Shown piece after piece: positions 1-64,000 of a DNA stretch of 64,000 nt. The notes beneath the pieces were generated by a model. The model was given only the letters and a program-made list of their open reading frames with translations. It was not told the origin of the DNA and searched no databases. The DNA is from an uncultured Pelagibacteraceae bacterium (GTDB lineage: Bacteria > Pseudomonadota > Alphaproteobacteria > Pelagibacterales > Pelagibacteraceae). The DNA lies in NCBI GenBank assembly GCA_902582605.1, contig CACHSP010000001.1, positions 1-64,000 of the forward strand. The letters run 5' to 3'. Position 1 is the stretch's first letter; each line of letters starts with the position of its first letter. Made by a program: the position numbers and the translations under genes.

Positions 1-818
1 GCAAGTATCATTTTTTCAAGAGTATTATTTAATTTGTTTGTTATATTTTCAATAGAGTCTTGTTTTGAGAAGTGAATTGGTTCAAGCACTTTCATTTTAA
101 ATTTAATACCTTCATATCTTTCTATAAAAATAGGAACAACAGGCATATCAAATTTTTTTATCAATTGAGCTGGAATAGTAGTAGTAAACGCTTTCTCATT
201 AAAAAAATTCGACTTAATACCCTGAGAAACTCTCTGATCTATCATCAGTGCGGTTGAGAAACCTTGGTTATTAAGTTTTATTAATTCTTTTAATCCACCA
301 ATTCCTTTTTTAATTTGATTGTTGCATATATATTTTTTTCTTATTCGCTCCATAAATTTATTTAAAAAAATGTTATTTAGCGGTCTATAGATTGCTCCAA
401 TTTTAATACCTATTTTATCAATTTGCATCGCCATTAACTCAAAGTTGCTAAAATGTCCTGAAATGAATATCACTTTTTTATTTTGATCTCTAATATTTAA
501 AAGTACATCCTCACCTTCTAAAGAAATATTTTTACTTAGATTACCATCTCTAAAGTTTTTTATATAAAGATATTCTGCAAAGACCCTCCCGTAATTATTC
601 CACATTGAGGATTTAATTTTGTTTAATTCTTCAGAATTATAATCTGGGAAAGCTTTTCTTATATTATTATCAATTATTTTTTTTGATCTAAAAACTGGAC
701 CAATAATTTCAAATAATTTTCCACTAAGAAAAGATGAGAGCTTTACTCCAATAATTTTAAATATAACATAAAAAATGCAAATTATTATAAATTGTATTAA
801 GTATTTAATTATCCTCAT
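1..818 (-). CDS. lpxL: Lipid A biosynthesis acyltransferase, LpxL/HtrB family (3' end cut by the window edge)
   Basis: Translated by hand from the ATG at 818; the frame stays open to base 1, so the C-terminus lies outside the window. The first ~25 residues form a hydrophobic anchor. Residues 121-127 read GHFSNFE, which fits the HX4E catalytic dyad of lysophospholipid-type acyltransferases, and a segment reading DQRVSQG follows. The family adds a secondary acyl chain to Kdo2-lipid IVA at the inner membrane. It overlaps the end of lpxK by 14 bases and is the last visible gene of an ubiA-msbA-waaA-lpxK-lpxL run. Whether it acts as LpxL or LpxM cannot be told from sequence. Confidence 0.85.
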   Translation of the reverse strand, partial: MRIIKYLIQFIIICIFYVIFKIIGVKLSSFLSGKLFEIIGPVFRSKKIIDNNIRKAFPDYNSEELNKIKSSMWNNYGRVFAEYLYIKNFRDGNLSKNISLEGEDVLLNIRDQNKKVIFISGHFSNFELMAMQIDKIGIKIGAIYRPLNNIFLNKFMERIRKKYICNNQIKKGIGGLKELIKLNNQGFSTALMIDQRVSQGIKSNFFNEKAFTTTIPAQLIKKFDMPVVPIFIERYEGIKFKMKVLEPIHFSKQDSIENITNKLNNTLEKMIL

Positions 819-1746
819 AAATCTTTGAAATATTATTAACAAAATTTTCTTGGTTTATAATCTTTAATTCAGATTTTATATAAAAAATTTCATTATTATT
901 GTTCAATCTCATGTAGTCTTTTTCAGTAGTCAAAATTTTACAATTCAAATTTTTTGAAATTGAAATTATTTCATCAATTTCTTTTTGCAGGTATATATAA
1001 TGATCAGGAAATTCTATTTCCTTGACAATATTTATGTTATATTTTTTTAACATTGATATAAAAGTCTTGTGATTTCCTATACCTGAAAAAACTAAATACT
1101 TATCATCTTTCTCAAACTCATTTATATTTAAAGGTATATATTCTCCTTGATAAATATTGATATTGGCATCGATGTTATGAATATATTCTATAATATCATT
1201 AATACTTTCATTATTTCCATTTATAAAAACATTTTTATATTTTTTTAGATTTTTTATATTTTCTCTGAGTGGTCCAGATGGAATAGTTAAACTATTACCA
1301 ATCCAGTTATCAATATTAAAGCAGACAATATTATAATCATAATCTATTGATGGATCTTGCAAACCATCATCAAAAATTGCAAGCTTAAAATTTTCATCAA
1401 TTGCTTGTTTAATAGATAAGGATCTATCTTTTGATTTAAAAAGTGTTCCATGATTTGCTAATATTTTTTGCTCATCAATTTGATCTGAATAATATTTTTT
1501 AATAAAACAAGTTTTAATCTTATCTTTTAAAATTTCATTTATCTTTAAGCTTAAGGAGGTTTTGCCTGTGCCCCCTAGATATATATTCCCTACACAAATA
1601 GTTTTAATTTTTGAATACTTCTTTTTTTTTGTCGTTAAGTTTTTGAGAGATTTAAAAATTTTCAGTAATAATGATATAGGTAAAAATAAATAGGAAAGAA
1701 TGCTGGGTCTTTCGTAATCCCAAAATTTGGGTTTTTTAAATTTCAT
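805..1746 (-). CDS. lpxK: Tetraacyldisaccharide 4'-kinase LpxK
   Basis: LpxK phosphorylates the 4' position of the lipid A disaccharide at the cytoplasmic face of the inner membrane. The 313-residue length is normal. An N-terminal hydrophobic stretch (about residues 16-30) would anchor it, and residues 53-63 (GNIYLGGTGKT) are the P-loop typical of the family. Further down, FDDGLQ matches the conserved DDG(F/L)Q motif. It overlaps waaA by 11 bases upstream and the acyltransferase gene by 14 bases downstream, so the lipid A genes are probably translated in a coupled way. Confidence 0.95.
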   Translation of the reverse strand: MKFKKPKFWDYERPSILSYLFLPISLLLKIFKSLKNLTTKKKKYSKIKTICVGNIYLGGTGKTSLSLKINEILKDKIKTCFIKKYYSDQIDEQKILANHGTLFKSKDRSLSIKQAIDENFKLAIFDDGLQDPSIDYDYNIVCFNIDNWIGNSLTIPSGPLRENIKNLKKYKNVFINGNNESINDIIEYIHNIDANINIYQGEYIPLNINEFEKDDKYLVFSGIGNHKTFISMLKKYNINIVKEIEFPDHYIYLQKEIDEIISISKNLNCKILTTEKDYMRLNNNNEIFYIKSELKIINQENFVNNISKIYEDN

Positions 1747-2980
1747 TATGAATAGATTTATCTAACTCATTAAGGGTTTTTTTAAGTATAGTTGTACCAA
1801 GAAATTTCATTTTTTTTACTTTTTTCATATTTTTTTTAAAAATTATTGAATTGGCACATTGTCGAGGAGAGTTAATTGTGGATGATATTTTTAACTGATT
1901 TAAATATTTGTAAACATCTTTAAAATTATCAATATTAGGTCCATTTAATATTTTTGCTCCAAATCGAGCAGGCTCTAATGGATTTTGACCACCTCTTTTT
2001 ATAATTGAACCACCTAAAAAAACTGTCGTGGCGAGTTTGTAAAACTTTTTAGACTCCCCAAAAGTGTCAACAACATAAATGTCGATATTACTCAATTTTT
2101 TTTTGTTTGATTTATGGGATACTACATTTAACCCAAGCTCACTAATTTGTGAGATAATTTGGTCAACTCTATCAATATGTCTGGGTATTATAATCGTAAT
2201 AATATTTTTTATTTTTTTTTTCAAAAGAATATGTGTTTTTGCTGCAAATAATTCTTCGGTGTTATGTGTACTTGCTGCAACAAAAGTTTTAAATTTTTTA
2301 AATTGTGAGAATAACTTTTTATCTGAGTGATTTATCTCTAACACATCATGTTCAATAAATTTTAAATTTCCAGTGGATTTTATGTCTTTAACGTTCAATT
2401 TTTTTAGATAATAATTTGTCTCTAAATTTTGTGAATATGCCTTGTCTACTAAACTAAAAATAGAATTAGAAAATTTTTTTATTTTATTCCAACGATCAAA
2501 TGATTTTTTAGTAATTCTAGCATTAAGTAAAATTAAAAGAATATTCTCATTTTTTATAGATTTAAACATACTCGGCCAAATTTCAGACTCTAAAAAAATT
2601 GCTACATCTGGTTTCCAGTGACTTAAAAATTTTTTTGAGAAAAATATATGATCTATTGGATAAAATTGATGAATAGTTTTTTTGAATTTAATTTTTTCTA
2701 AAACTTTTGATGAACTCAGTGTGCTAGATGTTATTAATATTTTACTTATTGATTTATCATTTTCATATTTTTTAATTACTGGAACAACACTTAATATTTC
2801 ACCTACACTAGACCCATGAAACCAAATTAGTTTGCCACTTCCTCTTTTTTTTGAAAATAAACAAAATTTTTCTCTAAATCTAAATTTATCCTCTTTGTTT
2901 TTAATGATTCTTATAATAACTATTATTGGAGAGAAGCATAAAATTATTGAGAGCAAAATTTGATAAATAAAAAAAATCAT
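1736..2980 (-). CDS. waaA: 3-deoxy-D-manno-octulosonic acid (Kdo) transferase
   Basis: This GT30-family enzyme transfers Kdo from CMP-Kdo onto lipid IVA, giving the substrate used by the secondary acyltransferase encoded two genes downstream. It has 414 residues, an N-terminal membrane anchor (residues ~1-25), an N-terminal FHGSSVGE segment typical of KdtA, and a C-terminal GGSIIKRGGQNPLEPA segment that matches the family's nucleotide-sugar binding signature. The start codon touches the last base of the msbA stop. Function is clear from motifs and neighbours; whether it adds one or two Kdo residues cannot be read from sequence. Confidence 0.95.
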   Translation of the reverse strand: MIFFIYQILLSIILCFSPIIVIIRIIKNKEDKFRFREKFCLFSKKRGSGKLIWFHGSSVGEILSVVPVIKKYENDKSISKILITSSTLSSSKVLEKIKFKKTIHQFYPIDHIFFSKKFLSHWKPDVAIFLESEIWPSMFKSIKNENILLILLNARITKKSFDRWNKIKKFSNSIFSLVDKAYSQNLETNYYLKKLNVKDIKSTGNLKFIEHDVLEINHSDKKLFSQFKKFKTFVAASTHNTEELFAAKTHILLKKKIKNIITIIIPRHIDRVDQIISQISELGLNVVSHKSNKKKLSNIDIYVVDTFGESKKFYKLATTVFLGGSIIKRGGQNPLEPARFGAKILNGPNIDNFKDVYKYLNQLKISSTINSPRQCANSIIFKKNMKKVKKMKFLGTTILKKTLNELDKSIHNEI

Positions 2981-4716
2981 TAACTCTGAAATTGTTTATC
3001 ATGAAAATTTTTATAAATTTTTGAATTAATTAATAAATCTTCATGTTTTCCATAATCAATTATTTTTCCAGAGTCTATGACAAATATTTTGTTTGAGTTT
3101 AAAATAGTTGAAAGCCTATGAGCAATTACAATCGTAGTTTTATCTTTTGTTAAGATTTTTAAGGCATCTTGTATTTTTGTTTCAGTTTCTGAGTCCAAAG
3201 AGGAAGTTGCTTCATCCAATAAAATAATTGAACTTTTTTTTAGCATTGCTCTTGCTATAGAAATTCTTTGTTTTTCTCCTCCAGATAATCTAACGCCATC
3301 TTCACCAATTAATGTCTCGTATTTTTCAGGTAAATTTTTTATAAACTCTTCACAATGCGAAAGTTTAGCTGCTTCAAATATTTCATCATCACTTGCGTCT
3401 AGATTAGCATATTTAATATTGTTTTTAATTGTATCATCAAAAAGAGTTGTTTCTTGACTAACTAAAGAAATATTCTTTCTCAAAGAATGTAATGTTACAT
3501 CATAAATTGATTGATTATCTATTAAGATATCACCGGATTTACAATCATAAAATCTTGGAATTAAACTTAAAATAGTAGATTTACCGGAACCACTATGACC
3601 AACTAGTGAAGTCATTTTTCCTCCTTCAAAATCTAAATTAATTTCTTTTAAAACATCGCCGTCAGAATTTTTATATCTAAATAATACATCTTTAAATTTA
3701 ATGTTTGCATTTTCGATGTTAATTTCTTTAGCATTCTCCTTATTTTTTATAATGATTTTTGTATCAACCACTGGTAAAATTCTTCCAGCCGCAGATAGAC
3801 CTTGATTGACTATGATATTCAAGGTCGAAAGAGATCTAACTGGTTGATATGCAAGCATCATCGCTGCAAGAAATGAAAAAAAATTGTTTACACTTAGCTC
3901 ATTACTGGCAATTAACTTTCCTGAGTAGAAGATTAAAATTGCTATCATAAACCCAGTGAGAATCTCCATGATTGGAGATATTCTTACGATTACGATTCCA
4001 ATTTTTTTACTCTTTTCTTTCAGTTGATCTAAATAATCATTAGCTCTATTAGTTTCATATTTTTCTTTTTGAAAAATTTTAGTTAATTTGTGATTTTTAA
4101 AAAGCTCAACTAGATATCTTGTTAAGAAACTTGACTTTTCTTGAGCCTGAGTTGTAACTTTACCCATTCTTTTACCAAGTGATCTTGCAGCTGTGCTAGC
4201 TATTGGAATTAATATTATTGCAATTAATGAAAGCTTCCAATTTTGTAAAAACATGACAGTTAATAGACCTATCAAAGTTAAACTATCCTTAAAGAGATTA
4301 AGAATTCCATTACTTAACAAATTGGTTATATGAAGAACGTCATAAGTTAAATTGGAAATAAATTTACCTGAGTGCTTTTCATCTATGGATTGAGAATCTG
4401 CATTTATTAAAGTACCCAACATATCTATCTGTAGCTTTTTTTTTATTTCTTCTGCAACGTTGATCATCATCACCTTAGCCAAATAAAGTGATACACCTTT
4501 AGTTGTAAATGCTAAAATTATTAGTATAGGTATTAAAATTAATAATGATTGGTCTTTTTGAATAAAGATTTTATCAATCGCTGGGTCTAAGAGCCAAGCA
4601 ATTGCTGAAGTGCTTCCTGCCACTAACAACGAAAAAAATATTGCCAAAAAAATTTGTTTCAAATATTTTTTTGTATAATCTTTATAAAGTCTTTTAAGAA
4701 TTTTTGTCTTGTTCAT
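2980..4716 (-). CDS. msbA: Lipid A export ABC transporter MsbA (fused permease/ATPase)
   Basis: A 578-residue half-transporter with about six N-terminal membrane segments (residues ~20-320) and a C-terminal ATPase. The ATPase shows a Walker A (VGHSGSGKST), a Q-loop, the signature LSGGEKQR, a Walker B ending IILLDEATSSLD, and the switch histidine in IVIAHRLST. MsbA dimers flip core-lipid A across the inner membrane. Context supports this over a generic exporter: it sits between ubiA and waaA-lpxK-lpxL with 0-2 base spacing. Confidence 0.93.
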   Translation of the reverse strand: MNKTKILKRLYKDYTKKYLKQIFLAIFFSLLVAGSTSAIAWLLDPAIDKIFIQKDQSLLILIPILIILAFTTKGVSLYLAKVMMINVAEEIKKKLQIDMLGTLINADSQSIDEKHSGKFISNLTYDVLHITNLLSNGILNLFKDSLTLIGLLTVMFLQNWKLSLIAIILIPIASTAARSLGKRMGKVTTQAQEKSSFLTRYLVELFKNHKLTKIFQKEKYETNRANDYLDQLKEKSKKIGIVIVRISPIMEILTGFMIAILIFYSGKLIASNELSVNNFFSFLAAMMLAYQPVRSLSTLNIIVNQGLSAAGRILPVVDTKIIIKNKENAKEINIENANIKFKDVLFRYKNSDGDVLKEINLDFEGGKMTSLVGHSGSGKSTILSLIPRFYDCKSGDILIDNQSIYDVTLHSLRKNISLVSQETTLFDDTIKNNIKYANLDASDDEIFEAAKLSHCEEFIKNLPEKYETLIGEDGVRLSGGEKQRISIARAMLKKSSIILLDEATSSLDSETETKIQDALKILTKDKTTIVIAHRLSTILNSNKIFVIDSGKIIDYGKHEDLLINSKIYKNFHDKQFQS

Positions 4717-4718
4717 TA

Positions 4719-5582
4719 TTAAAACAACTTTCCAATTAAAATGTTAAAAAATATAATAATACCAAAATTATTGTTGCTCTTAAAAACCTTTAAACATGAA
4801 GTGGGATTTTTTGAGTCAAAATTATTTATTTGATAGAATAAGTGTATTATTGGAATTAAAATAAATAAAAAATATACAAGACTAAAATTCATTATTAATC
4901 CCCCAATAATAAGTGAAGATACTAATGATAAATAACATACTATTAAAAAAATTTTTGCTGTTCCTTTAAACTTTATTGAAGTTGATTTCACTCCTATAAT
5001 TTCATCATCTTTAATATCTTGGAATCCATATACTGTGTCATACCCTAGTGTCCAAAATATGGCTCCAATGTAAAAAATCAATGGTGTAAGGCTCATTTGT
5101 TCTGATATGGAAGTCCAACCAAGTATTAATCCATAATTGAATGTAATTCCTAAAAAAAGTTGAGGCCAATATGTAAATCTTTTCATTAGAGGATATGTAA
5201 AAGCTAAAGGCATAGATGCTAAGGCAATAATAATTGTAAAATAATTAAAATTTATCAGAACCAAAAATGCAAGTGAGCACAAGATTAATACATATAGCAA
5301 TCCAATTTTAATAGTAATTTTTCCTGAAGCTATTGGCCTATCTTGAGTTCTATCAACTCTTTGATCAAATTTTCTGTCTAAAATATCATTAACTATACAT
5401 CCTGCAGATCTCATTAAAACCGAACCAAGAAAAAAAAGTAAGAGATAATTGAAATAAATTTGAAGATTATTAGAAAAATCATAAATCAAAGTTAATCCCC
5501 AAGCGCATGGCCAAAATAGCAACATGTAACCAATTGGTTTCCTCAACCTTGTTAGCTCAATAAATAAGTTTAATTGGTTCAT
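4719..5582 (-). CDS. ubiA: 4-hydroxybenzoate polyprenyltransferase UbiA
   Basis: An integral membrane prenyltransferase that joins a polyprenyl chain to 4-hydroxybenzoate in ubiquinone synthesis. Both Asp-rich motifs are present: NDILDRKFDQRVDRT with the following RPIASG, and GYDTVYGFQDIKDDE in the second half. The 287-residue length and roughly eight hydrophobic segments are standard. It is the first gene of the minus-strand run leading into msbA (2-base gap). Its start lies 52 bases from the divergent DUF2721 gene, so the promoter must lie in that short gap or in the neighbour. Confidence 0.94.
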   Translation of the reverse strand: MNQLNLFIELTRLRKPIGYMLLFWPCAWGLTLIYDFSNNLQIYFNYLLLFFLGSVLMRSAGCIVNDILDRKFDQRVDRTQDRPIASGKITIKIGLLYVLILCSLAFLVLINFNYFTIIIALASMPLAFTYPLMKRFTYWPQLFLGITFNYGLILGWTSISEQMSLTPLIFYIGAIFWTLGYDTVYGFQDIKDDEIIGVKSTSIKFKGTAKIFLIVCYLSLVSSLIIGGLIMNFSLVYFLFILIPIIHLFYQINNFDSKNPTSCLKVFKSNNNFGIIIFFNILIGKLF

Positions 5583-5634
5583 AAAATTTTACTTGTAAAT
5601 AACAAAGGCAAGATTGATAATCAAATTGATTCGC

Positions 5635-6042
5635 ATGAATATAGATTACACTGTTACCGCATTAATGTTTCCTGCAATCCCACTGATAATGGGAGTGTAT
5701 TCTAATAGGTTTCATACTTTGAGTTCTTTAATAAGAAAAATACATGATGAGTACGTATTTGAAAAACACACCCCGCCTGAATGGAAAGACCAATTGATAA
5801 ATTTAGAGAAAAGAATTGGTGTTTTAAAATTAAGTATTTTATTTGCTGCTTTTGGATTTTTGTTCAATATGCTAACTGTTTTTGGTCTTTATTTACAGGA
5901 ACTTTTTATTGCAAGAATAATCTTTGGCTCATGTTGTTTATCAATGATGATTTCAATTATATTTTTTATTATTGAAATTCAGATCTCAACTAAGGCTCTT
6001 AGACTTCATCTTTCTGACATGGATATTCAATTTAAGGAATAA
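5635..6042 (+). CDS. DUF2721-like small membrane protein
   Basis: Recalled as resembling the DUF2721 family; no function is known for it. The protein starts MNIDYTVTALMFPAIPL and has three hydrophobic segments: about residues 4-22, 75-97 and 100-120. Between the first and second lies a charged region with PPEWKDQL. I chose the ATG at 5635; a TTG at 5614 in the same frame would add seven residues. The 3' end overlaps the convergent oxidoreductase gene by 11 bases. It shares a divergent gap with ubiA but there is no evidence of a functional link. Confidence 0.75.
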   Translation: MNIDYTVTALMFPAIPLIMGVYSNRFHTLSSLIRKIHDEYVFEKHTPPEWKDQLINLEKRIGVLKLSILFAAFGFLFNMLTVFGLYLQELFIARIIFGSCCLSMMISIIFFIIEIQISTKALRLHLSDMDIQFKE

Positions 6043-7003
6043 TTACTGCTGGACCAGTTAATAATCTTGCCTCTAAATCTTTATGAGCTTGAGCAGCATC
6101 TGTTAAAGAGTATTTTTTTGAAATTTCTACTTTAAATTTGTTAGATAAAATTGCATCAAAAACTTTTTTTGCTGACTCAACTAATTCCTCTCTTTTAATC
6201 GTATAATGTGCGATGGATGGTCGAGTAAAAAATAATCCTTTAGCGTTAATATCTTTTTTTACATCAATCGTATCAACATACCCAGATGCATTTCCAAATG
6301 CTACCATCATCCCTCTTATCTTTAATGTTTCAATTGAACCTTTAAATGTTTTTATTCCAACACCATCATAAACAACATCAATACCATTTTTTCCTACAAT
6401 TTTTTCAACTTCTTCTGAGAAATTTTTTTCAGAATAATTAATTACATGGTGACAGCCATTTTTTTTGGCAATTTCTTCTTTAGCTTTTGAACCAACTGTT
6501 CCAATTACTTTTGCACCTAGAGAATTAGCCCAAGGGCACAAGATTTGACCAAGAGCTCCAGCTGCTGCATGATAAAGCACTTTATCACCTTTTTTTAATG
6601 GATAGGCTCTATGTAATAGGTACTCTGCAGTGATACCTTTTAGAGTTATACAAGATGCCACCTCATCAGAAATACCATCTGGAACAGAAATTAATTTTTC
6701 TTCGGGCATAATTTGTTTTTCTGAATATGCGCCAATTGGCATTGATGCATGAGTAACTCTATCACCAACTTTAAATAATTTTACTTCAGATCCTATTTCC
6801 TCAATTACACCACTTGCTTCAAGACCAATACCGCTAGGTAATGGAATAGGGTAGAGTCCTGTCCTGTGATAAATATCTATATAATTTAAGCCTATTGATT
6901 TGTTTTTAATTAAGACCTCTTTCGGACCCGGTTTTCCAATGTCTATATCCTTAATAACCAAAACCTCTGGTCCACCAAATTTCTCTATTTGTATTGATTT
7001 CAT
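6032..7003 (-). CDS. Quinone oxidoreductase, zinc-less medium-chain dehydrogenase family
   Basis: A 323-residue protein matching the NADPH:quinone reductase (QOR, zeta-crystallin) group: N-terminal GroES-like domain (about residues 1-120) with the GLNYIDIYHRTGLYP signature, then a Rossmann domain with the nucleotide-binding AAAGALGQ loop near residue 150. The zinc-binding cysteines of true alcohol dehydrogenases are absent. It probably reduces a quinone or an enone with NADPH in the cytoplasm; the natural substrate is unknown. Three bases separate it from the pirin gene upstream, so the two are probably cotranscribed. Confidence 0.88.
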   Translation of the reverse strand: MKSIQIEKFGGPEVLVIKDIDIGKPGPKEVLIKNKSIGLNYIDIYHRTGLYPIPLPSGIGLEASGVIEEIGSEVKLFKVGDRVTHASMPIGAYSEKQIMPEEKLISVPDGISDEVASCITLKGITAEYLLHRAYPLKKGDKVLYHAAAGALGQILCPWANSLGAKVIGTVGSKAKEEIAKKNGCHHVINYSEKNFSEEVEKIVGKNGIDVVYDGVGIKTFKGSIETLKIRGMMVAFGNASGYVDTIDVKKDINAKGLFFTRPSIAHYTIKREELVESAKKVFDAILSNKFKVEISKKYSLTDAAQAHKDLEARLLTGPAVIIP

Positions 7004-7006
7004 TTT

Positions 7007-7843
7007 TTATTTTACAAATGTGCCGTTATGATAATCTTTAACGGCTTGCAATATCTCTGCTTTAGTGTTCATTACAAACGGACCACCTCTTGCAATTTCC
7101 TCATTTATTGGTTTTCCAGAAATAACTAAAAATTTAGCTTTTGATAAAGCTTTCACTTTCAAATTTTCACCTCTTGTAAGTAATATCAAGGTGCTATCTT
7201 TGACATTGTCATGTTTTTGCTCGCCTATCTCTATTTCACCATCTATTAAATAAATAAAACTATTATGTGTAGATGGGAGAAGATAAGTGAAATTCTTATC
7301 TTTATTTAGTTCGACATCAAAATAAACTGGCTCAACATTGTGCCCTTTAACTGGACCCTCTGCTTTTTCAAACTTACCAGCTATAACTTTTACTTTTTTA
7401 TCACTATCTTTATGTACACTCATTTTATCTGCATCAATATAAATATACTCAGGTTTGCTCATTTTTAACTTTGCTGGCATATTGATCCACAATTGAAATC
7501 CATGAAGTTTCCCTTCTTTCATTGCAGGCATCTCTGAGTGGATAATACCACTTCCAGTTTTCATCCATTGGACATCACCAGCAGTCATTTTACCTTCACC
7601 GCCTGTGCTATCTTTATGTTCAAAATCACCAGCAAGCATGTAAGTTACTGTTTCAATTCCTCGGTGAGGATGTGGAGGGAAACCAGCTACATAATCATCA
7701 CTATTTTCAGAGCCAAATTCGTCTAGCATCAAAAAAGGATCAAAGTAATTGGGTTCAACTCCAATACTTCTTTTTAATTTTACTCCAGCTCCATCTGAAG
7801 CTGGGATTGGATCAATGATTTGTTTTACTTCAATATTTTTCAT
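7007..7843 (-). CDS. Pirin family protein
   Basis: A bicupin of 278 residues. The N-terminal cupin carries FPPHPHRGIETVTYML and a later histidine in SGIIHSEMP, which are the usual iron ligands of pirins; some bacterial pirins act as quercetin 2,3-dioxygenases and others modulate metabolic enzymes. The C-terminal cupin is degenerate, as is normal. It lies between doxX upstream and a quinone oxidoreductase downstream on the same strand. That grouping hints at a redox or detoxification role, but this is inference. Confidence 0.9.
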   Translation of the reverse strand: MKNIEVKQIIDPIPASDGAGVKLKRSIGVEPNYFDPFLMLDEFGSENSDDYVAGFPPHPHRGIETVTYMLAGDFEHKDSTGGEGKMTAGDVQWMKTGSGIIHSEMPAMKEGKLHGFQLWINMPAKLKMSKPEYIYIDADKMSVHKDSDKKVKVIAGKFEKAEGPVKGHNVEPVYFDVELNKDKNFTYLLPSTHNSFIYLIDGEIEIGEQKHDNVKDSTLILLTRGENLKVKALSKAKFLVISGKPINEEIARGGPFVMNTKAEILQAVKDYHNGTFVK

Positions 7844-7879
7844 CAGCTTTAAGTAACGAATTAATTATTAATTTCAAGA

Positions 7880-8248
7880 TCACTTTTTATCTAAACAAAA
7901 ACCTTTAGCACCATTGACTACCAAGAATAAAAAACCACCAGCCAAAGCAATGTTTTTAAGAAAAGCGGTTAGCTGTACCTGGTCAGCAAAATCATTGTGA
8001 AAAATAATAGCTGTTGCAAAACAAAATAAACTTAAAGCCGCAGCAGCAATTCTAGTTTGATAGCCAATTACAATTAGAATGGGTCCAATTATTTCAAGAG
8101 CAATTGCAGGTATAATCAATATACCGGGCAAACCAAAACTTTCCATCCAACCTATAGTTCCCTCATAATTATTTATTTTAAAAATTCCATTTAAAAAAAA
8201 TAATGCAGATATTAAAACTCTTGCAAATAAATCTAGTGCTTTAATCAT
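7880..8248 (-). CDS. DoxX family membrane protein
   Basis: A 122-residue protein with four hydrophobic segments (about residues 8-24, 41-62, 68-86 and 98-114) and the start ALDLFARVLISALFFLNGIFKI typical of the DoxX/YphA family. Members are small inner-membrane proteins linked to oxidative stress or quinone-related processes, but none of that can be shown here. It is 36 bases upstream of the pirin gene on the same strand. The 99 bases before it hold an A/T-rich gap with no confident promoter. Confidence 0.85.
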   Translation of the reverse strand: MIKALDLFARVLISALFFLNGIFKINNYEGTIGWMESFGLPGILIIPAIALEIIGPILIVIGYQTRIAAAALSLFCFATAIIFHNDFADQVQLTAFLKNIALAGGFLFLVVNGAKGFCLDKK

Positions 8249-8347
8249 GTTAAATAAATCTTAGTAAATACAATGGCGGATTGTAACATTGTTTGCAAGC
8301 ACAAAAAAAAAATATTTTGTCACCTTTGGTCTTTATTTTAAAAAATA

Positions 8348-9010
8348 TTAAACTAATTGAATTAGTTTGTTAAGATCTGTAATTTGATGTTTTGGCCTAA
8401 AATCTAAATTATCAAAAATGTTATTATTTCTATTTACCCAGATAGATTGGTAACCATAATTTCCACCACCAGAAACATCCCAAGTATTAGCACTTAAAAA
8501 TGCAACTTCACTTTTATTAATATTATATTTTTTTATAGGCATATCATAAACTCTAGAACTTGGTTTATATACGCCAACTTGTTCTATAGAAAATATATCA
8601 TCAAATAAATTGTCCAAATGATTACTTTTAACTAATTCGTCCAGTAGTGATGGAGTGCCATTAGATAAAATAGCTAATTTAAATTTTTTCTCTTTTAGAG
8701 TTTTCAAAGTTTCTTGAACTTCTTTATAGGGTGATAAAATTTTATATAAATTAAGTAATTCATTTCTCATTGAAGGATCAATATTAAAAACTTTTATTGA
8801 TTTATCTAAACTATCTTCTGTAATTTGCCAAAAATCTTTGTGTCGATCCATTAAACTTCTAAGCCAAGTATATTCTAATTGAGTGGTTCTCCAAAAATTT
8901 GCAAATCCCTCCCATTTATCTCCAATTTTATCTTTACATTTTTCTGCAGCTGAATTGACATCAAACAATGTTCCATATGCATCAAAAATTATTGCTTTAA
9001 CATTTTCCAT
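8348..9010 (-). CDS. Haloacid dehalogenase type II (L-2-haloacid dehalogenase family)
   Basis: A HAD-superfamily hydrolase of 220 residues. Motif I is FDAYGTLFD near residues 9-17 with the nucleophilic aspartate; motif II is LSNGTP; a lysine follows in GVYKPSSRVYD; and the SANTWDVSGG segment is the specific mark of the L-2-haloacid dehalogenase subfamily. The family hydrolyses 2-haloalkanoates to hydroxyacids. The physiological substrate in a marine organism is unknown. It is divergent from rsmE with only 17 bases between start codons. Confidence 0.9.
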   Translation of the reverse strand: MENVKAIIFDAYGTLFDVNSAAEKCKDKIGDKWEGFANFWRTTQLEYTWLRSLMDRHKDFWQITEDSLDKSIKVFNIDPSMRNELLNLYKILSPYKEVQETLKTLKEKKFKLAILSNGTPSLLDELVKSNHLDNLFDDIFSIEQVGVYKPSSRVYDMPIKKYNINKSEVAFLSANTWDVSGGGNYGYQSIWVNRNNNIFDNLDFRPKHQITDLNKLIQLV

Positions 9011-9027
9011 AAACTAACTTAACACAA

Positions 9028-9729
9028 ATGAGCAATATTAGATTATTTTTCTTGAGAACATTATCTACAGATATGACCGATATATTAGATAAGTCCCAAT
9101 CACATTATTTGACTAAAGTTATGCGAATTAAAGAAAGTGAAGCTTTTTCAATATTCAATCAAAATGGAGAATGGGAAGCAAAAATTTTAAAAATATCAAA
9201 AGGTATTGTTGAATTTAAAACAATTAAACAATTAAGAAAAAAAGAAAGTTCAAAAGAATTGTGGCTAGCATTCTCACCGATTAAATCAAACTATCAAAAT
9301 TTTATGATTCAAAAAGCAACTGAACTAGGAGTAACTAAATTCTTACCAATAATTTTTGACAGAACAGTTGTGAGAAAAATTAATAATGAGCGTTTAGAAA
9401 AAATAGTTATTGAAGCAAGTGAACAATCTAATCGACTAAATGTACCTGAAATTGAGAAAGCTCAAAATTTGAAAAAATTTTTAAAATCGAATTCAATAGA
9501 CTTAATTTTTACTGATTTAAATTCTAATAATAAAAAAATTGAAAAAACAAAGTTTTCAAATAAACCAATTTGCATCATTATAGGTCCTGAGGGAGATTTC
9601 TCAGAACACGAAAGGCAAGAGATTCTATCTTTTAAAGGAGTACAGGCACTAAAAATTAATGACAATATTTTAAGATCAGAAACCGCAGTGATATCTGCAA
9701 TTTCGATCATAAATTATGTGATTAATTGA
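9028..9729 (+). CDS. rsmE: 16S rRNA (uracil(1498)-N(3))-methyltransferase RsmE
   Basis: RsmE methylates U1498 in the decoding region of 16S rRNA. The 233-residue protein has the N-terminal PUA-like domain (LDKSQSHYLTKVMRI) and a C-terminal SPOUT knot with QKATELGVTKFLP, SEQSNR, IGPEGDFSEHE and LRSETAVISA, all signature elements. The start codon is 17 bases from the divergent dehalogenase start, which leaves almost no leader. Confidence 0.95.
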   Translation: MSNIRLFFLRTLSTDMTDILDKSQSHYLTKVMRIKESEAFSIFNQNGEWEAKILKISKGIVEFKTIKQLRKKESSKELWLAFSPIKSNYQNFMIQKATELGVTKFLPIIFDRTVVRKINNERLEKIVIEASEQSNRLNVPEIEKAQNLKKFLKSNSIDLIFTDLNSNNKKIEKTKFSNKPICIIIGPEGDFSEHERQEILSFKGVQALKINDNILRSETAVISAISIINYVIN

Positions 9730-9789
9730 TAAATTGTCGCGAAAACTAAAGTGTAATTTTTACAAAAGCGCTTTATATAGCTAGTTAAA

Positions 9790-10602
9790 ATGAAAAAAAT
9801 TTTATTTATATTTTCAAGTATTTTTATCTCTCAAAATGCTTTTGCAAACCAACCTGTTGATTGGCAATTAGGTTTTCAAAAAGCAGCATCAGAGTCGATG
9901 AGAGACATTGTGGCTTTTCACGATAATTTGTTATTACCGATAATAATAGCAATAAGTGTATTTGTTTTATTTTTAATGCTTTATGCGTGTGTAAGATTTA
10001 GAGCCTCAGCAAACCCTAATCCTTCAAAGAGAACACACAATGTAACTGTTGAAGTTTTATGGACTTTAATTCCTTGCTTAATTTTAATTGTTATGGCAGT
10101 TCCATCATTTAAAATTTTATATAAGCAAGATACAATTCCAAAAGCAGATTTAACAATCAAAGCAATAGGCTATCAATGGTATTGGGGTTATGAGTATCCA
10201 GACGAAAATTTGGAATTTGACTCATACATGGTTGAGGAAAAAGATTTAAAAGCAAATCAACCAAGATTGCTAGCTGTTGATAATGAAGTTGTAGTTCCAG
10301 TTGGTAAAGTAGTAAAAGTTTTAATCACAGCAAATGATGTTTTGCATGCTTGGGCCTTACCTTCATTTGGAGTAAAAAGGGATGCGGTACCTGGAAGAAT
10401 TAATGAAACGTGGTTTAAGGCTGAAAAAGTTGGTACTTATTATGGTCAATGTTCAGAACTTTGTGGTATAAAACATGCATTTATGCCTATTGCAGTAAAA
10501 GTAGTTAGTGAAGATGAATATCAAGAATGGCTATCTGAGGCGCGCGTGAAATTTGCAAAAGAAGAAATTGAAAATGATAAACTTAAATTAGCGAGTAAAT
10601 AA
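9790..10602 (+). CDS. coxB: Cytochrome c oxidase subunit II (CuA subunit)
   Basis: First gene of the aa3-type oxidase cluster. It has an N-terminal signal peptide ending ...NAFA, two membrane segments (about residues 50-70 and 90-110), and a periplasmic cupredoxin domain with the CuA site: a histidine in DVLHAWALPSFGVK and the CSELCGIKHAFM motif. The aromatic patch QWYWGYEYP, used for electron entry from cytochrome c, is present. Three bases separate it from coxA. The 60 bases before it must carry the cluster promoter; I see no confident -35/-10 pair there. Confidence 0.96.
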   Translation: MKKILFIFSSIFISQNAFANQPVDWQLGFQKAASESMRDIVAFHDNLLLPIIIAISVFVLFLMLYACVRFRASANPNPSKRTHNVTVEVLWTLIPCLILIVMAVPSFKILYKQDTIPKADLTIKAIGYQWYWGYEYPDENLEFDSYMVEEKDLKANQPRLLAVDNEVVVPVGKVVKVLITANDVLHAWALPSFGVKRDAVPGRINETWFKAEKVGTYYGQCSELCGIKHAFMPIAVKVVSEDEYQEWLSEARVKFAKEEIENDKLKLASK

Positions 10603-12237
<1,635 letters not shown>

Positions 12238-12260
12238 TTAAATAAGAGCATTAAGAACCG

Positions 12261-13172
12261 ATGGATAATTCAAGGCTAAAAAAAAGAAGCTTAAGCCAAG
12301 AGGATTTATTTAATCTTTCAGAATTATTTAAATTGATGAAGCCAAGAGTTATGTCATTGGTAATTTTTACCTGTGCCGTGGGTTTATTAACAGCTCCTAA
12401 CATTGTTTCAACTAAAGATGCAATTATTGGAATTCTTCTCGTTTCATTAGGTGCTGGCGCAGCTGGTGCTTTAAATATGTGGTATGAGTCTGATCTTGAT
12501 GCTTTAATGACAAGAACTTGTTTAAGACCAATTCCAACAGGGAAAGTCAATAGAAATCAGGCTTTGATATTTGGTGTTACATTATCAATAGTTTCAGTTG
12601 TAGCTTTAGATTATTTTACCAACAGAGTTTCTGCTGCAATATTATTACTAACAATATTGTTTTATGTGTTTGTTTATACAATCTGGTTAAAAAGAAGAAC
12701 TCCACAAAATATAGTTATTGGTGGAGCAGCTGGTGCTTTTCCTCCAGTTATAGGATGGACTATTGCTACAGGCTCTATATCGCTTGAACCATTAACATTT
12801 TTTTTAATAATATTTTTTTGGACGCCCTCTCATTTTTGGGCACTTAGTTTATACAAGTCTGACGACTACCGAAAAGCCAAAATACCAATGCTGCCACTAA
12901 CCAATGGAATAGAAAGTACCAAAATCAATATATTCATTTATTCTTTATTGATGATACCGGTAATTATTTTTCCATATTTAATTAACTTTGTTGGCTTAAC
13001 ATTTTTAATTCCATCATTGCTATTAACTTTCTATTACAATTTTTTATGTTATGAATTGTTGGATTATAAAAAAAATAGATTTAACTCTAAGAAAGCAAAA
13101 GCTATCTTTGGATATTCAATATTGTATTTATTCTTAGTTTTTGTTCTATTTTTGATTGATAAAATAATATGA
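12261..13172 (+). CDS. ctaB: Heme o synthase (protoheme IX farnesyltransferase)
   Basis: A membrane prenyltransferase that converts heme b to heme o, the first step to heme a for the oxidase encoded on either side. The Asp-rich motif appears as NMWYESDLDALMTRT followed by RPIPTG, and the second conserved loop as WTPSHFWALSLY. It has 303 residues and about nine hydrophobic segments. The stop codon overlaps the ATG of the following small gene in an ATGA arrangement. Heme a synthase (ctaA) is not in the window. Confidence 0.95.
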   Translation: MDNSRLKKRSLSQEDLFNLSELFKLMKPRVMSLVIFTCAVGLLTAPNIVSTKDAIIGILLVSLGAGAAGALNMWYESDLDALMTRTCLRPIPTGKVNRNQALIFGVTLSIVSVVALDYFTNRVSAAILLLTILFYVFVYTIWLKRRTPQNIVIGGAAGAFPPVIGWTIATGSISLEPLTFFLIIFFWTPSHFWALSLYKSDDYRKAKIPMLPLTNGIESTKINIFIYSLLMIPVIIFPYLINFVGLTFLIPSLLLTFYYNFLCYELLDYKKNRFNSKKAKAIFGYSILYLFLVFVLFLIDKII

Positions 13173-13294
13173 TTACACCAGATAAAAAAACAAAAAGAAA
13201 AAATATTATTACAGCATTAGCTATTATTGCGTTCATGATTTTTCTTTTCTTTTTTACTTTATATAACACAGGGGTATTTGATAGGTCGATATGA
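13169..13294 (+). CDS. Small single-span membrane protein between ctaB and ctaG (41 residues)
   Basis: Too short for a typical ORF cutoff, but well supported by position. The ATG overlaps the ctaB stop by 4 bases (ATGA) and its own TGA overlaps the ctaG start by 4 bases (ATGA), so it fills the gap exactly. The protein begins MITPDKKTKRKN, a basic cytoplasmic end, followed by a hydrophobic span (about residues 13-31) and a short tail ending GVFDRSI. Alphaproteobacterial oxidase clusters often carry a similar tiny ORF (CoxF-like) here; I infer an assembly or subunit role. Confidence 0.8.
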   Translation: MITPDKKTKRKNIITALAIIAFMIFLFFFTLYNTGVFDRSI

Positions 13295-13824
13295 TAGAAA
13301 AAAAGAAATTAACACCATTAGTTTTAGCTGGAATTTTTGTTTTGATGTTAGGTTTGTCATACGCATCGGTGCCTCTTTATGAGATTTTTTGTAGAGTTAC
13401 TGGTTTTGGAGGAACTACTCAAGTAGCAGACAAAGCTCCAAAAATTGTTTTAGATAAAGTAGTTAGTGTAAGATTTGATACCAATGTTAATAATTTACCA
13501 TGGGATTTTAAAGCAAAATCAAATGTGATGGATGTTAAAGTGGGTCAAGTAAACAAAATCGAGTTTGAGGTGACTAATTATAGTAATGAACCAACTGCAG
13601 GTGTAGCAAGTTTTAATGTTTCACCCTCAAGCTTTGGAAAATATTATAGTAAACTTGGTTGTTTTTGCTTTGAAAAACAAGAATTAAAAGCTGGTGAAAC
13701 TGCTACCTATGTGATGACTTTTTATTTAGATCCAGAAATGGTCAATGATGCAACAGTAAAAAATTTACAGGATGTAACTATGTCGTATACTTTTTTCTCG
13801 ACAGATTACTATAAACAATCATAA
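13291..13824 (+). CDS. ctaG: Cytochrome c oxidase assembly protein CtaG (Cox11, CuB insertion)
   Basis: A 177-residue Cox11-family copper chaperone that delivers copper to the CuB site of subunit I. It has one N-terminal membrane anchor (about residues 9-28) with PLYEIFCRVTGFGG immediately after it, as in mitochondrial Cox11, and a periplasmic beta domain carrying the copper-binding CFCF motif within KLGCFCFEKQ. It lies between the small membrane protein and subunit III, ten bases upstream of the latter. Confidence 0.96.
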   Translation: MIEKKKLTPLVLAGIFVLMLGLSYASVPLYEIFCRVTGFGGTTQVADKAPKIVLDKVVSVRFDTNVNNLPWDFKAKSNVMDVKVGQVNKIEFEVTNYSNEPTAGVASFNVSPSSFGKYYSKLGCFCFEKQELKAGETATYVMTFYLDPEMVNDATVKNLQDVTMSYTFFSTDYYKQS

Positions 13825-13834
13825 TCCAAAAAAA

Positions 13835-14623
13835 ATGTCAGCTGAAAAAAAACACGATTACCATTTAGTAGACCCAAGTCCTTGGCCTATCTATGTTTCA
13901 TTTTCATGTTTAGTTTTAGCTGTTGGAGCTGTTTACTACATGCATTATGAGGTTTCATGGGGAATGTACCTTGGATTTGCTTTATTAATATATGGAGCAT
14001 ACATGTGGTTTAGAGATGTAGTTATTGAGGCAGAGCATCAAGGACATCATACGCCAGTGGTTCAAATACATCATCGTTACGGAATGACTTTGTTCATTGC
14101 CTCTGAGGTAATGTTTTTTGTTGCTTGGTTTTGGGCTTACTTTGATGTGAGTCTTTTTCCAAACGATTTCGTTGGAAATGTATGGCCGCCAAAGGATATA
14201 GAAACTTTTGATCCATGGGATATACCATTGATAAATACATTGGTTCTTTTATTATCTGGAACTACTGTGACTTGGTCTCATCATGCTCTCTTAGAGGATG
14301 ATAGAAAAGGGTTTATTCAAGGATTAGTTTTAACAGTTATATTAGGAGTTTGTTTTACTGCCTTACAAGCTTACGAATATCATCATGCAACATTTGCTTT
14401 TTCAGATCACATATATGGTTCAGTATTTTACATGGCAACAGGATTTCATGGTTTTCACGTGATCGTGGGTACAATTTTCTTGGCCGTATGTTTGTGGAGA
14501 GGAAAGTTAGGTCACTTTAACAAAGATCATCACTTTGGTTTTGAGGCAGCAGCATGGTACTGGCACTTTGTTGACGTAGTTTGGCTATTCTTATTTGCTG
14601 CGATCTATATTTGGGGAAGCTAA
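13835..14623 (+). CDS. ctaE: Cytochrome c oxidase subunit III
   Basis: A 262-residue, seven-span subunit III. Recognisable segments include FIASEVMFFVAWFWAYF, the GTTVTWSHHALL loop, FYMATGFHGFHVIVGT and the C-terminal WYWHFVDVVWLFLF. Subunit III stabilises subunit I and helps proton uptake into the D-channel. It follows ctaG by ten bases in the usual order, with surf1 directly downstream. Confidence 0.96.
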   Translation: MSAEKKHDYHLVDPSPWPIYVSFSCLVLAVGAVYYMHYEVSWGMYLGFALLIYGAYMWFRDVVIEAEHQGHHTPVVQIHHRYGMTLFIASEVMFFVAWFWAYFDVSLFPNDFVGNVWPPKDIETFDPWDIPLINTLVLLLSGTTVTWSHHALLEDDRKGFIQGLVLTVILGVCFTALQAYEYHHATFAFSDHIYGSVFYMATGFHGFHVIVGTIFLAVCLWRGKLGHFNKDHHFGFEAAAWYWHFVDVVWLFLFAAIYIWGS

Positions 14624-14632
14624 TTTTGCACC

Positions 14633-15286
14633 TTGAAACATAAATTTTTATTTTCAGTTTTTACCATATTTTTTATATTTGTTTTTGTTGCTTTAGGCAC
14701 TTGGCAGGTAATTCGTTTAAATTGGAAGAACAATCTCATTTTAGAAATTGAAAACTCACTGAAAAATCCTCCAGTCCAGCTTTCACAATCTAACCAACAA
14801 AATTATCTCAAAATCAAAACATCTGGTCGTGTTGATTTTGAGAAACAAATTTACTTATATAATTTAAATGACTCAGGAACACCTGGGTTTGAGGTTTTAA
14901 ATCCAATTTTAATAAATGGCGAAAATTATTTACTCAATAGAGGATGGATACCATTTGAAAAAAAAGATACTCCAGAGATAAATATATTGGATCAAAATAA
15001 TATAGAAGGAACTCTTAAAACACAGGGAAGAAAAAATATATTCAAACCAGATAATGATATTAAAGAAAATTACTGGTTTAGTTTGAATAGAGAAGATATC
15101 TCAAAATTTACTGGTAAAGAATTTTCTAAGTACATAATATATTTAGATGGAAATTATCAGTTTCCTAGACCAAAAAAAATTACTGCTAATATTTCCAACA
15201 ATCATAAAAAATATGCAATGACATGGTTTTCATTAGCGATTTCAATTCTTTTGCTATATCTATATTTTAGAAAAAAGAATTATTAA
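14633..15286 (+). CDS. SURF1 family oxidase assembly protein (TTG start)
   Basis: SURF1 proteins help place heme a in subunit I. This 217-residue protein has two membrane spans, one at each end (about residues 5-23 and 194-212), with a soluble domain between them that includes the NRGWIPF element near the middle of the protein. The N-terminal GTWQVIRLNWKN motif is the family mark. No ATG fits; the start is TTG at 14633, nine bases after ctaE. It completes the coxB-coxA-ctaB-ctaG-ctaE-surf1 cluster. Confidence 0.9.
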   Translation: MKHKFLFSVFTIFFIFVFVALGTWQVIRLNWKNNLILEIENSLKNPPVQLSQSNQQNYLKIKTSGRVDFEKQIYLYNLNDSGTPGFEVLNPILINGENYLLNRGWIPFEKKDTPEINILDQNNIEGTLKTQGRKNIFKPDNDIKENYWFSLNREDISKFTGKEFSKYIIYLDGNYQFPRPKKITANISNNHKKYAMTWFSLAISILLLYLYFRKKNY

Positions 15287-16660
15287 ATGAATTATATTAG
15301 TACAAGAGATAATCAGAAAAACTTTACTTTTAAAGATGTTTTCCTCAAAGGTTTGGCAGATGATGGGGGACTATTTGTTCCAAAATCAATTAAACCATTT
15401 AAAAAGGAAGAATTAGATAACTTAAAAAACCTAAGTTACAATCATTTAGCGGCTGAAATAATTTATCCATTCATAGGAGATTTCATGTCTAAAGATGATC
15501 TAATTTCTTTGATTTCAAAATCATATTCAAATTTCAGATCCGATGATGTTGTAAAAATATCTGATCTAGGTGATTTAAAAGTATTAGAATTATTTCATGG
15601 ACCTACACTTGCTTTTAAAGATATCGCAATGCAACTAATAGGTAATTTTTATCAATATCATTTAGGTCGTGATCAAAAAAAAATTAATATAATTGTTGCA
15701 ACTTCAGGTGATACGGGTGCCGCTGCCATAGACGCTTTAAAGGGAAAAAATAATTTAAATGTTTTTGTATTACACCCCAACAATAAAATTTCGCCAGTGC
15801 AAAGAAGACTAATGACAATACATGAAGAGAGTAATGTATTTAACATTGCGGTGGAGGGTAATTTTGACGATTGCCAAAATTTAGTAAAAGCAATGTTTAA
15901 TGACGAAAAATTTTCTAAAGCAATTAATATGTCGGGTGTAAATTCAATCAATTGGGCAAGAATTATTGCTCAATCGGTGTATTATTTTTACGCTTACTTT
16001 AAAATTGGAAACGGCCAACCACTATCTTTTTCTGTTCCAACAGGAAACTTTGGTGATATTTACGCTGGCTATTTAGCAAAAAAACTAGGTCTTCCAATTG
16101 ATAAATTAATCGTAGCTACAAATAAAAATGACATACTGCACAGAGCGATATCTGGTGGTGATTATAGTCAAAAGAAAGTTGAAGAAACAAATACTCCAAG
16201 TATGGATATACAAATAGCAAGTAATTTCGAAAGACTTTTATACGACGTCAAAGGTTGTAACTCAGAAGTGACAAAAGTTGTAATGGGTGAAATAAAAAAT
16301 AACACTTATAAAATTGATAAAAAAGACTTAGATAAAATTAAAAAGGATTTTACATCTGAAATGCTTAATGAAAACGAAACTGTTGAAATGATAAAAACCA
16401 TCAATGACGAATATCAGATGGTAGTGGATCCGCATACTGCAGTGGGTATTGGTGTGGTTAGAAAATTAGGATTGGAAAAAAATTGTGTTGTATTATCAAC
16501 TGCACACCCATGTAAGTTTCCGAAGGCAATAGAAGATGCAATATCAAAAACTGAAAATTTACCAGAAAGTCTTAAATATGTTAATGACAGAAAAGAAAAA
16601 TTTGAACTTCTATCAAATGATATTGAAAAAGTTAAAAAATATGTGATGAATTCGATATGA
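15287..16660 (+). CDS. thrC: Threonine synthase
   Basis: A PLP enzyme that converts O-phosphohomoserine to threonine. The PLP lysine lies in GPTLAFKDIAMQL, and the phosphate-binding loop is ATSGDTGAAA. The 457-residue length and the N-terminal YISTRDN start fit the class of long threonine synthases. It begins right after the surf1 stop, continuing the same run, and overlaps the peroxiredoxin gene by four bases. The homoserine kinase gene lies about 1.6 kb away on the other strand. Confidence 0.95.
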   Translation: MNYISTRDNQKNFTFKDVFLKGLADDGGLFVPKSIKPFKKEELDNLKNLSYNHLAAEIIYPFIGDFMSKDDLISLISKSYSNFRSDDVVKISDLGDLKVLELFHGPTLAFKDIAMQLIGNFYQYHLGRDQKKINIIVATSGDTGAAAIDALKGKNNLNVFVLHPNNKISPVQRRLMTIHEESNVFNIAVEGNFDDCQNLVKAMFNDEKFSKAINMSGVNSINWARIIAQSVYYFYAYFKIGNGQPLSFSVPTGNFGDIYAGYLAKKLGLPIDKLIVATNKNDILHRAISGGDYSQKKVEETNTPSMDIQIASNFERLLYDVKGCNSEVTKVVMGEIKNNTYKIDKKDLDKIKKDFTSEMLNENETVEMIKTINDEYQMVVDPHTAVGIGVVRKLGLEKNCVVLSTAHPCKFPKAIEDAISKTENLPESLKYVNDRKEKFELLSNDIEKVKKYVMNSI

Positions 16661-17145
16661 AACTTAAAATAAAAGATCAACTGCCAGACACAGAGATTTT
16701 TCAACTTGTTGATGGAGAGCCTCAAAAAAGTAAATTAAGAGAAACTATTGGTAATGGTAAAGTTGTTTTATTTGGTTTACCAGGGGCATTTACATCAACT
16801 TGCTCCAAACTTCACTTACCAGGTTTTGTAGCAAATGCAGATAAAATCAAATCAAAAGGAATAGAAAATATATTTTGTTTATCAGTAAATGATCCTTACG
16901 TAATGAATGGCTGGGGTGAGATTAATAATACTGGAGATAAAATTAAAATGTTATCTGATCCATATTTATTATTTACGAAAGCAATCGGTGCTGAAGTTGA
17001 TCGAAATGCAAAAGGAATGGGAATTAGATCAAATCGTTATTTAATGGTGATTGAAAATTTCACAATTGTTAATATTCATGTTGAAAAAGAAACTAAAGAA
17101 TGTGGTTTAACTTCAGCAGAAAACTTATTAAATAATCTAATCTAA
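16657..17145 (+). CDS. Peroxiredoxin, Prx5-like (redoxin domain)
   Basis: A thiol peroxidase of 162 residues. The peroxidatic cysteine is in LPGAFTSTCS, the Prx5/AhpE-like form of the P-x-x-x-T-x-x-C motif; the conserved arginine follows near GIRSNRY. A second cysteine near the C-terminus (ETKECGL) could be a resolving residue. It reduces hydroperoxides using a thioredoxin- or glutaredoxin-type donor. Its ATG overlaps the thrC stop. It is the last gene of the run: the stem-loop repeat begins three bases after its stop. Confidence 0.92.
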   Translation: MKLKIKDQLPDTEIFQLVDGEPQKSKLRETIGNGKVVLFGLPGAFTSTCSKLHLPGFVANADKIKSKGIENIFCLSVNDPYVMNGWGEINNTGDKIKMLSDPYLLFTKAIGAEVDRNAKGMGIRSNRYLMVIENFTIVNIHVEKETKECGLTSAENLLNNLI

Positions 17146-17148
17146 GTA

Positions 17149-17179
17149 GGGCAGTTCTGTTGCCAGGTGCCCCGAACTA
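17149..17179 (+). repeat. Stem-loop repeat, copy 1 (after the peroxiredoxin gene)
   Basis: Contains the 19-base core GTTCTGTTGCCAGGTGCCC (17154-17172), found again without change at 17824-17842. Flanking bases give a 5-bp stem GGGCA/TGCCC around a 14-base loop. It is GC-rich against a very AT-rich background and starts three bases after a stop codon. No T-tract follows, so it is not an ordinary intrinsic terminator. I do not recognise it as a known RNA family. Confidence 0.75.
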
Positions 17180-17232
17180 TGTTTGATTATAGCAAATATT
17201 TTTTCCAAAATAACACTAATTTTATGTATTAG

Positions 17233-17267
17233 GACGAGTAAATGACGAGTAAAAATCGACTCGTCAT
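17233..17267 (+). repeat. Paired GACGAGT repeats and a 9-bp inverted repeat upstream of the unknown gene
   Basis: GACGAGT occurs at 17233-17239 and 17244-17250, exactly 11 bases apart. The second copy is the left arm of a perfect 9-bp inverted repeat, ATGACGAGT (17242-17250) and ACTCGTCAT (17259-17267), with an 8-base loop. It lies 29 bases before the start codon of the 149-residue gene. One-turn spacing fits an operator, but the hairpin could also act in RNA. Confidence 0.7.
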
Positions 17268-17295
17268 AGATTTTAGGATTTGATAATCTTAAAGA

Positions 17296-17745
17296 ATGTT
17301 TTTTGGTTTATTTGAGGGAAAAGCTGCAAAAGCGTGGCGTGAGGAAACAATTAGAACAATTAATGATGCCTCTTACAGGTTTGATATTAAAAAAAAAAAA
17401 TCAATTTCAAAAAATGTTTTGCAAAGAATTTTAAGATTATTAGAGGAAATAGAAAATCTTTCAGCTAGAGACAAAAAAGAGATAATGTTTCAACGTATAG
17501 ATGAAATTGCCAAAGAGCGAAGGCAAAATATAAATAATTTACAATTTGATAATCCAAAGTGGGTTGAGGTTGCAATGACAGAAAGTTTTTTTAATATGTA
17601 CAGTGGCCATTTTGGTAAAAAACTCGCTCAAGAAGCTGTAATGGTTATATATTGGTGTAGAACAAATCTATCTGAAAAAGAAATAGATAAATTAGTTAAG
17701 AATTCAAGTTTACCAAAAGATAAAATATTTGGTGATAAGTTATGA
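17296..17745 (+). CDS. Unrecognised 149-residue protein bracketed by short repeats
   Basis: I do not recognise a family. The protein starts MFFGLFEGKAAKAWREE, is rich in charged residues and looks mainly helical, with a basic stretch (KKKKSISK, about residues 36-43) and a C-terminal half containing NMYSGHFGKKLAQEAVMVIYWCRTNLSEKEIDKLV. No signal peptide or clear membrane span is visible. ATG at 17296 has no strong ribosome binding site. The TGA stop is itself part of a TGACGAGT repeat. Both ends carry the same two repeat families, so it may be a self-regulated gene or a small mobile cassette. Codon use is as AT-rich as its neighbours. Confidence 0.75.
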   Translation: MFFGLFEGKAAKAWREETIRTINDASYRFDIKKKKSISKNVLQRILRLLEEIENLSARDKKEIMFQRIDEIAKERRQNINNLQFDNPKWVEVAMTESFFNMYSGHFGKKLAQEAVMVIYWCRTNLSEKEIDKLVKNSSLPKDKIFGDKL

Positions 17746-17761
17746 CGAGTATAGGACGAGT
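17743..17761 (+). repeat. Paired GACGAGT repeats at the 3' end of the unknown gene
   Basis: GACGAGT occurs at 17744-17750 and 17755-17761, again 11 bases apart as in the upstream pair. The two-base contexts swap: upstream the order is AGGACGAGT then ATGACGAGT, downstream it is ATGACGAGT then AGGACGAGT. The first copy includes the gene's TGA stop codon (17743-17745). Confidence 0.7.
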
Positions 17762-17818
17762 CATTAGGTTGTATTTTTAAATTTACGTTGATAACTAAAA
17801 CTTATTTTAAAATAGGAA

Positions 17819-17848
17819 GGGGCGTTCTGTTGCCAGGTGCCCTAACTA
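17819..17848 (+). repeat. Stem-loop repeat, copy 2 (next to the rnhA stop)
   Basis: Repeats the 19-base core of the copy at 17154-17172. The outer stem is GGGC/GCCC; where copy 1 has an inner A-T pair, this copy has G and T, which can wobble-pair in RNA, so pairing is kept despite the change. Shared flanking bases AACTA follow both. Its last three bases are the rnhA stop codon on the minus strand. Confidence 0.75.
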
Positions 17849-18268
17849 CAAGTTAGCAGCATCTTTAGCGAGTAAATCTACTTCATTATTTAATTCATCG
17901 GTTGAATGGGCTTTTACCCAGTTCCAACTTATTTCAAATTCATTATTTAATAGATCTAATTCTGTCCAAAGTGCTTTATTGCTTACTTCTTTTTTGTTTG
18001 CAGTTTTCCATCCATTTTTTTTCCAATTGTGTATCCATTCTGTTATTCCAGATTTAACATATTTGGAGTCAGTAAAAATTTGAACTTTGCTTCCTTTTGG
18101 AATTTTTTTAAGCGCCTCTATCGGTGCTAATAATTCCATTTGATTATTTGTCGTATCTTTTTTATTTCCTTTGAGTTCAGTTTTTTTCCCATCATTTAAT
18201 ATTATTGCGGCCCAGCCACCATTGCCAGGATTACCAAGACACGAACCATCGGTATAAATTTTAATCAT
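17846..18268 (-). CDS. rnhA: Ribonuclease HI
   Basis: A 140-residue RNase HI that degrades the RNA strand of RNA-DNA hybrids. The catalytic carboxylates are visible: Asp in YTDGSCLGNPG, Glu in NNQMELLAPIEAL, Asp in IFTDSKYV, and the last Asp in NNEVDLLAKDAA, with the conserved histidine in VKAHS. It overlaps thrB by one base and is the last gene of the minus-strand run; the stem-loop repeat copy 2 covers its stop codon. Confidence 0.95.
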   Translation of the reverse strand: MIKIYTDGSCLGNPGNGGWAAIILNDGKKTELKGNKKDTTNNQMELLAPIEALKKIPKGSKVQIFTDSKYVKSGITEWIHNWKKNGWKTANKKEVSNKALWTELDLLNNEFEISWNWVKAHSTDELNNEVDLLAKDAANL

Positions 18269-19233
18269 TAAATTAAATAATCCTTATAGTCTTTTAAATT
18301 ATTATGAATTATCAGTTTTTGATAATATTCTCTTGGATCTTTGATTTTTATCAGGGCAGTTTTTGGAGTATTCGTATAGTCGTAAAGTCTTGTTAGAAAA
18401 TATCTCATCGCAGCAGCACGGCATAAAATATTTAATGATTTTTTCTCAATTACAGAGATCTTTTTAATACCTTCATATCCTCTTATTAAATTTTTAACCT
18501 TTTTTTTGTTTAATTTAAATTGAGATTTTTTTTTATCAAAACAAAGAGCGTTAATACATATCGCTATTTCATACATAAAATAATCGTTTGCAGCAAAATA
18601 AAAATCTATAATTCCAGAAATCTTATCTTTTTTAAAAAAAATATTATCGATAAAAAGATCACCATGTATTATTCCATTAGGCAATTTTTTTGGCCATTTA
18701 TTTTTAATTTCTCTAAAATTACTTTTGAGAAATTTTTCTAAATTAATGAATTTTTTTGATTTAAATTTAATACTTTTTAATAATGGATTTAAATTTTTTA
18801 TATTCATTGAGTTTTTTCTAAACAATTTTATTTTTTTTGAGGATGAGTGCATTTGAGCAACAGTTTTTCCAATATCATAACAATTCTTTAAACTAAGATT
18901 TTTTTTATCTTTTCCATCGAGAAATGAAACAACACAAGCAACCTTATTTTTTATTTTAAACAGATATTTTCCATCACGATTTTTTAACGGTTTTGGACAT
19001 CTTAATTTTAGATCATTTAATTGATCCATTAATTTCATAAAAAAAGGTATTTCTTTTTTTTGAACTCTTTTTTCGAATATAGTTAATATAAATTTATTGT
19101 TTTTCGATTTTAATAAATAATTAGTATTTTCAATACCTTGTTTGATACCTTTAAAACTTAAAAATTTTTGATTTTCAAATTTTTTATTAATAGACGAAAT
19201 ATCTTTCTTATTTATCTTTGTGTAGACAGCCAT
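18268..19233 (-). CDS. thrB: Homoserine kinase, ThrB2 (aminoglycoside phosphotransferase fold)
   Basis: A 321-residue kinase that phosphorylates homoserine for threonine synthesis; the partner thrC lies at 15287-16660. It belongs to the protein-kinase-like ThrB2 group, not the GHMP group. The catalytic loop is IIHGDLFIDNIFF and the metal-binding motif is IIDFYFA, and the N-terminal MAVYTKINKKDI matches the family. It sits directly after ispH with no gap and overlaps rnhA by one base. Confidence 0.92.
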   Translation of the reverse strand: MAVYTKINKKDISSINKKFENQKFLSFKGIKQGIENTNYLLKSKNNKFILTIFEKRVQKKEIPFFMKLMDQLNDLKLRCPKPLKNRDGKYLFKIKNKVACVVSFLDGKDKKNLSLKNCYDIGKTVAQMHSSSKKIKLFRKNSMNIKNLNPLLKSIKFKSKKFINLEKFLKSNFREIKNKWPKKLPNGIIHGDLFIDNIFFKKDKISGIIDFYFAANDYFMYEIAICINALCFDKKKSQFKLNKKKVKNLIRGYEGIKKISVIEKKSLNILCRAAAMRYFLTRLYDYTNTPKTALIKIKDPREYYQKLIIHNNLKDYKDYLI

Positions 19234-20178
19234 TTAATTTAATTTTTTTGGAACTCGAAAAACAACGTTTTCTTTTATAATTTCCACTTCTTCTATAGTG
19301 ACTGTAAATTTATTTTTCAATTCTTTAATAAAATTTTCGACAAGTATTTCAGGGGCAGATGCACCAGATGAAATTCCGATTATATTTGAATTTTCAATTA
19401 AGTTGAATGGAATTTCACTTTGTGAGTGGATCAGTATTGAGTTTTCACACCCCGATTTTTTAGCAACCTCAACAAGTCTTACCGAGTTAGATGAATTTCG
19501 ACTACCAATAACAAAAAAAAGATCACACTTTTTTGCAATGTTTTTAACAGCCATTTGTCTATTAGTTGTTGCGTAACAAATATCTTCTTTCGCAGGCTCT
19601 CTAATATTTGAAAATTTTTCCTTAAGGATTGATATTATTTCTTTTGTATCATCTACTGATAGGGTTGTCTGGGTAACATAGGCAATCTTTTCAGAATTTT
19701 TTGGATCATAATTCTTTGCTTCGTCCTCATTTTGGATAAGGTCTATAGATCCTTTGGGCAGTTGTCCCATTGTTCCAATTACTTCAGGATGATTTTCATG
19801 CCCTATTAAGATTAAATGGTATCCAGCCTTATGAAGATTTTCAGCTTCTCTATGAACTTTAGAAACCAATGGACATGTTGCATCAACATAAGTCATATTA
19901 TAGTTTTTTGCATCTTGTGGAATTTTTTTTGGAACACCATGTGCAGAAAAAATAACTGGTCTAGTTTTATCTTCAATTTCTTCAAGCTCTTCCACAAATA
20001 TTGCACCTTTATTTCTTAGATCATCAACAACAAATTTATTGTGTACTATTTCGTGTCTAACGTAAACTGGAGAACCATACTTTTGAATTGATTTTTCAAC
20101 AATTTCAATTGCTCGTTCAACACCAGCACAAAATCCTCGTGGAGCAGATAATAATATTTTAAGTTCTTTGTTTTTCAT
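19234..20178 (-). CDS. ispH: 4-hydroxy-3-methylbut-2-enyl diphosphate reductase
   Basis: IspH (LytB) is the last enzyme of the MEP pathway and makes IPP and DMAPP. The 314-residue protein has the three cysteines that hold its iron-sulfur cluster: in APRGFCAGVERAI, in VDATCPLVSKVH, and in the later SGCENSILIHS/ICYATTNRQ region. The conserved TTN loop and EEVE end are present. It overlaps blh by 20 bases, which ties precursor supply to the carotenoid/retinal genes in one transcript. Confidence 0.95.
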   Translation of the reverse strand: MKNKELKILLSAPRGFCAGVERAIEIVEKSIQKYGSPVYVRHEIVHNKFVVDDLRNKGAIFVEELEEIEDKTRPVIFSAHGVPKKIPQDAKNYNMTYVDATCPLVSKVHREAENLHKAGYHLILIGHENHPEVIGTMGQLPKGSIDLIQNEDEAKNYDPKNSEKIAYVTQTTLSVDDTKEIISILKEKFSNIREPAKEDICYATTNRQMAVKNIAKKCDLFFVIGSRNSSNSVRLVEVAKKSGCENSILIHSQSEIPFNLIENSNIIGISSGASAPEILVENFIKELKNKFTVTIEEVEIIKENVVFRVPKKLN

Positions 20179-21103
20179 TTTTATCTAAAAGATACTCAAG
20201 TAATATATGTGGAAATGTTAAAGACGCCAAACCTATAAAAATGACTTTAATAATTGAGTTATCAAAATCATATTTAAAATTGAGCAAATAAATACCAACT
20301 AAACAAATAATAGCAGTTAATATAGTAAGTGGCATAGCCTTTTTAATAAAAATCAATAACCCATTTTTAATATTAGTGTTATCTAATTCGTAAATTAATG
20401 TGATGCTATGTCTTACAGAATGTAAAAAACAAAAATATGTAGTAAATGCTATTAAAGGAGAGAGGTAGTAATTTAAAATTAATATAGAAAAATAATCAAA
20501 AAAAATAGAAAAATTCTTTAAATCAAATTTTTTAATAAACAAAATAATACTCGAAATAGAACTTAAAATTATCCCTAAGTTTATTAATCTATTATTCTCA
20601 ATAAAACTTAAACTTAAATAAAAAATTTCATTATCAATTAATAGTAATTTAAATATTGCTATAGTTTCATCAAAATTAAAATACAATGGTGCCAAAATAA
20701 CAAGAGATCCTTTTAGGAAATACAGTATCCCTATAAATTGTGAATTATAGTCATGCAAAAATTGTGTATCTTCTTTACCAAAATGATATGAGGCAACCAG
20801 TAGAAATATTATTAACAAGACAGATGGTATTAATACCCAAAGTATTACAACCATTACAGCTATTAAGATATATGAAATATAAAATAGAGCTATATTTTCA
20901 ATTTTAAAAATCCTTAGAAGCTTACCACCTTTGATATGATCCAAAGACCCATGTGATATACCAATAATTAAAATTAAAAATAAACAAAATAATGGAGACA
21001 ATATAAAGTTACTAAATTTAAATAGTATTAAAGAAAAAATGTTACAGAATAAAAAAAAAATAAAAGAATGATTAAGATTTATTTTTTTTAGTTTCATATT
21101 CAT
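20159..21103 (-). CDS. blh: Beta-carotene 15,15'-dioxygenase, Brp/Blh family (retinal-forming)
   Basis: A 314-residue integral membrane protein of the Brp/Blh group, which cleaves beta-carotene into two retinal molecules. Likely iron-ligand histidines are in GISHGSLDHIKGG, SYHFGKEDT, FLHSVRHS and FPHILLEYLLD, and about eight to ten hydrophobic segments are visible. It is six bases downstream of crtY. Presence of blh implies a retinal protein such as proteorhodopsin elsewhere in the genome; none is encoded in this window. Confidence 0.92.
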   Translation of the reverse strand: MNMKLKKINLNHSFIFFLFCNIFSLILFKFSNFILSPLFCLFLILIIGISHGSLDHIKGGKLLRIFKIENIALFYISYILIAVMVVILWVLIPSVLLIIFLLVASYHFGKEDTQFLHDYNSQFIGILYFLKGSLVILAPLYFNFDETIAIFKLLLIDNEIFYLSLSFIENNRLINLGIILSSISSIILFIKKFDLKNFSIFFDYFSILILNYYLSPLIAFTTYFCFLHSVRHSITLIYELDNTNIKNGLLIFIKKAMPLTILTAIICLVGIYLLNFKYDFDNSIIKVIFIGLASLTFPHILLEYLLDKNEKQRT

Positions 21104-21109
21104 TTAGGT

Positions 21110-22180
21110 TTAATAAAATAAAGCTTTGATAAAAATCCATTTTGGCATTTTTAAAATTATAGTCAAATCCTCAAGAAAATTACTCTTATTGGAAAGAAAT
21201 TTGATAATTGTTTTAGGTGAACTTTGAAACATTTTAAAAAAAATTTCCGACATTTTTTTTGGATGTTTTTCAAGAACACGTAAAAATATTTCATCCAAAA
21301 ATTGATACTTTTTACTGATTTCAAATTTTTTAGTATTATGAATATTTTCAATATTTTTTCTTATAAATTTACTATGTTCTTGTATGTTTAAAAAGGTATA
21401 TCCAGTACTCAATCTTGTCATGCCACCGGCAGTTCCAATATTAATTTTATTTTTTTCATTTTTAAATGATGGGTAAAAAAGTGGAATTGCGCCTATTTCT
21501 TTATAAGTAATTTTATAATTTTTTAAATTTAATTTCTTTTCGATATATTCTTTTATTTGTTGATCATAATCTTTTTGAGAATCATCATTCATTTTCGAGA
21601 GCCAGGTACTTTCAATCAATGCTTTTTTTTTCGAGAAGGGAAGTGTGTAAAAAAAATGAACGCTTTCTCTTTGATCGCAATCGAAATCCATGAGATTAAA
21701 AATATTTTCATCGAAATAATTATTCTCTGTCTCTATTTCAACTCCACAAAAGTGTTGCCATAAATTTCTAAAGTCTTTTTTGATAGAGGGAACACTATTG
21801 AATATAAATGAATTTTTGATGTTGATGTCTTTCAGTTCCTTTGAAAAAAAGATATTTTTATTTTTCTTTAATGAATTATTTATTTTCTCATAAAACAAAC
21901 CACTATCGATGCTTTGATATGGATAATTTTCACATTCAAGAAAATTAGTTTTATTAGGTGCATTAATTGAAAAATTTTTCCAATTTTTTATGACACAATC
22001 ATCAAAATTATGCTCAGATACTCTCCAAAAAGACCAGGTCTTATCTCTTTTGTATTCATCTCGAGGCTCGATTATTGCTAAGGTTTTATTTTCTAATTTA
22101 TTATGGATCTCTAATTCATAAGCTAGAGATAAACCAGCACAACCACCCCCAATAATTATGTAATCAAATTCTTTCATCAA
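21110..22180 (-). CDS. crtY: Lycopene beta-cyclase
   Basis: CrtY turns lycopene into beta-carotene, the substrate of the next gene. The 356-residue flavoprotein begins with the dinucleotide-binding motif YIIIGGGCAGLSLAYEL and shows the family's SFWRVSEHNFDD region (DKTWSFW motif) and a C-terminal GTAGGMTRLSTGYTF segment. It overlaps crtB by 17 bases. Length is slightly under that of many CrtY proteins (about 380-390). Confidence 0.93.
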   Translation of the reverse strand: MMKEFDYIIIGGGCAGLSLAYELEIHNKLENKTLAIIEPRDEYKRDKTWSFWRVSEHNFDDCVIKNWKNFSINAPNKTNFLECENYPYQSIDSGLFYEKINNSLKKNKNIFFSKELKDINIKNSFIFNSVPSIKKDFRNLWQHFCGVEIETENNYFDENIFNLMDFDCDQRESVHFFYTLPFSKKKALIESTWLSKMNDDSQKDYDQQIKEYIEKKLNLKNYKITYKEIGAIPLFYPSFKNEKNKINIGTAGGMTRLSTGYTFLNIQEHSKFIRKNIENIHNTKKFEISKKYQFLDEIFLRVLEKHPKKMSEIFFKMFQSSPKTIIKFLSNKSNFLEDLTIILKMPKWIFIKALFY

Positions 22181-23015
22181 GATTAATTTCTTTATTAATC
22201 AATAAATGATCATGTTCAATTAGATCATCATTTTTATTTAGTAAAGAAAGTATAATTAGATCATAAATTGATAAAATCGTCTCTAAAACTTTTTCAAAGT
22301 TTGAAACGTAAATTTTTCCAGATTTACTATAATTTTCAAAGGTTTTCTTTTTCAAAATTTTATATCCAATTTTTCTGTATATTCTTCTAGCAACTAAAAT
22401 ACTAAATCTAAAACTTAGGGGAATTTCTCTTATGGAATAAAATGAATTTTTATAAAATGTATCTGCAAGTTTAATAGTTGAGTTAATTTCCTCAAAATTT
22501 CCATTTATATAACATCTATTTTTTTTTGAGTCCTCAATCACATCTCTTGATATATTAGTGAGTTGCATTGCTATACCAAGATCGATTGCAGATTTAAGGG
22601 ATTGTTTTTTACTCACTTTTAAAATTTTTGCCATCATCAGTCCGACTGTTCCAGCTACTCTATAACAATAGATTAAAAGATCTTTTCGAGTATCTATTTT
22701 TACATTTTGTTTTATGTCTGACTCTATCCCATCAAATAAATCATAAATTATTTCCAGAGAAATACTGAATTCGTGAATAATATTCCACATATTTTGAATA
22801 ACAGGATTCTCAAAATTTTTTTGTTTAAAATCATTTACAAATTTTTGGAATTTAATTTTTTTTATTTCTATTTCGCCTTCGTCATCTGCAATATTATCTA
22901 TAACTCTACAAAAATCGTATAAATAAGAACAATTTTTATAGGTTTTTTTTGGTAAAAAAAAACCAGCCCAATTAAACGATTTTGCGTAAATAGATAAATA
23001 ATTTTTAGACGGCAT
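22164..23015 (-). CDS. crtB: Phytoene synthase
   Basis: CrtB joins two geranylgeranyl diphosphates head to head. The Asp-rich motifs for Mg-diphosphate binding are visible: DFCRVIDNIADDE near residues 50-62 and the second around QLTNISRDVIEDS. Length is 283 residues, a bit short for the family. It overlaps crtI by one base and crtY by 17 bases. The geranylgeranyl diphosphate synthase (crtE) that would feed it is not in the window. Confidence 0.93.
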   Translation of the reverse strand: MPSKNYLSIYAKSFNWAGFFLPKKTYKNCSYLYDFCRVIDNIADDEGEIEIKKIKFQKFVNDFKQKNFENPVIQNMWNIIHEFSISLEIIYDLFDGIESDIKQNVKIDTRKDLLIYCYRVAGTVGLMMAKILKVSKKQSLKSAIDLGIAMQLTNISRDVIEDSKKNRCYINGNFEEINSTIKLADTFYKNSFYSIREIPLSFRFSILVARRIYRKIGYKILKKKTFENYSKSGKIYVSNFEKVLETILSIYDLIILSLLNKNDDLIEHDHLLINKEINLDERI

Positions 23016-24478
23016 TATAAAATTTTATCTAAAACCTTTGCTGAGGAAAGCACTCCAGGTACACCTGCCCCAGGATGAGTTCCTGCACCAACAAAATATA
23101 AATTGTTATAAATTTCAGATTTGTTATGAAATCTAAAGTAAGCAGATTGTGAGAATTTTGGTTGTATAGAAAAACCAGAACCATATTTTGTATTGAGATC
23201 TTTTTCAAAATAGTCAGGTGTCAAATAAAAATCTTCAACAATATTTTCTTTTAAGTTTGGCATTAAGTCATTTTCCATTTTCTCTACTACTAAATCTTTC
23301 ATTTTTTCACCCTCTAACGACCAATCAATTTTTGATTGGTTATTGGGAACAGGAACTAGAACATAGAAACAATCATGTCCATCTGGTGCCATGGATTTAT
23401 CAGTGGCAGTGGGTCTATGTAAATAATAACTAATATCGTTATTTAATTTTTTATTATTAAAGATGTCATCAAGATGCTCTCTATATTTATTGCCAAATTT
23501 AATGGTGTGATGTTCAACATTATCGTAGATTTTTTTGGTTCCGAAATAATAAACAAATAAACCCATTGAATATTCCATTCTATTTTTTTTCCACTTAAAC
23601 ATAAAAGAATTATTACTCTGGCCATTTAACATTTTTTCATAAACACGCGGTGGATCTGCATTACAAACCACTTTGTTAGCGCTTATTTTTTTTGAATTTT
23701 CTAATTGAACACCTGTAATCTCATTTTGATTTGAAATTATTTGAGTTACCTCAGAACCTTTTATTATCTCGATACCTTCTTCATTCATTAATTTTTCAAA
23801 ACCACTTATGATATTTCCTGTTCCACCCATAGAATAGTGAATGCCCCACTTTTTTTCTAAGTATAAAATCAATCCATATATTGAAGTTGTGGTAAATGGA
23901 TTTCCACCAACTAAAAGAGGATGCATGCTCAACATTCTTCTTAATTTTTCATTTTTAATATAAGATGATACTAGTGAATATACTGACTTATAGCTTTTGA
24001 GTTTGAGTAATGCGGGTAATTGTTTCATCATCACTAAAGGCTTGTCAAAGGGTACATCAGCTAGTTCTGTAAAACCTTTATCAAAAATTTTTTTGGTGAA
24101 ATTAACAAGTTTTTCATATCCTTGAGCATCCTCTTTATTAATAAGCTCAATCTGTCTTTTCATTTCATTTTCGTCACCAGAGTAATTGAACTTTGATTTA
24201 TCCTCAAAAATAAATTGGTACCAAACTTTAAGAGGTGTTAATTTAATATAATCATTTGGATTTTTTTGAAATAATTCAAATAATTCATTAATTAAATATG
24301 GAGCTGTAATTACTGTTGGACCACCATCGTAAATGAACCCATTTTTTTTAAAAACTCTTGCTCTACCCCCCAGGTCATTGTGTTTTTCAATTAATGTAAC
24401 TTTGTGACCCTTAGCTTTAAGGCGAAGAGCGGCTGCTATACCACCAAAACCAGAACCTATGACTACAGAATTCATCAT
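23015..24478 (-). CDS. crtI: Phytoene desaturase
   Basis: A CrtI-type flavoprotein of 487 residues that desaturates phytoene to lycopene. The N-terminal FAD motif is VVIGSGFGGIAAALRLKAKGH, and the C-terminal signature is NLYFVGAGTHPGAGVPGVL. It starts the carotenoid/retinal run crtI-crtB-crtY-blh-ispH. The start is the first of two consecutive ATG codons, 37 bases after atpF. In that gap TTTACA and TATAAA lie about 15 bases apart, a possible weak promoter; read-through from the ATP synthase genes is equally plausible. Confidence 0.95.
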   Translation of the reverse strand: MMNSVVIGSGFGGIAAALRLKAKGHKVTLIEKHNDLGGRARVFKKNGFIYDGGPTVITAPYLINELFELFQKNPNDYIKLTPLKVWYQFIFEDKSKFNYSGDENEMKRQIELINKEDAQGYEKLVNFTKKIFDKGFTELADVPFDKPLVMMKQLPALLKLKSYKSVYSLVSSYIKNEKLRRMLSMHPLLVGGNPFTTTSIYGLILYLEKKWGIHYSMGGTGNIISGFEKLMNEEGIEIIKGSEVTQIISNQNEITGVQLENSKKISANKVVCNADPPRVYEKMLNGQSNNSFMFKWKKNRMEYSMGLFVYYFGTKKIYDNVEHHTIKFGNKYREHLDDIFNNKKLNNDISYYLHRPTATDKSMAPDGHDCFYVLVPVPNNQSKIDWSLEGEKMKDLVVEKMENDLMPNLKENIVEDFYLTPDYFEKDLNTKYGSGFSIQPKFSQSAYFRFHNKSEIYNNLYFVGAGTHPGAGVPGVLSSAKVLDKIL

Positions 24479-24515
24479 TATAATTTATATTTTTTTGGAT
24501 AAATTGTAAAAAGTA

Positions 24516-25013
24516 TTATGAGTTAATTTTTTTTAACTCTTCTTTAGTTTCTTCTAAATTTTTCTGAAACAGCGTATCAAGTTTAGATTTATCAACTGAA
24601 GTTGTTATTATTTTTTTTACAGAGTCTATAGCTATTTTAACAGATACATCTTTAATCTCTTTAATCGCTACCTCTCTCATTTGATTAATTTTATTTTTAG
24701 CCAAATTTTTCTTAATTTCTGAAGATTTATGAAATTTGTCATTAAGCTCAATGATTAATTTATCAGCATCTTTCTTTGCCTGACCAAGTATTTCTTTACT
24801 TTCAGATTGCGCTGTGTCTAATTTTTTCTGAGCATTATCTAATAATATCTTTGCTTCACTTCTCAGTTTCTCACTTTCATCAATCTCATTTTTTATGTCT
24901 GAGATTAATTTATTAAGAATAGTATTAATTTTTTGAGGTACTTTTAAATATATCAGACCCCCAAAAAATATTACAAAAGAAACTGCGACCCAAAAAGTTG
25001 AATCAATGACCAT
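24516..25013 (-). CDS. atpF: ATP synthase Fo subunit b
   Basis: A 165-residue b subunit: one N-terminal membrane span (about residues 6-24) followed by a long charged helix that forms half of the peripheral stalk. It pairs with the b' subunit encoded just upstream, which it overlaps by 11 bases. The F1 genes are not adjacent, as is usual in alphaproteobacteria. Confidence 0.92.
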   Translation of the reverse strand: MVIDSTFWVAVSFVIFFGGLIYLKVPQKINTILNKLISDIKNEIDESEKLRSEAKILLDNAQKKLDTAQSESKEILGQAKKDADKLIIELNDKFHKSSEIKKNLAKNKINQMREVAIKEIKDVSVKIAIDSVKKIITTSVDKSKLDTLFQKNLEETKEELKKINS

Positions 25014-25593
25014 AATATTTATCTCCGTTTTTTTTTACCAGATCATCAACAATCGCAGAGATACTGCTATTATTAACTTCCGCTCCAATTAATTTTTTTA
25101 AAATTTCAGTAGATGTCACAACTGCAATTTTATTAATTTTTTCTGGAGCACTTTGTCTTAAAGTATCTATTTCTACTTCAGCTTTTTTGATTTCATCATC
25201 AATTTGTTTATCTAAAATCTCTTTTTTAGAATTAATATTTTTGATTACTTTTTCTCTAGCATCTTTAAAAATGTTCTTTGCTTCAATTTTACTCTTAAGA
25301 ATAATCCCATCAAATTCTTTAAGTTTAGCTTCACTACTTTCTCTTTGTTTTTCAGCTGCCTCAATATTTTCTTGGATTTGTGATTTTCTTAATTCTAAGT
25401 TTGCACTTATTTTGGGCAATATAAGTTTAGATAAAACAATATACAACACTCCAAAAGTGAGTACGAGCCAAAAAATTTGTGAAATCCAAAACTCTGGATC
25501 TAATTGAGGCATTCCTCCACTCTCTGCTGCAAAAATCTTATTTGTAAAAAAGAAATTTGCAATTGATGGATATAAAAATAGTTTTTTAAACAT
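25003..25593 (-). CDS. atpG: ATP synthase Fo subunit b'
   Basis: The second peripheral-stalk subunit (b', also called AtpF2 or AtpX), 196 residues. It has an N-terminal hydrophobic leader, then GGMPQLDPEFWISQIFWLVLTFG, the typical b' membrane anchor, then a long coiled coil. Split b and b' subunits are common in alphaproteobacteria and phototrophs. It lies three bases after atpE and overlaps atpF by 11 bases. Confidence 0.9.
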   Translation of the reverse strand: MFKKLFLYPSIANFFFTNKIFAAESGGMPQLDPEFWISQIFWLVLTFGVLYIVLSKLILPKISANLELRKSQIQENIEAAEKQRESSEAKLKEFDGIILKSKIEAKNIFKDAREKVIKNINSKKEILDKQIDDEIKKAEVEIDTLRQSAPEKINKIAVVTSTEILKKLIGAEVNNSSISAIVDDLVKKNGDKYYGH

Positions 25594-25596
25594 TAA

Positions 25597-25824
25597 TTAA
25601 AACGCGAAAAGAATAATCAATGCAACAACTAATCCAAATAATCCTGTTGCTTCTGCAAGAGCAAATCCTAAAAGCAAATTAGGAAATTGTTTTTGCGCTG
25701 CAGATGGATTTCTCATTGCACCAGATAAATAATTTCCAAAAATTATTCCGATACCTACTCCAGCTCCAGCTAAAGCTATAGCTGCAAGTCCTGCTCCAAT
25801 CATTTTTGCTGCTTCTAATTCCAT
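25597..25824 (-). CDS. atpE: ATP synthase Fo subunit c
   Basis: A 75-residue, two-span c subunit that forms the rotor ring. The proton-carrying carboxylate is the glutamate in GFALAEATGLFGLV in the second span, and the polar loop is around RNPSAAQKQ. No sodium-binding pattern stands out, so proton coupling is expected. It has the strongest ribosome binding site seen in the window, as expected for the Fo subunit needed in most copies. Confidence 0.96.
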   Translation of the reverse strand: MELEAAKMIGAGLAAIALAGAGVGIGIIFGNYLSGAMRNPSAAQKQFPNLLLGFALAEATGLFGLVVALIILFAF

Positions 25825-25829
25825 TATAT

Positions 25830-25836
25830 CCTCCTT
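25830..25836 (-). promoter_or_regulatory. Strong ribosome binding site of atpE
   Basis: AAGGAGG on the minus strand, five bases before the atpE ATG. Most genes in this window have weak or no such motif. The c subunit is needed at about ten copies per complex, so a strong site here makes sense as a way to raise its share from a common transcript. Confidence 0.8.
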
Positions 25837-25841
25837 ATAAG

Positions 25842-26576
25842 TTAATGGTGTAAATTTAATGCATCATTTAAATAAATGCATGTTAAAATTGCAAAAACAT
25901 AAGCTTGAAGAAAAGCAACTAGTATCTCCAAACCAGTTAAAGCAACTGAAAAACTCAGTGGAAGCCATCCACCAACAATTCCGAGGCTTACAACGAAGCC
26001 CCCGAAAACCTTCATCATAGTGTGTCCAGCCATCATGTTTGCAAACAATCTTACTGATAAGCTGATAGGTCTACTTAGATATGAAATAATTTCAATGACC
26101 ACAATTAATGGTAAAAGTACGATAGGAACACCACTTGGAACAAATAGTTTTAAGTAACCAAAGCCATGTTTTATAAAACCAATAACTGTAACTCCAATAA
26201 AAATAAAAGCTGCTAATATGAAAGTCACAATGATATGACTAGTCACTGTAAAAGTGTAAGGTATCATGCCGAACATGTTACAAAACAAAACAAACATAAA
26301 TAATGAAAAGATAAATGAAAAATATGGTTTAGCTTTTGAACCAGCAGTATCGCTGATCATTTTTGAAACAAATGAATAGCTTAATTCAGCTAAGAGCTGG
26401 ATCTTATTCGGAAGTATTGAGTTTTTCTTTGAACCAAGGTTGAATATTATTAAAATCGCAAGAGAACTAATGACCATGAATAAACTAGCGTTAGTAAAAG
26501 AAATATCAAAAGCGCCTACTTTTATTTCTGGACCAATCCTATAAACTTCGAATTGTGTCATTGGGTTAGCTGCCAT
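25842..26576 (-). CDS. atpB: ATP synthase Fo subunit a
   Basis: A 244-residue subunit a with five to six membrane spans. The essential arginine lies in SRPISLSVRLFANMMAGH, and the C-terminal span reads LEILVAFLQAYVFAILTCIYL with the conserved glutamate and glutamine. It forms the proton half-channels against the c ring. It is ten bases downstream of atpI and 17 bases upstream of atpE. Confidence 0.95.
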   Translation of the reverse strand: MAANPMTQFEVYRIGPEIKVGAFDISFTNASLFMVISSLAILIIFNLGSKKNSILPNKIQLLAELSYSFVSKMISDTAGSKAKPYFSFIFSLFMFVLFCNMFGMIPYTFTVTSHIIVTFILAAFIFIGVTVIGFIKHGFGYLKLFVPSGVPIVLLPLIVVIEIISYLSRPISLSVRLFANMMAGHTMMKVFGGFVVSLGIVGGWLPLSFSVALTGLEILVAFLQAYVFAILTCIYLNDALNLHH

Positions 26577-26586
26577 AAATCCTTAT

Positions 26587-26862
26587 CTATTTTTGCATTT
26601 TTTTTGCGGATCTAATTACATTAATTATACCTGCAACTACCCCTACAAAAAAAAATATTAAAATTAACCAGGGTTTAGTACCAAAGGTCTTGTCCAAAAG
26701 AAACCCAATAATTGTCCCTACGGCGACTGCTGAAACTAGCTCAGTACTTAGCTTAAAAGCAGTGCCAATTGGAGATTGATTATCTTTTTTATTTTCTAGA
26801 TCTCTTTTTGAAACCTTTTTCTTTGCAATCTCTAAGCGAGTTTTGAATGGATCTTTGGACAT
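26587..26862 (-). CDS. atpI: ATP synthase protein I (AtpI)
   Basis: A 91-residue protein with a charged N-terminal half and two membrane spans (about residues 44-60 and 65-84). The motif VGTIIGFLLDKTFGTKPW is the AtpI/F0F1-ATPase subunit signature. AtpI is thought to help assemble the c ring. It is the first gene of the Fo run and lies 13 bases after the smc stop. Confidence 0.88.
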   Translation of the reverse strand: MSKDPFKTRLEIAKKKVSKRDLENKKDNQSPIGTAFKLSTELVSAVAVGTIIGFLLDKTFGTKPWLILIFFFVGVVAGIINVIRSAKKMQK

Positions 26863-26875
26863 TTTAATTAATTAC

Positions 26876-29272
26876 TTAAGCGACCATGCTTTCTGCTTTT
26901 TGTAAATCAACAGCCACAAGCTGACTAATTCCTTTTTCAGGCATAGTGACACCATAAAGTCTATTCATTTTTGACATTGTCAAAGCATGGTGAGTAACAA
27001 TGATGAATTTGGTATTTGTAATTTTAATTAGTTCTTCAAGCAAGCCACAAAATCTTGTGACGTTAGCATCATCTAAAGGTGCATCAACCTCGTCCAAAAC
27101 ACATATAGGAGAGGGATTAGTTAAAAAAACAGCAAAAATTAAAGATAGTGCAGTCAAAGCTTGCTCACCTCCAGATAATAAAGTTATCGATTGGAGTCTT
27201 TTTCCTGGAGGACTTACTAACATTTCCAAACCAGCTTCTAAAGGGTCATCGGAGTCAACCAATTCAAGCTTAGCATTTCCACCATTAAATAATTTTGTAT
27301 AAACCTCATTAAATTTTCTATTTACCTTATCAAAAGCCTCAATTAGTCTTTCCCTTCCTTTTTGATTTAATTCATTAATACTATCTTTAAGTTTTATAAT
27401 TGCTGTAACTAAGTCTGCTCTATCTTGCTCCATTTTCTTAATTTCTGTTTCGTATTTTACAGTCTCTTCGTCGGCTTTTAGGTTAACTGAGCCTAACTTT
27501 TCTCTCTCTTGTTTTTTTTTATCTAACAAGTCTTCTTGATTAACAGCATCTGGCAGTTCTTCGACACCAAATAAATTTGAATTTTCTAAAATGTTTTCTT
27601 CTGTAAGATTTAGCTCAGAAATAATTCTATCTACTAAATCATTTTTTCTTTTCTTAAGTCCTTCAATTGTTGCCCCTGAACTTGCTTTTCGTTCTCTTAT
27701 CTGAATAGATTGTTCTTGTATCTCGTTTAGTTGATTTCTAAGAGTGTCAATTTTTTCATCTGTAGTATTAATAATTTGCTCATTATCATTTTTTTCATTT
27801 TCAGAAATTCTCAAATTTTCTGAAATTTGTCCTTTTTTTTCTGCCTGAAATTTTGGTTGATTATCAAGTTTATCTCGTTGCACATTAAGTTTATTTTTTC
27901 TATCACTTAATTCTGCAACCATTTTTTCCGAATTAGATAAAAGATTTTTCCAACTCTCAATCTCCTTATCAATTATTGCAATTCTCTCATTTCTTTTGAC
28001 AGACTCTTTTTTGATATTTTGATTTTTACTATAACTATCTGCGTATTCTTCGATAACAAATTGGCATTCATCTAGAGATTTAATTGCATCATCATTTTTT
28101 TGTGAATTAATTAATTGTTTAATTTTATCGATTTCTGATTTTAACTTATTTTTGCTGTTTTCCAAATCTTCATTCGATTGTTTCTCAGTTTGATAATATT
28201 TTGAGTCGATTTCAATAAGCTCACTTTTTTCTTCCTTCAGTCTTTTTTCATTAGAGTTTGCATCAATCACTATTCCTCTTTCCCTACTAATATCATCATC
28301 TATTGTTTGTAGAGATTTTTTTACGTTTTCTATTTCGTCTTGAATTCTGCTATTTTCCTCATCTAGACTTTTTAGTTCTAAGTTTAGCCTTTGGATCTTC
28401 GATAAATTTTCAATATTTTTTTCTCGTAGAGGAGTTATTTTATCAACCTCAGTTTTAATCAGTTTCTCTAATTCGTTAATTTTATTATTAAAACCACTGA
28501 CTTCAGTTTCTGCTTCTGTATTAATTTCATTTTCTATTTTAATTTCTTTATCGATCTCTAGTAATTTTAGATAATATAGTCCTGCTTCAATTTTTTTTAT
28601 TTCATCAGAAATATTTTTGTATTTTGTAGCCTCTTCAGCCTGTTTTTGTAAATTTGCTAGTTGCCTTTCCTGTTGCTTTCTTAATTCGTCAGCTCTCTTT
28701 AGATTATTTTCTGCAGCGCTCAACCTTAGTTCAGCTTCATGTCTTCTAACATGTAATCCAGAAATTCCTGCAGCCTCCTCTAAAATTGCTCTTCTATCAG
28801 TAGGTTTTGCAGTAACAAGGGCACCAATTCTGCCTTGACTAATCATTGATGGAGAGTGAGCTCCAGTTGATAAATCTGCGAAAAACATTTGAGCATCCCT
28901 TGCTCTAACTTCTTTATCATTAATATAAAACTTCGAACCTTTATCTTTTTCTATTTTTCTTCTAACATTTATTTCGTCTAACTCTCTAAATTGCACTGGA
29001 CCCTCGTTATTTTCATTGGCAACAGTTACCGAAACTTCAGCAATATTTTTAGAAGGTTTGTTTGATGTTCCTGAAAATATGACATCTTCCATGCCTGATC
29101 CTCGCATGCTTTTTGCAGATGTTTCACCCATTACCCATCTTAAAGATTCAACAATATTTGATTTTCCACAACCATTTGGGCCAACAATGCCTGTTAAACC
29201 ATTTTCAATTAAGAAATTAGTCTTATCTGCAAATGACTTAAATCCATTGAGTTGGATTTTTTTAAACTCCAT
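26876..29272 (-). CDS. smc: Chromosome segregation SMC protein, short form without a visible hinge
   Basis: Both ATPase halves are intact: Walker A GPNGCGKS at residues 31-38, signature LSGGEQ at 699-704 and Walker B ICVLDEVD at 723-730, with the switch histidine in VTHH. The length is 798 residues, against roughly 1150-1200 for normal bacterial SMC. The middle (about 180-560) is charged coiled-coil-like sequence; residues 334-480 hold no glycine at all, and nothing resembles the glycine-rich hinge. The rest aligns in spirit with both coiled-coil arms, so the hinge appears deleted. It is not frameshifted. Confidence 0.9.
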   Translation of the reverse strand: MEFKKIQLNGFKSFADKTNFLIENGLTGIVGPNGCGKSNIVESLRWVMGETSAKSMRGSGMEDVIFSGTSNKPSKNIAEVSVTVANENNEGPVQFRELDEINVRRKIEKDKGSKFYINDKEVRARDAQMFFADLSTGAHSPSMISQGRIGALVTAKPTDRRAILEEAAGISGLHVRRHEAELRLSAAENNLKRADELRKQQERQLANLQKQAEEATKYKNISDEIKKIEAGLYYLKLLEIDKEIKIENEINTEAETEVSGFNNKINELEKLIKTEVDKITPLREKNIENLSKIQRLNLELKSLDEENSRIQDEIENVKKSLQTIDDDISRERGIVIDANSNEKRLKEEKSELIEIDSKYYQTEKQSNEDLENSKNKLKSEIDKIKQLINSQKNDDAIKSLDECQFVIEEYADSYSKNQNIKKESVKRNERIAIIDKEIESWKNLLSNSEKMVAELSDRKNKLNVQRDKLDNQPKFQAEKKGQISENLRISENEKNDNEQIINTTDEKIDTLRNQLNEIQEQSIQIRERKASSGATIEGLKKRKNDLVDRIISELNLTEENILENSNLFGVEELPDAVNQEDLLDKKKQEREKLGSVNLKADEETVKYETEIKKMEQDRADLVTAIIKLKDSINELNQKGRERLIEAFDKVNRKFNEVYTKLFNGGNAKLELVDSDDPLEAGLEMLVSPPGKRLQSITLLSGGEQALTALSLIFAVFLTNPSPICVLDEVDAPLDDANVTRFCGLLEELIKITNTKFIIVTHHALTMSKMNRLYGVTMPEKGISQLVAVDLQKAESMVA

Positions 29273-29280
29273 GGATTAAC

Positions 29281-29856
29281 TTATATCAGTTTTTCTAATG
29301 TTTTTTTTAAATTTTTATAATTAAGAGATTTTTCGAACTTTTCGTTATTAATTATTATCGTAGGAGTAGAATTAACTTTAAAATTTTTTGTCCCCTCGAT
29401 TCGATCATTTAAAACATAGTTCTCTATTTCTTTGTTGCTAATACATTTTTCAAAATCAATATCAAACCCAGCTTTTTTTAGAAATTCTTTCAAATTATTA
29501 TTTACCTCTTCTATTCCCTTACCTTTTATCCAAGCTTGTTGATTAGAGTAAAGTTTTTCCAAAATTTCTAAGCTTTGATCTTGTTTACACAGAGAAATTT
29601 TTGAAGCATTTAAAGCAGCAATATCTAAAGGAAAGTGTCGAAATTCTATTTTTACTAGTCCTGTATCTATGAAATCTTTTTTAAGAGAGGGGTAAACATC
29701 TTTATGAAAATTTGCACAATGACTACATGTTAGAGACTCGTAGGCAATTATTGTAATCTTTGCATTTTGATTTCCTGAAACTATTCTCTTTATTTCTGCG
29801 TTAGCACTAGTGGTTAATCCAAAAATTAATATTAAAAATAGAAATAATTTATTCAT
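29281..29856 (-). CDS. DsbA-like periplasmic thiol oxidoreductase
   Basis: A 191-residue thioredoxin-fold protein with a signal peptide ending ...TTSANA. The active site is CSHC in YESLTCSHCANFH, and the cis-proline is in VNSTPTIIINNE. It fits the DsbA/DsbG thiol:disulfide interchange group (thioredoxin_4 type). It overlaps dciA by four bases and precedes smc by eight bases, an arrangement with no obvious functional meaning. Confidence 0.88.
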   Translation of the reverse strand: MNKLFLFLILIFGLTTSANAEIKRIVSGNQNAKITIIAYESLTCSHCANFHKDVYPSLKKDFIDTGLVKIEFRHFPLDIAALNASKISLCKQDQSLEILEKLYSNQQAWIKGKGIEEVNNNLKEFLKKAGFDIDFEKCISNKEIENYVLNDRIEGTKNFKVNSTPTIIINNEKFEKSLNYKNLKKTLEKLI

Positions 29857-30341
29857 TTTTCTTTAAAAACTTTAGTTAATTCAATTAAAGAGTTTTTAAT
29901 TTTTTCATTTTTAACATCATTAAGTTTATTTTTGTACTTATTGTTTGTCACAGGTTTATTCTGAATTATCTTCTGATTATCTATTTTATTTTCATCGTTA
30001 AAACTTGTAAATTTAATCCGCTTTACAACTTCATCTTTAAAAAAAGCATTCATTCTATCCATAATTTCTTTTTTCGAATATTCTAACTCAACTTCATGAC
30101 CTCTTTGCACCATTATTAAGAGCGTACTTACACTGAACTTGTTAGTATTCTTAAAAGATTTTGGATAACAAACCTTAAATAATTTTTCACCAGCAATGAA
30201 TTTCCAATTATTGAGTGTTTCGGAATAAATATGACCTCTTTTATTAATAAACTTTTTAATATTTTTTGGCAAAGTGTCATTGAAAGACCTTAATCCTTGA
30301 ATGCTACCAGTTCTCTGCTTAATATATTTTTTATATTGCAT
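29853..30341 (-). CDS. DUF721/DciA-like protein
   Basis: An approximately 162-residue protein with the DUF721 layout: SETLNNWKFIAGEKLFKVCYPKSF followed by a beta segment (LLIMVQRGHEVELEY). DUF721 proteins related to DciA load or guide the replicative helicase in bacteria lacking DnaC. I take the ATG at 30341; a TTG at 30353 would add four residues. The ATG abuts the divergent mutY ATG directly. Confidence 0.8.
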   Translation of the reverse strand: MQYKKYIKQRTGSIQGLRSFNDTLPKNIKKFINKRGHIYSETLNNWKFIAGEKLFKVCYPKSFKNTNKFSVSTLLIMVQRGHEVELEYSKKEIMDRMNAFFKDEVVKRIKFTSFNDENKIDNQKIIQNKPVTNNKYKNKLNDVKNEKIKNSLIELTKVFKEK

Positions 30342-31325
30342 ATGAAAGATCAATTTGTAACAAAAAAAATTCTCAATTGGTACGATTTAAATAAAAGATC
30401 ATTGCCATGGCGAAAAAATGTTTCACCCATCAAAAAGCAATATTTTACATTAGTAAGTGAATTTATGTTACAACAAACTCAGGTTGCAACTGTTATTCCT
30501 TATTTTAATCGCTTCATTAAAAACATTCCAAATCTCAGTTCACTTGCCAAAACTAGTGACAAAAAACTATATAAACTCTGGGAAGGTCTTGGATATTATT
30601 CTAGAGTAAAAAATTTAAGAAAAACTGCTCAAATTGTTAAAAAAAATTTTCAAGGGAAATTGCCAGATACTTTTGATGATTTAATTTCTTTACCAGGAAT
30701 TGGAAATTATACAGCAAGTGCAATTTTGGCAATTGCATTTAATAAGTCTTTTATACCGCTAGATGGAAATGTTGAGAGAGTTTTAAAAAGATATCTTTTT
30801 CTAAAAAAAGAAAAAGAAATTACCAAGGAAAATCTCCACAAAAAAAAATCAATATTAGGAACATCCCCAAGGTCTAGCGATTATGCGCAGGCTTTAATGG
30901 AATTAGGGGCTTTGATTTGTAAACCTACAAACCCCAACTGTTTAAAATGTCCAATTTCAAAAAAATGTAAATCATTTCGTAAAAAAGATTTCAAACTTGT
31001 AAAGAATAGTAAAAAAAATATAGATAAGTACTTTATTTTAAATGTTTATAAAAAAGATAAAAAATATCTATTGGTTAAAAATACAAAATTTAAATTTCTC
31101 AAAAACTTAAGAATATTTCCAATGCAGGAATTATCTAAACCCAAAAAATTTAATAAAACTATAAATTTTAAAATGTCCAACATGAATATGAATATCAAAA
31201 TTCAATATCCAAAAAATGTTAGAGAAATATCCTCTTCTTGTTGGGTTGATCAAAAAAAAATTGGTAATTCTATGTTGCCAACATTTACAAAAAAAGTTGT
31301 TAAGTATTTAGAGGGCAACTTATGA
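30342..31325 (+). CDS. mutY: A/G-specific adenine DNA glycosylase MutY
   Basis: MutY removes adenine mispaired with 8-oxoguanine. Visible marks: the N-terminal SLPWRK, the catalytic Glu in SEFMLQQTQVATV, the helix-hairpin-helix LPGIGNYTASAI followed by the Asp in LDGNVERVL, and the 4Fe-4S cluster cysteines in CKPTNPNCLKCPISKKC. The C-terminal NUDIX-like domain is degenerate but present. The start ATG at 30342 is preferred over an upstream in-frame ATG at 30297 that lies inside dciA. Its stop overlaps the next gene by four bases. Confidence 0.93.
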   Translation: MKDQFVTKKILNWYDLNKRSLPWRKNVSPIKKQYFTLVSEFMLQQTQVATVIPYFNRFIKNIPNLSSLAKTSDKKLYKLWEGLGYYSRVKNLRKTAQIVKKNFQGKLPDTFDDLISLPGIGNYTASAILAIAFNKSFIPLDGNVERVLKRYLFLKKEKEITKENLHKKKSILGTSPRSSDYAQALMELGALICKPTNPNCLKCPISKKCKSFRKKDFKLVKNSKKNIDKYFILNVYKKDKKYLLVKNTKFKFLKNLRIFPMQELSKPKKFNKTINFKMSNMNMNIKIQYPKNVREISSSCWVDQKKIGNSMLPTFTKKVVKYLEGNL

Positions 31326-32464
31326 AAAAAATAGCCATTATCGGAGCTGGTATTTCAGGATTATTTATTGCTAATTTGTTCAAGAAAAACTCAGATTATC
31401 AAGTCGTAATTTATGAGAAAAATAATTCGATTAATCTTGAGGAAGGTTATGGAATTCAATTATCCGTCAATAGTGTGAAGCTTTTAAATGAAATTGAATT
31501 TAATAAATTCGAAAATGCAAGAAAGTTTAATCCAAAAAAGATTATTTTTTTTTCATCTAAAAACTTCAAAAAGATATGTGATTTGAATATCTCTGATTTT
31601 AATTCAGAGAATTGTCAGTACACTACTTTGAAACGATCTGATTTAATAAATTTTTTGAAAAAGGATATAGAAAATTTAATTAAATTTAATCATAATGTTT
31701 CGAGTATAAATAAAGAAAATCAGAAAATTCAACTTACTTTTGAAAACAATGAAATTTTCGAATGCGATTATTTAATCATTTCAGATGGTGTTTTTTCAAA
31801 AAGTAGAAGTTTGATTTCTAACAACAAAAGTCAACCAAAATACAACAACACACTAGCGATTAGAGGAAAGATAACAAATTCTTCCGAAATCGATAATGAA
31901 AATATTTCATTATTTTTAGGCTCTGATTTTCATCAGGTAATTTATCCAGTAAATCAAAATGGCGACTTAAATTTTATAGCAATTATGAAGTATGAACTTA
32001 CTTTAGAACAACAAAAAAATTATTCTTTATTCAAAGAAAATTCCTTCATTAGAAAAGTTTTAGAAAAGGTTCCAAAAGAAAATAAAGAATTTTTTGATAA
32101 AATTAAGGAATTAAAAATATTCCCAGTATTTGTTAGTAAAGACTTTTTTAAATCAAATAATGATAACATTAATTTTATAGGTGATGCTTTTTTTGCTTTT
32201 CCACCTTCATTTGCTCAAGGGGCATCTCAATCCATAGAGGGTGCTTATGAATTATTTAAAAGTATTGAAAATAACTTAGAAGGGGATTTCTTTAAGAATA
32301 GAGTTAATAAAACTAAAATGGTTAATAAAAGATCTAAACTAAATCAATTCGCATTTCATTTGTCTAATCCTGTGGCTGTTTTTTTTAGAAATATTTTTTT
32401 GAAAAAATTTATTAAAAACAAAAAGTTTTTAGATTCTTATTTAGGTAAAATTTATAATAATTAA
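31322..32464 (+). CDS. FAD-dependent monooxygenase
   Basis: A 380-residue flavoprotein of the UbiH/para-hydroxybenzoate hydroxylase superfamily. The FAD motif is IIGAGISGLFIANLF at the N-terminus, the middle DG motif is ISDGVFSKSR, and the GD motif is FIGDAFFAFPPSFAQGASQSIEGA. The last part is typical of ring hydroxylases, possibly in ubiquinone synthesis, but substrate assignment is uncertain. It is coupled to mutY by a four-base overlap and meets ccrM tail to tail with a four-base overlap. Confidence 0.82.
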   Translation: MKKIAIIGAGISGLFIANLFKKNSDYQVVIYEKNNSINLEEGYGIQLSVNSVKLLNEIEFNKFENARKFNPKKIIFFSSKNFKKICDLNISDFNSENCQYTTLKRSDLINFLKKDIENLIKFNHNVSSINKENQKIQLTFENNEIFECDYLIISDGVFSKSRSLISNNKSQPKYNNTLAIRGKITNSSEIDNENISLFLGSDFHQVIYPVNQNGDLNFIAIMKYELTLEQQKNYSLFKENSFIRKVLEKVPKENKEFFDKIKELKIFPVFVSKDFFKSNNDNINFIGDAFFAFPPSFAQGASQSIEGAYELFKSIENNLEGDFFKNRVNKTKMVNKRSKLNQFAFHLSNPVAVFFRNIFLKKFIKNKKFLDSYLGKIYNN

Positions 32465-33531
32465 TTTTTTGAAATTAATCTTTGTCTTAAATTATCTATA
32501 GGCACTATTTGCCCATTAAGATTATAATGCCAATAAGTCCAGCCATTACAACTTTCTGCTCCCAATATTGATGCAGCTACCTTGTGAATTGAGCCCTCTT
32601 TTTTGGCATGTTTTATACTTCCATCAGCCATAATTTTTGCACTGATTTTCTTTTTATTATCAAAAATAGTAGTGCCTGGTTTAATTATTCCTAATTCAAC
32701 CAATGACCCAAAAGGTATTCTTGGTTTAGATCTACCATTTTGCAAAGTATCTAAATAATCATCTTCTATAGGTTTTGTATTTTTAAGTCGTTGTTCAGCT
32801 GCCTTATAATAGGTTTTTTCTTTTTCAATTCCGTAATAATTTCTACCCAATTTTTTTGCAACTGTTGCTGTTGTTCCTGATCCTAAAAAAGGATCTAAAA
32901 CTAAATCATTTTTGTTTGAGGTTGCTAATAAAATTCTGTGAAGTAGAGCCTCAGGTTTTTGAGTAGAATGAACTTTTTTACCATTTTTTTTAAGTCTTTC
33001 AGAACCATTACAAATCGGCAACTCCCAGTTCGATCTCATTTGAAGATCATCATTTAAACATTTCAAAGATTGATAATTAAAAGTGTATTTTGATTTTTCT
33101 GATTTTGACGCCCAAATCAAGGTTTCATGCGCATTAGTAAAACGTGTCCCTCTGAAATTTGGCATAGGATTTTTTTTATTCCAGATGACGTCATTTAAAA
33201 TCCAAAAACCTAAATTTTGAATAGCGGTGCCAACTCTAAAAATGTTATGGTAACTGCCGATCACCCAAATAGCGCCATTCTTTTTCAAAATTCTTTTACA
33301 TTCTGTTAACCACGAGTAGGTAAATTCATCATACTTTTTAAAATTTTCAAATTGATCCCATTCATCATTGACTGCATTTACCTTAGACCTATCGGGTCTT
33401 ATGAGCTCATTCTTTAACTGTAAGTTGTAAGGAGGGTCAGCAAAAATTAAATCAAAAGTTTCACTAGGGATTTTTTTTAGTTCCCTTAAACTATCTCCAT
33501 TAATTAATTTATTTTTAAAGTCTAAATTCAT
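32461..33531 (-). CDS. ccrM: Cell-cycle DNA adenine methyltransferase CcrM (GANTC)
   Basis: A solitary beta-class N6-adenine methyltransferase of about 356 residues. The catalytic motif is DPPYNLQL and the SAM-binding motif is DPFLGSGTTATVAKKLGR, in the beta-class order. The C-terminal ~85 residues (from PRIPFGSLVELGIIKPG to the end) match the extra domain that CcrM proteins use to open DNA, which separates it from restriction-type enzymes. The ATG at 33531 fits the family start MNLDFKNKLINGD; an upstream ATG would add 14 unconserved residues. No restriction enzyme is nearby. Confidence 0.93.
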   Translation of the reverse strand: MNLDFKNKLINGDSLRELKKIPSETFDLIFADPPYNLQLKNELIRPDRSKVNAVNDEWDQFENFKKYDEFTYSWLTECKRILKKNGAIWVIGSYHNIFRVGTAIQNLGFWILNDVIWNKKNPMPNFRGTRFTNAHETLIWASKSEKSKYTFNYQSLKCLNDDLQMRSNWELPICNGSERLKKNGKKVHSTQKPEALLHRILLATSNKNDLVLDPFLGSGTTATVAKKLGRNYYGIEKEKTYYKAAEQRLKNTKPIEDDYLDTLQNGRSKPRIPFGSLVELGIIKPGTTIFDNKKKISAKIMADGSIKHAKKEGSIHKVAASILGAESCNGWTYWHYNLNGQIVPIDNLRQRLISKN

Positions 33532-33548
33532 TTTATAAAAATAAATTA

Positions 33549-33564
33549 GACTCCAAAAAGATTC
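33549..33564. promoter_or_regulatory. Two GANTC sites directly upstream of ccrM
   Basis: GACTC at 33549-33553 and GATTC at 33560-33564 lie 18 and 29 bases before the ccrM start. GANTC is the methylation target of CcrM. In Caulobacter, two GANTC sites near the ccrM leader tie its transcription to methylation state. The same role here is inferred from this arrangement. Confidence 0.5.
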
Positions 33565-33650
33565 TTGGGTCAACCTAGGATTGAATTATTTGGATTTCAT
33601 TTGTATGATAGTGGTTCACAACAACTACATCTGGTGTTTCTACGTGAAAC

Positions 33651-34211
33651 CTATTTTAACTTACTGATCGGTGAAAAGGTTCTTCTATGGTGAGAAGTAA
33701 TCCCAAATTTTTTTATAGCTTTAAGATGTTGTTTAGTTCCATATCCATAATTTTTACTCCAGTAATAATTTTTAAATTTCTTCCCTAACCTAGAGATCAT
33801 TTTATCACGTGTAACTTTTGCTATAATTGATGCTGCAGAAATTGATGGTATTTTTTGATCACCTTTAATGACTGATTGAAGTTTATAATTTTTTAAATTT
33901 GGTGTTTTATTTCCATCGACTAAAATCAGTTTTGGTTTTTTTTTGAGTTTTTTAATCGCTCTTTCCATAGCCAATAGGCTTGCATGAAGAATATTTATTT
34001 TTTCAATTTCTGAAACAGAAGCTTTACCTGTAGCCCAAATAGAGTTTTTCTTAATATATTTAGCTAAAAATTCTCGCTTATTTTTTCTCAAACTTTTTGA
34101 GTCTTTCAATAACTTCTTATTGATGGTCTTGTTCAATATTACGGCTGCTGCATAAACAGGTCCAATTAAGCTACCCCTGCCAACTTCATCAACTCCAGCA
34201 ATAGTTTTCAT
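33651..34211 (-). CDS. rnhB: Ribonuclease HII
   Basis: A 186-residue RNase HII that cuts at single ribonucleotides in DNA. The GVDEVGRGSLIGPVYAAAV motif carries the first Asp-Glu pair, and LVDGNK and ISAASIIAKVTRD carry further conserved residues. The C-terminal YGYGTKQHLKAIKKFG is standard. It overlaps the upstream glycosylase gene by one base. Its partner RNase HI is at 17846-18268. Confidence 0.95.
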   Translation of the reverse strand: MKTIAGVDEVGRGSLIGPVYAAAVILNKTINKKLLKDSKSLRKNKREFLAKYIKKNSIWATGKASVSEIEKINILHASLLAMERAIKKLKKKPKLILVDGNKTPNLKNYKLQSVIKGDQKIPSISAASIIAKVTRDKMISRLGKKFKNYYWSKNYGYGTKQHLKAIKKFGITSHHRRTFSPISKLK

Positions 34212-34927
34212 TAAATCCTAATATTTAAATTTTGAATTTTTTGTTTAATTTTTTTTAGATCTTCCCATGAAAATTTTTTATTTTCTGGAAATCTAATTAG
34301 ATAGGAGGGGCTGAAAGAAATCATGATAGGAATAGTTTTGTTCTTTAAAATTATTTCTTTCCACTTACCTCTTTCATTAGATATTTTGCTTAATCCTGTA
34401 ATTGCCTCCATCGCTGTGCTGCCCATTAAAATTAAAATTTTTGGATCTATTATCGCAATGTGTTCTTTTAAAAATATTGCATAACGTTTTATCTCCTGTC
34501 CGGTGGGTTTTCTGTCTTCCGGTGGTCTGAAATTAATTGAGTAGGTAGTGTAAATATTTTCTCTTTTTATATTGATTGCTAGTAACATTTTGTTTAAGAG
34601 ATTGCCCACTTCTCCTTGAAAGCATAAACCTGTTTCATCCTCTATTTCGCCTGGAGTTTCTCCAATTAACATCACATCAGCATTAAGGTTACCTTCGCCC
34701 AGGACCAAATTCTTAGAATTATTTTTTAAATTACAATTTTCAATTGAATTAATCTTTGTTTTAAGATCATTCAGCAATTTATTTTTATTTATTGAGGTGT
34801 TTTTATTTTCAGCTAAATTGACTTTAAATCTATTTATTGGTTTATCGCTAAAAATAAAATCAGTTTCAATTGTTTTCATGAATTCTTGAGCATATTTAGC
34901 ATTTTGATTTAAAGTCTTTTTAATCAT
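34211..34927 (-). CDS. Uracil-DNA glycosylase family 4-like protein, divergent
   Basis: A 238-residue protein of the family 4 uracil-DNA glycosylase fold: GETPGEIED at residues 89-97 matches motif A (GEAPG..ED), and FRPPEDRKPT at 133-142 matches the family. Differences matter: the cysteines that hold the 4Fe-4S cluster in family 4 are missing, with N-F-R-P-P in place of K-C-R-P-P, and motif B reads FSPSYL at 205-210 in place of H-P-x-x-L. Some alphaproteobacterial members also lack the cluster cysteines. Activity is uncertain. It is divergent from the TPR gene with 11 bases between start codons. Confidence 0.8.
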   Translation of the reverse strand: MIKKTLNQNAKYAQEFMKTIETDFIFSDKPINRFKVNLAENKNTSINKNKLLNDLKTKINSIENCNLKNNSKNLVLGEGNLNADVMLIGETPGEIEDETGLCFQGEVGNLLNKMLLAINIKRENIYTTYSINFRPPEDRKPTGQEIKRYAIFLKEHIAIIDPKILILMGSTAMEAITGLSKISNERGKWKEIILKNKTIPIMISFSPSYLIRFPENKKFSWEDLKKIKQKIQNLNIRI

Positions 34928-34938
34928 ACAATGTAGTA

Positions 34939-36624
34939 ATGGTTCTTAAAAATATAAAATTTATACTTATTATATTATTATTTTATCAGAACACTTTGTT
35001 TACGGAAAGTAATTCTTTTGAAAAAATTGACTCTAAAAATTTATCAAAATATTTTTCAGGTATAGTTGCTTTTGGTAATAAAAAAAATTCTGAAGCTTTA
35101 GATTTTTTTAATTCATCTAAAATTTTGATTAATGCTCATGATCCATTTTTAAAGAGGTATGTATCTTCATTAGTATTGGAGAATAAAGTATTCCAAGCGA
35201 TACAAATTATTAAACAAAATTATGAAAATGAAAATATAGATTTTTTCGACTCTTATTTATTATTAATAATTGATAGTTTAAAAAAAAATGAGTTAGAAAT
35301 TGCCTATGAATATATTTCTATTGCAAATAACTTTACAGAACAGGATAGGTTTAATTTAGCAATTTTAGAAAGCTTAAAACAATATGTTTACCTCTTTAAA
35401 GAAAAAAAATTTTTAGACGATAAGAAAAACTTTGGAAGACTATCTTATATTTCAGAAACATTTCAAAAGTGTTATTTGGATGATCCTAATACAGAGAGAT
35501 ATTTCTCAAAATTGATAAATGATCCTGAGTCGGATTTTACTAGGTATATTTATTTTTATATAAGTTACTTAGTTGAAAATGGTAACATAAACGAAGCAAA
35601 AGTAATTACTGATGAAATAGAATTGTTAAATTCAACATTGCTATTATCACAAGGTAAAAGTTGGATTGACAATGGAAACTTACAAAAATTTAAAGATGTC
35701 TTTTCATGTAAAAATCATAATGATTTAATTGCTGAATTTTTGTTTTTAATATCAAATCTTTATTCTGCACAAGACAATTACGAGATGTCTAATTTTTACT
35801 TAAATTTATCAAATTTTCTTAATCCAAGATTTGTATTTAATTTATCATTAGTTGTGGAAAATCATTATTTTAATAAAGATTATGAAAAGGCAAAAAAGGT
35901 TCTTAAAAAATTTAAAAAGGATGATGATTTTTACTATTGGTTTAGATTAAAAAAAGAAGCGCAAATAATTTCAGCGCAGAGAAATAATCAAGATTCTCTT
36001 AACTTTATTAAATTTAATTTTGATAAAATTGAAAATCCAAATGAAAAAATATTATTTGATGTCGCTAATTTTTACAAAAAAGCAAAAAATTACGAAGAAG
36101 CAATAAGATATTACTCTAAAATAATTGAAAATTTGGATGATAATTCGGATATCAAGTCAGATATTCTTTATCGAAGAGGGGGTACATATGAACGGATTAA
36201 AAATTATGAAAAAGCCGATAAAGATTTAATTGATGCACTTCAAATTACACCTGACGATGCTTATATACTAAATTACCTCGCTTATTCATGGCTTGAGAGG
36301 GATTATAAAATTAATGAAGCTATTAAAATGCTTGAAACAGCCTACGAACTTGAGAGTGATGATCCTTATATAATAGACTCTATTGGTTGGGCTTATTATT
36401 TAACTGATGATTATCCAAGAGCTGAAAAATTTTTGAAAAGAGCCGTAGAATTGATGCCGGATGATCCGATAGTGAATGACCATTACGGTGATATTTTGTG
36501 GAAGCTCAATAGAAAAATACAGGCTAGATATTTTTGGACCAATGTATTGAAAATGAAAGATACTGAAAAAGAACTAATTGAAAAAATTAATATTAAGATG
36601 ATCGAAGGTCTTAAAAGCTCTTAA
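34939..36624 (+). CDS. Tetratricopeptide repeat protein, probably exported
   Basis: A 561-residue protein with an N-terminal signal-like segment (residues ~4-20, hydrophobic then TES). TPR-like helical repeats are clearest in the last third, for example AKNYEEAIRYYSKI, YERIKNYEKADKDLIDAL, and the DDPYIIDSIGWAYYLTDDYPRAEKFLKRAVELMPDD pair, which resembles the C-terminal part of many alphaproteobacterial TPR proteins. It likely acts as a scaffold at the cell envelope; no partner can be named. It overlaps ispE by one base. Confidence 0.8.
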   Translation: MVLKNIKFILIILLFYQNTLFTESNSFEKIDSKNLSKYFSGIVAFGNKKNSEALDFFNSSKILINAHDPFLKRYVSSLVLENKVFQAIQIIKQNYENENIDFFDSYLLLIIDSLKKNELEIAYEYISIANNFTEQDRFNLAILESLKQYVYLFKEKKFLDDKKNFGRLSYISETFQKCYLDDPNTERYFSKLINDPESDFTRYIYFYISYLVENGNINEAKVITDEIELLNSTLLLSQGKSWIDNGNLQKFKDVFSCKNHNDLIAEFLFLISNLYSAQDNYEMSNFYLNLSNFLNPRFVFNLSLVVENHYFNKDYEKAKKVLKKFKKDDDFYYWFRLKKEAQIISAQRNNQDSLNFIKFNFDKIENPNEKILFDVANFYKKAKNYEEAIRYYSKIIENLDDNSDIKSDILYRRGGTYERIKNYEKADKDLIDALQITPDDAYILNYLAYSWLERDYKINEAIKMLETAYELESDDPYIIDSIGWAYYLTDDYPRAEKFLKRAVELMPDDPIVNDHYGDILWKLNRKIQARYFWTNVLKMKDTEKELIEKINIKMIEGLKSS

Positions 36625-37469
36625 TGCCTTTTTCCAGAATAAAATCACACGCGAAATTAAATTTGGCGTTAAATGTTATAAGCAAAAGTAAATCTTTGCA
36701 CAATATAGAAAGCATAATAAGCTTCGTAGATTTGCACGACATAATTTTGATTAAAAAAATTAAATCAAAAAAACATTTAATTTCATTCAATGGAAAATTT
36801 TCTCGAAGGATAGGAAAGAAAAATACTGTTTCTAAATTATTTGAAATCTTAGAAAAAAAAAAAATTTTGAAAAACCAAAGATTTCAAATTAAAATCAAAA
36901 AATCTATACCTGATAAAGCTGGTCTTGGCGGTGGCTCAATGAATGCAGCAAGTATACTAAGATATTTGGCTCATAAGAGAATAATCAATGTCAAAAATAA
37001 GGAAATGTTAAAAATTTCTAAGTTAATTGGTTCAGATGTGATGTTAGGCTTAAATCATAAAAGTAAGATTTTAAATTCAAGAAATAAAATAAAGTATTTC
37101 AATAATGTAAAAAAAATTTACCCATTAATAGTAAAACCAAATTTTGGTTGTTCGACTAAGGATATTTATTCAAAGGTTAGAAAGTTTGATAAAGCAAAAT
37201 TTGGCAATGGAGCCAAAAAAATGTTTGAAATCAATTTTTTAAAAGATATGAAAAATTCCTTAGAAACAGTAGCTTTTTTAAAATACCCGAGATTAAAAAA
37301 TATGAAACTTTATTTAGAGAATTCTCTAAACCCAGTTTTTGTAAGAATGACAGGATCGGGATCAGCTTTAGTTGCATATTTTCAAACAAAAAAAAGATGT
37401 GAACGTGCGAAAAAAAGGTTTATTCAAAAATACAAAAATATCTGGTGTATAGCCTCAAAAACTATATAA
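36624..37469 (+). CDS. ispE: 4-diphosphocytidyl-2-C-methyl-D-erythritol kinase
   Basis: A GHMP kinase of the MEP isoprenoid pathway, 281 residues. The N-terminal SHAKLNLALNVI segment, the ATP-binding PDKAGLGGGSMNAASIL loop and the C-terminal MTGSGSALVAYF motif are all present. It shares the TAATG junction with the TPR gene. Its downstream neighbour is tRNA-Gln after 33 bases. ispH of the same pathway is at 19234-20178. Confidence 0.93.
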   Translation: MPFSRIKSHAKLNLALNVISKSKSLHNIESIISFVDLHDIILIKKIKSKKHLISFNGKFSRRIGKKNTVSKLFEILEKKKILKNQRFQIKIKKSIPDKAGLGGGSMNAASILRYLAHKRIINVKNKEMLKISKLIGSDVMLGLNHKSKILNSRNKIKYFNNVKKIYPLIVKPNFGCSTKDIYSKVRKFDKAKFGNGAKKMFEINFLKDMKNSLETVAFLKYPRLKNMKLYLENSLNPVFVRMTGSGSALVAYFQTKKRCERAKKRFIQKYKNIWCIASKTI

Positions 37470-37502
37470 ATTTGATTTTTTTGTGTTATACGAACTTAAT
37501 AT

Positions 37503-37576
37503 TGGGGCGTAGCCAAGCGGTAAGGCACGGGTTTTTGGTACCTGCATCCTAGGTTCGAATCCTAGCGCCCCAGCCA
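37503..37576 (+). tRNA. tRNA-Gln (anticodon UUG)
   Basis: Cloverleaf read by eye: acceptor stem TGGGGCG/CGCCCCA, D-arm AGCCAAGCGGTAAGGC, anticodon stem CGGGT/ACCTG with loop TTTTGGT giving anticodon TTG, T-arm CTAGG/CCTAG with loop TTCGAAT, discriminator G and an encoded CCA (37574-37576). It is the only tRNA I see in the window. It lies 33 bases after ispE and 3 bases before the CCA-adding enzyme gene. Confidence 0.96.
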
Positions 37577-37579
37577 AGT

Positions 37580-38854
37580 ATGAAAAATTTATTAGATACA
37601 ATTTTTTTTAGATCAAATAACTTAAATTATATAAGTCAAAGTATTCGAGATTTAACAAAAAATACCCCAGCAAATAAAATATTTAAAGCCTTAAATTCTT
37701 ATTCATCAGATAGTGAAGTAAGATTTGTAGGAGGTTGCATAAGAAAAATCATTAATAAAGAAATAGTAAATGATATTGATATGGCTACAAATCTTGATCC
37801 TCAAAAAGTTTGTGAAGTTTTGAAAGAAAATAAAATTGATTATTACGAAACTGGTATTGAACATGGAACAATTACAGCACTTATAGAAGGGTACAAATTT
37901 GAGATTACCTCATTGAGAGAAGATATTTTAACAGATGGAAGACATGCAAAAGTGAAATTTTCAAAAAATTGGAAAGAGGATGCATTAAGAAGGGATTTTA
38001 CCATCAATTCCATTTACGCGGATGAAGATGGAAACTTGTTCGATCCTTTTGAGGGTAAAAAAGACTTAGAAAACGGTTTCGTAAATTTTATAGGAGACGC
38101 TGATAAAAGAATTAAAGAAGATTATTTGAGAATTTTAAGATATTTAAGATTTTTCGCCGATTACTCAAAGCATCCGCATAATCCAGAATTAATCAGAAAA
38201 CTTAAAATTAATATCGGTGGTATCTCAAAATTATCTAAAGAGAGACTATTAGATGAGTTAAAAAAGATAACTCACTTAGAAACATTAGAAAAATTAGCTG
38301 ATGATAAATTGAGTTCAGAATTATTTTTAATTGTTTTTCCTGAATTAAAAAATTTAAAAACTTTTTCAAAATTAAATTCAAAAAAAAAAGAAATAATTAA
38401 TAAGGCTGATTTTGTCTTTCTATTATCTTTAATGATTATTGATGAGACAGATAATGCGGATTATTTTATGTACAAATTTAATATTTCTAAAAAAGATCAA
38501 AAAAGAATTAAAATTATTGATAATTTTTTTAAGGAAAAAATTGGACCAAAAACTTTTAGAGAGGAAAACTTTAATGGTATTTTTTATTATAATGGAAAAC
38601 AAGCTGTAACTGATATTCTTAACTATTATTTAATCAAATCAAAAAAAAATTCTGAAAATATTCAAAGATTAATTGATTTCTACAAAGATAAAATAATACC
38701 AAAAATGCCAGTGGGTGCAGAATTTTTAATGGAAAAATTCAATATTCCTGAGGGTAAACAATTGGGTGCAAAATTAAAAATAATTGAGGAAGAATGGGTG
38801 AAAAATAATTTTCAAATTTCAGATAAACAAGTAAGTCAAATTGTTAACAATTAG
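37580..38854 (+). CDS. CCA tRNA nucleotidyltransferase / poly(A) polymerase family protein
   Basis: A 424-residue class II nucleotidyltransferase. Head-domain motifs are VRFVGGCIRKIINKE, DIDMATNLDP (the metal-binding Asp pair), and the ribose-specific RRDFTINSIY; the flexible neck follows with RIKEDYLRILRYLRFF. It adds or repairs the 3' CCA of tRNAs. The ATG is the only good start and sits three bases after the tRNA-Gln CCA end. It overlaps greA by four bases, tail to tail. Confidence 0.92.
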   Translation: MKNLLDTIFFRSNNLNYISQSIRDLTKNTPANKIFKALNSYSSDSEVRFVGGCIRKIINKEIVNDIDMATNLDPQKVCEVLKENKIDYYETGIEHGTITALIEGYKFEITSLREDILTDGRHAKVKFSKNWKEDALRRDFTINSIYADEDGNLFDPFEGKKDLENGFVNFIGDADKRIKEDYLRILRYLRFFADYSKHPHNPELIRKLKINIGGISKLSKERLLDELKKITHLETLEKLADDKLSSELFLIVFPELKNLKTFSKLNSKKKEIINKADFVFLLSLMIIDETDNADYFMYKFNISKKDQKRIKIIDNFFKEKIGPKTFREENFNGIFYYNGKQAVTDILNYYLIKSKKNSENIQRLIDFYKDKIIPKMPVGAEFLMEKFNIPEGKQLGAKLKIIEEEWVKNNFQISDKQVSQIVNN

Positions 38855-39327
38855 ATATATTTTACGTCTTTAATTTCAAAATTTTTGACCCCGGCAGGAG
38901 TTTTTATTTCAACTAAATCATTTTTATTTTTTCCTATTAAACCTTTACCTATAGGTGATTGAAAATAAATTAATTTTTGTTTGAGATCAGCTTCATCTTT
39001 TCCTACAATCTTATAATTTATTTTTTCTCCAGTATCTAAATTTTCTAAAAACACAGTCGAGCCAAAAATAACTTTTCCATCATTATTTAATTTCGTAACA
39101 TCAATGACATTTGCTCTAGCAATGATATCATTAATTTCAGTAATCCTTCCCTCATTATGAGACTGCTCTTCTTTTGCAGCGTGGTACTCTGCATTTTCTT
39201 TTAGATCACCATGTGACCTCGCATCAGCAATCGCCGCTACAATCTCAGGTCTTTTTTTTTCTTTTAAAAAGATTAATTCATCTTTAAGTTTATTTAGGCC
39301 ATTTAAAGTAATTGGTTCTTTGTCCAT
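38851..39327 (-). CDS. greA: Transcription elongation factor GreA
   Basis: GreA enters the RNA polymerase secondary channel and stimulates cleavage of backtracked RNA. The 158-residue protein has the N-terminal coiled coil with the ITLNGLNKLKDELIFLKEKKRPE start and the acidic tip in ADARSHGDLKENAEYHAAKE, then the globular domain ending GKGLIGKNKNDLVEI. It is one base after hemF and tail to tail with the CCA-adding enzyme. Confidence 0.96.
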   Translation of the reverse strand: MDKEPITLNGLNKLKDELIFLKEKKRPEIVAAIADARSHGDLKENAEYHAAKEEQSHNEGRITEINDIIARANVIDVTKLNNDGKVIFGSTVFLENLDTGEKINYKIVGKDEADLKQKLIYFQSPIGKGLIGKNKNDLVEIKTPAGVKNFEIKDVKYI

Positions 39328-39328
39328 G

Positions 39329-40156
39329 TTATTTCCATTTTGCTAACGGAGGTAATGACATTAAAATACCTTCAACGTTTCCACCAGTTTGCAAACCAAA
39401 TTTTGTTCCTCGGTCATAGAGTAAGTTAAATTCTGTATAACGACCTCTTTTTATGAATTGTAATTCTTTATGTTTTTTATTCCACTTTTTCTTCATTTTT
39501 TTTCTAATAATTTTTTCAAAAATAAATTGAAAAGTGATCCCCACATCTCTTACAAATTTAAAATCTTTCTCAAAATTATCTTTTTTATAATCAAAAAAAA
39601 TTCCACCAATACCCCTCGGTTCTTTTCTATGAGGTAGATAAAAATATTCATCACACCATTTCTTATATTTTGTGTAATATTTCTTATTGTGTTGATCACA
39701 CATTTTTTTTAGGGTTTTATGAAATTCTTTTTTTTCCTTATCATCTTTTATTGATGGGGTTACATCCATACCACCACCAAACCAGTCCTGAGTTGTACAG
39801 ATATATCTTGTATTAAAATGCATGGCAGGGATCATGGGATTTTTCATATGCATCACAACGGAAATACCAGAAGCCCAAAAACTGGGATCTTTTTTTGCAC
39901 CTAAAATATTTTTTTGGAATTGTTTTGGGAATTTTCCATGAACTTTAGAAAAATTTACTCCAACTTTATCAAATATTTTTCCATTTTCTAAAATTCTAAA
40001 TTCTCCGCCTCCTTCATCTCTTTTTTTGCTTCTGTTCCAAACAGTGATCTTGATATTCGCATCTTTTCTTTCAAGGTTGGTTATAGTATGCCAAATAGCC
40101 TCTTGTAGCATTTTGAACCAATTACTTGTGATGTCTTTTTTAATTTCTAAATCCAT
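39329..40156 (-). CDS. hemF: Coproporphyrinogen III oxidase, oxygen-dependent
   Basis: HemF converts coproporphyrinogen III to protoporphyrinogen IX using O2. The family signature is clear: HFNTRYICTTQDWFGGGMDVTP, PHRKEPRGIGGIFFDY, and the C-terminal EFNLLYDRGTKFGLQTGGNVEGILMSLPP. At 275 residues the length is standard. It fits an obligate aerobe with heme-rich respiratory complexes. It is one base from trmL and one from greA. Confidence 0.96.
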   Translation of the reverse strand: MDLEIKKDITSNWFKMLQEAIWHTITNLERKDANIKITVWNRSKKRDEGGGEFRILENGKIFDKVGVNFSKVHGKFPKQFQKNILGAKKDPSFWASGISVVMHMKNPMIPAMHFNTRYICTTQDWFGGGMDVTPSIKDDKEKKEFHKTLKKMCDQHNKKYYTKYKKWCDEYFYLPHRKEPRGIGGIFFDYKKDNFEKDFKFVRDVGITFQFIFEKIIRKKMKKKWNKKHKELQFIKRGRYTEFNLLYDRGTKFGLQTGGNVEGILMSLPPLAKWK

Positions 40157-40157
40157 A

Positions 40158-40631
40158 TTAGATTAATTTAGTTTGTTTTAAACTTTCTGCCAATATGATT
40201 GCAACAGAAGATGCAATATTAAGTGAACGTTTATTGTTTTTCATTGGAATTTTGAGTCTATCTTTAATTTTTTTGTGAACTTCATTTGGCACTCCGGCAC
40301 TTTCTCTACCAAAAAGAATAGTGTCATTTTTATTAAACTTAAATTTTGTGTAAGAAACAGACGCTTTTGTGGTCATTAGAACTATTCTTTGATTTTTTTT
40401 CGATTTAAAAAAATCATCAGAACTTTGATGGAATTTTATGTCCTTTTCATCCATATAGTCCATAACGACTCGCTTAAATCTTCTGTCACTCAGCATAAAC
40501 CCGCAAGGCTCTATTATTTCAAGTTTTGCACCTAGGCACGCACAGGTTCTGATTATTGCTGCTGTATTTTGAGGTATGTCTGGTTCAAATAAAGCAATTT
40601 TAGGGCCATGATTTATCAAATTCTGTGTCAT
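40158..40631 (-). CDS. trmL: tRNA (cytidine(34)-2'-O)-methyltransferase TrmL
   Basis: A small SPOUT methyltransferase of 157 residues that modifies the wobble ribose of some leucine tRNAs. The start IALFEPDIPQNTAAIIRTCACLG, the middle ILFGRESAGVP and the end SLNIASSVAIILAESL are the SpoU/TrmL motifs. It is the first gene of a trmL-hemF-greA run and divergent from petA across 90 bases, where both promoters must lie. Confidence 0.93.
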   Translation of the reverse strand: MTQNLINHGPKIALFEPDIPQNTAAIIRTCACLGAKLEIIEPCGFMLSDRRFKRVVMDYMDEKDIKFHQSSDDFFKSKKNQRIVLMTTKASVSYTKFKFNKNDTILFGRESAGVPNEVHKKIKDRLKIPMKNNKRSLNIASSVAIILAESLKQTKLI

Positions 40632-40721
40632 TCTTTCAGTAGTAAATTTATCATTTTATATTATATGAAATCATATATTTAAGTAGAAAAAAGCAATATT
40701 GAGTATATTTAACTATTATTG

Positions 40722-41231
40722 ATGTCAGAAAAAAAAACTAATAGACGAGACTTTTTATTCACAGCAACTTATGCAGTTGGTGCGGTTGGTGTTGGTGCAA
40801 CGATATGGCCAATGATTGATCAGATGAACCCAGACGCATCAGTCAAAGCTTTGGCGAGCACTGAGGTTGATGTAAGTGCGGTAAATCCAGGTAAAACAAT
40901 TACAGTTTTATGGAGAGGTAAACCAGTTTTTATTCGTAGAAGAACACAAGACGAGATAGCTGAAGCAAGAGCTGTAAAGTTAGAAGATTTAAAACATCCT
41001 GAAAAAGACGAGGATCGTGCAGTGAACCCCGAGTGGTTAGTTATGCTTGGAGTGTGTACTCACTTAGGCTGTGTTCCTTTAGATCAAAAAGGCGAATACA
41101 ATGGATGGTTTTGTCCTTGTCATGGTTCTCACTATGATATCTCTGGAAGAATTAGAAAGGGACCAGCTCCGACTAATATGGAGATCCCTAAATACGAATT
41201 TGTTAATGCTAATACGATTAAAATTGGATAA
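40722..41231 (+). CDS. petA: Ubiquinol-cytochrome c reductase iron-sulfur subunit (Rieske)
   Basis: The Rieske protein of the bc1 complex. The 2Fe-2S ligands are in CTHLGCVP and CPCHGSHYD. The N-terminus reads [20 protein letters not shown], a twin-arginine signal-anchor. The ATG at 40722 is preferred over the TTG one codon upstream. It heads petABC, five bases before petB. The 90-base divergent gap before it is AT-rich without a convincing promoter match. Confidence 0.96.
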
Positions 41232-41236
41232 TTATT

Positions 41237-42499
41237 ATGAGTGATCACGAATACACACCGAAATCAAAATTTGGAAAATGGTTTAATGATCGTTTACCAT
41301 TATTAACTCTTGCAAATCACTTAACTGATTATCCGACACCTAAAAATTTAAATTATTGGTGGACGTTTGGTGGAATATTAACTTTTTGTTTGATTACTCA
41401 AATTGTAACGGGTTTAGTTCTTGCAATGCATTATATTGCTCATGCTGATATGGCTTTTGATAGTGTCGAGCATATTATGAGAGATGTTAACTATGGTTGG
41501 TTAATTAGATACATTCATGCAAATGGTGCTTCAATGTTTTTTTTGGCTGTTTATATTCATATATTTAGATCATTATTTTATGGTTCTTACAAAGCTCCTC
41601 GAGAAATAATTTGGATAATAGGTATCATCATTTATTTATTAATGATGGCAGCTGCATTTTTGGGTTATGTGCTTCCATGGGGCCAAATGAGTTTCTGGGG
41701 TGCAACTGTAATTACAAATCTATTTAGCGCAATTCCTTTAGTAGGTGAGGGTATTGTTACTTGGTTATGGGGAGGTTACTCAGTTGACAATCCTACTTTA
41801 ACAAGATTTTTTACACTTCACTATTTAATACCTTTTTTAATTTTAGGTTTAGTTGTTCTTCACATATGGGCACTTCATGTCCCTGGAAATAATAATCCAG
41901 TTGGAATTGACATTAAAAAACCATCAAAAGACACAGTACCATTCCATCCATACATTGTAATAAAAGATGGTTTTGCTTTACTAATGTTTATGATTGTTTT
42001 TGCATTTTTTGTTTTTTACACGCCAAATATTTTAGGTCATGCAGATAATTATATTGAAGCTAATCCATTAGTTACGCCGGCACATATTGTTCCAGAGTGG
42101 TATTTATTACCATTCTATGCAATTTTAAGATCGGTCCCAGATAAACTTTTAGGAGTAGTTGCAATGTTATCTGCTATTTTAATTTTAGCAGCCCTTCCAT
42201 GGCTTGATACTTCAAAAATTAGATCAGCAGTATTTAGACCTTTATATAGACAGTTTTATTGGATCCTTGTCGCTGATGTTTTGATACTGGGATATGTGGG
42301 TGCTATGCCAGCAGAGGGATTATATCTGTTAGTTGCTAGAGTAGCCACAGCATACTATTTCTTACACTTTTTAGTGATACTTCCAGTTTTAGGTTGGAAA
42401 GAAAAAACTCTTCCAATTCCATTAAGCATTACCGAGCCGATATTAGGTGGTTCACCTAATTTAGCTACAGCAAAGAACAAGGAAAGTTTAAATAAATAA
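41237..42499 (+). CDS. petB: Cytochrome b of the bc1 complex
   Basis: A 420-residue cytochrome b with eight membrane spans. The heme ligands are in [13 protein letters not shown] and [18 protein letters not shown]; the ubiquinol-oxidation site carries [13 protein letters not shown], the PEWY loop. It transfers electrons from ubiquinol to the Rieske centre and back to quinone. The stop codon directly precedes the GTG start of petC. Confidence 0.96.
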
Positions 42500-43279
42500 G
42501 TGAAAAATTTTTTTAAAATATTTTCATTTATTATATTATTTTCTGGACTTTCACTCAGCACTCATGCTGCAGAAAAAGTTGAATATTTAAAAACTGATTG
42601 GAGCTTTAAAGGACTCTTTGGAAAGTTTGATCGAGCCGCACTTCAAAGAGGTTATCAAGTCTACACAGAGGTGTGCTCTTCTTGTCATTCGATGAAATAT
42701 TTAAGTTATAGAAACTTAGCTGAAAAAGGGGGACCAGAATTTTCTATAGAGCAAGCAAAAGCTATTGCTGCATCTTTTGAGGTCAAAGATGGACCTAATT
42801 CAGACGGTGATATGTTTACTCGTCCAGGCAGATTATCAGATAAGTTTGTAATGCCCTATGATAACGTTCAAGCTGCTCAAGCCGCAAATGGAGGTGCTTA
42901 TCCACCAGATATGTCTGTATTAGTTAAAGCAAGAGGGGGTGGGGTAGATTATATTTACTCATTGCTTCAGGGATATGAAGACCCACCAGCTGGAGTTACT
43001 TTAGATGATGGTGTGTATTATAATAAATATATGTATGGGAATAAAATTAAAATGGCTAATCAGTTATCAGATGGATTAGTAGAATACTCAGATGGTACAA
43101 CAGCATCTGTTGAGCAAATGTCAAAAGACGTAACAACATTCTTGATGTGGTCTGCTGAACCTCACTTAGAGTCAAGACATCAAATGGGTTTTAAAGCTAT
43201 CGTGTATTTAATTATTTTAACAATCCTAGTTTATTTTAGTATGAAAAGAATATGGTCACGTATTGAAACGGAAGTTTAG
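42500..43279 (+). CDS. petC: Cytochrome c1 (GTG start)
   Basis: The c1 subunit of bc1. It has a signal peptide ending STHAA, the heme site CSSCHSMKYLSYRNL, the axial methionine region in the MFTRPGRLSDKFVMPY/ANGGAYPPDMS segment, and a C-terminal membrane anchor (VYLIILTILVYFSM). The GTG start begins immediately after the petB stop, a sign of tight coupling. Its 3' end overlaps ychF on the other strand by 24 bases. Confidence 0.95.
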   Translation: MKNFFKIFSFIILFSGLSLSTHAAEKVEYLKTDWSFKGLFGKFDRAALQRGYQVYTEVCSSCHSMKYLSYRNLAEKGGPEFSIEQAKAIAASFEVKDGPNSDGDMFTRPGRLSDKFVMPYDNVQAAQAANGGAYPPDMSVLVKARGGGVDYIYSLLQGYEDPPAGVTLDDGVYYNKYMYGNKIKMANQLSDGLVEYSDGTTASVEQMSKDVTTFLMWSAEPHLESRHQMGFKAIVYLIILTILVYFSMKRIWSRIETEV

Positions 43280-44329
43280 AACATCTCCATCTTTAACTAT
43301 ATAATCTTTCCCTTCTAATCTCATTTTTCCGTTATTTTTTGAATTTAACCAACCATCATTGGATATGAAGTCATCGTAAGAAATAGTTTCAGCCCGAATA
43401 AATCCTTTTTCAAAATCAGTATGAATTTCACCTGCAGCCTTTGGAGCAGTACAATTTTTTTCAATTGTCCATGCTCGAGTTTCTTCGGGCCCAGATGTAA
43501 AGTATGTATCTAGGTCAAGAATTTCATAACCTTTCTTAATTAATTTATTCAATCCTGTTTCCTTTAATCCAATCATTTCCATATAATTTTTTTTCTCATT
43601 GCTATCCAATTCATTTATTTGATTTTCTATGTCGGCAGAAACGATTAAAGTATTATTGTTTCCATATTTATCAATAAACGATTGAGTATAATTATTTCCA
43701 TTTTGAACACTTTGTTCATCTACGTTACAAACAAAAATTTTAGGTTTAAGGGATAATAATCCAGATTGATTAAGTTGTTTTTTATTAAATTGGGTTCTTA
43801 AATCATCAAAACTTTTATTATTATTTATACAATCCATAGCTATTTCAAGAATTTTGATTTGATCCTCATCAACATTTTTCTTATTATTTTTCTCCAACCT
43901 TTTTTGAATAGATTCAAGATCTGCAAGCATCATCTCTGTTTCTATAATTTCTATATCTCTTACCGGGTCAACAGAGGGGTTAACATTTTGAATATCATTA
44001 GAGTCAAAGCATCTGATCATGTGAATAATTGCATCGACTTCTCTAATATGAGAAAGAAATTTATTACCCAAACCTTCGCCCTTAGATGCGCCTTTTACCA
44101 GTCCAGCAATATCAACAAAAGAGATAGTGGTATTGATTATTTTTTTCGATTTTGAAATTTTAGCTAAATTATTTAATCTTTCATCAGGAACTATTACAAC
44201 TCCAATATTTGGATCAATTGTACAAAAAGGAAAATTAGCTGCCTGTGCCTTACTAGAATTAGTTAGTGCGTTAAAAAGAGTTGATTTACCAACATTAGGT
44301 AATCCAACGATCCCACATTTAAAACTCAT
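43256..44329 (-). CDS. ychF: Redox-regulated GTPase/ATPase YchF
   Basis: A 357-residue Obg-like P-loop protein. The loop is GLPNVGKST near residues 8-16, the G3 motif is VDIAGLVKGASKGEGLGN, and the TGS domain follows at the C-terminus (ARAWTIEKNCTAPKAAGEIHTDFEKGF). YchF proteins hydrolyse ATP and interact with ribosomes. It begins one base after pth stops, sharing TAATG-like spacing. The 24-base antisense overlap with petC leaves no room for a conventional terminator between them. Confidence 0.95.
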   Translation of the reverse strand: MSFKCGIVGLPNVGKSTLFNALTNSSKAQAANFPFCTIDPNIGVVIVPDERLNNLAKISKSKKIINTTISFVDIAGLVKGASKGEGLGNKFLSHIREVDAIIHMIRCFDSNDIQNVNPSVDPVRDIEIIETEMMLADLESIQKRLEKNNKKNVDEDQIKILEIAMDCINNNKSFDDLRTQFNKKQLNQSGLLSLKPKIFVCNVDEQSVQNGNNYTQSFIDKYGNNNTLIVSADIENQINELDSNEKKNYMEMIGLKETGLNKLIKKGYEILDLDTYFTSGPEETRAWTIEKNCTAPKAAGEIHTDFEKGFIRAETISYDDFISNDGWLNSKNNGKMRLEGKDYIVKDGDVLNFRFNT

Positions 44330-44889
44330 TATTTATTATTAACTGTGCTTGAAAATAAATCTAATTTTTTTTCTACAAGTATCGAAAGCGACTCAGTTAT
44401 ATTTTTGGATATTTTTTCTACACCCATAATTTCTTCATCATCAAAATTTTGTAGAACATAATCAGATACTTCAATGGGTCCCTTTGGTTTTCCTATACCA
44501 ATTCTTACTCTTGAGTAATCTTTGCCAATAAATTTATCTATAGAAGATATTCCATTGTGGCCAGCACTTGATCCACCAAATTTCGCTTTTATTTTTCCAA
44601 ATTCAACATCAAGATCATCATGAAAAACAATTACATTTTCAGGTTCAATTTTAAAATATTCAATTAGCTCTCTAATACATATTCCAGAGTTATTCATAAA
44701 AGTTAAGGGCTTAATGGCATAAACTTTTTTACTATCAATATTACCAGTTGTTAACAAACCTTTGAATTTTGGTTTTTGTTTTGTAAGTCCGAATTTTTTA
44801 TTGATGGAATCTATAATTTTAAAACCAACATTATGTCTATTATTTTCACTATCTGGAGTTGGATTACCTAAACCTACAAATAAAAGCAT
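44329..44889 (-). CDS. pth: Peptidyl-tRNA hydrolase
   Basis: A 186-residue Pth that recycles peptidyl-tRNA released from stalled ribosomes. The start LLFVGLGNPTPDSENNRHNVGF holds the catalytic histidine, and VFHDDLDVEFGKIKAKFGGSSAGHNGISSI holds the substrate-binding region. It follows rplY after 32 bases and precedes ychF, a common bacterial gene order (rplY-pth-ychF). Confidence 0.96.
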   Translation of the reverse strand: MLLFVGLGNPTPDSENNRHNVGFKIIDSINKKFGLTKQKPKFKGLLTTGNIDSKKVYAIKPLTFMNNSGICIRELIEYFKIEPENVIVFHDDLDVEFGKIKAKFGGSSAGHNGISSIDKFIGKDYSRVRIGIGKPKGPIEVSDYVLQNFDDEEIMGVEKISKNITESLSILVEKKLDLFSSTVNNK

Positions 44890-44921
44890 AAACTATTAAT
44901 TAGAATTTCAAATTTAGTGGA

Positions 44922-45650
44922 TTATTTTTTTTCTTCTGGAGCTTTTTTGTCAGCAGGTTTTTTACCGTCACCCTCTTTTTTATCGCCCTCCGCAGCTGGT
45001 TTATCTCCTTCAGCTGCAGCTGCTTCCGCTCCTTCAGCACCCTCTTCACCCTCTGCAGCTTCTGCTTCTGCTGGTTTTTCTGGCTCTTTCATTACTGTCG
45101 GTGCTGCTAACGTTGCAATTACGAAATCTCTTCCTTGAATAGTTGGTGTTACTTCTGTATCTAGTTTAACTGATGAAATTTTAAAACTTGACCCAATATC
45201 GATACCATCTAAATCTAAAGTGATACTTTCAGGTATTTTTTCACTTGGGCATTTTAATTCAACTTTTCTTCTTACAATGTTAAGTACTCCACCTCTTTTT
45301 AAACCTGGAGATTTTTCATGATTAATAAAGTTAACTGGAACTTCAATCTTAATTTTTACTCCAGGAAGAACTCTTAGAAAATCTACATGAGTAGGTTCAT
45401 CACTTATGATGTGATATTTTACTTCTCTAGGTAATACATTTTGAGATTTTCCATCCACATTTAAAGTAATAATGTTTGATAAAAAGTTTTCTTTCTCAAT
45501 CAAGGTTTTTAATAATTTTTTTGATATAGAAACTTTTTGATTTTGATCTTTACCTCCATAGATAATCCCTGGAACACCACCATCATTTCTGATGGTATTA
45601 AGTTGACCTTTAGTTTTGTTATCCCTGATCTTTGCTTCTAAAGAATTCAT
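44922..45650 (-). CDS. rplY: Large ribosomal subunit protein bL25/CTC with acidic C-terminal tail
   Basis: A long-form bL25 (242 residues) that binds 5S rRNA. The N-terminal L25 domain includes GGVPGIIYGG and the TL5-like domain follows. The last ~60 residues are a low-complexity tail rich in Ala, Glu, Gly, Lys and Pro, with many EGAE/AAEGDK units. The tail stands out from the AT-rich, Lys/Ile-rich proteome and its DNA is markedly richer in G and C than the surroundings. Such tails occur in some bacterial bL25 proteins. Confidence 0.93.
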   Translation of the reverse strand: MNSLEAKIRDNKTKGQLNTIRNDGGVPGIIYGGKDQNQKVSISKKLLKTLIEKENFLSNIITLNVDGKSQNVLPREVKYHIISDEPTHVDFLRVLPGVKIKIEVPVNFINHEKSPGLKRGGVLNIVRRKVELKCPSEKIPESITLDLDGIDIGSSFKISSVKLDTEVTPTIQGRDFVIATLAAPTVMKEPEKPAEAEAAEGEEGAEGAEAAAAEGDKPAAEGDKKEGDGKKPADKKAPEEKK

Positions 45651-45693
45651 AAAACAGAGGTTTTTAACCCATGTTCATAAATAATCAAGGTAA

Positions 45694-46626
45694 TTATTTG
45701 AATAAATCTGAAACTGATGTTGAATTAGAAATTCTTTTTATAGCTTCTCCCATAAGGGCGGAAATTGGTAAAACTTCTATGTTTTTAACATTTTTGGTTT
45801 TTTCACTATTATCTATCGTGTCCGTAATAACTAAATTTTTGATAACTGAATTTTTAATTTTTTTAACCGCGTCTCCACTTAATACTCCATGAGTAATATA
45901 AACGTAAACCTCTTTTGCACCTCTTTGTTTTAATGCCTTAGCGGCATTGACGATAGTTCCACCAGAGTCAATTATATCATCAACCAAGATACATGTTTTA
46001 CCTTTTACATCTCCAATAATATTCATTACTTGTGATTGTCCGGGTTTTGGTCTTCTCTTATCAACAATAGCTAAACCAATGTTTAAAATTTTACCAAGTG
46101 CTCTCGCTCGTTCAGTTCCACCAACATCTGGGGCAACACAGATTATATTTTTACTTTTAATCTTTTTTTTAACGTGTCGTGCAAAGATTGGAGTTGCAAA
46201 AAGGTTATCGACAGGAATATCAAAAAAACCTTGAATTTGACCAGCATGGAGATCAACTGTCACAACTCTATCTGCCCCAGCTTGAGTGATTAAATTTGAA
46301 ACAAGCTTTGCTGATATAGATGTTCTTGGCACAACTTTTCTATCTTGCCTCGCATAACCAAAATAAGGAATTACAGCAGTTATATTTTTTGCTGATGATC
46401 TTTTTAAAGCATCAATACATAATAATAATTCCATTAAATTGTCATTAGCTGGTGAAGAAATAGATTGAATTATAAAAATACTATTCCCTCTTATATTTTC
46501 ATTTATTTCAATGTAAATTTCACCATCTGCAAATTTTCTTATACTAGAATTGACAAGTTTAGATTTTAAATATTTAGCGATATTTTTACTAAGGATTTTA
46601 TTACTATTTCCAGTTAATAACTTCAT
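45694..46626 (-). CDS. prs: Ribose-phosphate pyrophosphokinase (PRPP synthase)
   Basis: Makes PRPP from ribose 5-phosphate and ATP for nucleotide, His and Trp synthesis. The 310-residue protein has the N-terminal [14 protein letters not shown], the [11 protein letters not shown] loop, the [15 protein letters not shown] metal site and the PRPP-binding [21 protein letters not shown]. It lies between pgeF and rplY, with seven- and 43-base gaps. Confidence 0.96.
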
Positions 46627-46633
46627 GAAAAGT

Positions 46634-47392
46634 TTAATTAATCATAATTATTGAAATATTTCTACCATAATCATTTAGATTTAATTTTAATGATCTTCTT
46701 GCACTAAAAAAATTATTTTTTCTATCGAATGTATCAATTTTAATCATATCAATTTTATTGATTTTTTGTGATTTAAGTTGAGATTTAACATAATTTGGTA
46801 AATCAAAATAAATTAATTCTTTTTTATTTTTAAAGAAAATTTTGTTTTTTTTGTGTTTTTTAATAAATTTCTTTTTAAAGTCAGCTTTTACTTCGTAGTT
46901 TTTTTGAGTAATTGACGGACCAATTGCTCCTATAATATTTTTTGGATTACACCCTTTTTTATGCATAAAATTAATAACATTTCTGATTATCCCTCTATAC
47001 GCACCTTTCCAACCAGCATGTATAGCTGCTATGATTTTTTTTTCATAGTCATATAATAACACTGGTACGCAATCAGCGGTCAATACAGCTATCGGCAGTT
47101 TTTTTTGATTAGTTATAATTGCATCAGCTTTAATTTTTTTTTTTAATTTAGAGTTTTCATTTAGAAAAACCAATTTATTGCTATGTACTTGATGTACTAA
47201 ATAAATATTTTTTGTTTTTTTCCCTATTTTATCTTTGACAATCTTTAAATTTTTTAAAATATTATTTTTGTTATCGTGAGAACCGGGACCACAATTTAGA
47301 CTTTTATATATCCCTTTTGATTTACCTCCATTTTTATTAAAAAAACCATGACTTATATTTTTGTTTTTAAATAATTTTCGAGAGGTGATCAG
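46634..47392 (-). CDS. pgeF: Peptidoglycan editing factor PgeF / laccase-domain protein with a non-standard start
   Basis: The last ~180 residues, with [13 protein letters not shown] and [15 protein letters not shown], are the YfiH/PgeF domain whose Cys and His residues bind metal. The frame stays open upstream of the TTG at 47173 to a stop at 47402-47404, and that part encodes the family's N-terminus ([30 protein letters not shown]). Yet no ATG, GTG or TTG occurs there. The likeliest start is CTG at 47390-47392, with AGGA seven bases before; ATC just after it is an alternative. This gives 252 residues, the family length. The start overlaps or abuts the midA stop. Confidence 0.8.
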
Positions 47393-47393
47393 A

Positions 47394-48437
47394 TCAAAAT
47401 CCTAAATTAAAATTGTTTTTTTGATTTTTTATTAACATAACTTTAAACAATTTTCCCATTTGTTTATCATCTGTTAGTCTTTTTAATCTGTAATAAATAT
47501 CTGCTTTTTTTAAAAAGTTTTGATTTTTTGCAATCATCTCAGCTCTTTCGTGGATACCCATTTTTGTAAGAAATTCTTTTTGTGTTGTTAAACTATGCTT
47601 TAATCCACCCAGTTTTTTGATTATTTTTTCAAATAATCGGAAATTAATATTATGTGTGATATCTGAGCTCCCAATTTTAGCTAAGACATCTGAATATTCG
47701 TGTTTATATAATGCTTGTAAAGTATTTTTCATTTTATCTTCATTATATCCATAATCTATGATTAAAATTCCTCCAGATCTCACTTTGATTATTTTTGAAA
47801 TTTGTTTCAGATAATTAATACCAAGCTCTGAATATTCTATAAAACTCTGGTTTTTAGATATTTTAAAATTAATCTTTTTTTCATAAATTTTCATATTAAT
47901 CTTTTTTTCTGAGAAAGAGGTTATTTTTTTGTTTAAACTTACGAACTTTTCAAACCAAAGATTTCCTTTTTTTTCAAATTGTTTAATTGCAAGTGCATCA
48001 AAAAACTCATTTGCTAAAAATATACTAGGAATTTTTTTAATCTTTTTTAAATCGTTTATCCAATTTACATCTGAATTTAATAATTCTTTTTTTTGGATCT
48101 TCTTTAAAGTAGGACTTATCTCATAAATTACTAACCTGCAGGATTTGAAAAACGATGGAAATTTTTTAAAACTTTCTATAAGAATTTTCATCATCGCAGC
48201 ATTTCCTGCTCCAAGTTCGATTAAGTTAAATTCTTTTGGTGACCCTATACTTTTCCAAAAACTTACAACCCAAATAGCAATCATTTCAGAAAATAATCTC
48301 GATACATTAGGAGCTGTAATAAAATCTCCTTTTTTGCCAAATGGATTTTTTTTTATGTAATACCCAGACTTTTTATTATACAGAGAGTTATTGATAAACT
48401 TGTCTAAGGGTAAATTAACTATTTTATCTGTTTTCAT
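47394..48437 (-). CDS. SAM-dependent methyltransferase, MidA/NDUFAF7 family
   Basis: A 347-residue protein of the family that includes mitochondrial NDUFAF7, which methylates an arginine in a complex I subunit. Visible elements: an N-terminal SGYYIKKNPFGKKGDFITAPNVSRLF, the SAM loop FNLIELGAGNAAMM, FLANEFFDALAIKQF, and GGILIIDYGYNED. A complex I assembly role here is inference. It overlaps lgt by 14 bases and meets pgeF with near-zero spacing. Confidence 0.88.
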   Translation of the reverse strand: MKTDKIVNLPLDKFINNSLYNKKSGYYIKKNPFGKKGDFITAPNVSRLFSEMIAIWVVSFWKSIGSPKEFNLIELGAGNAAMMKILIESFKKFPSFFKSCRLVIYEISPTLKKIQKKELLNSDVNWINDLKKIKKIPSIFLANEFFDALAIKQFEKKGNLWFEKFVSLNKKITSFSEKKINMKIYEKKINFKISKNQSFIEYSELGINYLKQISKIIKVRSGGILIIDYGYNEDKMKNTLQALYKHEYSDVLAKIGSSDITHNINFRLFEKIIKKLGGLKHSLTTQKEFLTKMGIHERAEMIAKNQNFLKKADIYYRLKRLTDDKQMGKLFKVMLIKNQKNNFNLGF

Positions 48438-49197
48438 ATTTAGAAATTAATAAATAACATCCGATAATTAAAAAAAAGATACTTATAAGTTGTCCCATAG
48501 TTAAACTGAATAATAAATAGCCCAGTTGGCCATCAGGAACTCTTAAAAACTCAATTGCAAATCTAAAAATTGAGTAAAAAACTAAAAATATACCAGAGAT
48601 AAATCCAGGTCTTTTGGAGAAACTCTTATTTTTAAAATATAATAGAACTAAAAATAGAACTATACCCTCAAAAAATGCTTCATATAACTGAGTAGGATGT
48701 CGATATAAATTATCTATTTGTTTAAATTGAACTGCCCAAGCAACATTTGTTTCGACACCATAAAGTTCTGAATTTATAAAATTTGCTATTCTGCCAAAAA
48801 AAATACCTATGGGTGCAACAAAAGACACAATATCCAAATAACTAAATGAACTCTGTGAATTTCTTTTCGCAAAAAGGTAACTTGCAATTATGATACCTAA
48901 AACTCCCCCATGAAATGACATACCACCTTGCCAAATTTTAAAGATATCCAATAAATTATTGATATAAAATTCAAAGTTATAAAATACAACATATCCTAAT
49001 CTGCCACCAATAATTAAACCTAAAATTAGATAAGTTAAGTAATCGTCAAATTTTTCCTTTACTTTTAGATCAGAAATAAAAAATTTTTTACTCAAAAACC
49101 ACCCTAATAAAATACCAACTATATAAGCTAAAGAATACCATCTAATTTCAAATGAAAAAATTTGAAACGCGACTGGGTCAAAATTATTAATGAACAT
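48424..49197 (-). CDS. lgt: Prolipoprotein diacylglyceryl transferase
   Basis: Lgt moves a diacylglyceryl group onto the lipobox cysteine of prolipoproteins in the inner membrane. The protein has about seven spans, the signature GGRLGYVVFYN, the MSFHGGVLG loop with the catalytic histidine region, and FFGRIANFINSELYG. I place the start at the ATG at 49197 (MFINNFDPVAFQIF), which gives about 257 residues; an upstream frame extension of 39 residues is AT-rich and unlike the family. It is divergent from ubiK. Confidence 0.93.
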   Translation of the reverse strand: MFINNFDPVAFQIFSFEIRWYSLAYIVGILLGWFLSKKFFISDLKVKEKFDDYLTYLILGLIIGGRLGYVVFYNFEFYINNLLDIFKIWQGGMSFHGGVLGIIIASYLFAKRNSQSSFSYLDIVSFVAPIGIFFGRIANFINSELYGVETNVAWAVQFKQIDNLYRHPTQLYEAFFEGIVLFLVLLYFKNKSFSKRPGFISGIFLVFYSIFRFAIEFLRVPDGQLGYLLFSLTMGQLISIFFLIIGCYLLISKYENR

Positions 49198-49247
49198 TTT
49201 TATTTTTAAATATAAGTTATAATTATAATAAGTTATTAGATTAATAT

Positions 49248-49499
49248 ATGAAAAACTCAAAGTTTGTAATTGAAAAACTTGCCAAATTATTTGAGCAAGG
49301 CTTAGTATCGTCAAAAGATATAGCCAATGAAATTATGACTATTTTAAAATCTAAAAGAGATGAAATAGTTTTTAAAATGAAGTTAACAAGTAAAGATGAG
49401 TTTGAAGTTCTTACAAAAAGAGTTGAAAATTTAGAAAAAAAAATTGATCAATTAAAATCTACAAAAAAAAAGAAAATTAAAAAGGTAAAAAGATCTTAG
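49248..49499 (+). CDS. ubiK: UbiK-like accessory factor (BMFP coiled-coil protein)
   Basis: An 83-residue protein with an N-terminal helical part (FVIEKLAKLFEQGLVSSKDIANEI) and a C-terminal coiled coil (SKDEFEVLTKRVENLEKKIDQLK) ending in a lysine-rich tail. This is the BMFP/YqiC/UbiK pattern; UbiK helps aerobic ubiquinone synthesis in E. coli. It overlaps the end of the histidine kinase gene by 23 bases on the opposite strand. Confidence 0.8.
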   Translation: MKNSKFVIEKLAKLFEQGLVSSKDIANEIMTILKSKRDEIVFKMKLTSKDEFEVLTKRVENLEKKIDQLKSTKKKKIKKVKRS

Positions 49500-50796
49500 C
49501 TTCTAAACCACCCATTGGTGACTTAGCTAATTTGATATTTCCCCCGTGTGATCTGATAATGTCCGAAGCTATGGATAATCCAAGTCCAACGCTTGATTTT
49601 GTTTCAGCTCGACCTTTATCAATTTTATAAAAAGGTTTGAAAACATTATCATATTCTGCTTCAGGTATACCTGGTCCGTTGTCTTCAATTTTAATGAATA
49701 AGCTGTTACTACTTTTAGTAATATCAATATTTACTTTTTTCGCATATTTAATTGCATTATCTATAAGATTGTTAACACATCTTTTGATTAAGTTTTTTCT
49801 ACCGCTTATATAAATTCTAGGTGTAATTTTGGATGATATATTTTCATTTTCATATTTCTTAACTATTTCGTCAACTAATTCGCTAATATTAAATTCTTCA
49901 TCTTTTTCAAGATATGATGAGCTGGTAAATTGTAAATATTCATTAAGCATTTTTTCCATTTCGTTAATGTCTTCGGATAATTTTTCACTTAATTCTTTAT
50001 CTTTTATAAATGCTATTTGTAATTTCATCCTTGTTAAAGGAGTTCTTAAGTCGTGGCTGATGCCAGATAACATTTCTGATCTTTGATTAAGATGTCTTAA
50101 AATTCTTTTTCTCATTCTGTCAAATTCATAACCAGCTTGTCTGATTTCTGCTGCACCAGAGGGTTTAAATTCATCAATTTCTTCTCCCCGACCAAATTTT
50201 TCAGCTGCTTTGGCGAGATTTGTTATTGGTCTAGTTTGATTTTTTAAAAAAATTAATGAAATTAAAATCATTATGATTGCAGGAACTGTTATCCATAGTG
50301 CAAAGATACGAGCCGAGGAAGTAGTCACCCTATCTCTTGGAACTAAAAACTTAAAATACCCAGACTGATATTTTATTCTAATATCAATTAACTCTTTGTA
50401 TGAGGTTGTATCAAACCAATAATTTCCATTCCCAAATTTTGATTTGAGTTCTCTTCTTAAAGTCCTATCTATCGGGCTAAACCATCTTTCATCAAAAGTA
50501 TAAATAAAATCTTTGTTCTCTACGAAATCTATATTTAAGTCTTGGTAAACTGAAAAAACATTTTTAATTTCATCTTTTTTATAAATTTCATCAGAATAAA
50601 CTTCAATAAAAGTATTAATTTCATTTACTAACGCTTTAGTCATACCCTTGTTAGTTTTGATCCAAAGACTATCAAAAAAAACAATAGTAATTATCAATTG
50701 TAAAACTATGACTGGAACAGCAACAATTAATAAAGCTCTGTAAAATAATCTTTTTGGAAGTATGTCTTTAAAAAATTTACTCAATCCATAGAACAT
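49477..50796 (-). CDS. Two-component sensor histidine kinase, EnvZ-like
   Basis: A 439-residue membrane kinase: first span about residues 18-40, a periplasmic domain of about 120 residues, second span about 165-185, then a HAMP linker. The phosphoacceptor histidine is in LSGISHDLRTPLTRMK, the ATP domain carries NLIDNAIKYAK (N box), DNGPGIP (G1) and GLGLSIASDIIRSHGG (G2). It overlaps the response regulator gene by 20 bases and is the only sensor kinase in the window. The signal sensed is unknown. Confidence 0.92.
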   Translation of the reverse strand: MFYGLSKFFKDILPKRLFYRALLIVAVPVIVLQLIITIVFFDSLWIKTNKGMTKALVNEINTFIEVYSDEIYKKDEIKNVFSVYQDLNIDFVENKDFIYTFDERWFSPIDRTLRRELKSKFGNGNYWFDTTSYKELIDIRIKYQSGYFKFLVPRDRVTTSSARIFALWITVPAIIMILISLIFLKNQTRPITNLAKAAEKFGRGEEIDEFKPSGAAEIRQAGYEFDRMRKRILRHLNQRSEMLSGISHDLRTPLTRMKLQIAFIKDKELSEKLSEDINEMEKMLNEYLQFTSSSYLEKDEEFNISELVDEIVKKYENENISSKITPRIYISGRKNLIKRCVNNLIDNAIKYAKKVNIDITKSSNSLFIKIEDNGPGIPEAEYDNVFKPFYKIDKGRAETKSSVGLGLSIASDIIRSHGGNIKLAKSPMGGLEAKIFLPF

Positions 50797-51454
50797 ATCC
50801 AGCTCCTCTAATTGTTTGTAAAAACTTAGGGTTTTTTGGATCGATTTCGATTTTTTTTCTAAGTCTTGTGATTATAACATCTATAGATCTCTCTTTATCA
50901 AGCTCAGTTAGAATACCAATATCTTCTCGTGAAAAAGTTTTACCAGGATTATTTATCATTTTTTCTAAAATTTTTTTCTCTGTGTTATTAATTTTGTATT
51001 CTGTATTTTTCTTGATTATTAGTTGTTTATTTAAATCAATTTTAATATTTTCAAATTGTATTACTCGTTTTTGATCATTTTTTTTTGTTTTTCGAATTAT
51101 ATTTTGAATTCTCAATATTAATTCTTTAGGTTCGAAAGGTTTTGGAAGATAGTCATCAGCACCAACTTCCAAACCCTCAACCCTTTCATTTGTTTCACCT
51201 TTCGCAGTTAATAAAATCACAGGTGTATCTAATTTCTTTTGATTTTCTTTAATAAACTCTAAGCCACTTTTTCCAGGCATCATAATATCTAGAATGATTA
51301 GATCAAATTTGACTATTTGTATTTTTTCAAAAGCATCTTCTGCACTATTTGCAGTTGTAACCAGGTAATTATTTTCATTTAAATATTTTTTAACAAGAGT
51401 TCTGATACCTTCATCATCATCAACAACTAAAATATGAGCTACAAAATTATCCAT
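50777..51454 (-). CDS. petR: OmpR-family response regulator (PetR-like)
   Basis: A 225-residue regulator: receiver domain with phosphorylation Asp in FDLIILDIMMPGKSG and the conserved Lys in DDYLPKPFEPKEL, then a winged-helix DNA-binding domain ending TIRGAGYVLWIE. It sits between a MarR-family gene and the kinase gene, overlapping both. Rhodobacter carries an analogous petP-petR pair controlling bc1 genes; the petABC genes here lie about 8 kb away. The petR name rests on this synteny and is tentative. Confidence 0.85.
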   Translation of the reverse strand: MDNFVAHILVVDDDEGIRTLVKKYLNENNYLVTTANSAEDAFEKIQIVKFDLIILDIMMPGKSGLEFIKENQKKLDTPVILLTAKGETNERVEGLEVGADDYLPKPFEPKELILRIQNIIRKTKKNDQKRVIQFENIKIDLNKQLIIKKNTEYKINNTEKKILEKMINNPGKTFSREDIGILTELDKERSIDVIITRLRKKIEIDPKNPKFLQTIRGAGYVLWIE

Positions 51455-51884
51455 TAATTATTTTTTTTAATACATTATCAAAGTTAATGACTTCTTCTGA
51501 GCTTGAGTTAAGTAACGCGCTATAAATTCTTTTTTTTTGAATTTCAAAAATTTCATTAAATATTTTTTTTCCTTTATCATTAAGAAATACATGTTTTATT
51601 CTTGTATCTTGCTCATCTTTTTTAAAAATTATTATGTCTAGTTTAATTAGATCTTTTAAAACTCTATTAAGGCTTTGCTTGGTTATTTTAAGTCTTTTAA
51701 GCAATTCTGAAATAGTGATACCTTCATACATGGATAATAAATGAATGACTTTTTGGTGTGCTAGGCCAATTTTATACTTATTTAATATTTTTTTTGAGTC
51801 TGAAAATGTTTCTCTGTAACCTATAAAAAGCTTTTCGATCAAATCTTTTAATTGATCATCTTTTAAATATAAAAGTTGTTTCAT
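51447..51884 (-). CDS. petP: MarR-family transcription regulator (PetP-like)
   Basis: A 145-residue winged-helix regulator with the MarR core ITISELLKRLKITKQSLNRVLKDLIKLDII and wing DEQDTRIKHVFLNDKGKKI. The start LYLKDDQLKDLIEKLFIGYRE and the ITKQSLNRVL helix resemble PetP of Rhodobacter. It leads a marR-ompR-kinase run and overlaps the regulator gene by eight bases. The promoter would lie in the 70-base gap shared with ilvE. Confidence 0.82.
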   Translation of the reverse strand: MKQLLYLKDDQLKDLIEKLFIGYRETFSDSKKILNKYKIGLAHQKVIHLLSMYEGITISELLKRLKITKQSLNRVLKDLIKLDIIIFKKDEQDTRIKHVFLNDKGKKIFNEIFEIQKKRIYSALLNSSSEEVINFDNVLKKIING

Positions 51885-51899
51885 TATTGGTAAGTTATA

Positions 51900-51928
51900 T
51901 TGACATATTACAGATACAAAGATATTTT
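51900..51928 (+). promoter_or_regulatory. Sigma70-type promoter of ilvE
   Basis: A perfect -35 box TTGACA (51900-51905), a 17-base spacer and a -10 like box TATTTT (51923-51928), placing transcription start near 51935 and the ilvE ATG about 20 bases later. It is the best promoter match I saw. The marR promoter must overlap it on the other strand. Confidence 0.6.
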
Positions 51929-51954
51929 TTCAGTAAGAATTTTTTTATTTCATA

Positions 51955-52836
51955 ATGATACCCTACGATAAAAGATCAGGTAAAATATGGTACAATGGCG
52001 AATTAGTCGATTGGTCTGATGTTAAGGTTCATGTTCTCAGCCATGGATTACATTATGCGAGCTGTGTTTTCGAGGGAGAACGTGTGTATGATGGTTCGAT
52101 TTTTAAATTAGAAGAACATACTTCACGATTATTTTACTCAGCAAAGAGAATGGGAATTGAAATACCATATAGCGAAGATGAAATTAATAAAGCGAGTAAT
52201 AAAATAATTTCTACTCAAAAAGTAGAGAATGGATATGTTAGACCTGTAGTTTGGAGAGGCAGTGAGATGATGGCTATTTCAGCTCAGCAAACAAAAATTC
52301 ATGTAGCAATTGCAACTTGGGAGTGGGGTTCATATTTTGATCCTAAACTGAAGGTTGAAGGTATCAAATTAAATATTTCAAACTGGCGAAGACCCGCCCC
52401 TAATACTATTCCTTGGGATACAAAAGCTTCTGGATTGTATATGATTTGTACTCTTTCAAAACACGAAGCAGAAAAACAAGGTTATACTGACTCACTTATG
52501 TTAGATCACGAGGATAATATTGCAGAGGCAACTGGAGCAAATATTTTTTTCAAAGATAAAAATGGTGAGCTACACACTCCAATACCAGATTCTTTTTTAG
52601 ACGGAATTACTCGAAGAACTGTAATTCAAATTGCAAAATCTAAAAATATCAAAGTACATGAGAGAAAAATAAAACCAGAGGAATTAAAAGATTTTGTTGG
52701 ATGTTTTTTAACAGGCACTGCAGCTGAAGTAACCCCTGTATCTACTATTGCAGATTATCAATTTAAAGTTTGCGATTTGATAATTGATTTAAATGAGAGC
52801 TATTTAGCTTTGGTTAAAAAGAAAAAAGCTGCCTAA
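51955..52836 (+). CDS. ilvE: Branched-chain amino acid aminotransferase
   Basis: A PLP-dependent fold IV aminotransferase (293 residues) for Ile, Leu and Val. The catalytic lysine is in IPWDTKASGLYM, and EATGANIFF, DGITRRTV and FLTGTAAEVTPV are the conserved cofactor-binding loops. It stands alone on its strand with its own good promoter. Its stop overlaps pgsA by four bases, tail to tail. Confidence 0.94.
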   Translation: MIPYDKRSGKIWYNGELVDWSDVKVHVLSHGLHYASCVFEGERVYDGSIFKLEEHTSRLFYSAKRMGIEIPYSEDEINKASNKIISTQKVENGYVRPVVWRGSEMMAISAQQTKIHVAIATWEWGSYFDPKLKVEGIKLNISNWRRPAPNTIPWDTKASGLYMICTLSKHEAEKQGYTDSLMLDHEDNIAEATGANIFFKDKNGELHTPIPDSFLDGITRRTVIQIAKSKNIKVHERKIKPEELKDFVGCFLTGTAAEVTPVSTIADYQFKVCDLIIDLNESYLALVKKKKAA

Positions 52837-53417
52837 TCTTTACTATCCTCTGATATGGCGTGGTCTATTCCTTTACGTATGTACTCATACCCTGTGAATA
52901 AAGTCAAAGCTGCTGATAGCCATAACAAAATTATACCAATAGTTTGAGCATTATAGTCTTGAAAATTGATAATTTTATTTCCTGTATCTCCAGAAAGTAA
53001 AAGACCAATTGAGACCATTTGTAAAACTGTTTTTAATTTTGCTAAATTAGATACAGGTAATTTAATTTTTCCTTTTGCTAAAAATTCCCTAAGACCAGAT
53101 ATTAATATTTCTCTTGTTAAAATTATTATTGCAGCAATAACCTCATAATTTTTAATTGTACCATCCATAACTAATAAAATTAGTGCTGCAGCTACAATAA
53201 TTTTATCTGCTATTGGATCTAACAACTCTCCTAATTTAGACTCTTCTCCAAGTAGTCTAGCTAACATTCCATCTAAAAAATCTGTAAAGGATGCAATTAT
53301 GAATAATACTAAAGCTGTTAGATCTCCATAAAATCCAGGCAAATAGAAAGCTAAAACAAAAAAAGGTACAATTAAAATTCTACCTACTGTTAGTATGTTG
53401 GGTATTTTTCTTAGCAT
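52833..53417 (-). CDS. pgsA: CDP-diacylglycerol-glycerol-3-phosphate 3-phosphatidyltransferase
   Basis: A CDP-alcohol phosphatidyltransferase with the motif DFLDGMLARLLGEESKLGELLDPIADK, which fits the family pattern DGxxAR...GxxxDxxxD. It makes phosphatidylglycerol phosphate in the inner membrane. At 194 residues with about five spans it has standard size. It starts five bases after uvrC ends, giving a folB-uvrC-pgsA string. Confidence 0.94.
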   Translation of the reverse strand: MLRKIPNILTVGRILIVPFFVLAFYLPGFYGDLTALVLFIIASFTDFLDGMLARLLGEESKLGELLDPIADKIIVAAALILLVMDGTIKNYEVIAAIIILTREILISGLREFLAKGKIKLPVSNLAKLKTVLQMVSIGLLLSGDTGNKIINFQDYNAQTIGIILLWLSAALTLFTGYEYIRKGIDHAISEDSKD

Positions 53418-53422
53418 AATCT

Positions 53423-55288
53423 CTATTCGTGAAAGAAGTTATATATCTTTTTTGCAACTTTTTCCTCAACGCCCTCAACTGATTTTATTTCATCTAGACT
53501 AGCAGACTCAACTGCTCGAGCAGATCCAAAATGATTTAATAAAGCCCTTTTTCTGATTGATCCAATACCTTCAATCTGATCTAACAAAGACTTATTAATC
53601 CCTCTTTTTCTCTTTGCTCTGTGAGCACTAATTGCAAAACGATGGGATTCATCTCTAATTCTTTGAAGAAAGAAAAGAGTAGGGTCATTTTTATTAAATT
53701 TATATTCTTTGCCATTATGAAAAAAAGTTTCATTACCACTATTTCTAAATTTTCCCTTAGCAATCGCGATAATCGGTATCTCGTGAAGTCCTAATTCATT
53801 TAAAGTGTCTCTTGCAACAGAATATTGACCTTTTCCGCCATCAACTATTACTAAATCAGGAAAGGAGAGATAATTGTCTTTTTCTTGAATTGCTCTTTTA
53901 AACCTTCTGTTTAATACTTCTCGCATCATTCCGTAATCATCTTGTTCATTCTTTGTAGATTTAATGTTAAATTTTCGATATCTTTTCTTAATAAAACCCT
54001 CTTCACCAAATGCAATTAAGGCCCCGACACTATTTGTTCCTTGAATATGGCTATTATCATAAACTTCTACTAAATTTATGTTTGTCTCAAGATTAAATTT
54101 ACTTGCAACTGAGTCAAATAATTCTCTATTATTCTGACTTTCATAAAGTTTTCGATTTAAACTTTCTTTTGCATTTTTGGTTGCTTGATTGATAACTTTT
54201 AGTTTTGACCCTTTTTTTGCAACAGATAAGTTTACTTGTTTACCCTCTTTTTTAGAGAGAGTTTTTTCAATCAGATTTTTTTCTCTTATTTCTTCGGAAA
54301 TTATTATCGATGAAGGTACACTTTTATTTTCATAAAATTGTGAAACAAAAGAATTCAGTATATTACTTAGACTTTCATCTGGATCATGTTTTGGAAAAAA
54401 CGCTTGGTTACCCCAATTTTGTTTTGAACGATAAAAAAAAACCTGAATACAAGTTTTTCCAGACTCTTTATAACCTGCAATCACATCGGCCTCGATTAAA
54501 TTTGCTTCATTGATTCTTTGGGAAGATTGAATAACATTTAATGATTTTATTCTATCTCTCAAAATTACAGCTTTCTCAAAATCTAAATCTTCACTAGCTT
54601 TTTCCATCTGATCTGAAAGACTTTTTTGAATTTTTCTTGATTTTCCTGAAACGAACTCTATCGCATCATCAACAGTTTTCTTATAGTCTTCCTTTTCGAC
54701 ATATCCAACGCAAGGTCCAGAACATCTTTTAATTTGGTAAAGAATGCATGGTCGTTCTCGATTTTTGAAAACTGTATCATCGCATACTCTTAAATGGAAA
54801 ATCTTTTGTATCATCTTTATAGTCCAATTTGCTGAGCCAGCTGATGCAAATGGACCAAAATAAAAACCTTCCTTGGTTTTTTTTCCTCTGTGTCGTCTTA
54901 TCTGAGGCCAGACATCTTTATTTCCAATAAATATAAATGGAAAAGATTTATCATCTCTAAGTAAAATGTTAAATTTTGGTTTGTGCTTTTTAATTAAGTT
55001 AGCTTCAAGCAATAAAGCCTCACTTTCATTAGAGGTAGTTGTAATCTCAAGTTTTTTTGTTTGAGATAACATTCTCTCTGTTCTTATAATATGGTTTTTT
55101 TCTGCAATATAACTTTTAAGTCTATTAGGTAAATTTTTTGCTTTACCAACATAAAGAATTTCTCCTTTATCGTTAAGCATGCGGTAAACACCAGGTAGTT
55201 TAGGTATTAATGGTAGTTCTTTTTTAATTACTTCTTTTCCAATTTCAGAACTTATCATGACTTCTTTTTTTGGTAATTTGTATACCAA
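53423..55288 (-). CDS. uvrC: Excinuclease ABC subunit C
   Basis: UvrC makes both incisions in nucleotide excision repair. Domains in order: N-terminal GIY-YIG nuclease with [21 protein letters not shown] (about residues 30-55), a cysteine-rich part with [17 protein letters not shown], a UVR helix ([14 protein letters not shown]), the RNase H-like C-terminal nuclease with [19 protein letters not shown], and helix-hairpin-helices ending [19 protein letters not shown] at 55258 (MISSEIG) is a slightly shorter alternative start. The gene overlaps folB. Confidence 0.95.
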
Positions 55289-55670
55289 CTGATGAGCATT
55301 GTTTTAAAATTTCTAATTTTTCAATTTTGAGCATTATTTTTGCAATCCTTTTGTCCTTAAACAATTCATCAAAAACAGATTCTGCAAGCGTTTCTAAAAA
55401 ATTATAATGTTTCTTTTTTACCAGTTTTGTAATTAATTTGACAATTGTGCTGTAGTTGACAATAGATCTAATATCTTTGTCATTTGAAGGTTTTTTATCT
55501 TGATAGTCAATTTCAAGGCTAAACTTAACTTTTTGAGGTTTTTCTTTCTCAAAATCATAGTATCCAAGTTTTAAATCCAAAATTAATTCATTAATAAGAA
55601 TCTTTTTCTCATAATTAAATAAGCTTTTTGACTTATCAATTTTTACAATTTTAAGATTATTTTTTTTCAC
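55245..55670 (-). CDS. folB: Dihydroneopterin aldolase-like protein
   Basis: A 141-residue FolB-fold protein in folate synthesis. Family features include a short N-terminal strand, then [33 protein letters not shown], a region [29 protein letters not shown] with the conserved glutamate, and a C-terminal [12 protein letters not shown]-like end. It overlaps the short-chain reductase by four bases, a pairing common with FolM-type pterin reductases. Confidence 0.82.
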
Positions 55671-56403
55671 TCTTTACCTCTCATTATATCTGGTGTTTGC
55701 CAGTTTAAACTTTGACCACTATCTATAGCTAAAATTTGACCAGTAATAGAGCTGTTTTTAATAAAAAAGTCAACTGCATCACAAATCTCTTTTACATCAA
55801 CTTGTTTTTTGAGAGGTGTTGCTAAATATTGATTTTTAAAGTGTTTTTCGGATTGTCTTTTGTTTTTAATTGTTGGTCCTGGTGCTATACCGTTTACCCT
55901 TATATGAGGTGCTAAACTCATAGCACTAGTTTTTGTAAGAGTATAAAGTCCAGTTTTACTTATTGTGTATGAAAAAAAAAATGGAGTTAATTTAAATACT
56001 CGTTGATCAATAATGTTAATAATATTGTTATTTTTTCCCCTGATATTTTTTGAGAACTCTTTTGATAAAAGGGCAGGAGCTTTAAGATTTGTTGAAATGT
56101 GATTTTCCCAACTTTTTGAACTAAAGTTTTCTAGTTTATCATTTTCGAATAAAGATGCATTGTTAATTAGACAATCAAAATATTTTAGTTTTGATTTAGC
56201 AAACTTCACAATTTTCATGACATCTTTTTCTTTACTAAGATTTCCTTTTACCAAATAAACTTTAGACCCATAATTTTGAAGTTTCTTTTTTAAATTTTCA
56301 GCTTTTGCTTTTGATTTATTGTAATGAATTATAATTTGTTTATTTGGTCCTGATAATTTTTCAGCTATTGAAGCACCTATTCTAGTTGCTCCACCAGTAA
56401 TTA

Positions 56404-56422
<19 letters not shown>
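55667..56422 (-). CDS. Short-chain dehydrogenase/reductase, FolM-like
   Basis: A 251-residue Rossmann protein with the cofactor loop [14 protein letters not shown], the NNAS motif, and the catalytic YTISK. The [10 protein letters not shown] loop is standard. FolM-like reductases reduce dihydrofolate or dihydromonapterin; the four-base overlap with folB supports a pterin substrate, but this is inferred from context. It overlaps the uvrB stop region by 19 bases. Confidence 0.78.
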
Positions 56423-59805
<3,383 letters not shown>

Positions 59806-60753
59806 TTATTTTTGACTTAAAATCTTTTTTGCTGGAATTGTTTTTTTTATCCAAGAATTCGGAATTGAATTTAATCCTTTTAATGCAGCGAAGTATGCAC
59901 CAGTGAAATTTGCTCTAGAGCAATTGCAACCACCTGCCTTAATAGTTTTTAATATAGCTTCTTTATAATTTTTTGAATTAATTATTGTATATATTGAACT
60001 ATTAAAAGTTCCTGGATAACTACATGCCATACCAAGCTTTTTAATAGTGATAGGATGAAATTTTGAATTTAATCTTCTTATTTTTTTAATATCATTAACA
60101 ATAACTTTAAATGACGTACTTTTTTTAAATCTTTTAATAAATTCATATACTGGATCTTTGGCTCCTTTAAGAGCAAAATCAATTATATAAAATTTAGCTA
60201 ATGCATATTTTAAACTAATTTTTGAAGCAGTCACAATTTTTATGATTTTTTCCAGACTTTTGAAATCATAACCATAAAGAAAGTACGGAAGTGCAGCACA
60301 AAACCCATCAGATTCATTAACTTTTACACCACCCGAAATTTTCTTATTTGATTTAATATTGTTTACAGTTTCTATAATATTTTGGTGTATCCATGGTCCT
60401 TTGATCATACCACGCCAATCTTTTACTTTTTTATATTTTGATCTGAGACTTAAATTTTTCCAATATTTGCTTCCAGGACCAAAATTCTTCAAAATATTTT
60501 TTTTAAATTCTTTCTCTATATCCTCAAAATTTTCTAGAAGTGTTTGAAACATAACTTGTCCAATTTCATTATAACCTGATACTTTTCCAGTTTTTATATT
60601 GTAGAAAGGACTTCTATTTTTTTTTAAAAAAGTAAAGTCTTTTTTACCTTTGATATAGGAATTGAGCTTTTTTTGATTGTATACCCAATGTAATGGTCTC
60701 GCAGCTGCATCAGCAACTGTTGCTCCTAAAAATACATGAAGGTTATTTTTCAC
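59806..60753 (-). CDS. ADP-ribosylglycohydrolase-fold protein (crystallin J1-like), metal site altered
   Basis: A 315-residue protein whose start HVFLGATVADAAARPLHWVYN and end AGGCNCSRANFTGAYFAALKGLNSIPNSW follow the ADP-ribosylglycohydrolase/crystallin J1 pattern. In active members the C-terminal motif has aspartates for two Mg ions (GGDxD or GGDN); here residues 274-280 read GGCNCSR. The N-terminal metal-binding aspartates are not obvious either. It may be a non-catalytic or altered member. Two bases separate it from trxB, and it ends one base from the aspartate aminotransferase stop. Confidence 0.75.
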   Translation of the reverse strand: MKNNLHVFLGATVADAAARPLHWVYNQKKLNSYIKGKKDFTFLKKNRSPFYNIKTGKVSGYNEIGQVMFQTLLENFEDIEKEFKKNILKNFGPGSKYWKNLSLRSKYKKVKDWRGMIKGPWIHQNIIETVNNIKSNKKISGGVKVNESDGFCAALPYFLYGYDFKSLEKIIKIVTASKISLKYALAKFYIIDFALKGAKDPVYEFIKRFKKSTSFKVIVNDIKKIRRLNSKFHPITIKKLGMACSYPGTFNSSIYTIINSKNYKEAILKTIKAGGCNCSRANFTGAYFAALKGLNSIPNSWIKKTIPAKKILSQK

Positions 60754-60754
60754 T

Positions 60755-61699
60755 TTAATGTGATAAAAACTTTTCAGCCTCTAGTGCTGCCATACAACCC
60801 ATACCAGCAGCAGTCACTGCTTGTCTGAATGTTTTATCTTTTACATCTCCAGCTGCATAAACGCCTGGTACATTAGTCTCAGTTGAATCTGGTTTAGTTA
60901 TCAAATAACCTTCTTTATCCATGCTTAATTGATTTTTAAACAATTGTGTAGCTGGATCATGACCAATTGCGATAAAGACCCCATCTAATTTAATTTCGTC
61001 AATTTTATTTGTTTTAACATTCTTAATTTTAATTCCTTTAACATTTTTTGGATCTTTATCACCAATAACGTCTTCAACAACACTATCCCAAATAATTTCA
61101 ATTTTTTTATTCTCCATAAGTTTTTTTTGAAGCATTTTTTCAGCTCTTAAATTATCTCTTCTGTGAATTAATTTTACTTTTGATGCAAATTTCGTAAGAA
61201 ACATCGCCTCTTCAACAGCTGCATTACCTCCTCCAACAACAGCAACTTCTTTGTCTTTAAAGAAAAAACCATCACATGTTGCACATGCGGATACTCCAAA
61301 ACCTCTGAACTCTTGTTCTGATTTTAAATTTAACCATCTTGCTTGTGCACCTGTTGAAATTATTATGCTATCAGCAGTGTATTTTTGACCAGTGTCTCCA
61401 ATAGCTTCAAAAGGTGTTTTTTTTAAATCGACAGAATTTATATGATCCTCAATCATTTCTGTTCCAACTGCTTTTGCTTGCTCTTTCATTTGATCCATAA
61501 GCCAAGGACCCTGAATAACATCAGCAAACCCTGGAAAATTTTCAACATCCGTTGTTGTAGTTAATTGTCCACCCGGCTCTGAACCATAAACTAAAATTGG
61601 ATTTAACATTGCTCTTGCCGCGTAAACAGCTGCTGTATATCCAGCTGGACCAGACCCAATTATTAACACTTTTGTGTGTTTAGTTGGATTTTGACTCAT
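60755..61699 (-). CDS. trxB: Thioredoxin reductase
   Basis: A 314-residue flavoprotein that reduces thioredoxin with NADPH. The FAD site is IIGSGPAGYTAAVYAARA, the redox pair is CATC in VSACATCDGFFF, the NADPH loop is VVGGGNAAVEEA, and the C-terminal FAD contact is VYAAGDVKDKTFRQAVTAAGMG. It would power the peroxiredoxin and other thiol systems. Its ATG is 21 bases from the divergent ELM1-like gene. Confidence 0.96.
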   Translation of the reverse strand: MSQNPTKHTKVLIIGSGPAGYTAAVYAARAMLNPILVYGSEPGGQLTTTTDVENFPGFADVIQGPWLMDQMKEQAKAVGTEMIEDHINSVDLKKTPFEAIGDTGQKYTADSIIISTGAQARWLNLKSEQEFRGFGVSACATCDGFFFKDKEVAVVGGGNAAVEEAMFLTKFASKVKLIHRRDNLRAEKMLQKKLMENKKIEIIWDSVVEDVIGDKDPKNVKGIKIKNVKTNKIDEIKLDGVFIAIGHDPATQLFKNQLSMDKEGYLITKPDSTETNVPGVYAAGDVKDKTFRQAVTAAGMGCMAALEAEKFLSH

Positions 61700-61720
61700 A
61701 TGAAAGCTATATAATGATTA

Positions 61721-62671
61721 ATGACTAAATTAAAAGGTTTATTATTGACCGAGGGAATGCATGGCATGATTAGCCAAGTTGAAGGACTTGCCAAAGCTTT
61801 AGGTTTAGATTTTATACACGAGAAAATTGAACTGAATAATTTTTGGAAAATGATCCCCCCAAAAATTACACCAATTAAAAGGTTTGTTTTTAAAAATGAT
61901 ATTTTAGAAAAATTTAATGTTGTGATCTCTTGTGGCAGAAAAAGTGTAATACCCTCAATTTTCTTAAAAAAAAAGTTTGGAAATAAAATCATGAATATTC
62001 ATATCCAAGATCCGAAGGTATCTTTAAATAATTTCGATTTTGTAATTGCTCCAGAACATGATGATCTAAAAGGTGAAAACGTATTATCAACCAAAGGGGC
62101 CATCCACTATCTACGAGAAAGTGAATTAGATGATAATATAAATTATTTAAAGCCAAAAATTCAAAAAGAAAAAGTAGTTGTACTTGTTGTTGGTGGTCCA
62201 AATAAATATTATAATTTTAGGGATAATTTAATTGAAGAAATTTTCCATAAAATCCAAAAAAATTTTCTTGATAATGGCTACCAATTAATTTTTATTCCTT
62301 CAATGAGAACACCTCAAAGAATTATTGATAAAGCTAAAGATTTTTATAATGGGGATCAAATCATTATTTCAGATGTTGATAAAAAAGCTTATTTATCATC
62401 ACTTAAGTTAGCAGACCATATAGTGGTAACTTGTGACTCAACGTCCATGATATCTGAAGCTGCAATAACAGGTAAACCTATATATGTAGCTGATATGCCA
62501 GCTATTAAGAACAATTATCGCTTCAAAAAATTTTTTGAGTTGTTCAAATCTTTAGATATTATAAGAAATCTAGATTCTTCTGTTGAGAGTTGGAATTATA
62601 AAAAACTTAATGAAACTGATAGAATAGCAGGTTATATAGAAAAAAGATTTCAAAATTATGACTTTTCTTAA
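61721..62671 (+). CDS. ELM1-like (mitochondrial fission ELM1 family) protein
   Basis: A 316-residue protein matching the family named after plant ELM1, common in alphaproteobacteria with a glycosyltransferase-B-like fold. Recognisable parts: LLLTEGMHGMISQVEGLAKAL at the start, NVVISCGRKSVIPSIFL, IHIQDPKVSLNNFDFVIAPEHD, VVLVVGGPNKYYN and VVTCDSTSMISEAAITGKPIYV near the end. The bacterial role is unknown. It overlaps the next gene by 14 bases. Confidence 0.85.
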   Translation: MTKLKGLLLTEGMHGMISQVEGLAKALGLDFIHEKIELNNFWKMIPPKITPIKRFVFKNDILEKFNVVISCGRKSVIPSIFLKKKFGNKIMNIHIQDPKVSLNNFDFVIAPEHDDLKGENVLSTKGAIHYLRESELDDNINYLKPKIQKEKVVVLVVGGPNKYYNFRDNLIEEIFHKIQKNFLDNGYQLIFIPSMRTPQRIIDKAKDFYNGDQIIISDVDKKAYLSSLKLADHIVVTCDSTSMISEAAITGKPIYVADMPAIKNNYRFKKFFELFKSLDIIRNLDSSVESWNYKKLNETDRIAGYIEKRFQNYDFS

Positions 62672-63320
62672 TTCCATCTTAAACAACTCAAAAAAATATG
62701 AATCTCCTTTTGATCATTGGGAATACAATAATGCCTTGAGCGATGAAGCAATTAAAGAAATTGAAAATGCAGACATTCCTGACATCAGTAAACATAATCT
62801 TAATTATGATGGAACAAGAGCTATCGACGATGGTGCGGCAGAATTTAGAGAAGGAATAGCATCTGGGGGAAAAGCAATTAAGTTTAGATGTTTTGTCACA
62901 AAAGAAAATGCTTCACAATTTCCAAATTTGGTAAAATTTATTACCGAGCTTCAATCAAAGGAAACTTGTAATGCAATTTCAAAAATGATTGAAAAAGATT
63001 TATCAAATTCATATGTAAGAGTTGAAATTATATGTGATCGTGAAGGTTTTTGGCTTAAACCGCATTGCGATATTAAAGAAAAATTAATGTCAGGTTTGAT
63101 TTTTGTTAATAATGCAAAAGAGTCTGAGGATCTAGGCACTGATTTTTATAACGAAAAATTAGAAAAGGTTAAAACAGTTCCTTACAAACATAATTATGGA
63201 TATTTATTTACTAGTGGACCTAATACTTGGCATGGTATGGAAAAAAAGAGGATTATCAAGGAAAGAAGATGTATTCAGGTAAATTATGTCACCTTTCCCA
63301 CTGATTGGAAAGTTGAGTGA
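62658..63320 (+). CDS. 2-oxoglutarate/Fe(II) oxygenase-like protein
   Basis: A 220-residue protein with the facial-triad pattern of prolyl-hydroxylase-like oxygenases: H-x-D in LKPHCDIKEKLMSGLIFVN, a distal histidine in GPNTWHGMEKK, and a conserved arginine in RRCIQVNYV for 2-oxoglutarate. The substrate is unknown. It overlaps the ELM1-like gene by 14 bases, which suggests that the two act in one process, possibly on envelope sugars or lipids; that is inference. Confidence 0.8.
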   Translation: MTFLNSILNNSKKYESPFDHWEYNNALSDEAIKEIENADIPDISKHNLNYDGTRAIDDGAAEFREGIASGGKAIKFRCFVTKENASQFPNLVKFITELQSKETCNAISKMIEKDLSNSYVRVEIICDREGFWLKPHCDIKEKLMSGLIFVNNAKESEDLGTDFYNEKLEKVKTVPYKHNYGYLFTSGPNTWHGMEKKRIIKERRCIQVNYVTFPTDWKVE

Positions 63321-63326
63321 TTAACT

Positions 63327-63581
63327 TTATAAACTCGAATATAAACCAATAAAACTAAATATGCCCAATACTAAACAGATTCCTGTTACTGCTTTCAACT
63401 GGTCACCATCTTCATGAATATTTGTTTTGTCATAAAGTTTCCAATATGCACATTTATCCAGATTAGTGGTTTTTGATTTAAAAATTTTTTTTTTGATAGG
63501 AAGTCTCAATAGTTGAGCACTAAAAATTTCACTTTTTTTAGATGCGTCCTCGATAATATATTGACGAATTTCTGAACTCAT
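63327..63581 (-). CDS. Small unknown protein with a C-terminal membrane span
   Basis: Not recognised. The 84-residue protein has a charged N-terminal part with LRLPIKKKIFKSKTTNLDKCAYWKL, then a hydrophobic C-terminal span (about residues 64-82, TGICLVLGIFSFIGLYSSL). The ATG at 63581 has no strong ribosome binding site. It is tail to tail with the oxygenase gene, six bases apart, and stands about 100 bases from the carB end. Confidence 0.6.
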   Translation of the reverse strand: MSSEIRQYIIEDASKKSEIFSAQLLRLPIKKKIFKSKTTNLDKCAYWKLYDKTNIHEDGDQLKAVTGICLVLGIFSFIGLYSSL

Positions 63582-63653
63582 ATAATTAAATTTTAAAAAA
63601 TAAATTTGATGAATACAACTTATCGATTATTCATTTTGGGCAATTATTCTCAG

Positions 63654-63681
63654 AAAAAAAATTATACAACTTTTGATTGTA
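63654..63681 (-). terminator. Weak intrinsic terminator candidate after carB
   Basis: On the minus strand, three bases after the carB stop, TACAA and TTGTA can pair around a seven-base loop, followed three bases later by a run of eight T (63661-63654). The stem is only five A/T-rich pairs, so strength is doubtful, but placement and the T-run fit a terminator. Confidence 0.4.
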
Positions 63682-63684
63682 GCA

Positions 63685-64000
63685 TTATTTTAGTTCTTGC
63701 AGTGCAATTATATCAACTTTTTTTGTTTTAAGAGATTTTATTGCTTCCAAACATGCCTGAGCAGTTGACATATTTGTACAATAGGGAACTTTATTTTTTA
63801 TAGTTGCTCTTCTGAGTGCAATAGCATCATTTATTCGATGCTCACTATTTCCCCCACCAGTATTAATTACAAGAGCTATTTTTTTTGAGTCTAAAATATC
63901 TACTATGTGAGGTGTTCCACTGCTGACTTTATTTATAATTTTACACTTCATTCCATGTTTTCGAATGTACTCTGCAGTGCCTTTTGTTGCACTTAATTTA
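63685..64000 (-). CDS. carB: Carbamoyl-phosphate synthase large subunit, C-terminal end (5' part beyond the window)
   Basis: The frame is open from the right edge to the TAA at 63685-63687, giving about 104 residues. It matches the C-terminal MGS-like regulatory domain: LSATKGTAEYIRKHGM at the edge, then SSGTPHIVDILDSKKIALVINTGGG and the end KVDIIALQELK. CarB makes carbamoyl phosphate for pyrimidines and arginine. The catalytic domains lie outside the window. Confidence 0.88.
   Translation of the reverse strand, partial: KLSATKGTAEYIRKHGMKCKIINKVSSGTPHIVDILDSKKIALVINTGGGNSEHRINDAIALRRATIKNKVPYCTNMSTAQACLEAIKSLKTKKVDIIALQELK

Follow-up and report, generated by a model that had tools for sequence, protein, structure and literature searches.

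The window, the whole stretch of 64,000 nucleotides that was analysed, carries an insert between a peroxiredoxin-like gene and rnhA. A gene for a 149-residue protein and all five local copies of the heptamer GACGAGT lie inside this insert. Its features and neighbours are as follows.

16657–17145, plus strand: peroxiredoxin-like gene (Redoxin, PF08534, 1.1e-26), left chromosomal neighbour of the insert and the same neighbour as at the empty site of genome G021
17154–17172, plus strand: left core repeat GTTCTGTTGCCAGGTGCCC (predicted attL core), exact repeat of 17824–17842, equal to the 3' part of a permuted tmRNA on the other strand
17154–17290, plus strand: conserved left end of the element, about 110–137 bp, 84–89% identical to the left ends of all six other GACGAGT elements compared
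17233–17239, plus strand: left candidate arm-type site 1, GACGAGT, starting 79 bp after the core start
17244–17250, plus strand: left candidate arm-type site 2, GACGAGT, 11 bp beyond site 1
17259–17265, minus strand: third candidate arm-type site, inverted, making a 9-bp inverted repeat with left site 2
17296–17745, plus strand: cargo gene, an open reading frame (ORF) for a predicted all-helical protein of 149 aa (AlphaFold mean pLDDT 84.6)
17742–17842, plus strand: conserved right end, about 101 bp in length, 85–94% identical to the right ends of all six other GACGAGT elements compared
17744–17750, plus strand: right candidate arm-type site 1, GACGAGT, the pair starting 80 bp before the core start
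17755–17761, plus strand: right candidate arm-type site 2, GACGAGT, second copy of the right pair
17824–17842, plus strand: right core repeat (predicted attR core), exact repeat of the left core, with RF01849 matched only at E 0.17
17846–18268, minus strand: rnhA (RNase H, PF00075, 5.8e-46), right chromosomal neighbour of the insert and the same neighbour as at the empty site of G021

GACGAGT occurs six times in the window against 0.86 copies expected, a count that none of 100 shuffles reaches; the sixth copy lies at 42818. A sequence-only reading of this DNA had described forward copies at 17233, 17244, 17744 and 17755 as two pairs spaced 11 bases, the upstream pair including a perfect 9-bp inverted repeat with an 8-base loop. 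Both descriptions are correct, with a further copy on the minus strand at 17259; the inverted repeat (17242–17250 and 17259–17267) folds with a z-score of -3.4. The same reading had placed the stop codon of the gene within the copy at 17744. The two do overlap by two bases, but the codon (TGA, 17743–17745) is not contained in the copy. The paired pattern GACGAGTN4GACGAGT has only these two places in the organism's own assembly (966,519 bases, 78% complete), where the reversed control pattern has none. Between its ends the element holds one ORF of at least 60 aa, the cargo gene, and no PF00589 gene. Elsewhere in the window, a bablM sRNA was found at 33528–33597 on the minus strand (76.9 bits).

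A tmRNA-derived core and an empty site

On the outer sides of the pairs the 19-bp sequence GTTCTGTTGCCAGGTGCCC occurs in two exact copies, at 17154–17172 and 17824–17842. Read on the minus strand, they match the Rfam family of alphaproteobacterial tmRNA (RF01849) with E-values of 2.3e-6 (left) and 0.17 (right), both under the gathering score, and a third copy in the same genome lies on contig C21 within a permuted tmRNA called by ARAGORN. These matches and the C21 copy identify the 3' portion of the permuted tmRNA gene as the source of the core. This gene, ssrA, is described as a common kind of integration site for islands (PMC3146451). Exact copies of the core are present in 315 of 399 genomes of the genus, the tmRNA gene itself counted in, and among the matches listed at least 25 genomes have same-strand pairs of cores about 0.3–7.5 kb apart; the cargo between them includes, in one case, a DNA methylase. 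At locus L228 (genome G379), a core-bounded element of 7.5 kb has ORFs of 542, 413 and 1033 aa which, by eye, resemble a type I restriction-modification set.

The uninterrupted site is found in a close relative. In G021, whose peroxiredoxin and RNase H are 98.8% and 97.9% identical to those of the window, the spacer between the two genes is 37 nt long and holds one core copy with two substitutions, against 707 nt in the window. The comparison covered 29 loci from the 30 other genomes with an rnhA match (G062 was left out), and at five of the 29 (L182, L184, L189, L191 and L193) peroxiredoxin was not found in the stretch compared. A single core-like copy is also seen in the spacers of G033, G029, G018 and G063, more distant members of the genus (e.g., G009, G026, G012 and G030) have spacers of 7–16 nt without the core, and longer spacers of 411–1130 nt occur in G013, G005 and G027. 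The spacer thus exists empty or with a single core-like copy, with one cassette, or with an array of seven core-like copies. The array belongs to AG-447-N18 (L283, 4158–6981), in which the copies (0–4 mismatches) lie 382–627 bp apart with small ORFs between them, one of the cassettes being bounded by GACGAGT pairs at both ends. The insert of G031 (L159, 6154–8139) instead carries a C5 cytosine methylase (PF00145, 5.4e-53), a family-less ORF of 222 aa, CTTCATTGAA repeats at 11 bp, and a far core with three mismatches.

Shared ends, arm repeats and integrases

The spacing of pair and core is nearly constant among related elements. Six of the 399 genomes of the genus (the organism's own included) have the pair pattern, at ten places, and the reversed control pattern is absent. 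At nine of these places a core (up to four mismatches allowed) is 79 or 80 bp away, measured between the starts, and the tenth lies 81 bp from a half core, GTTCTGTT. The left pair begins 79 bp after the core start in the window, G214, G318, G246, G376, G407 and L280, and 80 bp after it in L283; in related elements, the integrase-bearing L276 included, the right pair begins 80–81 bp before the core start. When all genome contigs were searched for a pair followed by CTGTTGCC, half of the core, with a gap of 55–70 bases allowed, nine stretches were returned, every one of them titled Pelagibacteraceae and with a gap of 65 or 66; two of the nine seem to repeat elements of the genus set, L282 being apparently the G214 element (same ORFs) and L281 apparently the G376 element (same layout and ORFs). 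At about position 1582 of L242 (G407), on the reverse strand, a right end has only a half core, GGGGCGTTCTGTT, followed by other sequence, which is what insertion at a secondary site might give.

The ends are shared well beyond the repeats themselves. Compared with six other GACGAGT elements (those of G214, taken from L282, and G376, taken from L281, together with G318, L278, L280 and L283), the window element matches over 110–137 bp at the left at 84–89% identity and over 100–126 bp at the right at 85–94%. None of the six interiors matches that of the window, apart from cross-matches of core and arms and a 40-bp internal copy in G214, and the cargo of GACGAGT elements ranges from one ORF of 69 aa (G376) to three of 474, 318 and 157 aa (G214). 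Shared ends with exchanged cargo suggest that the mini-elements may form a lineage of their own. The cargo protein of L280 (1363–1785) begins MIFGLFK, compared with MFFGLFE in the window, but only nine residues align.

One related element carries an integrase. L276, from AG-435-B08, is a 5.4-kb element with two exact cores and GACGAGT arms that adjoins a tmRNA gene. It encodes a tyrosine-type integrase of 338 aa (PF00589 8.3e-21; PHROG integrase 7e-48), an AAA/primase-like protein of 673 aa (AAA_25 4.6e-22; PHROG unknown 1e-13, DNA polymerase/primase 8e-8) and a terminase small subunit (Terminase_2 5.4e-7; PHROG 7e-14). Its right pair keeps the 80-bp distance to the core that the mini-elements show. 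Its left arm is 115 bp away instead of 79 and has a degenerate second copy, and the sequence between right arm and core has diverged from that of the mini-elements. Relatives of the L276 integrase occur in 23 of the 399 genomes, and 18 of the 23 loci were examined (L285–L302). The closest, at 59% (G184) and 51% (G265) identity, are both beside tmRNA cores; none of the rest is, and six have a tRNA-Met nearby. (The alignment of three integrase sequences served for identity only.) An 11-bp-spaced repeat of at least 8 nt, not wholly or nearly A/T, was present at 6 of the 18 loci.

Repeats at this spacing are a wider property of core-bounded elements, and their sequence varies. We assembled 28 distinct two-core elements, the window included, defined by exact copies of 18 bases of the core on one strand 250–8000 bp apart; they come from selected regions, 20 of these regions having been picked among the core places listed, with single-core loci outside the count, and since some adjoin or resemble one another, not all are independent. 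A repeat of at least 7 nt at spacing 11, 40–100 bp from the core, was found at 27 of their 56 inner ends. The other spacings from 7 to 16 give 0–3 of 56 each, and among outer ends 4 of 56 have a repeat at spacing 11. By this exact criterion seven elements have the repeat at both ends, 13 at one end and eight at neither. The repeats include ATCCCGTACA, ATGACGCCA, ATTCCGAA, TAGTCGTC and others. Two further arm types are common to an integrase-bearing locus and a mini-element, with the mini-element having the 11-bp repeat at one end only in each case. The TGACGCCA type joins G265 to the integrase-less element of G034: the sequence TGACGCCACCATGACGCCA, between core and integrase in G265, is the same 19 bases as in G034. 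The TGTTGCAG type is found at tRNA-Thr, where G271, which has an integrase, matches G112. The G112 mini-element measures 1.27 kb and is bounded on both sides by exact tRNA-Thr ends, with TGTTGCAGGAT repeats at one side; the TGTTGCAG repeats of G271 have on one side an integrase truncated where the contig stops and on the other a sequence identical to the 3' portion of the G112 tRNA-Thr, at which ARAGORN called no whole tRNA. In G184 there is a degenerate repeat only, its likeness to the CCGACCAAA arms being judged by eye.

Genes for PF00589 proteins elsewhere in the genomes bear on where an integrase could come from. They were found in 26 of 34 chosen genomes, exactly one in 25 of them, and none of the 27 matches lies, by contig and position, inside the elements examined in those 34 genomes. 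The organism's own assembly (78% complete) likewise has one such gene, outside any element. Because the PF00589 genes found by this search lie outside the elements examined, the integrase of the window element is probably supplied in trans. The organism's own PF00589 recombinase has 325 aa (L206, G000:C3) and lies, by eye, beside a glycosyltransferase-like ORF; most of the 34 genomes have one open-frame match of similar size, and it could be a housekeeping recombinase.

The bare paired pattern occurs in at least 120 stretches of viral contigs. Searched for together, pair and core were found in no viral contig; nor does any viral contig searched combine the core with a single GACGAGT, and none carrying a GACGAGT-type attP was found. 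The best core-like sequences 40–130 bp from these 120 viral pairs (L007–L126) have 6 mismatches in 19 (L092, at exactly -79, and L124) and were judged to be chance. The core itself is found in 11 viral contigs (L207–L217), apparently within phage-encoded tmRNA genes as judged by eye from position and flanks, and none of the listed ORFs up to 2.5 kb away was recognised by eye as an integrase. For the L276 integrase there is one distant relative in viral contigs (28%) and 490 matches in phage records, all below 60% identity and 18 of them in records named Pelagibacter. Neither the 673-aa protein of L276 nor the 149-aa protein of the window has a match in viral contigs.

A candidate mechanism and its rivals

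We consider it probable that the GACGAGT pairs are the arm-type sites of an integrase, and that 17154–17842 is a non-autonomous mini-island with a single gene; what tempers our confidence is that a clear repeat is present at only 6 of the 18 integrase loci. Five observations lead to this reading: the core is duplicated, the site is empty in a close relative, the arms keep a fixed geometry, the ends are conserved while the cargo is exchanged, and an integrase gene accompanies the same arms. The layout would be a left end in which the core precedes the arm-type sites, then a single cargo gene, and a right end in which the order of sites and core is reversed. A lambda-type tyrosine integrase would bind the GACGAGT pairs through its N-terminal domain and recombine the tmRNA-derived core with its catalytic domain. 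Excision would join the two ends in a circle, giving an attP with a single core and one GACGAGT pair on each side. A phage-satellite-like element that shares these arms, for instance that of AG-435-B08, would provide the integrase in trans. Mobilisation in trans by an L276-type integrase appears to us the likeliest mechanism; such an integrase may bind GACGAGT, and the window element may still be mobile. Among the features by which a tyrosine-integrase island is recognised, the repeated boundary core, the uninterrupted target in a relative and the inner arms at fixed distance are all seen here, while a cognate integrase gene is present in the related L276 and absent from the window element itself.

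Two rivals are live. The first, compatible with the mini-island reading, is that the element arrived by homologous recombination of the peroxiredoxin–rnhA region between SAR11 cells, the arms having been used solely in an earlier host. We regard this as possible, though on the unlikely side. In its favour, other genomes also have cassettes in the same spacer, among them the array with seven core-like copies in AG-447-N18 and the methylase insert of G031, yet it leaves the first insertion unexplained, together with the same ends at other loci, e.g., beside tmRNA. The second, which we judge somewhat less likely still, is that the element is a decayed island, the CIME-like remnant of a former satellite with its integrase deleted, now a fixed scar that moves only with an adjacent element. 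There are accounts of islands that lack an integrase but keep their att sites, both among the Dehalococcoides ssrA islands and in ICE/IME tandems (PMC3146451, PMC5704250), and the window element and L276 do have arms and right-end geometry in common. However, the ends of the mini-elements are 84–94% identical despite unmatched cargo while the arm-to-core sequence of L276 has diverged, as if the mini-elements had their own lineage, and the window has a solitary copy, at a site left unoccupied in a near-identical relative.

The two remaining alternatives concern the pairs themselves and both came from the sequence-only reading. An RNA hairpin or cruciform formed by the inverted copy would have in its favour the perfect 9-bp stem of the window (z -3.4) and the recurrence of the third site at the same position in all ten left ends listed (exact in six, one mismatch in four). 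This is very improbable as the functional element, for where the window pairs at nine of nine stem positions, the other nine left ends pair at six to eight, with no compensatory change seen, and a comparable stem is lacking at the right pair (z 0.08).

That reading had also taken the one-turn spacing to mark sites for a dimeric protein, and had proposed that the enclosed gene's product binds them, loops the DNA and controls its own gene. The kind of site is supported, in that the pairs look like sites for a DNA-binding protein bridging both ends; the proposed identity of the binder is not. Four of 398 other genomes of the genus have a homologue of the 149-aa protein at E<=1e-3: G112 (70% identity), G069 (39%), G350 (37%) and G157, a weak match with frame stops. 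The recurrence of GACGAGT near orthologues, which had been suggested as a check, was not seen, since the 3.4-kb loci of all three intact homologues (G112, G350 and G069) have neither GACGAGT nor a tmRNA core at up to five mismatches, and the G112 homologue lies inside the 1.27-kb element bounded by tRNA-Thr, with other repeats at the tRNA-Thr end. No recognised DNA-binding family was found for the protein by sequence-profile or fold searches. Its family hits were judged to be chance (Pfam DUF4170, E 0.0011, below the cut-off; PHROG transcriptional regulator, 0.0025; NCBIfam, 0.067), PADLOC and a PDB sequence search returned nothing, and fold searches with the model gave nothing at E<=0.001, the best Z of 7.0 being to a designed helical protein and uninformative. 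Although pairs at one-turn spacing do flank the gene, self-regulation is thus hardly credible, given that the same pairs bound elements with quite different, unrelated genes, that the G112 homologue sits beside TGTTGCAGGAT repeats between tRNA-Thr ends, and that the protein has no DNA-binding family and no clear fold match. The best candidate for the binder is instead the integrase encoded by a related element.

Relation to known mobile elements

SAR11 bacteria are among the sea's most abundant cells, and the usual description gives them few mobile elements. The probable mini-island points to a little-described way of gene acquisition in streamlined genomes of the SAR11 type. In the SAR11 and Pelagibacter literature, as covered by titles and abstract openings with few subscription papers or preprints among them, such elements are not described, and an earlier description is possible. 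The arm repeat could tag which integrase an integrase-less element answers to, such that the pool of cargo and its carriers could be matched by sequence.

By its anatomy the element corresponds to a cis-mobilizable element, with predicted attL and attR retained and without genes for integration or transfer. Its nearest counterparts in this respect are the CIMEs and integrase-less ssrA islands of Dehalococcoides, which have direct repeats of the ssrA end, lack integrase and transfer genes and accrete in tandem (PMC3146451, PMC5704250). In the descriptions drawn on here, those Dehalococcoides islands that have a module rely on a serine recombinase and are located downstream of ssrA (PMC3146451, PMC5704250), whereas the window element has one small gene, arm repeats spaced by 11 bp, conserved ends and a site away from ssrA.

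The locus also shows the variable cassettes at one place, bounded by repeats of an RNA-gene end, that define an additive flexible genomic island. Islands of this kind in Methylopumilus (PMC10872708) and Actinomarinales (PMC7771536) are likewise small cassettes bounded by RNA-gene ends in streamlined aquatic bacteria, those of Methylopumilus measuring from 330 bp to 42 kb (PMC10872708). They differ in having tRNA ends, and the portions of the two reports drawn on here name neither arm-type sites nor an integrase partner (PMC10872708, PMC7771536). L276, for its part, resembles the phage-inducible chromosomal islands (PICIs; PMC6092414) in having genes for an integrase, a primase-like protein and a terminase small subunit within att repeats. 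An AlpA-kind regulator was not identified in L276. A PICI carries an integrase, a replication module and often terS, and the window element has none of these.

Two further systems help to place the mini-island reading.

In an attP of the lambda type, the core is flanked on both sides by direct-repeat protein sites about one turn apart. The window element is predicted to work like a lambda-type att system: the plan of core and arms is the same, while here the arm sites are predicted and their sequence changes between elements. Integron gene cassettes are one-gene units with a recombination site that form arrays at one locus. We tentatively propose, as something nearly as probable as its opposite, that SAR11 bacteria host an integron-like family of cassettes with one or a few genes and two standard ends, each end combining satellite-specific arm sites with a tmRNA or tRNA core; these cassettes would be moved in trans by the matching satellite, would be stored as arrays, both at tmRNA and at secondary locations like the peroxiredoxin–rnhA spacer, and would be a main route of gene gain. 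The one-gene units and the array of AG-447-N18 are like those of integrons, whereas here the core is a tmRNA end and each unit has two full ends with candidate arm sites.
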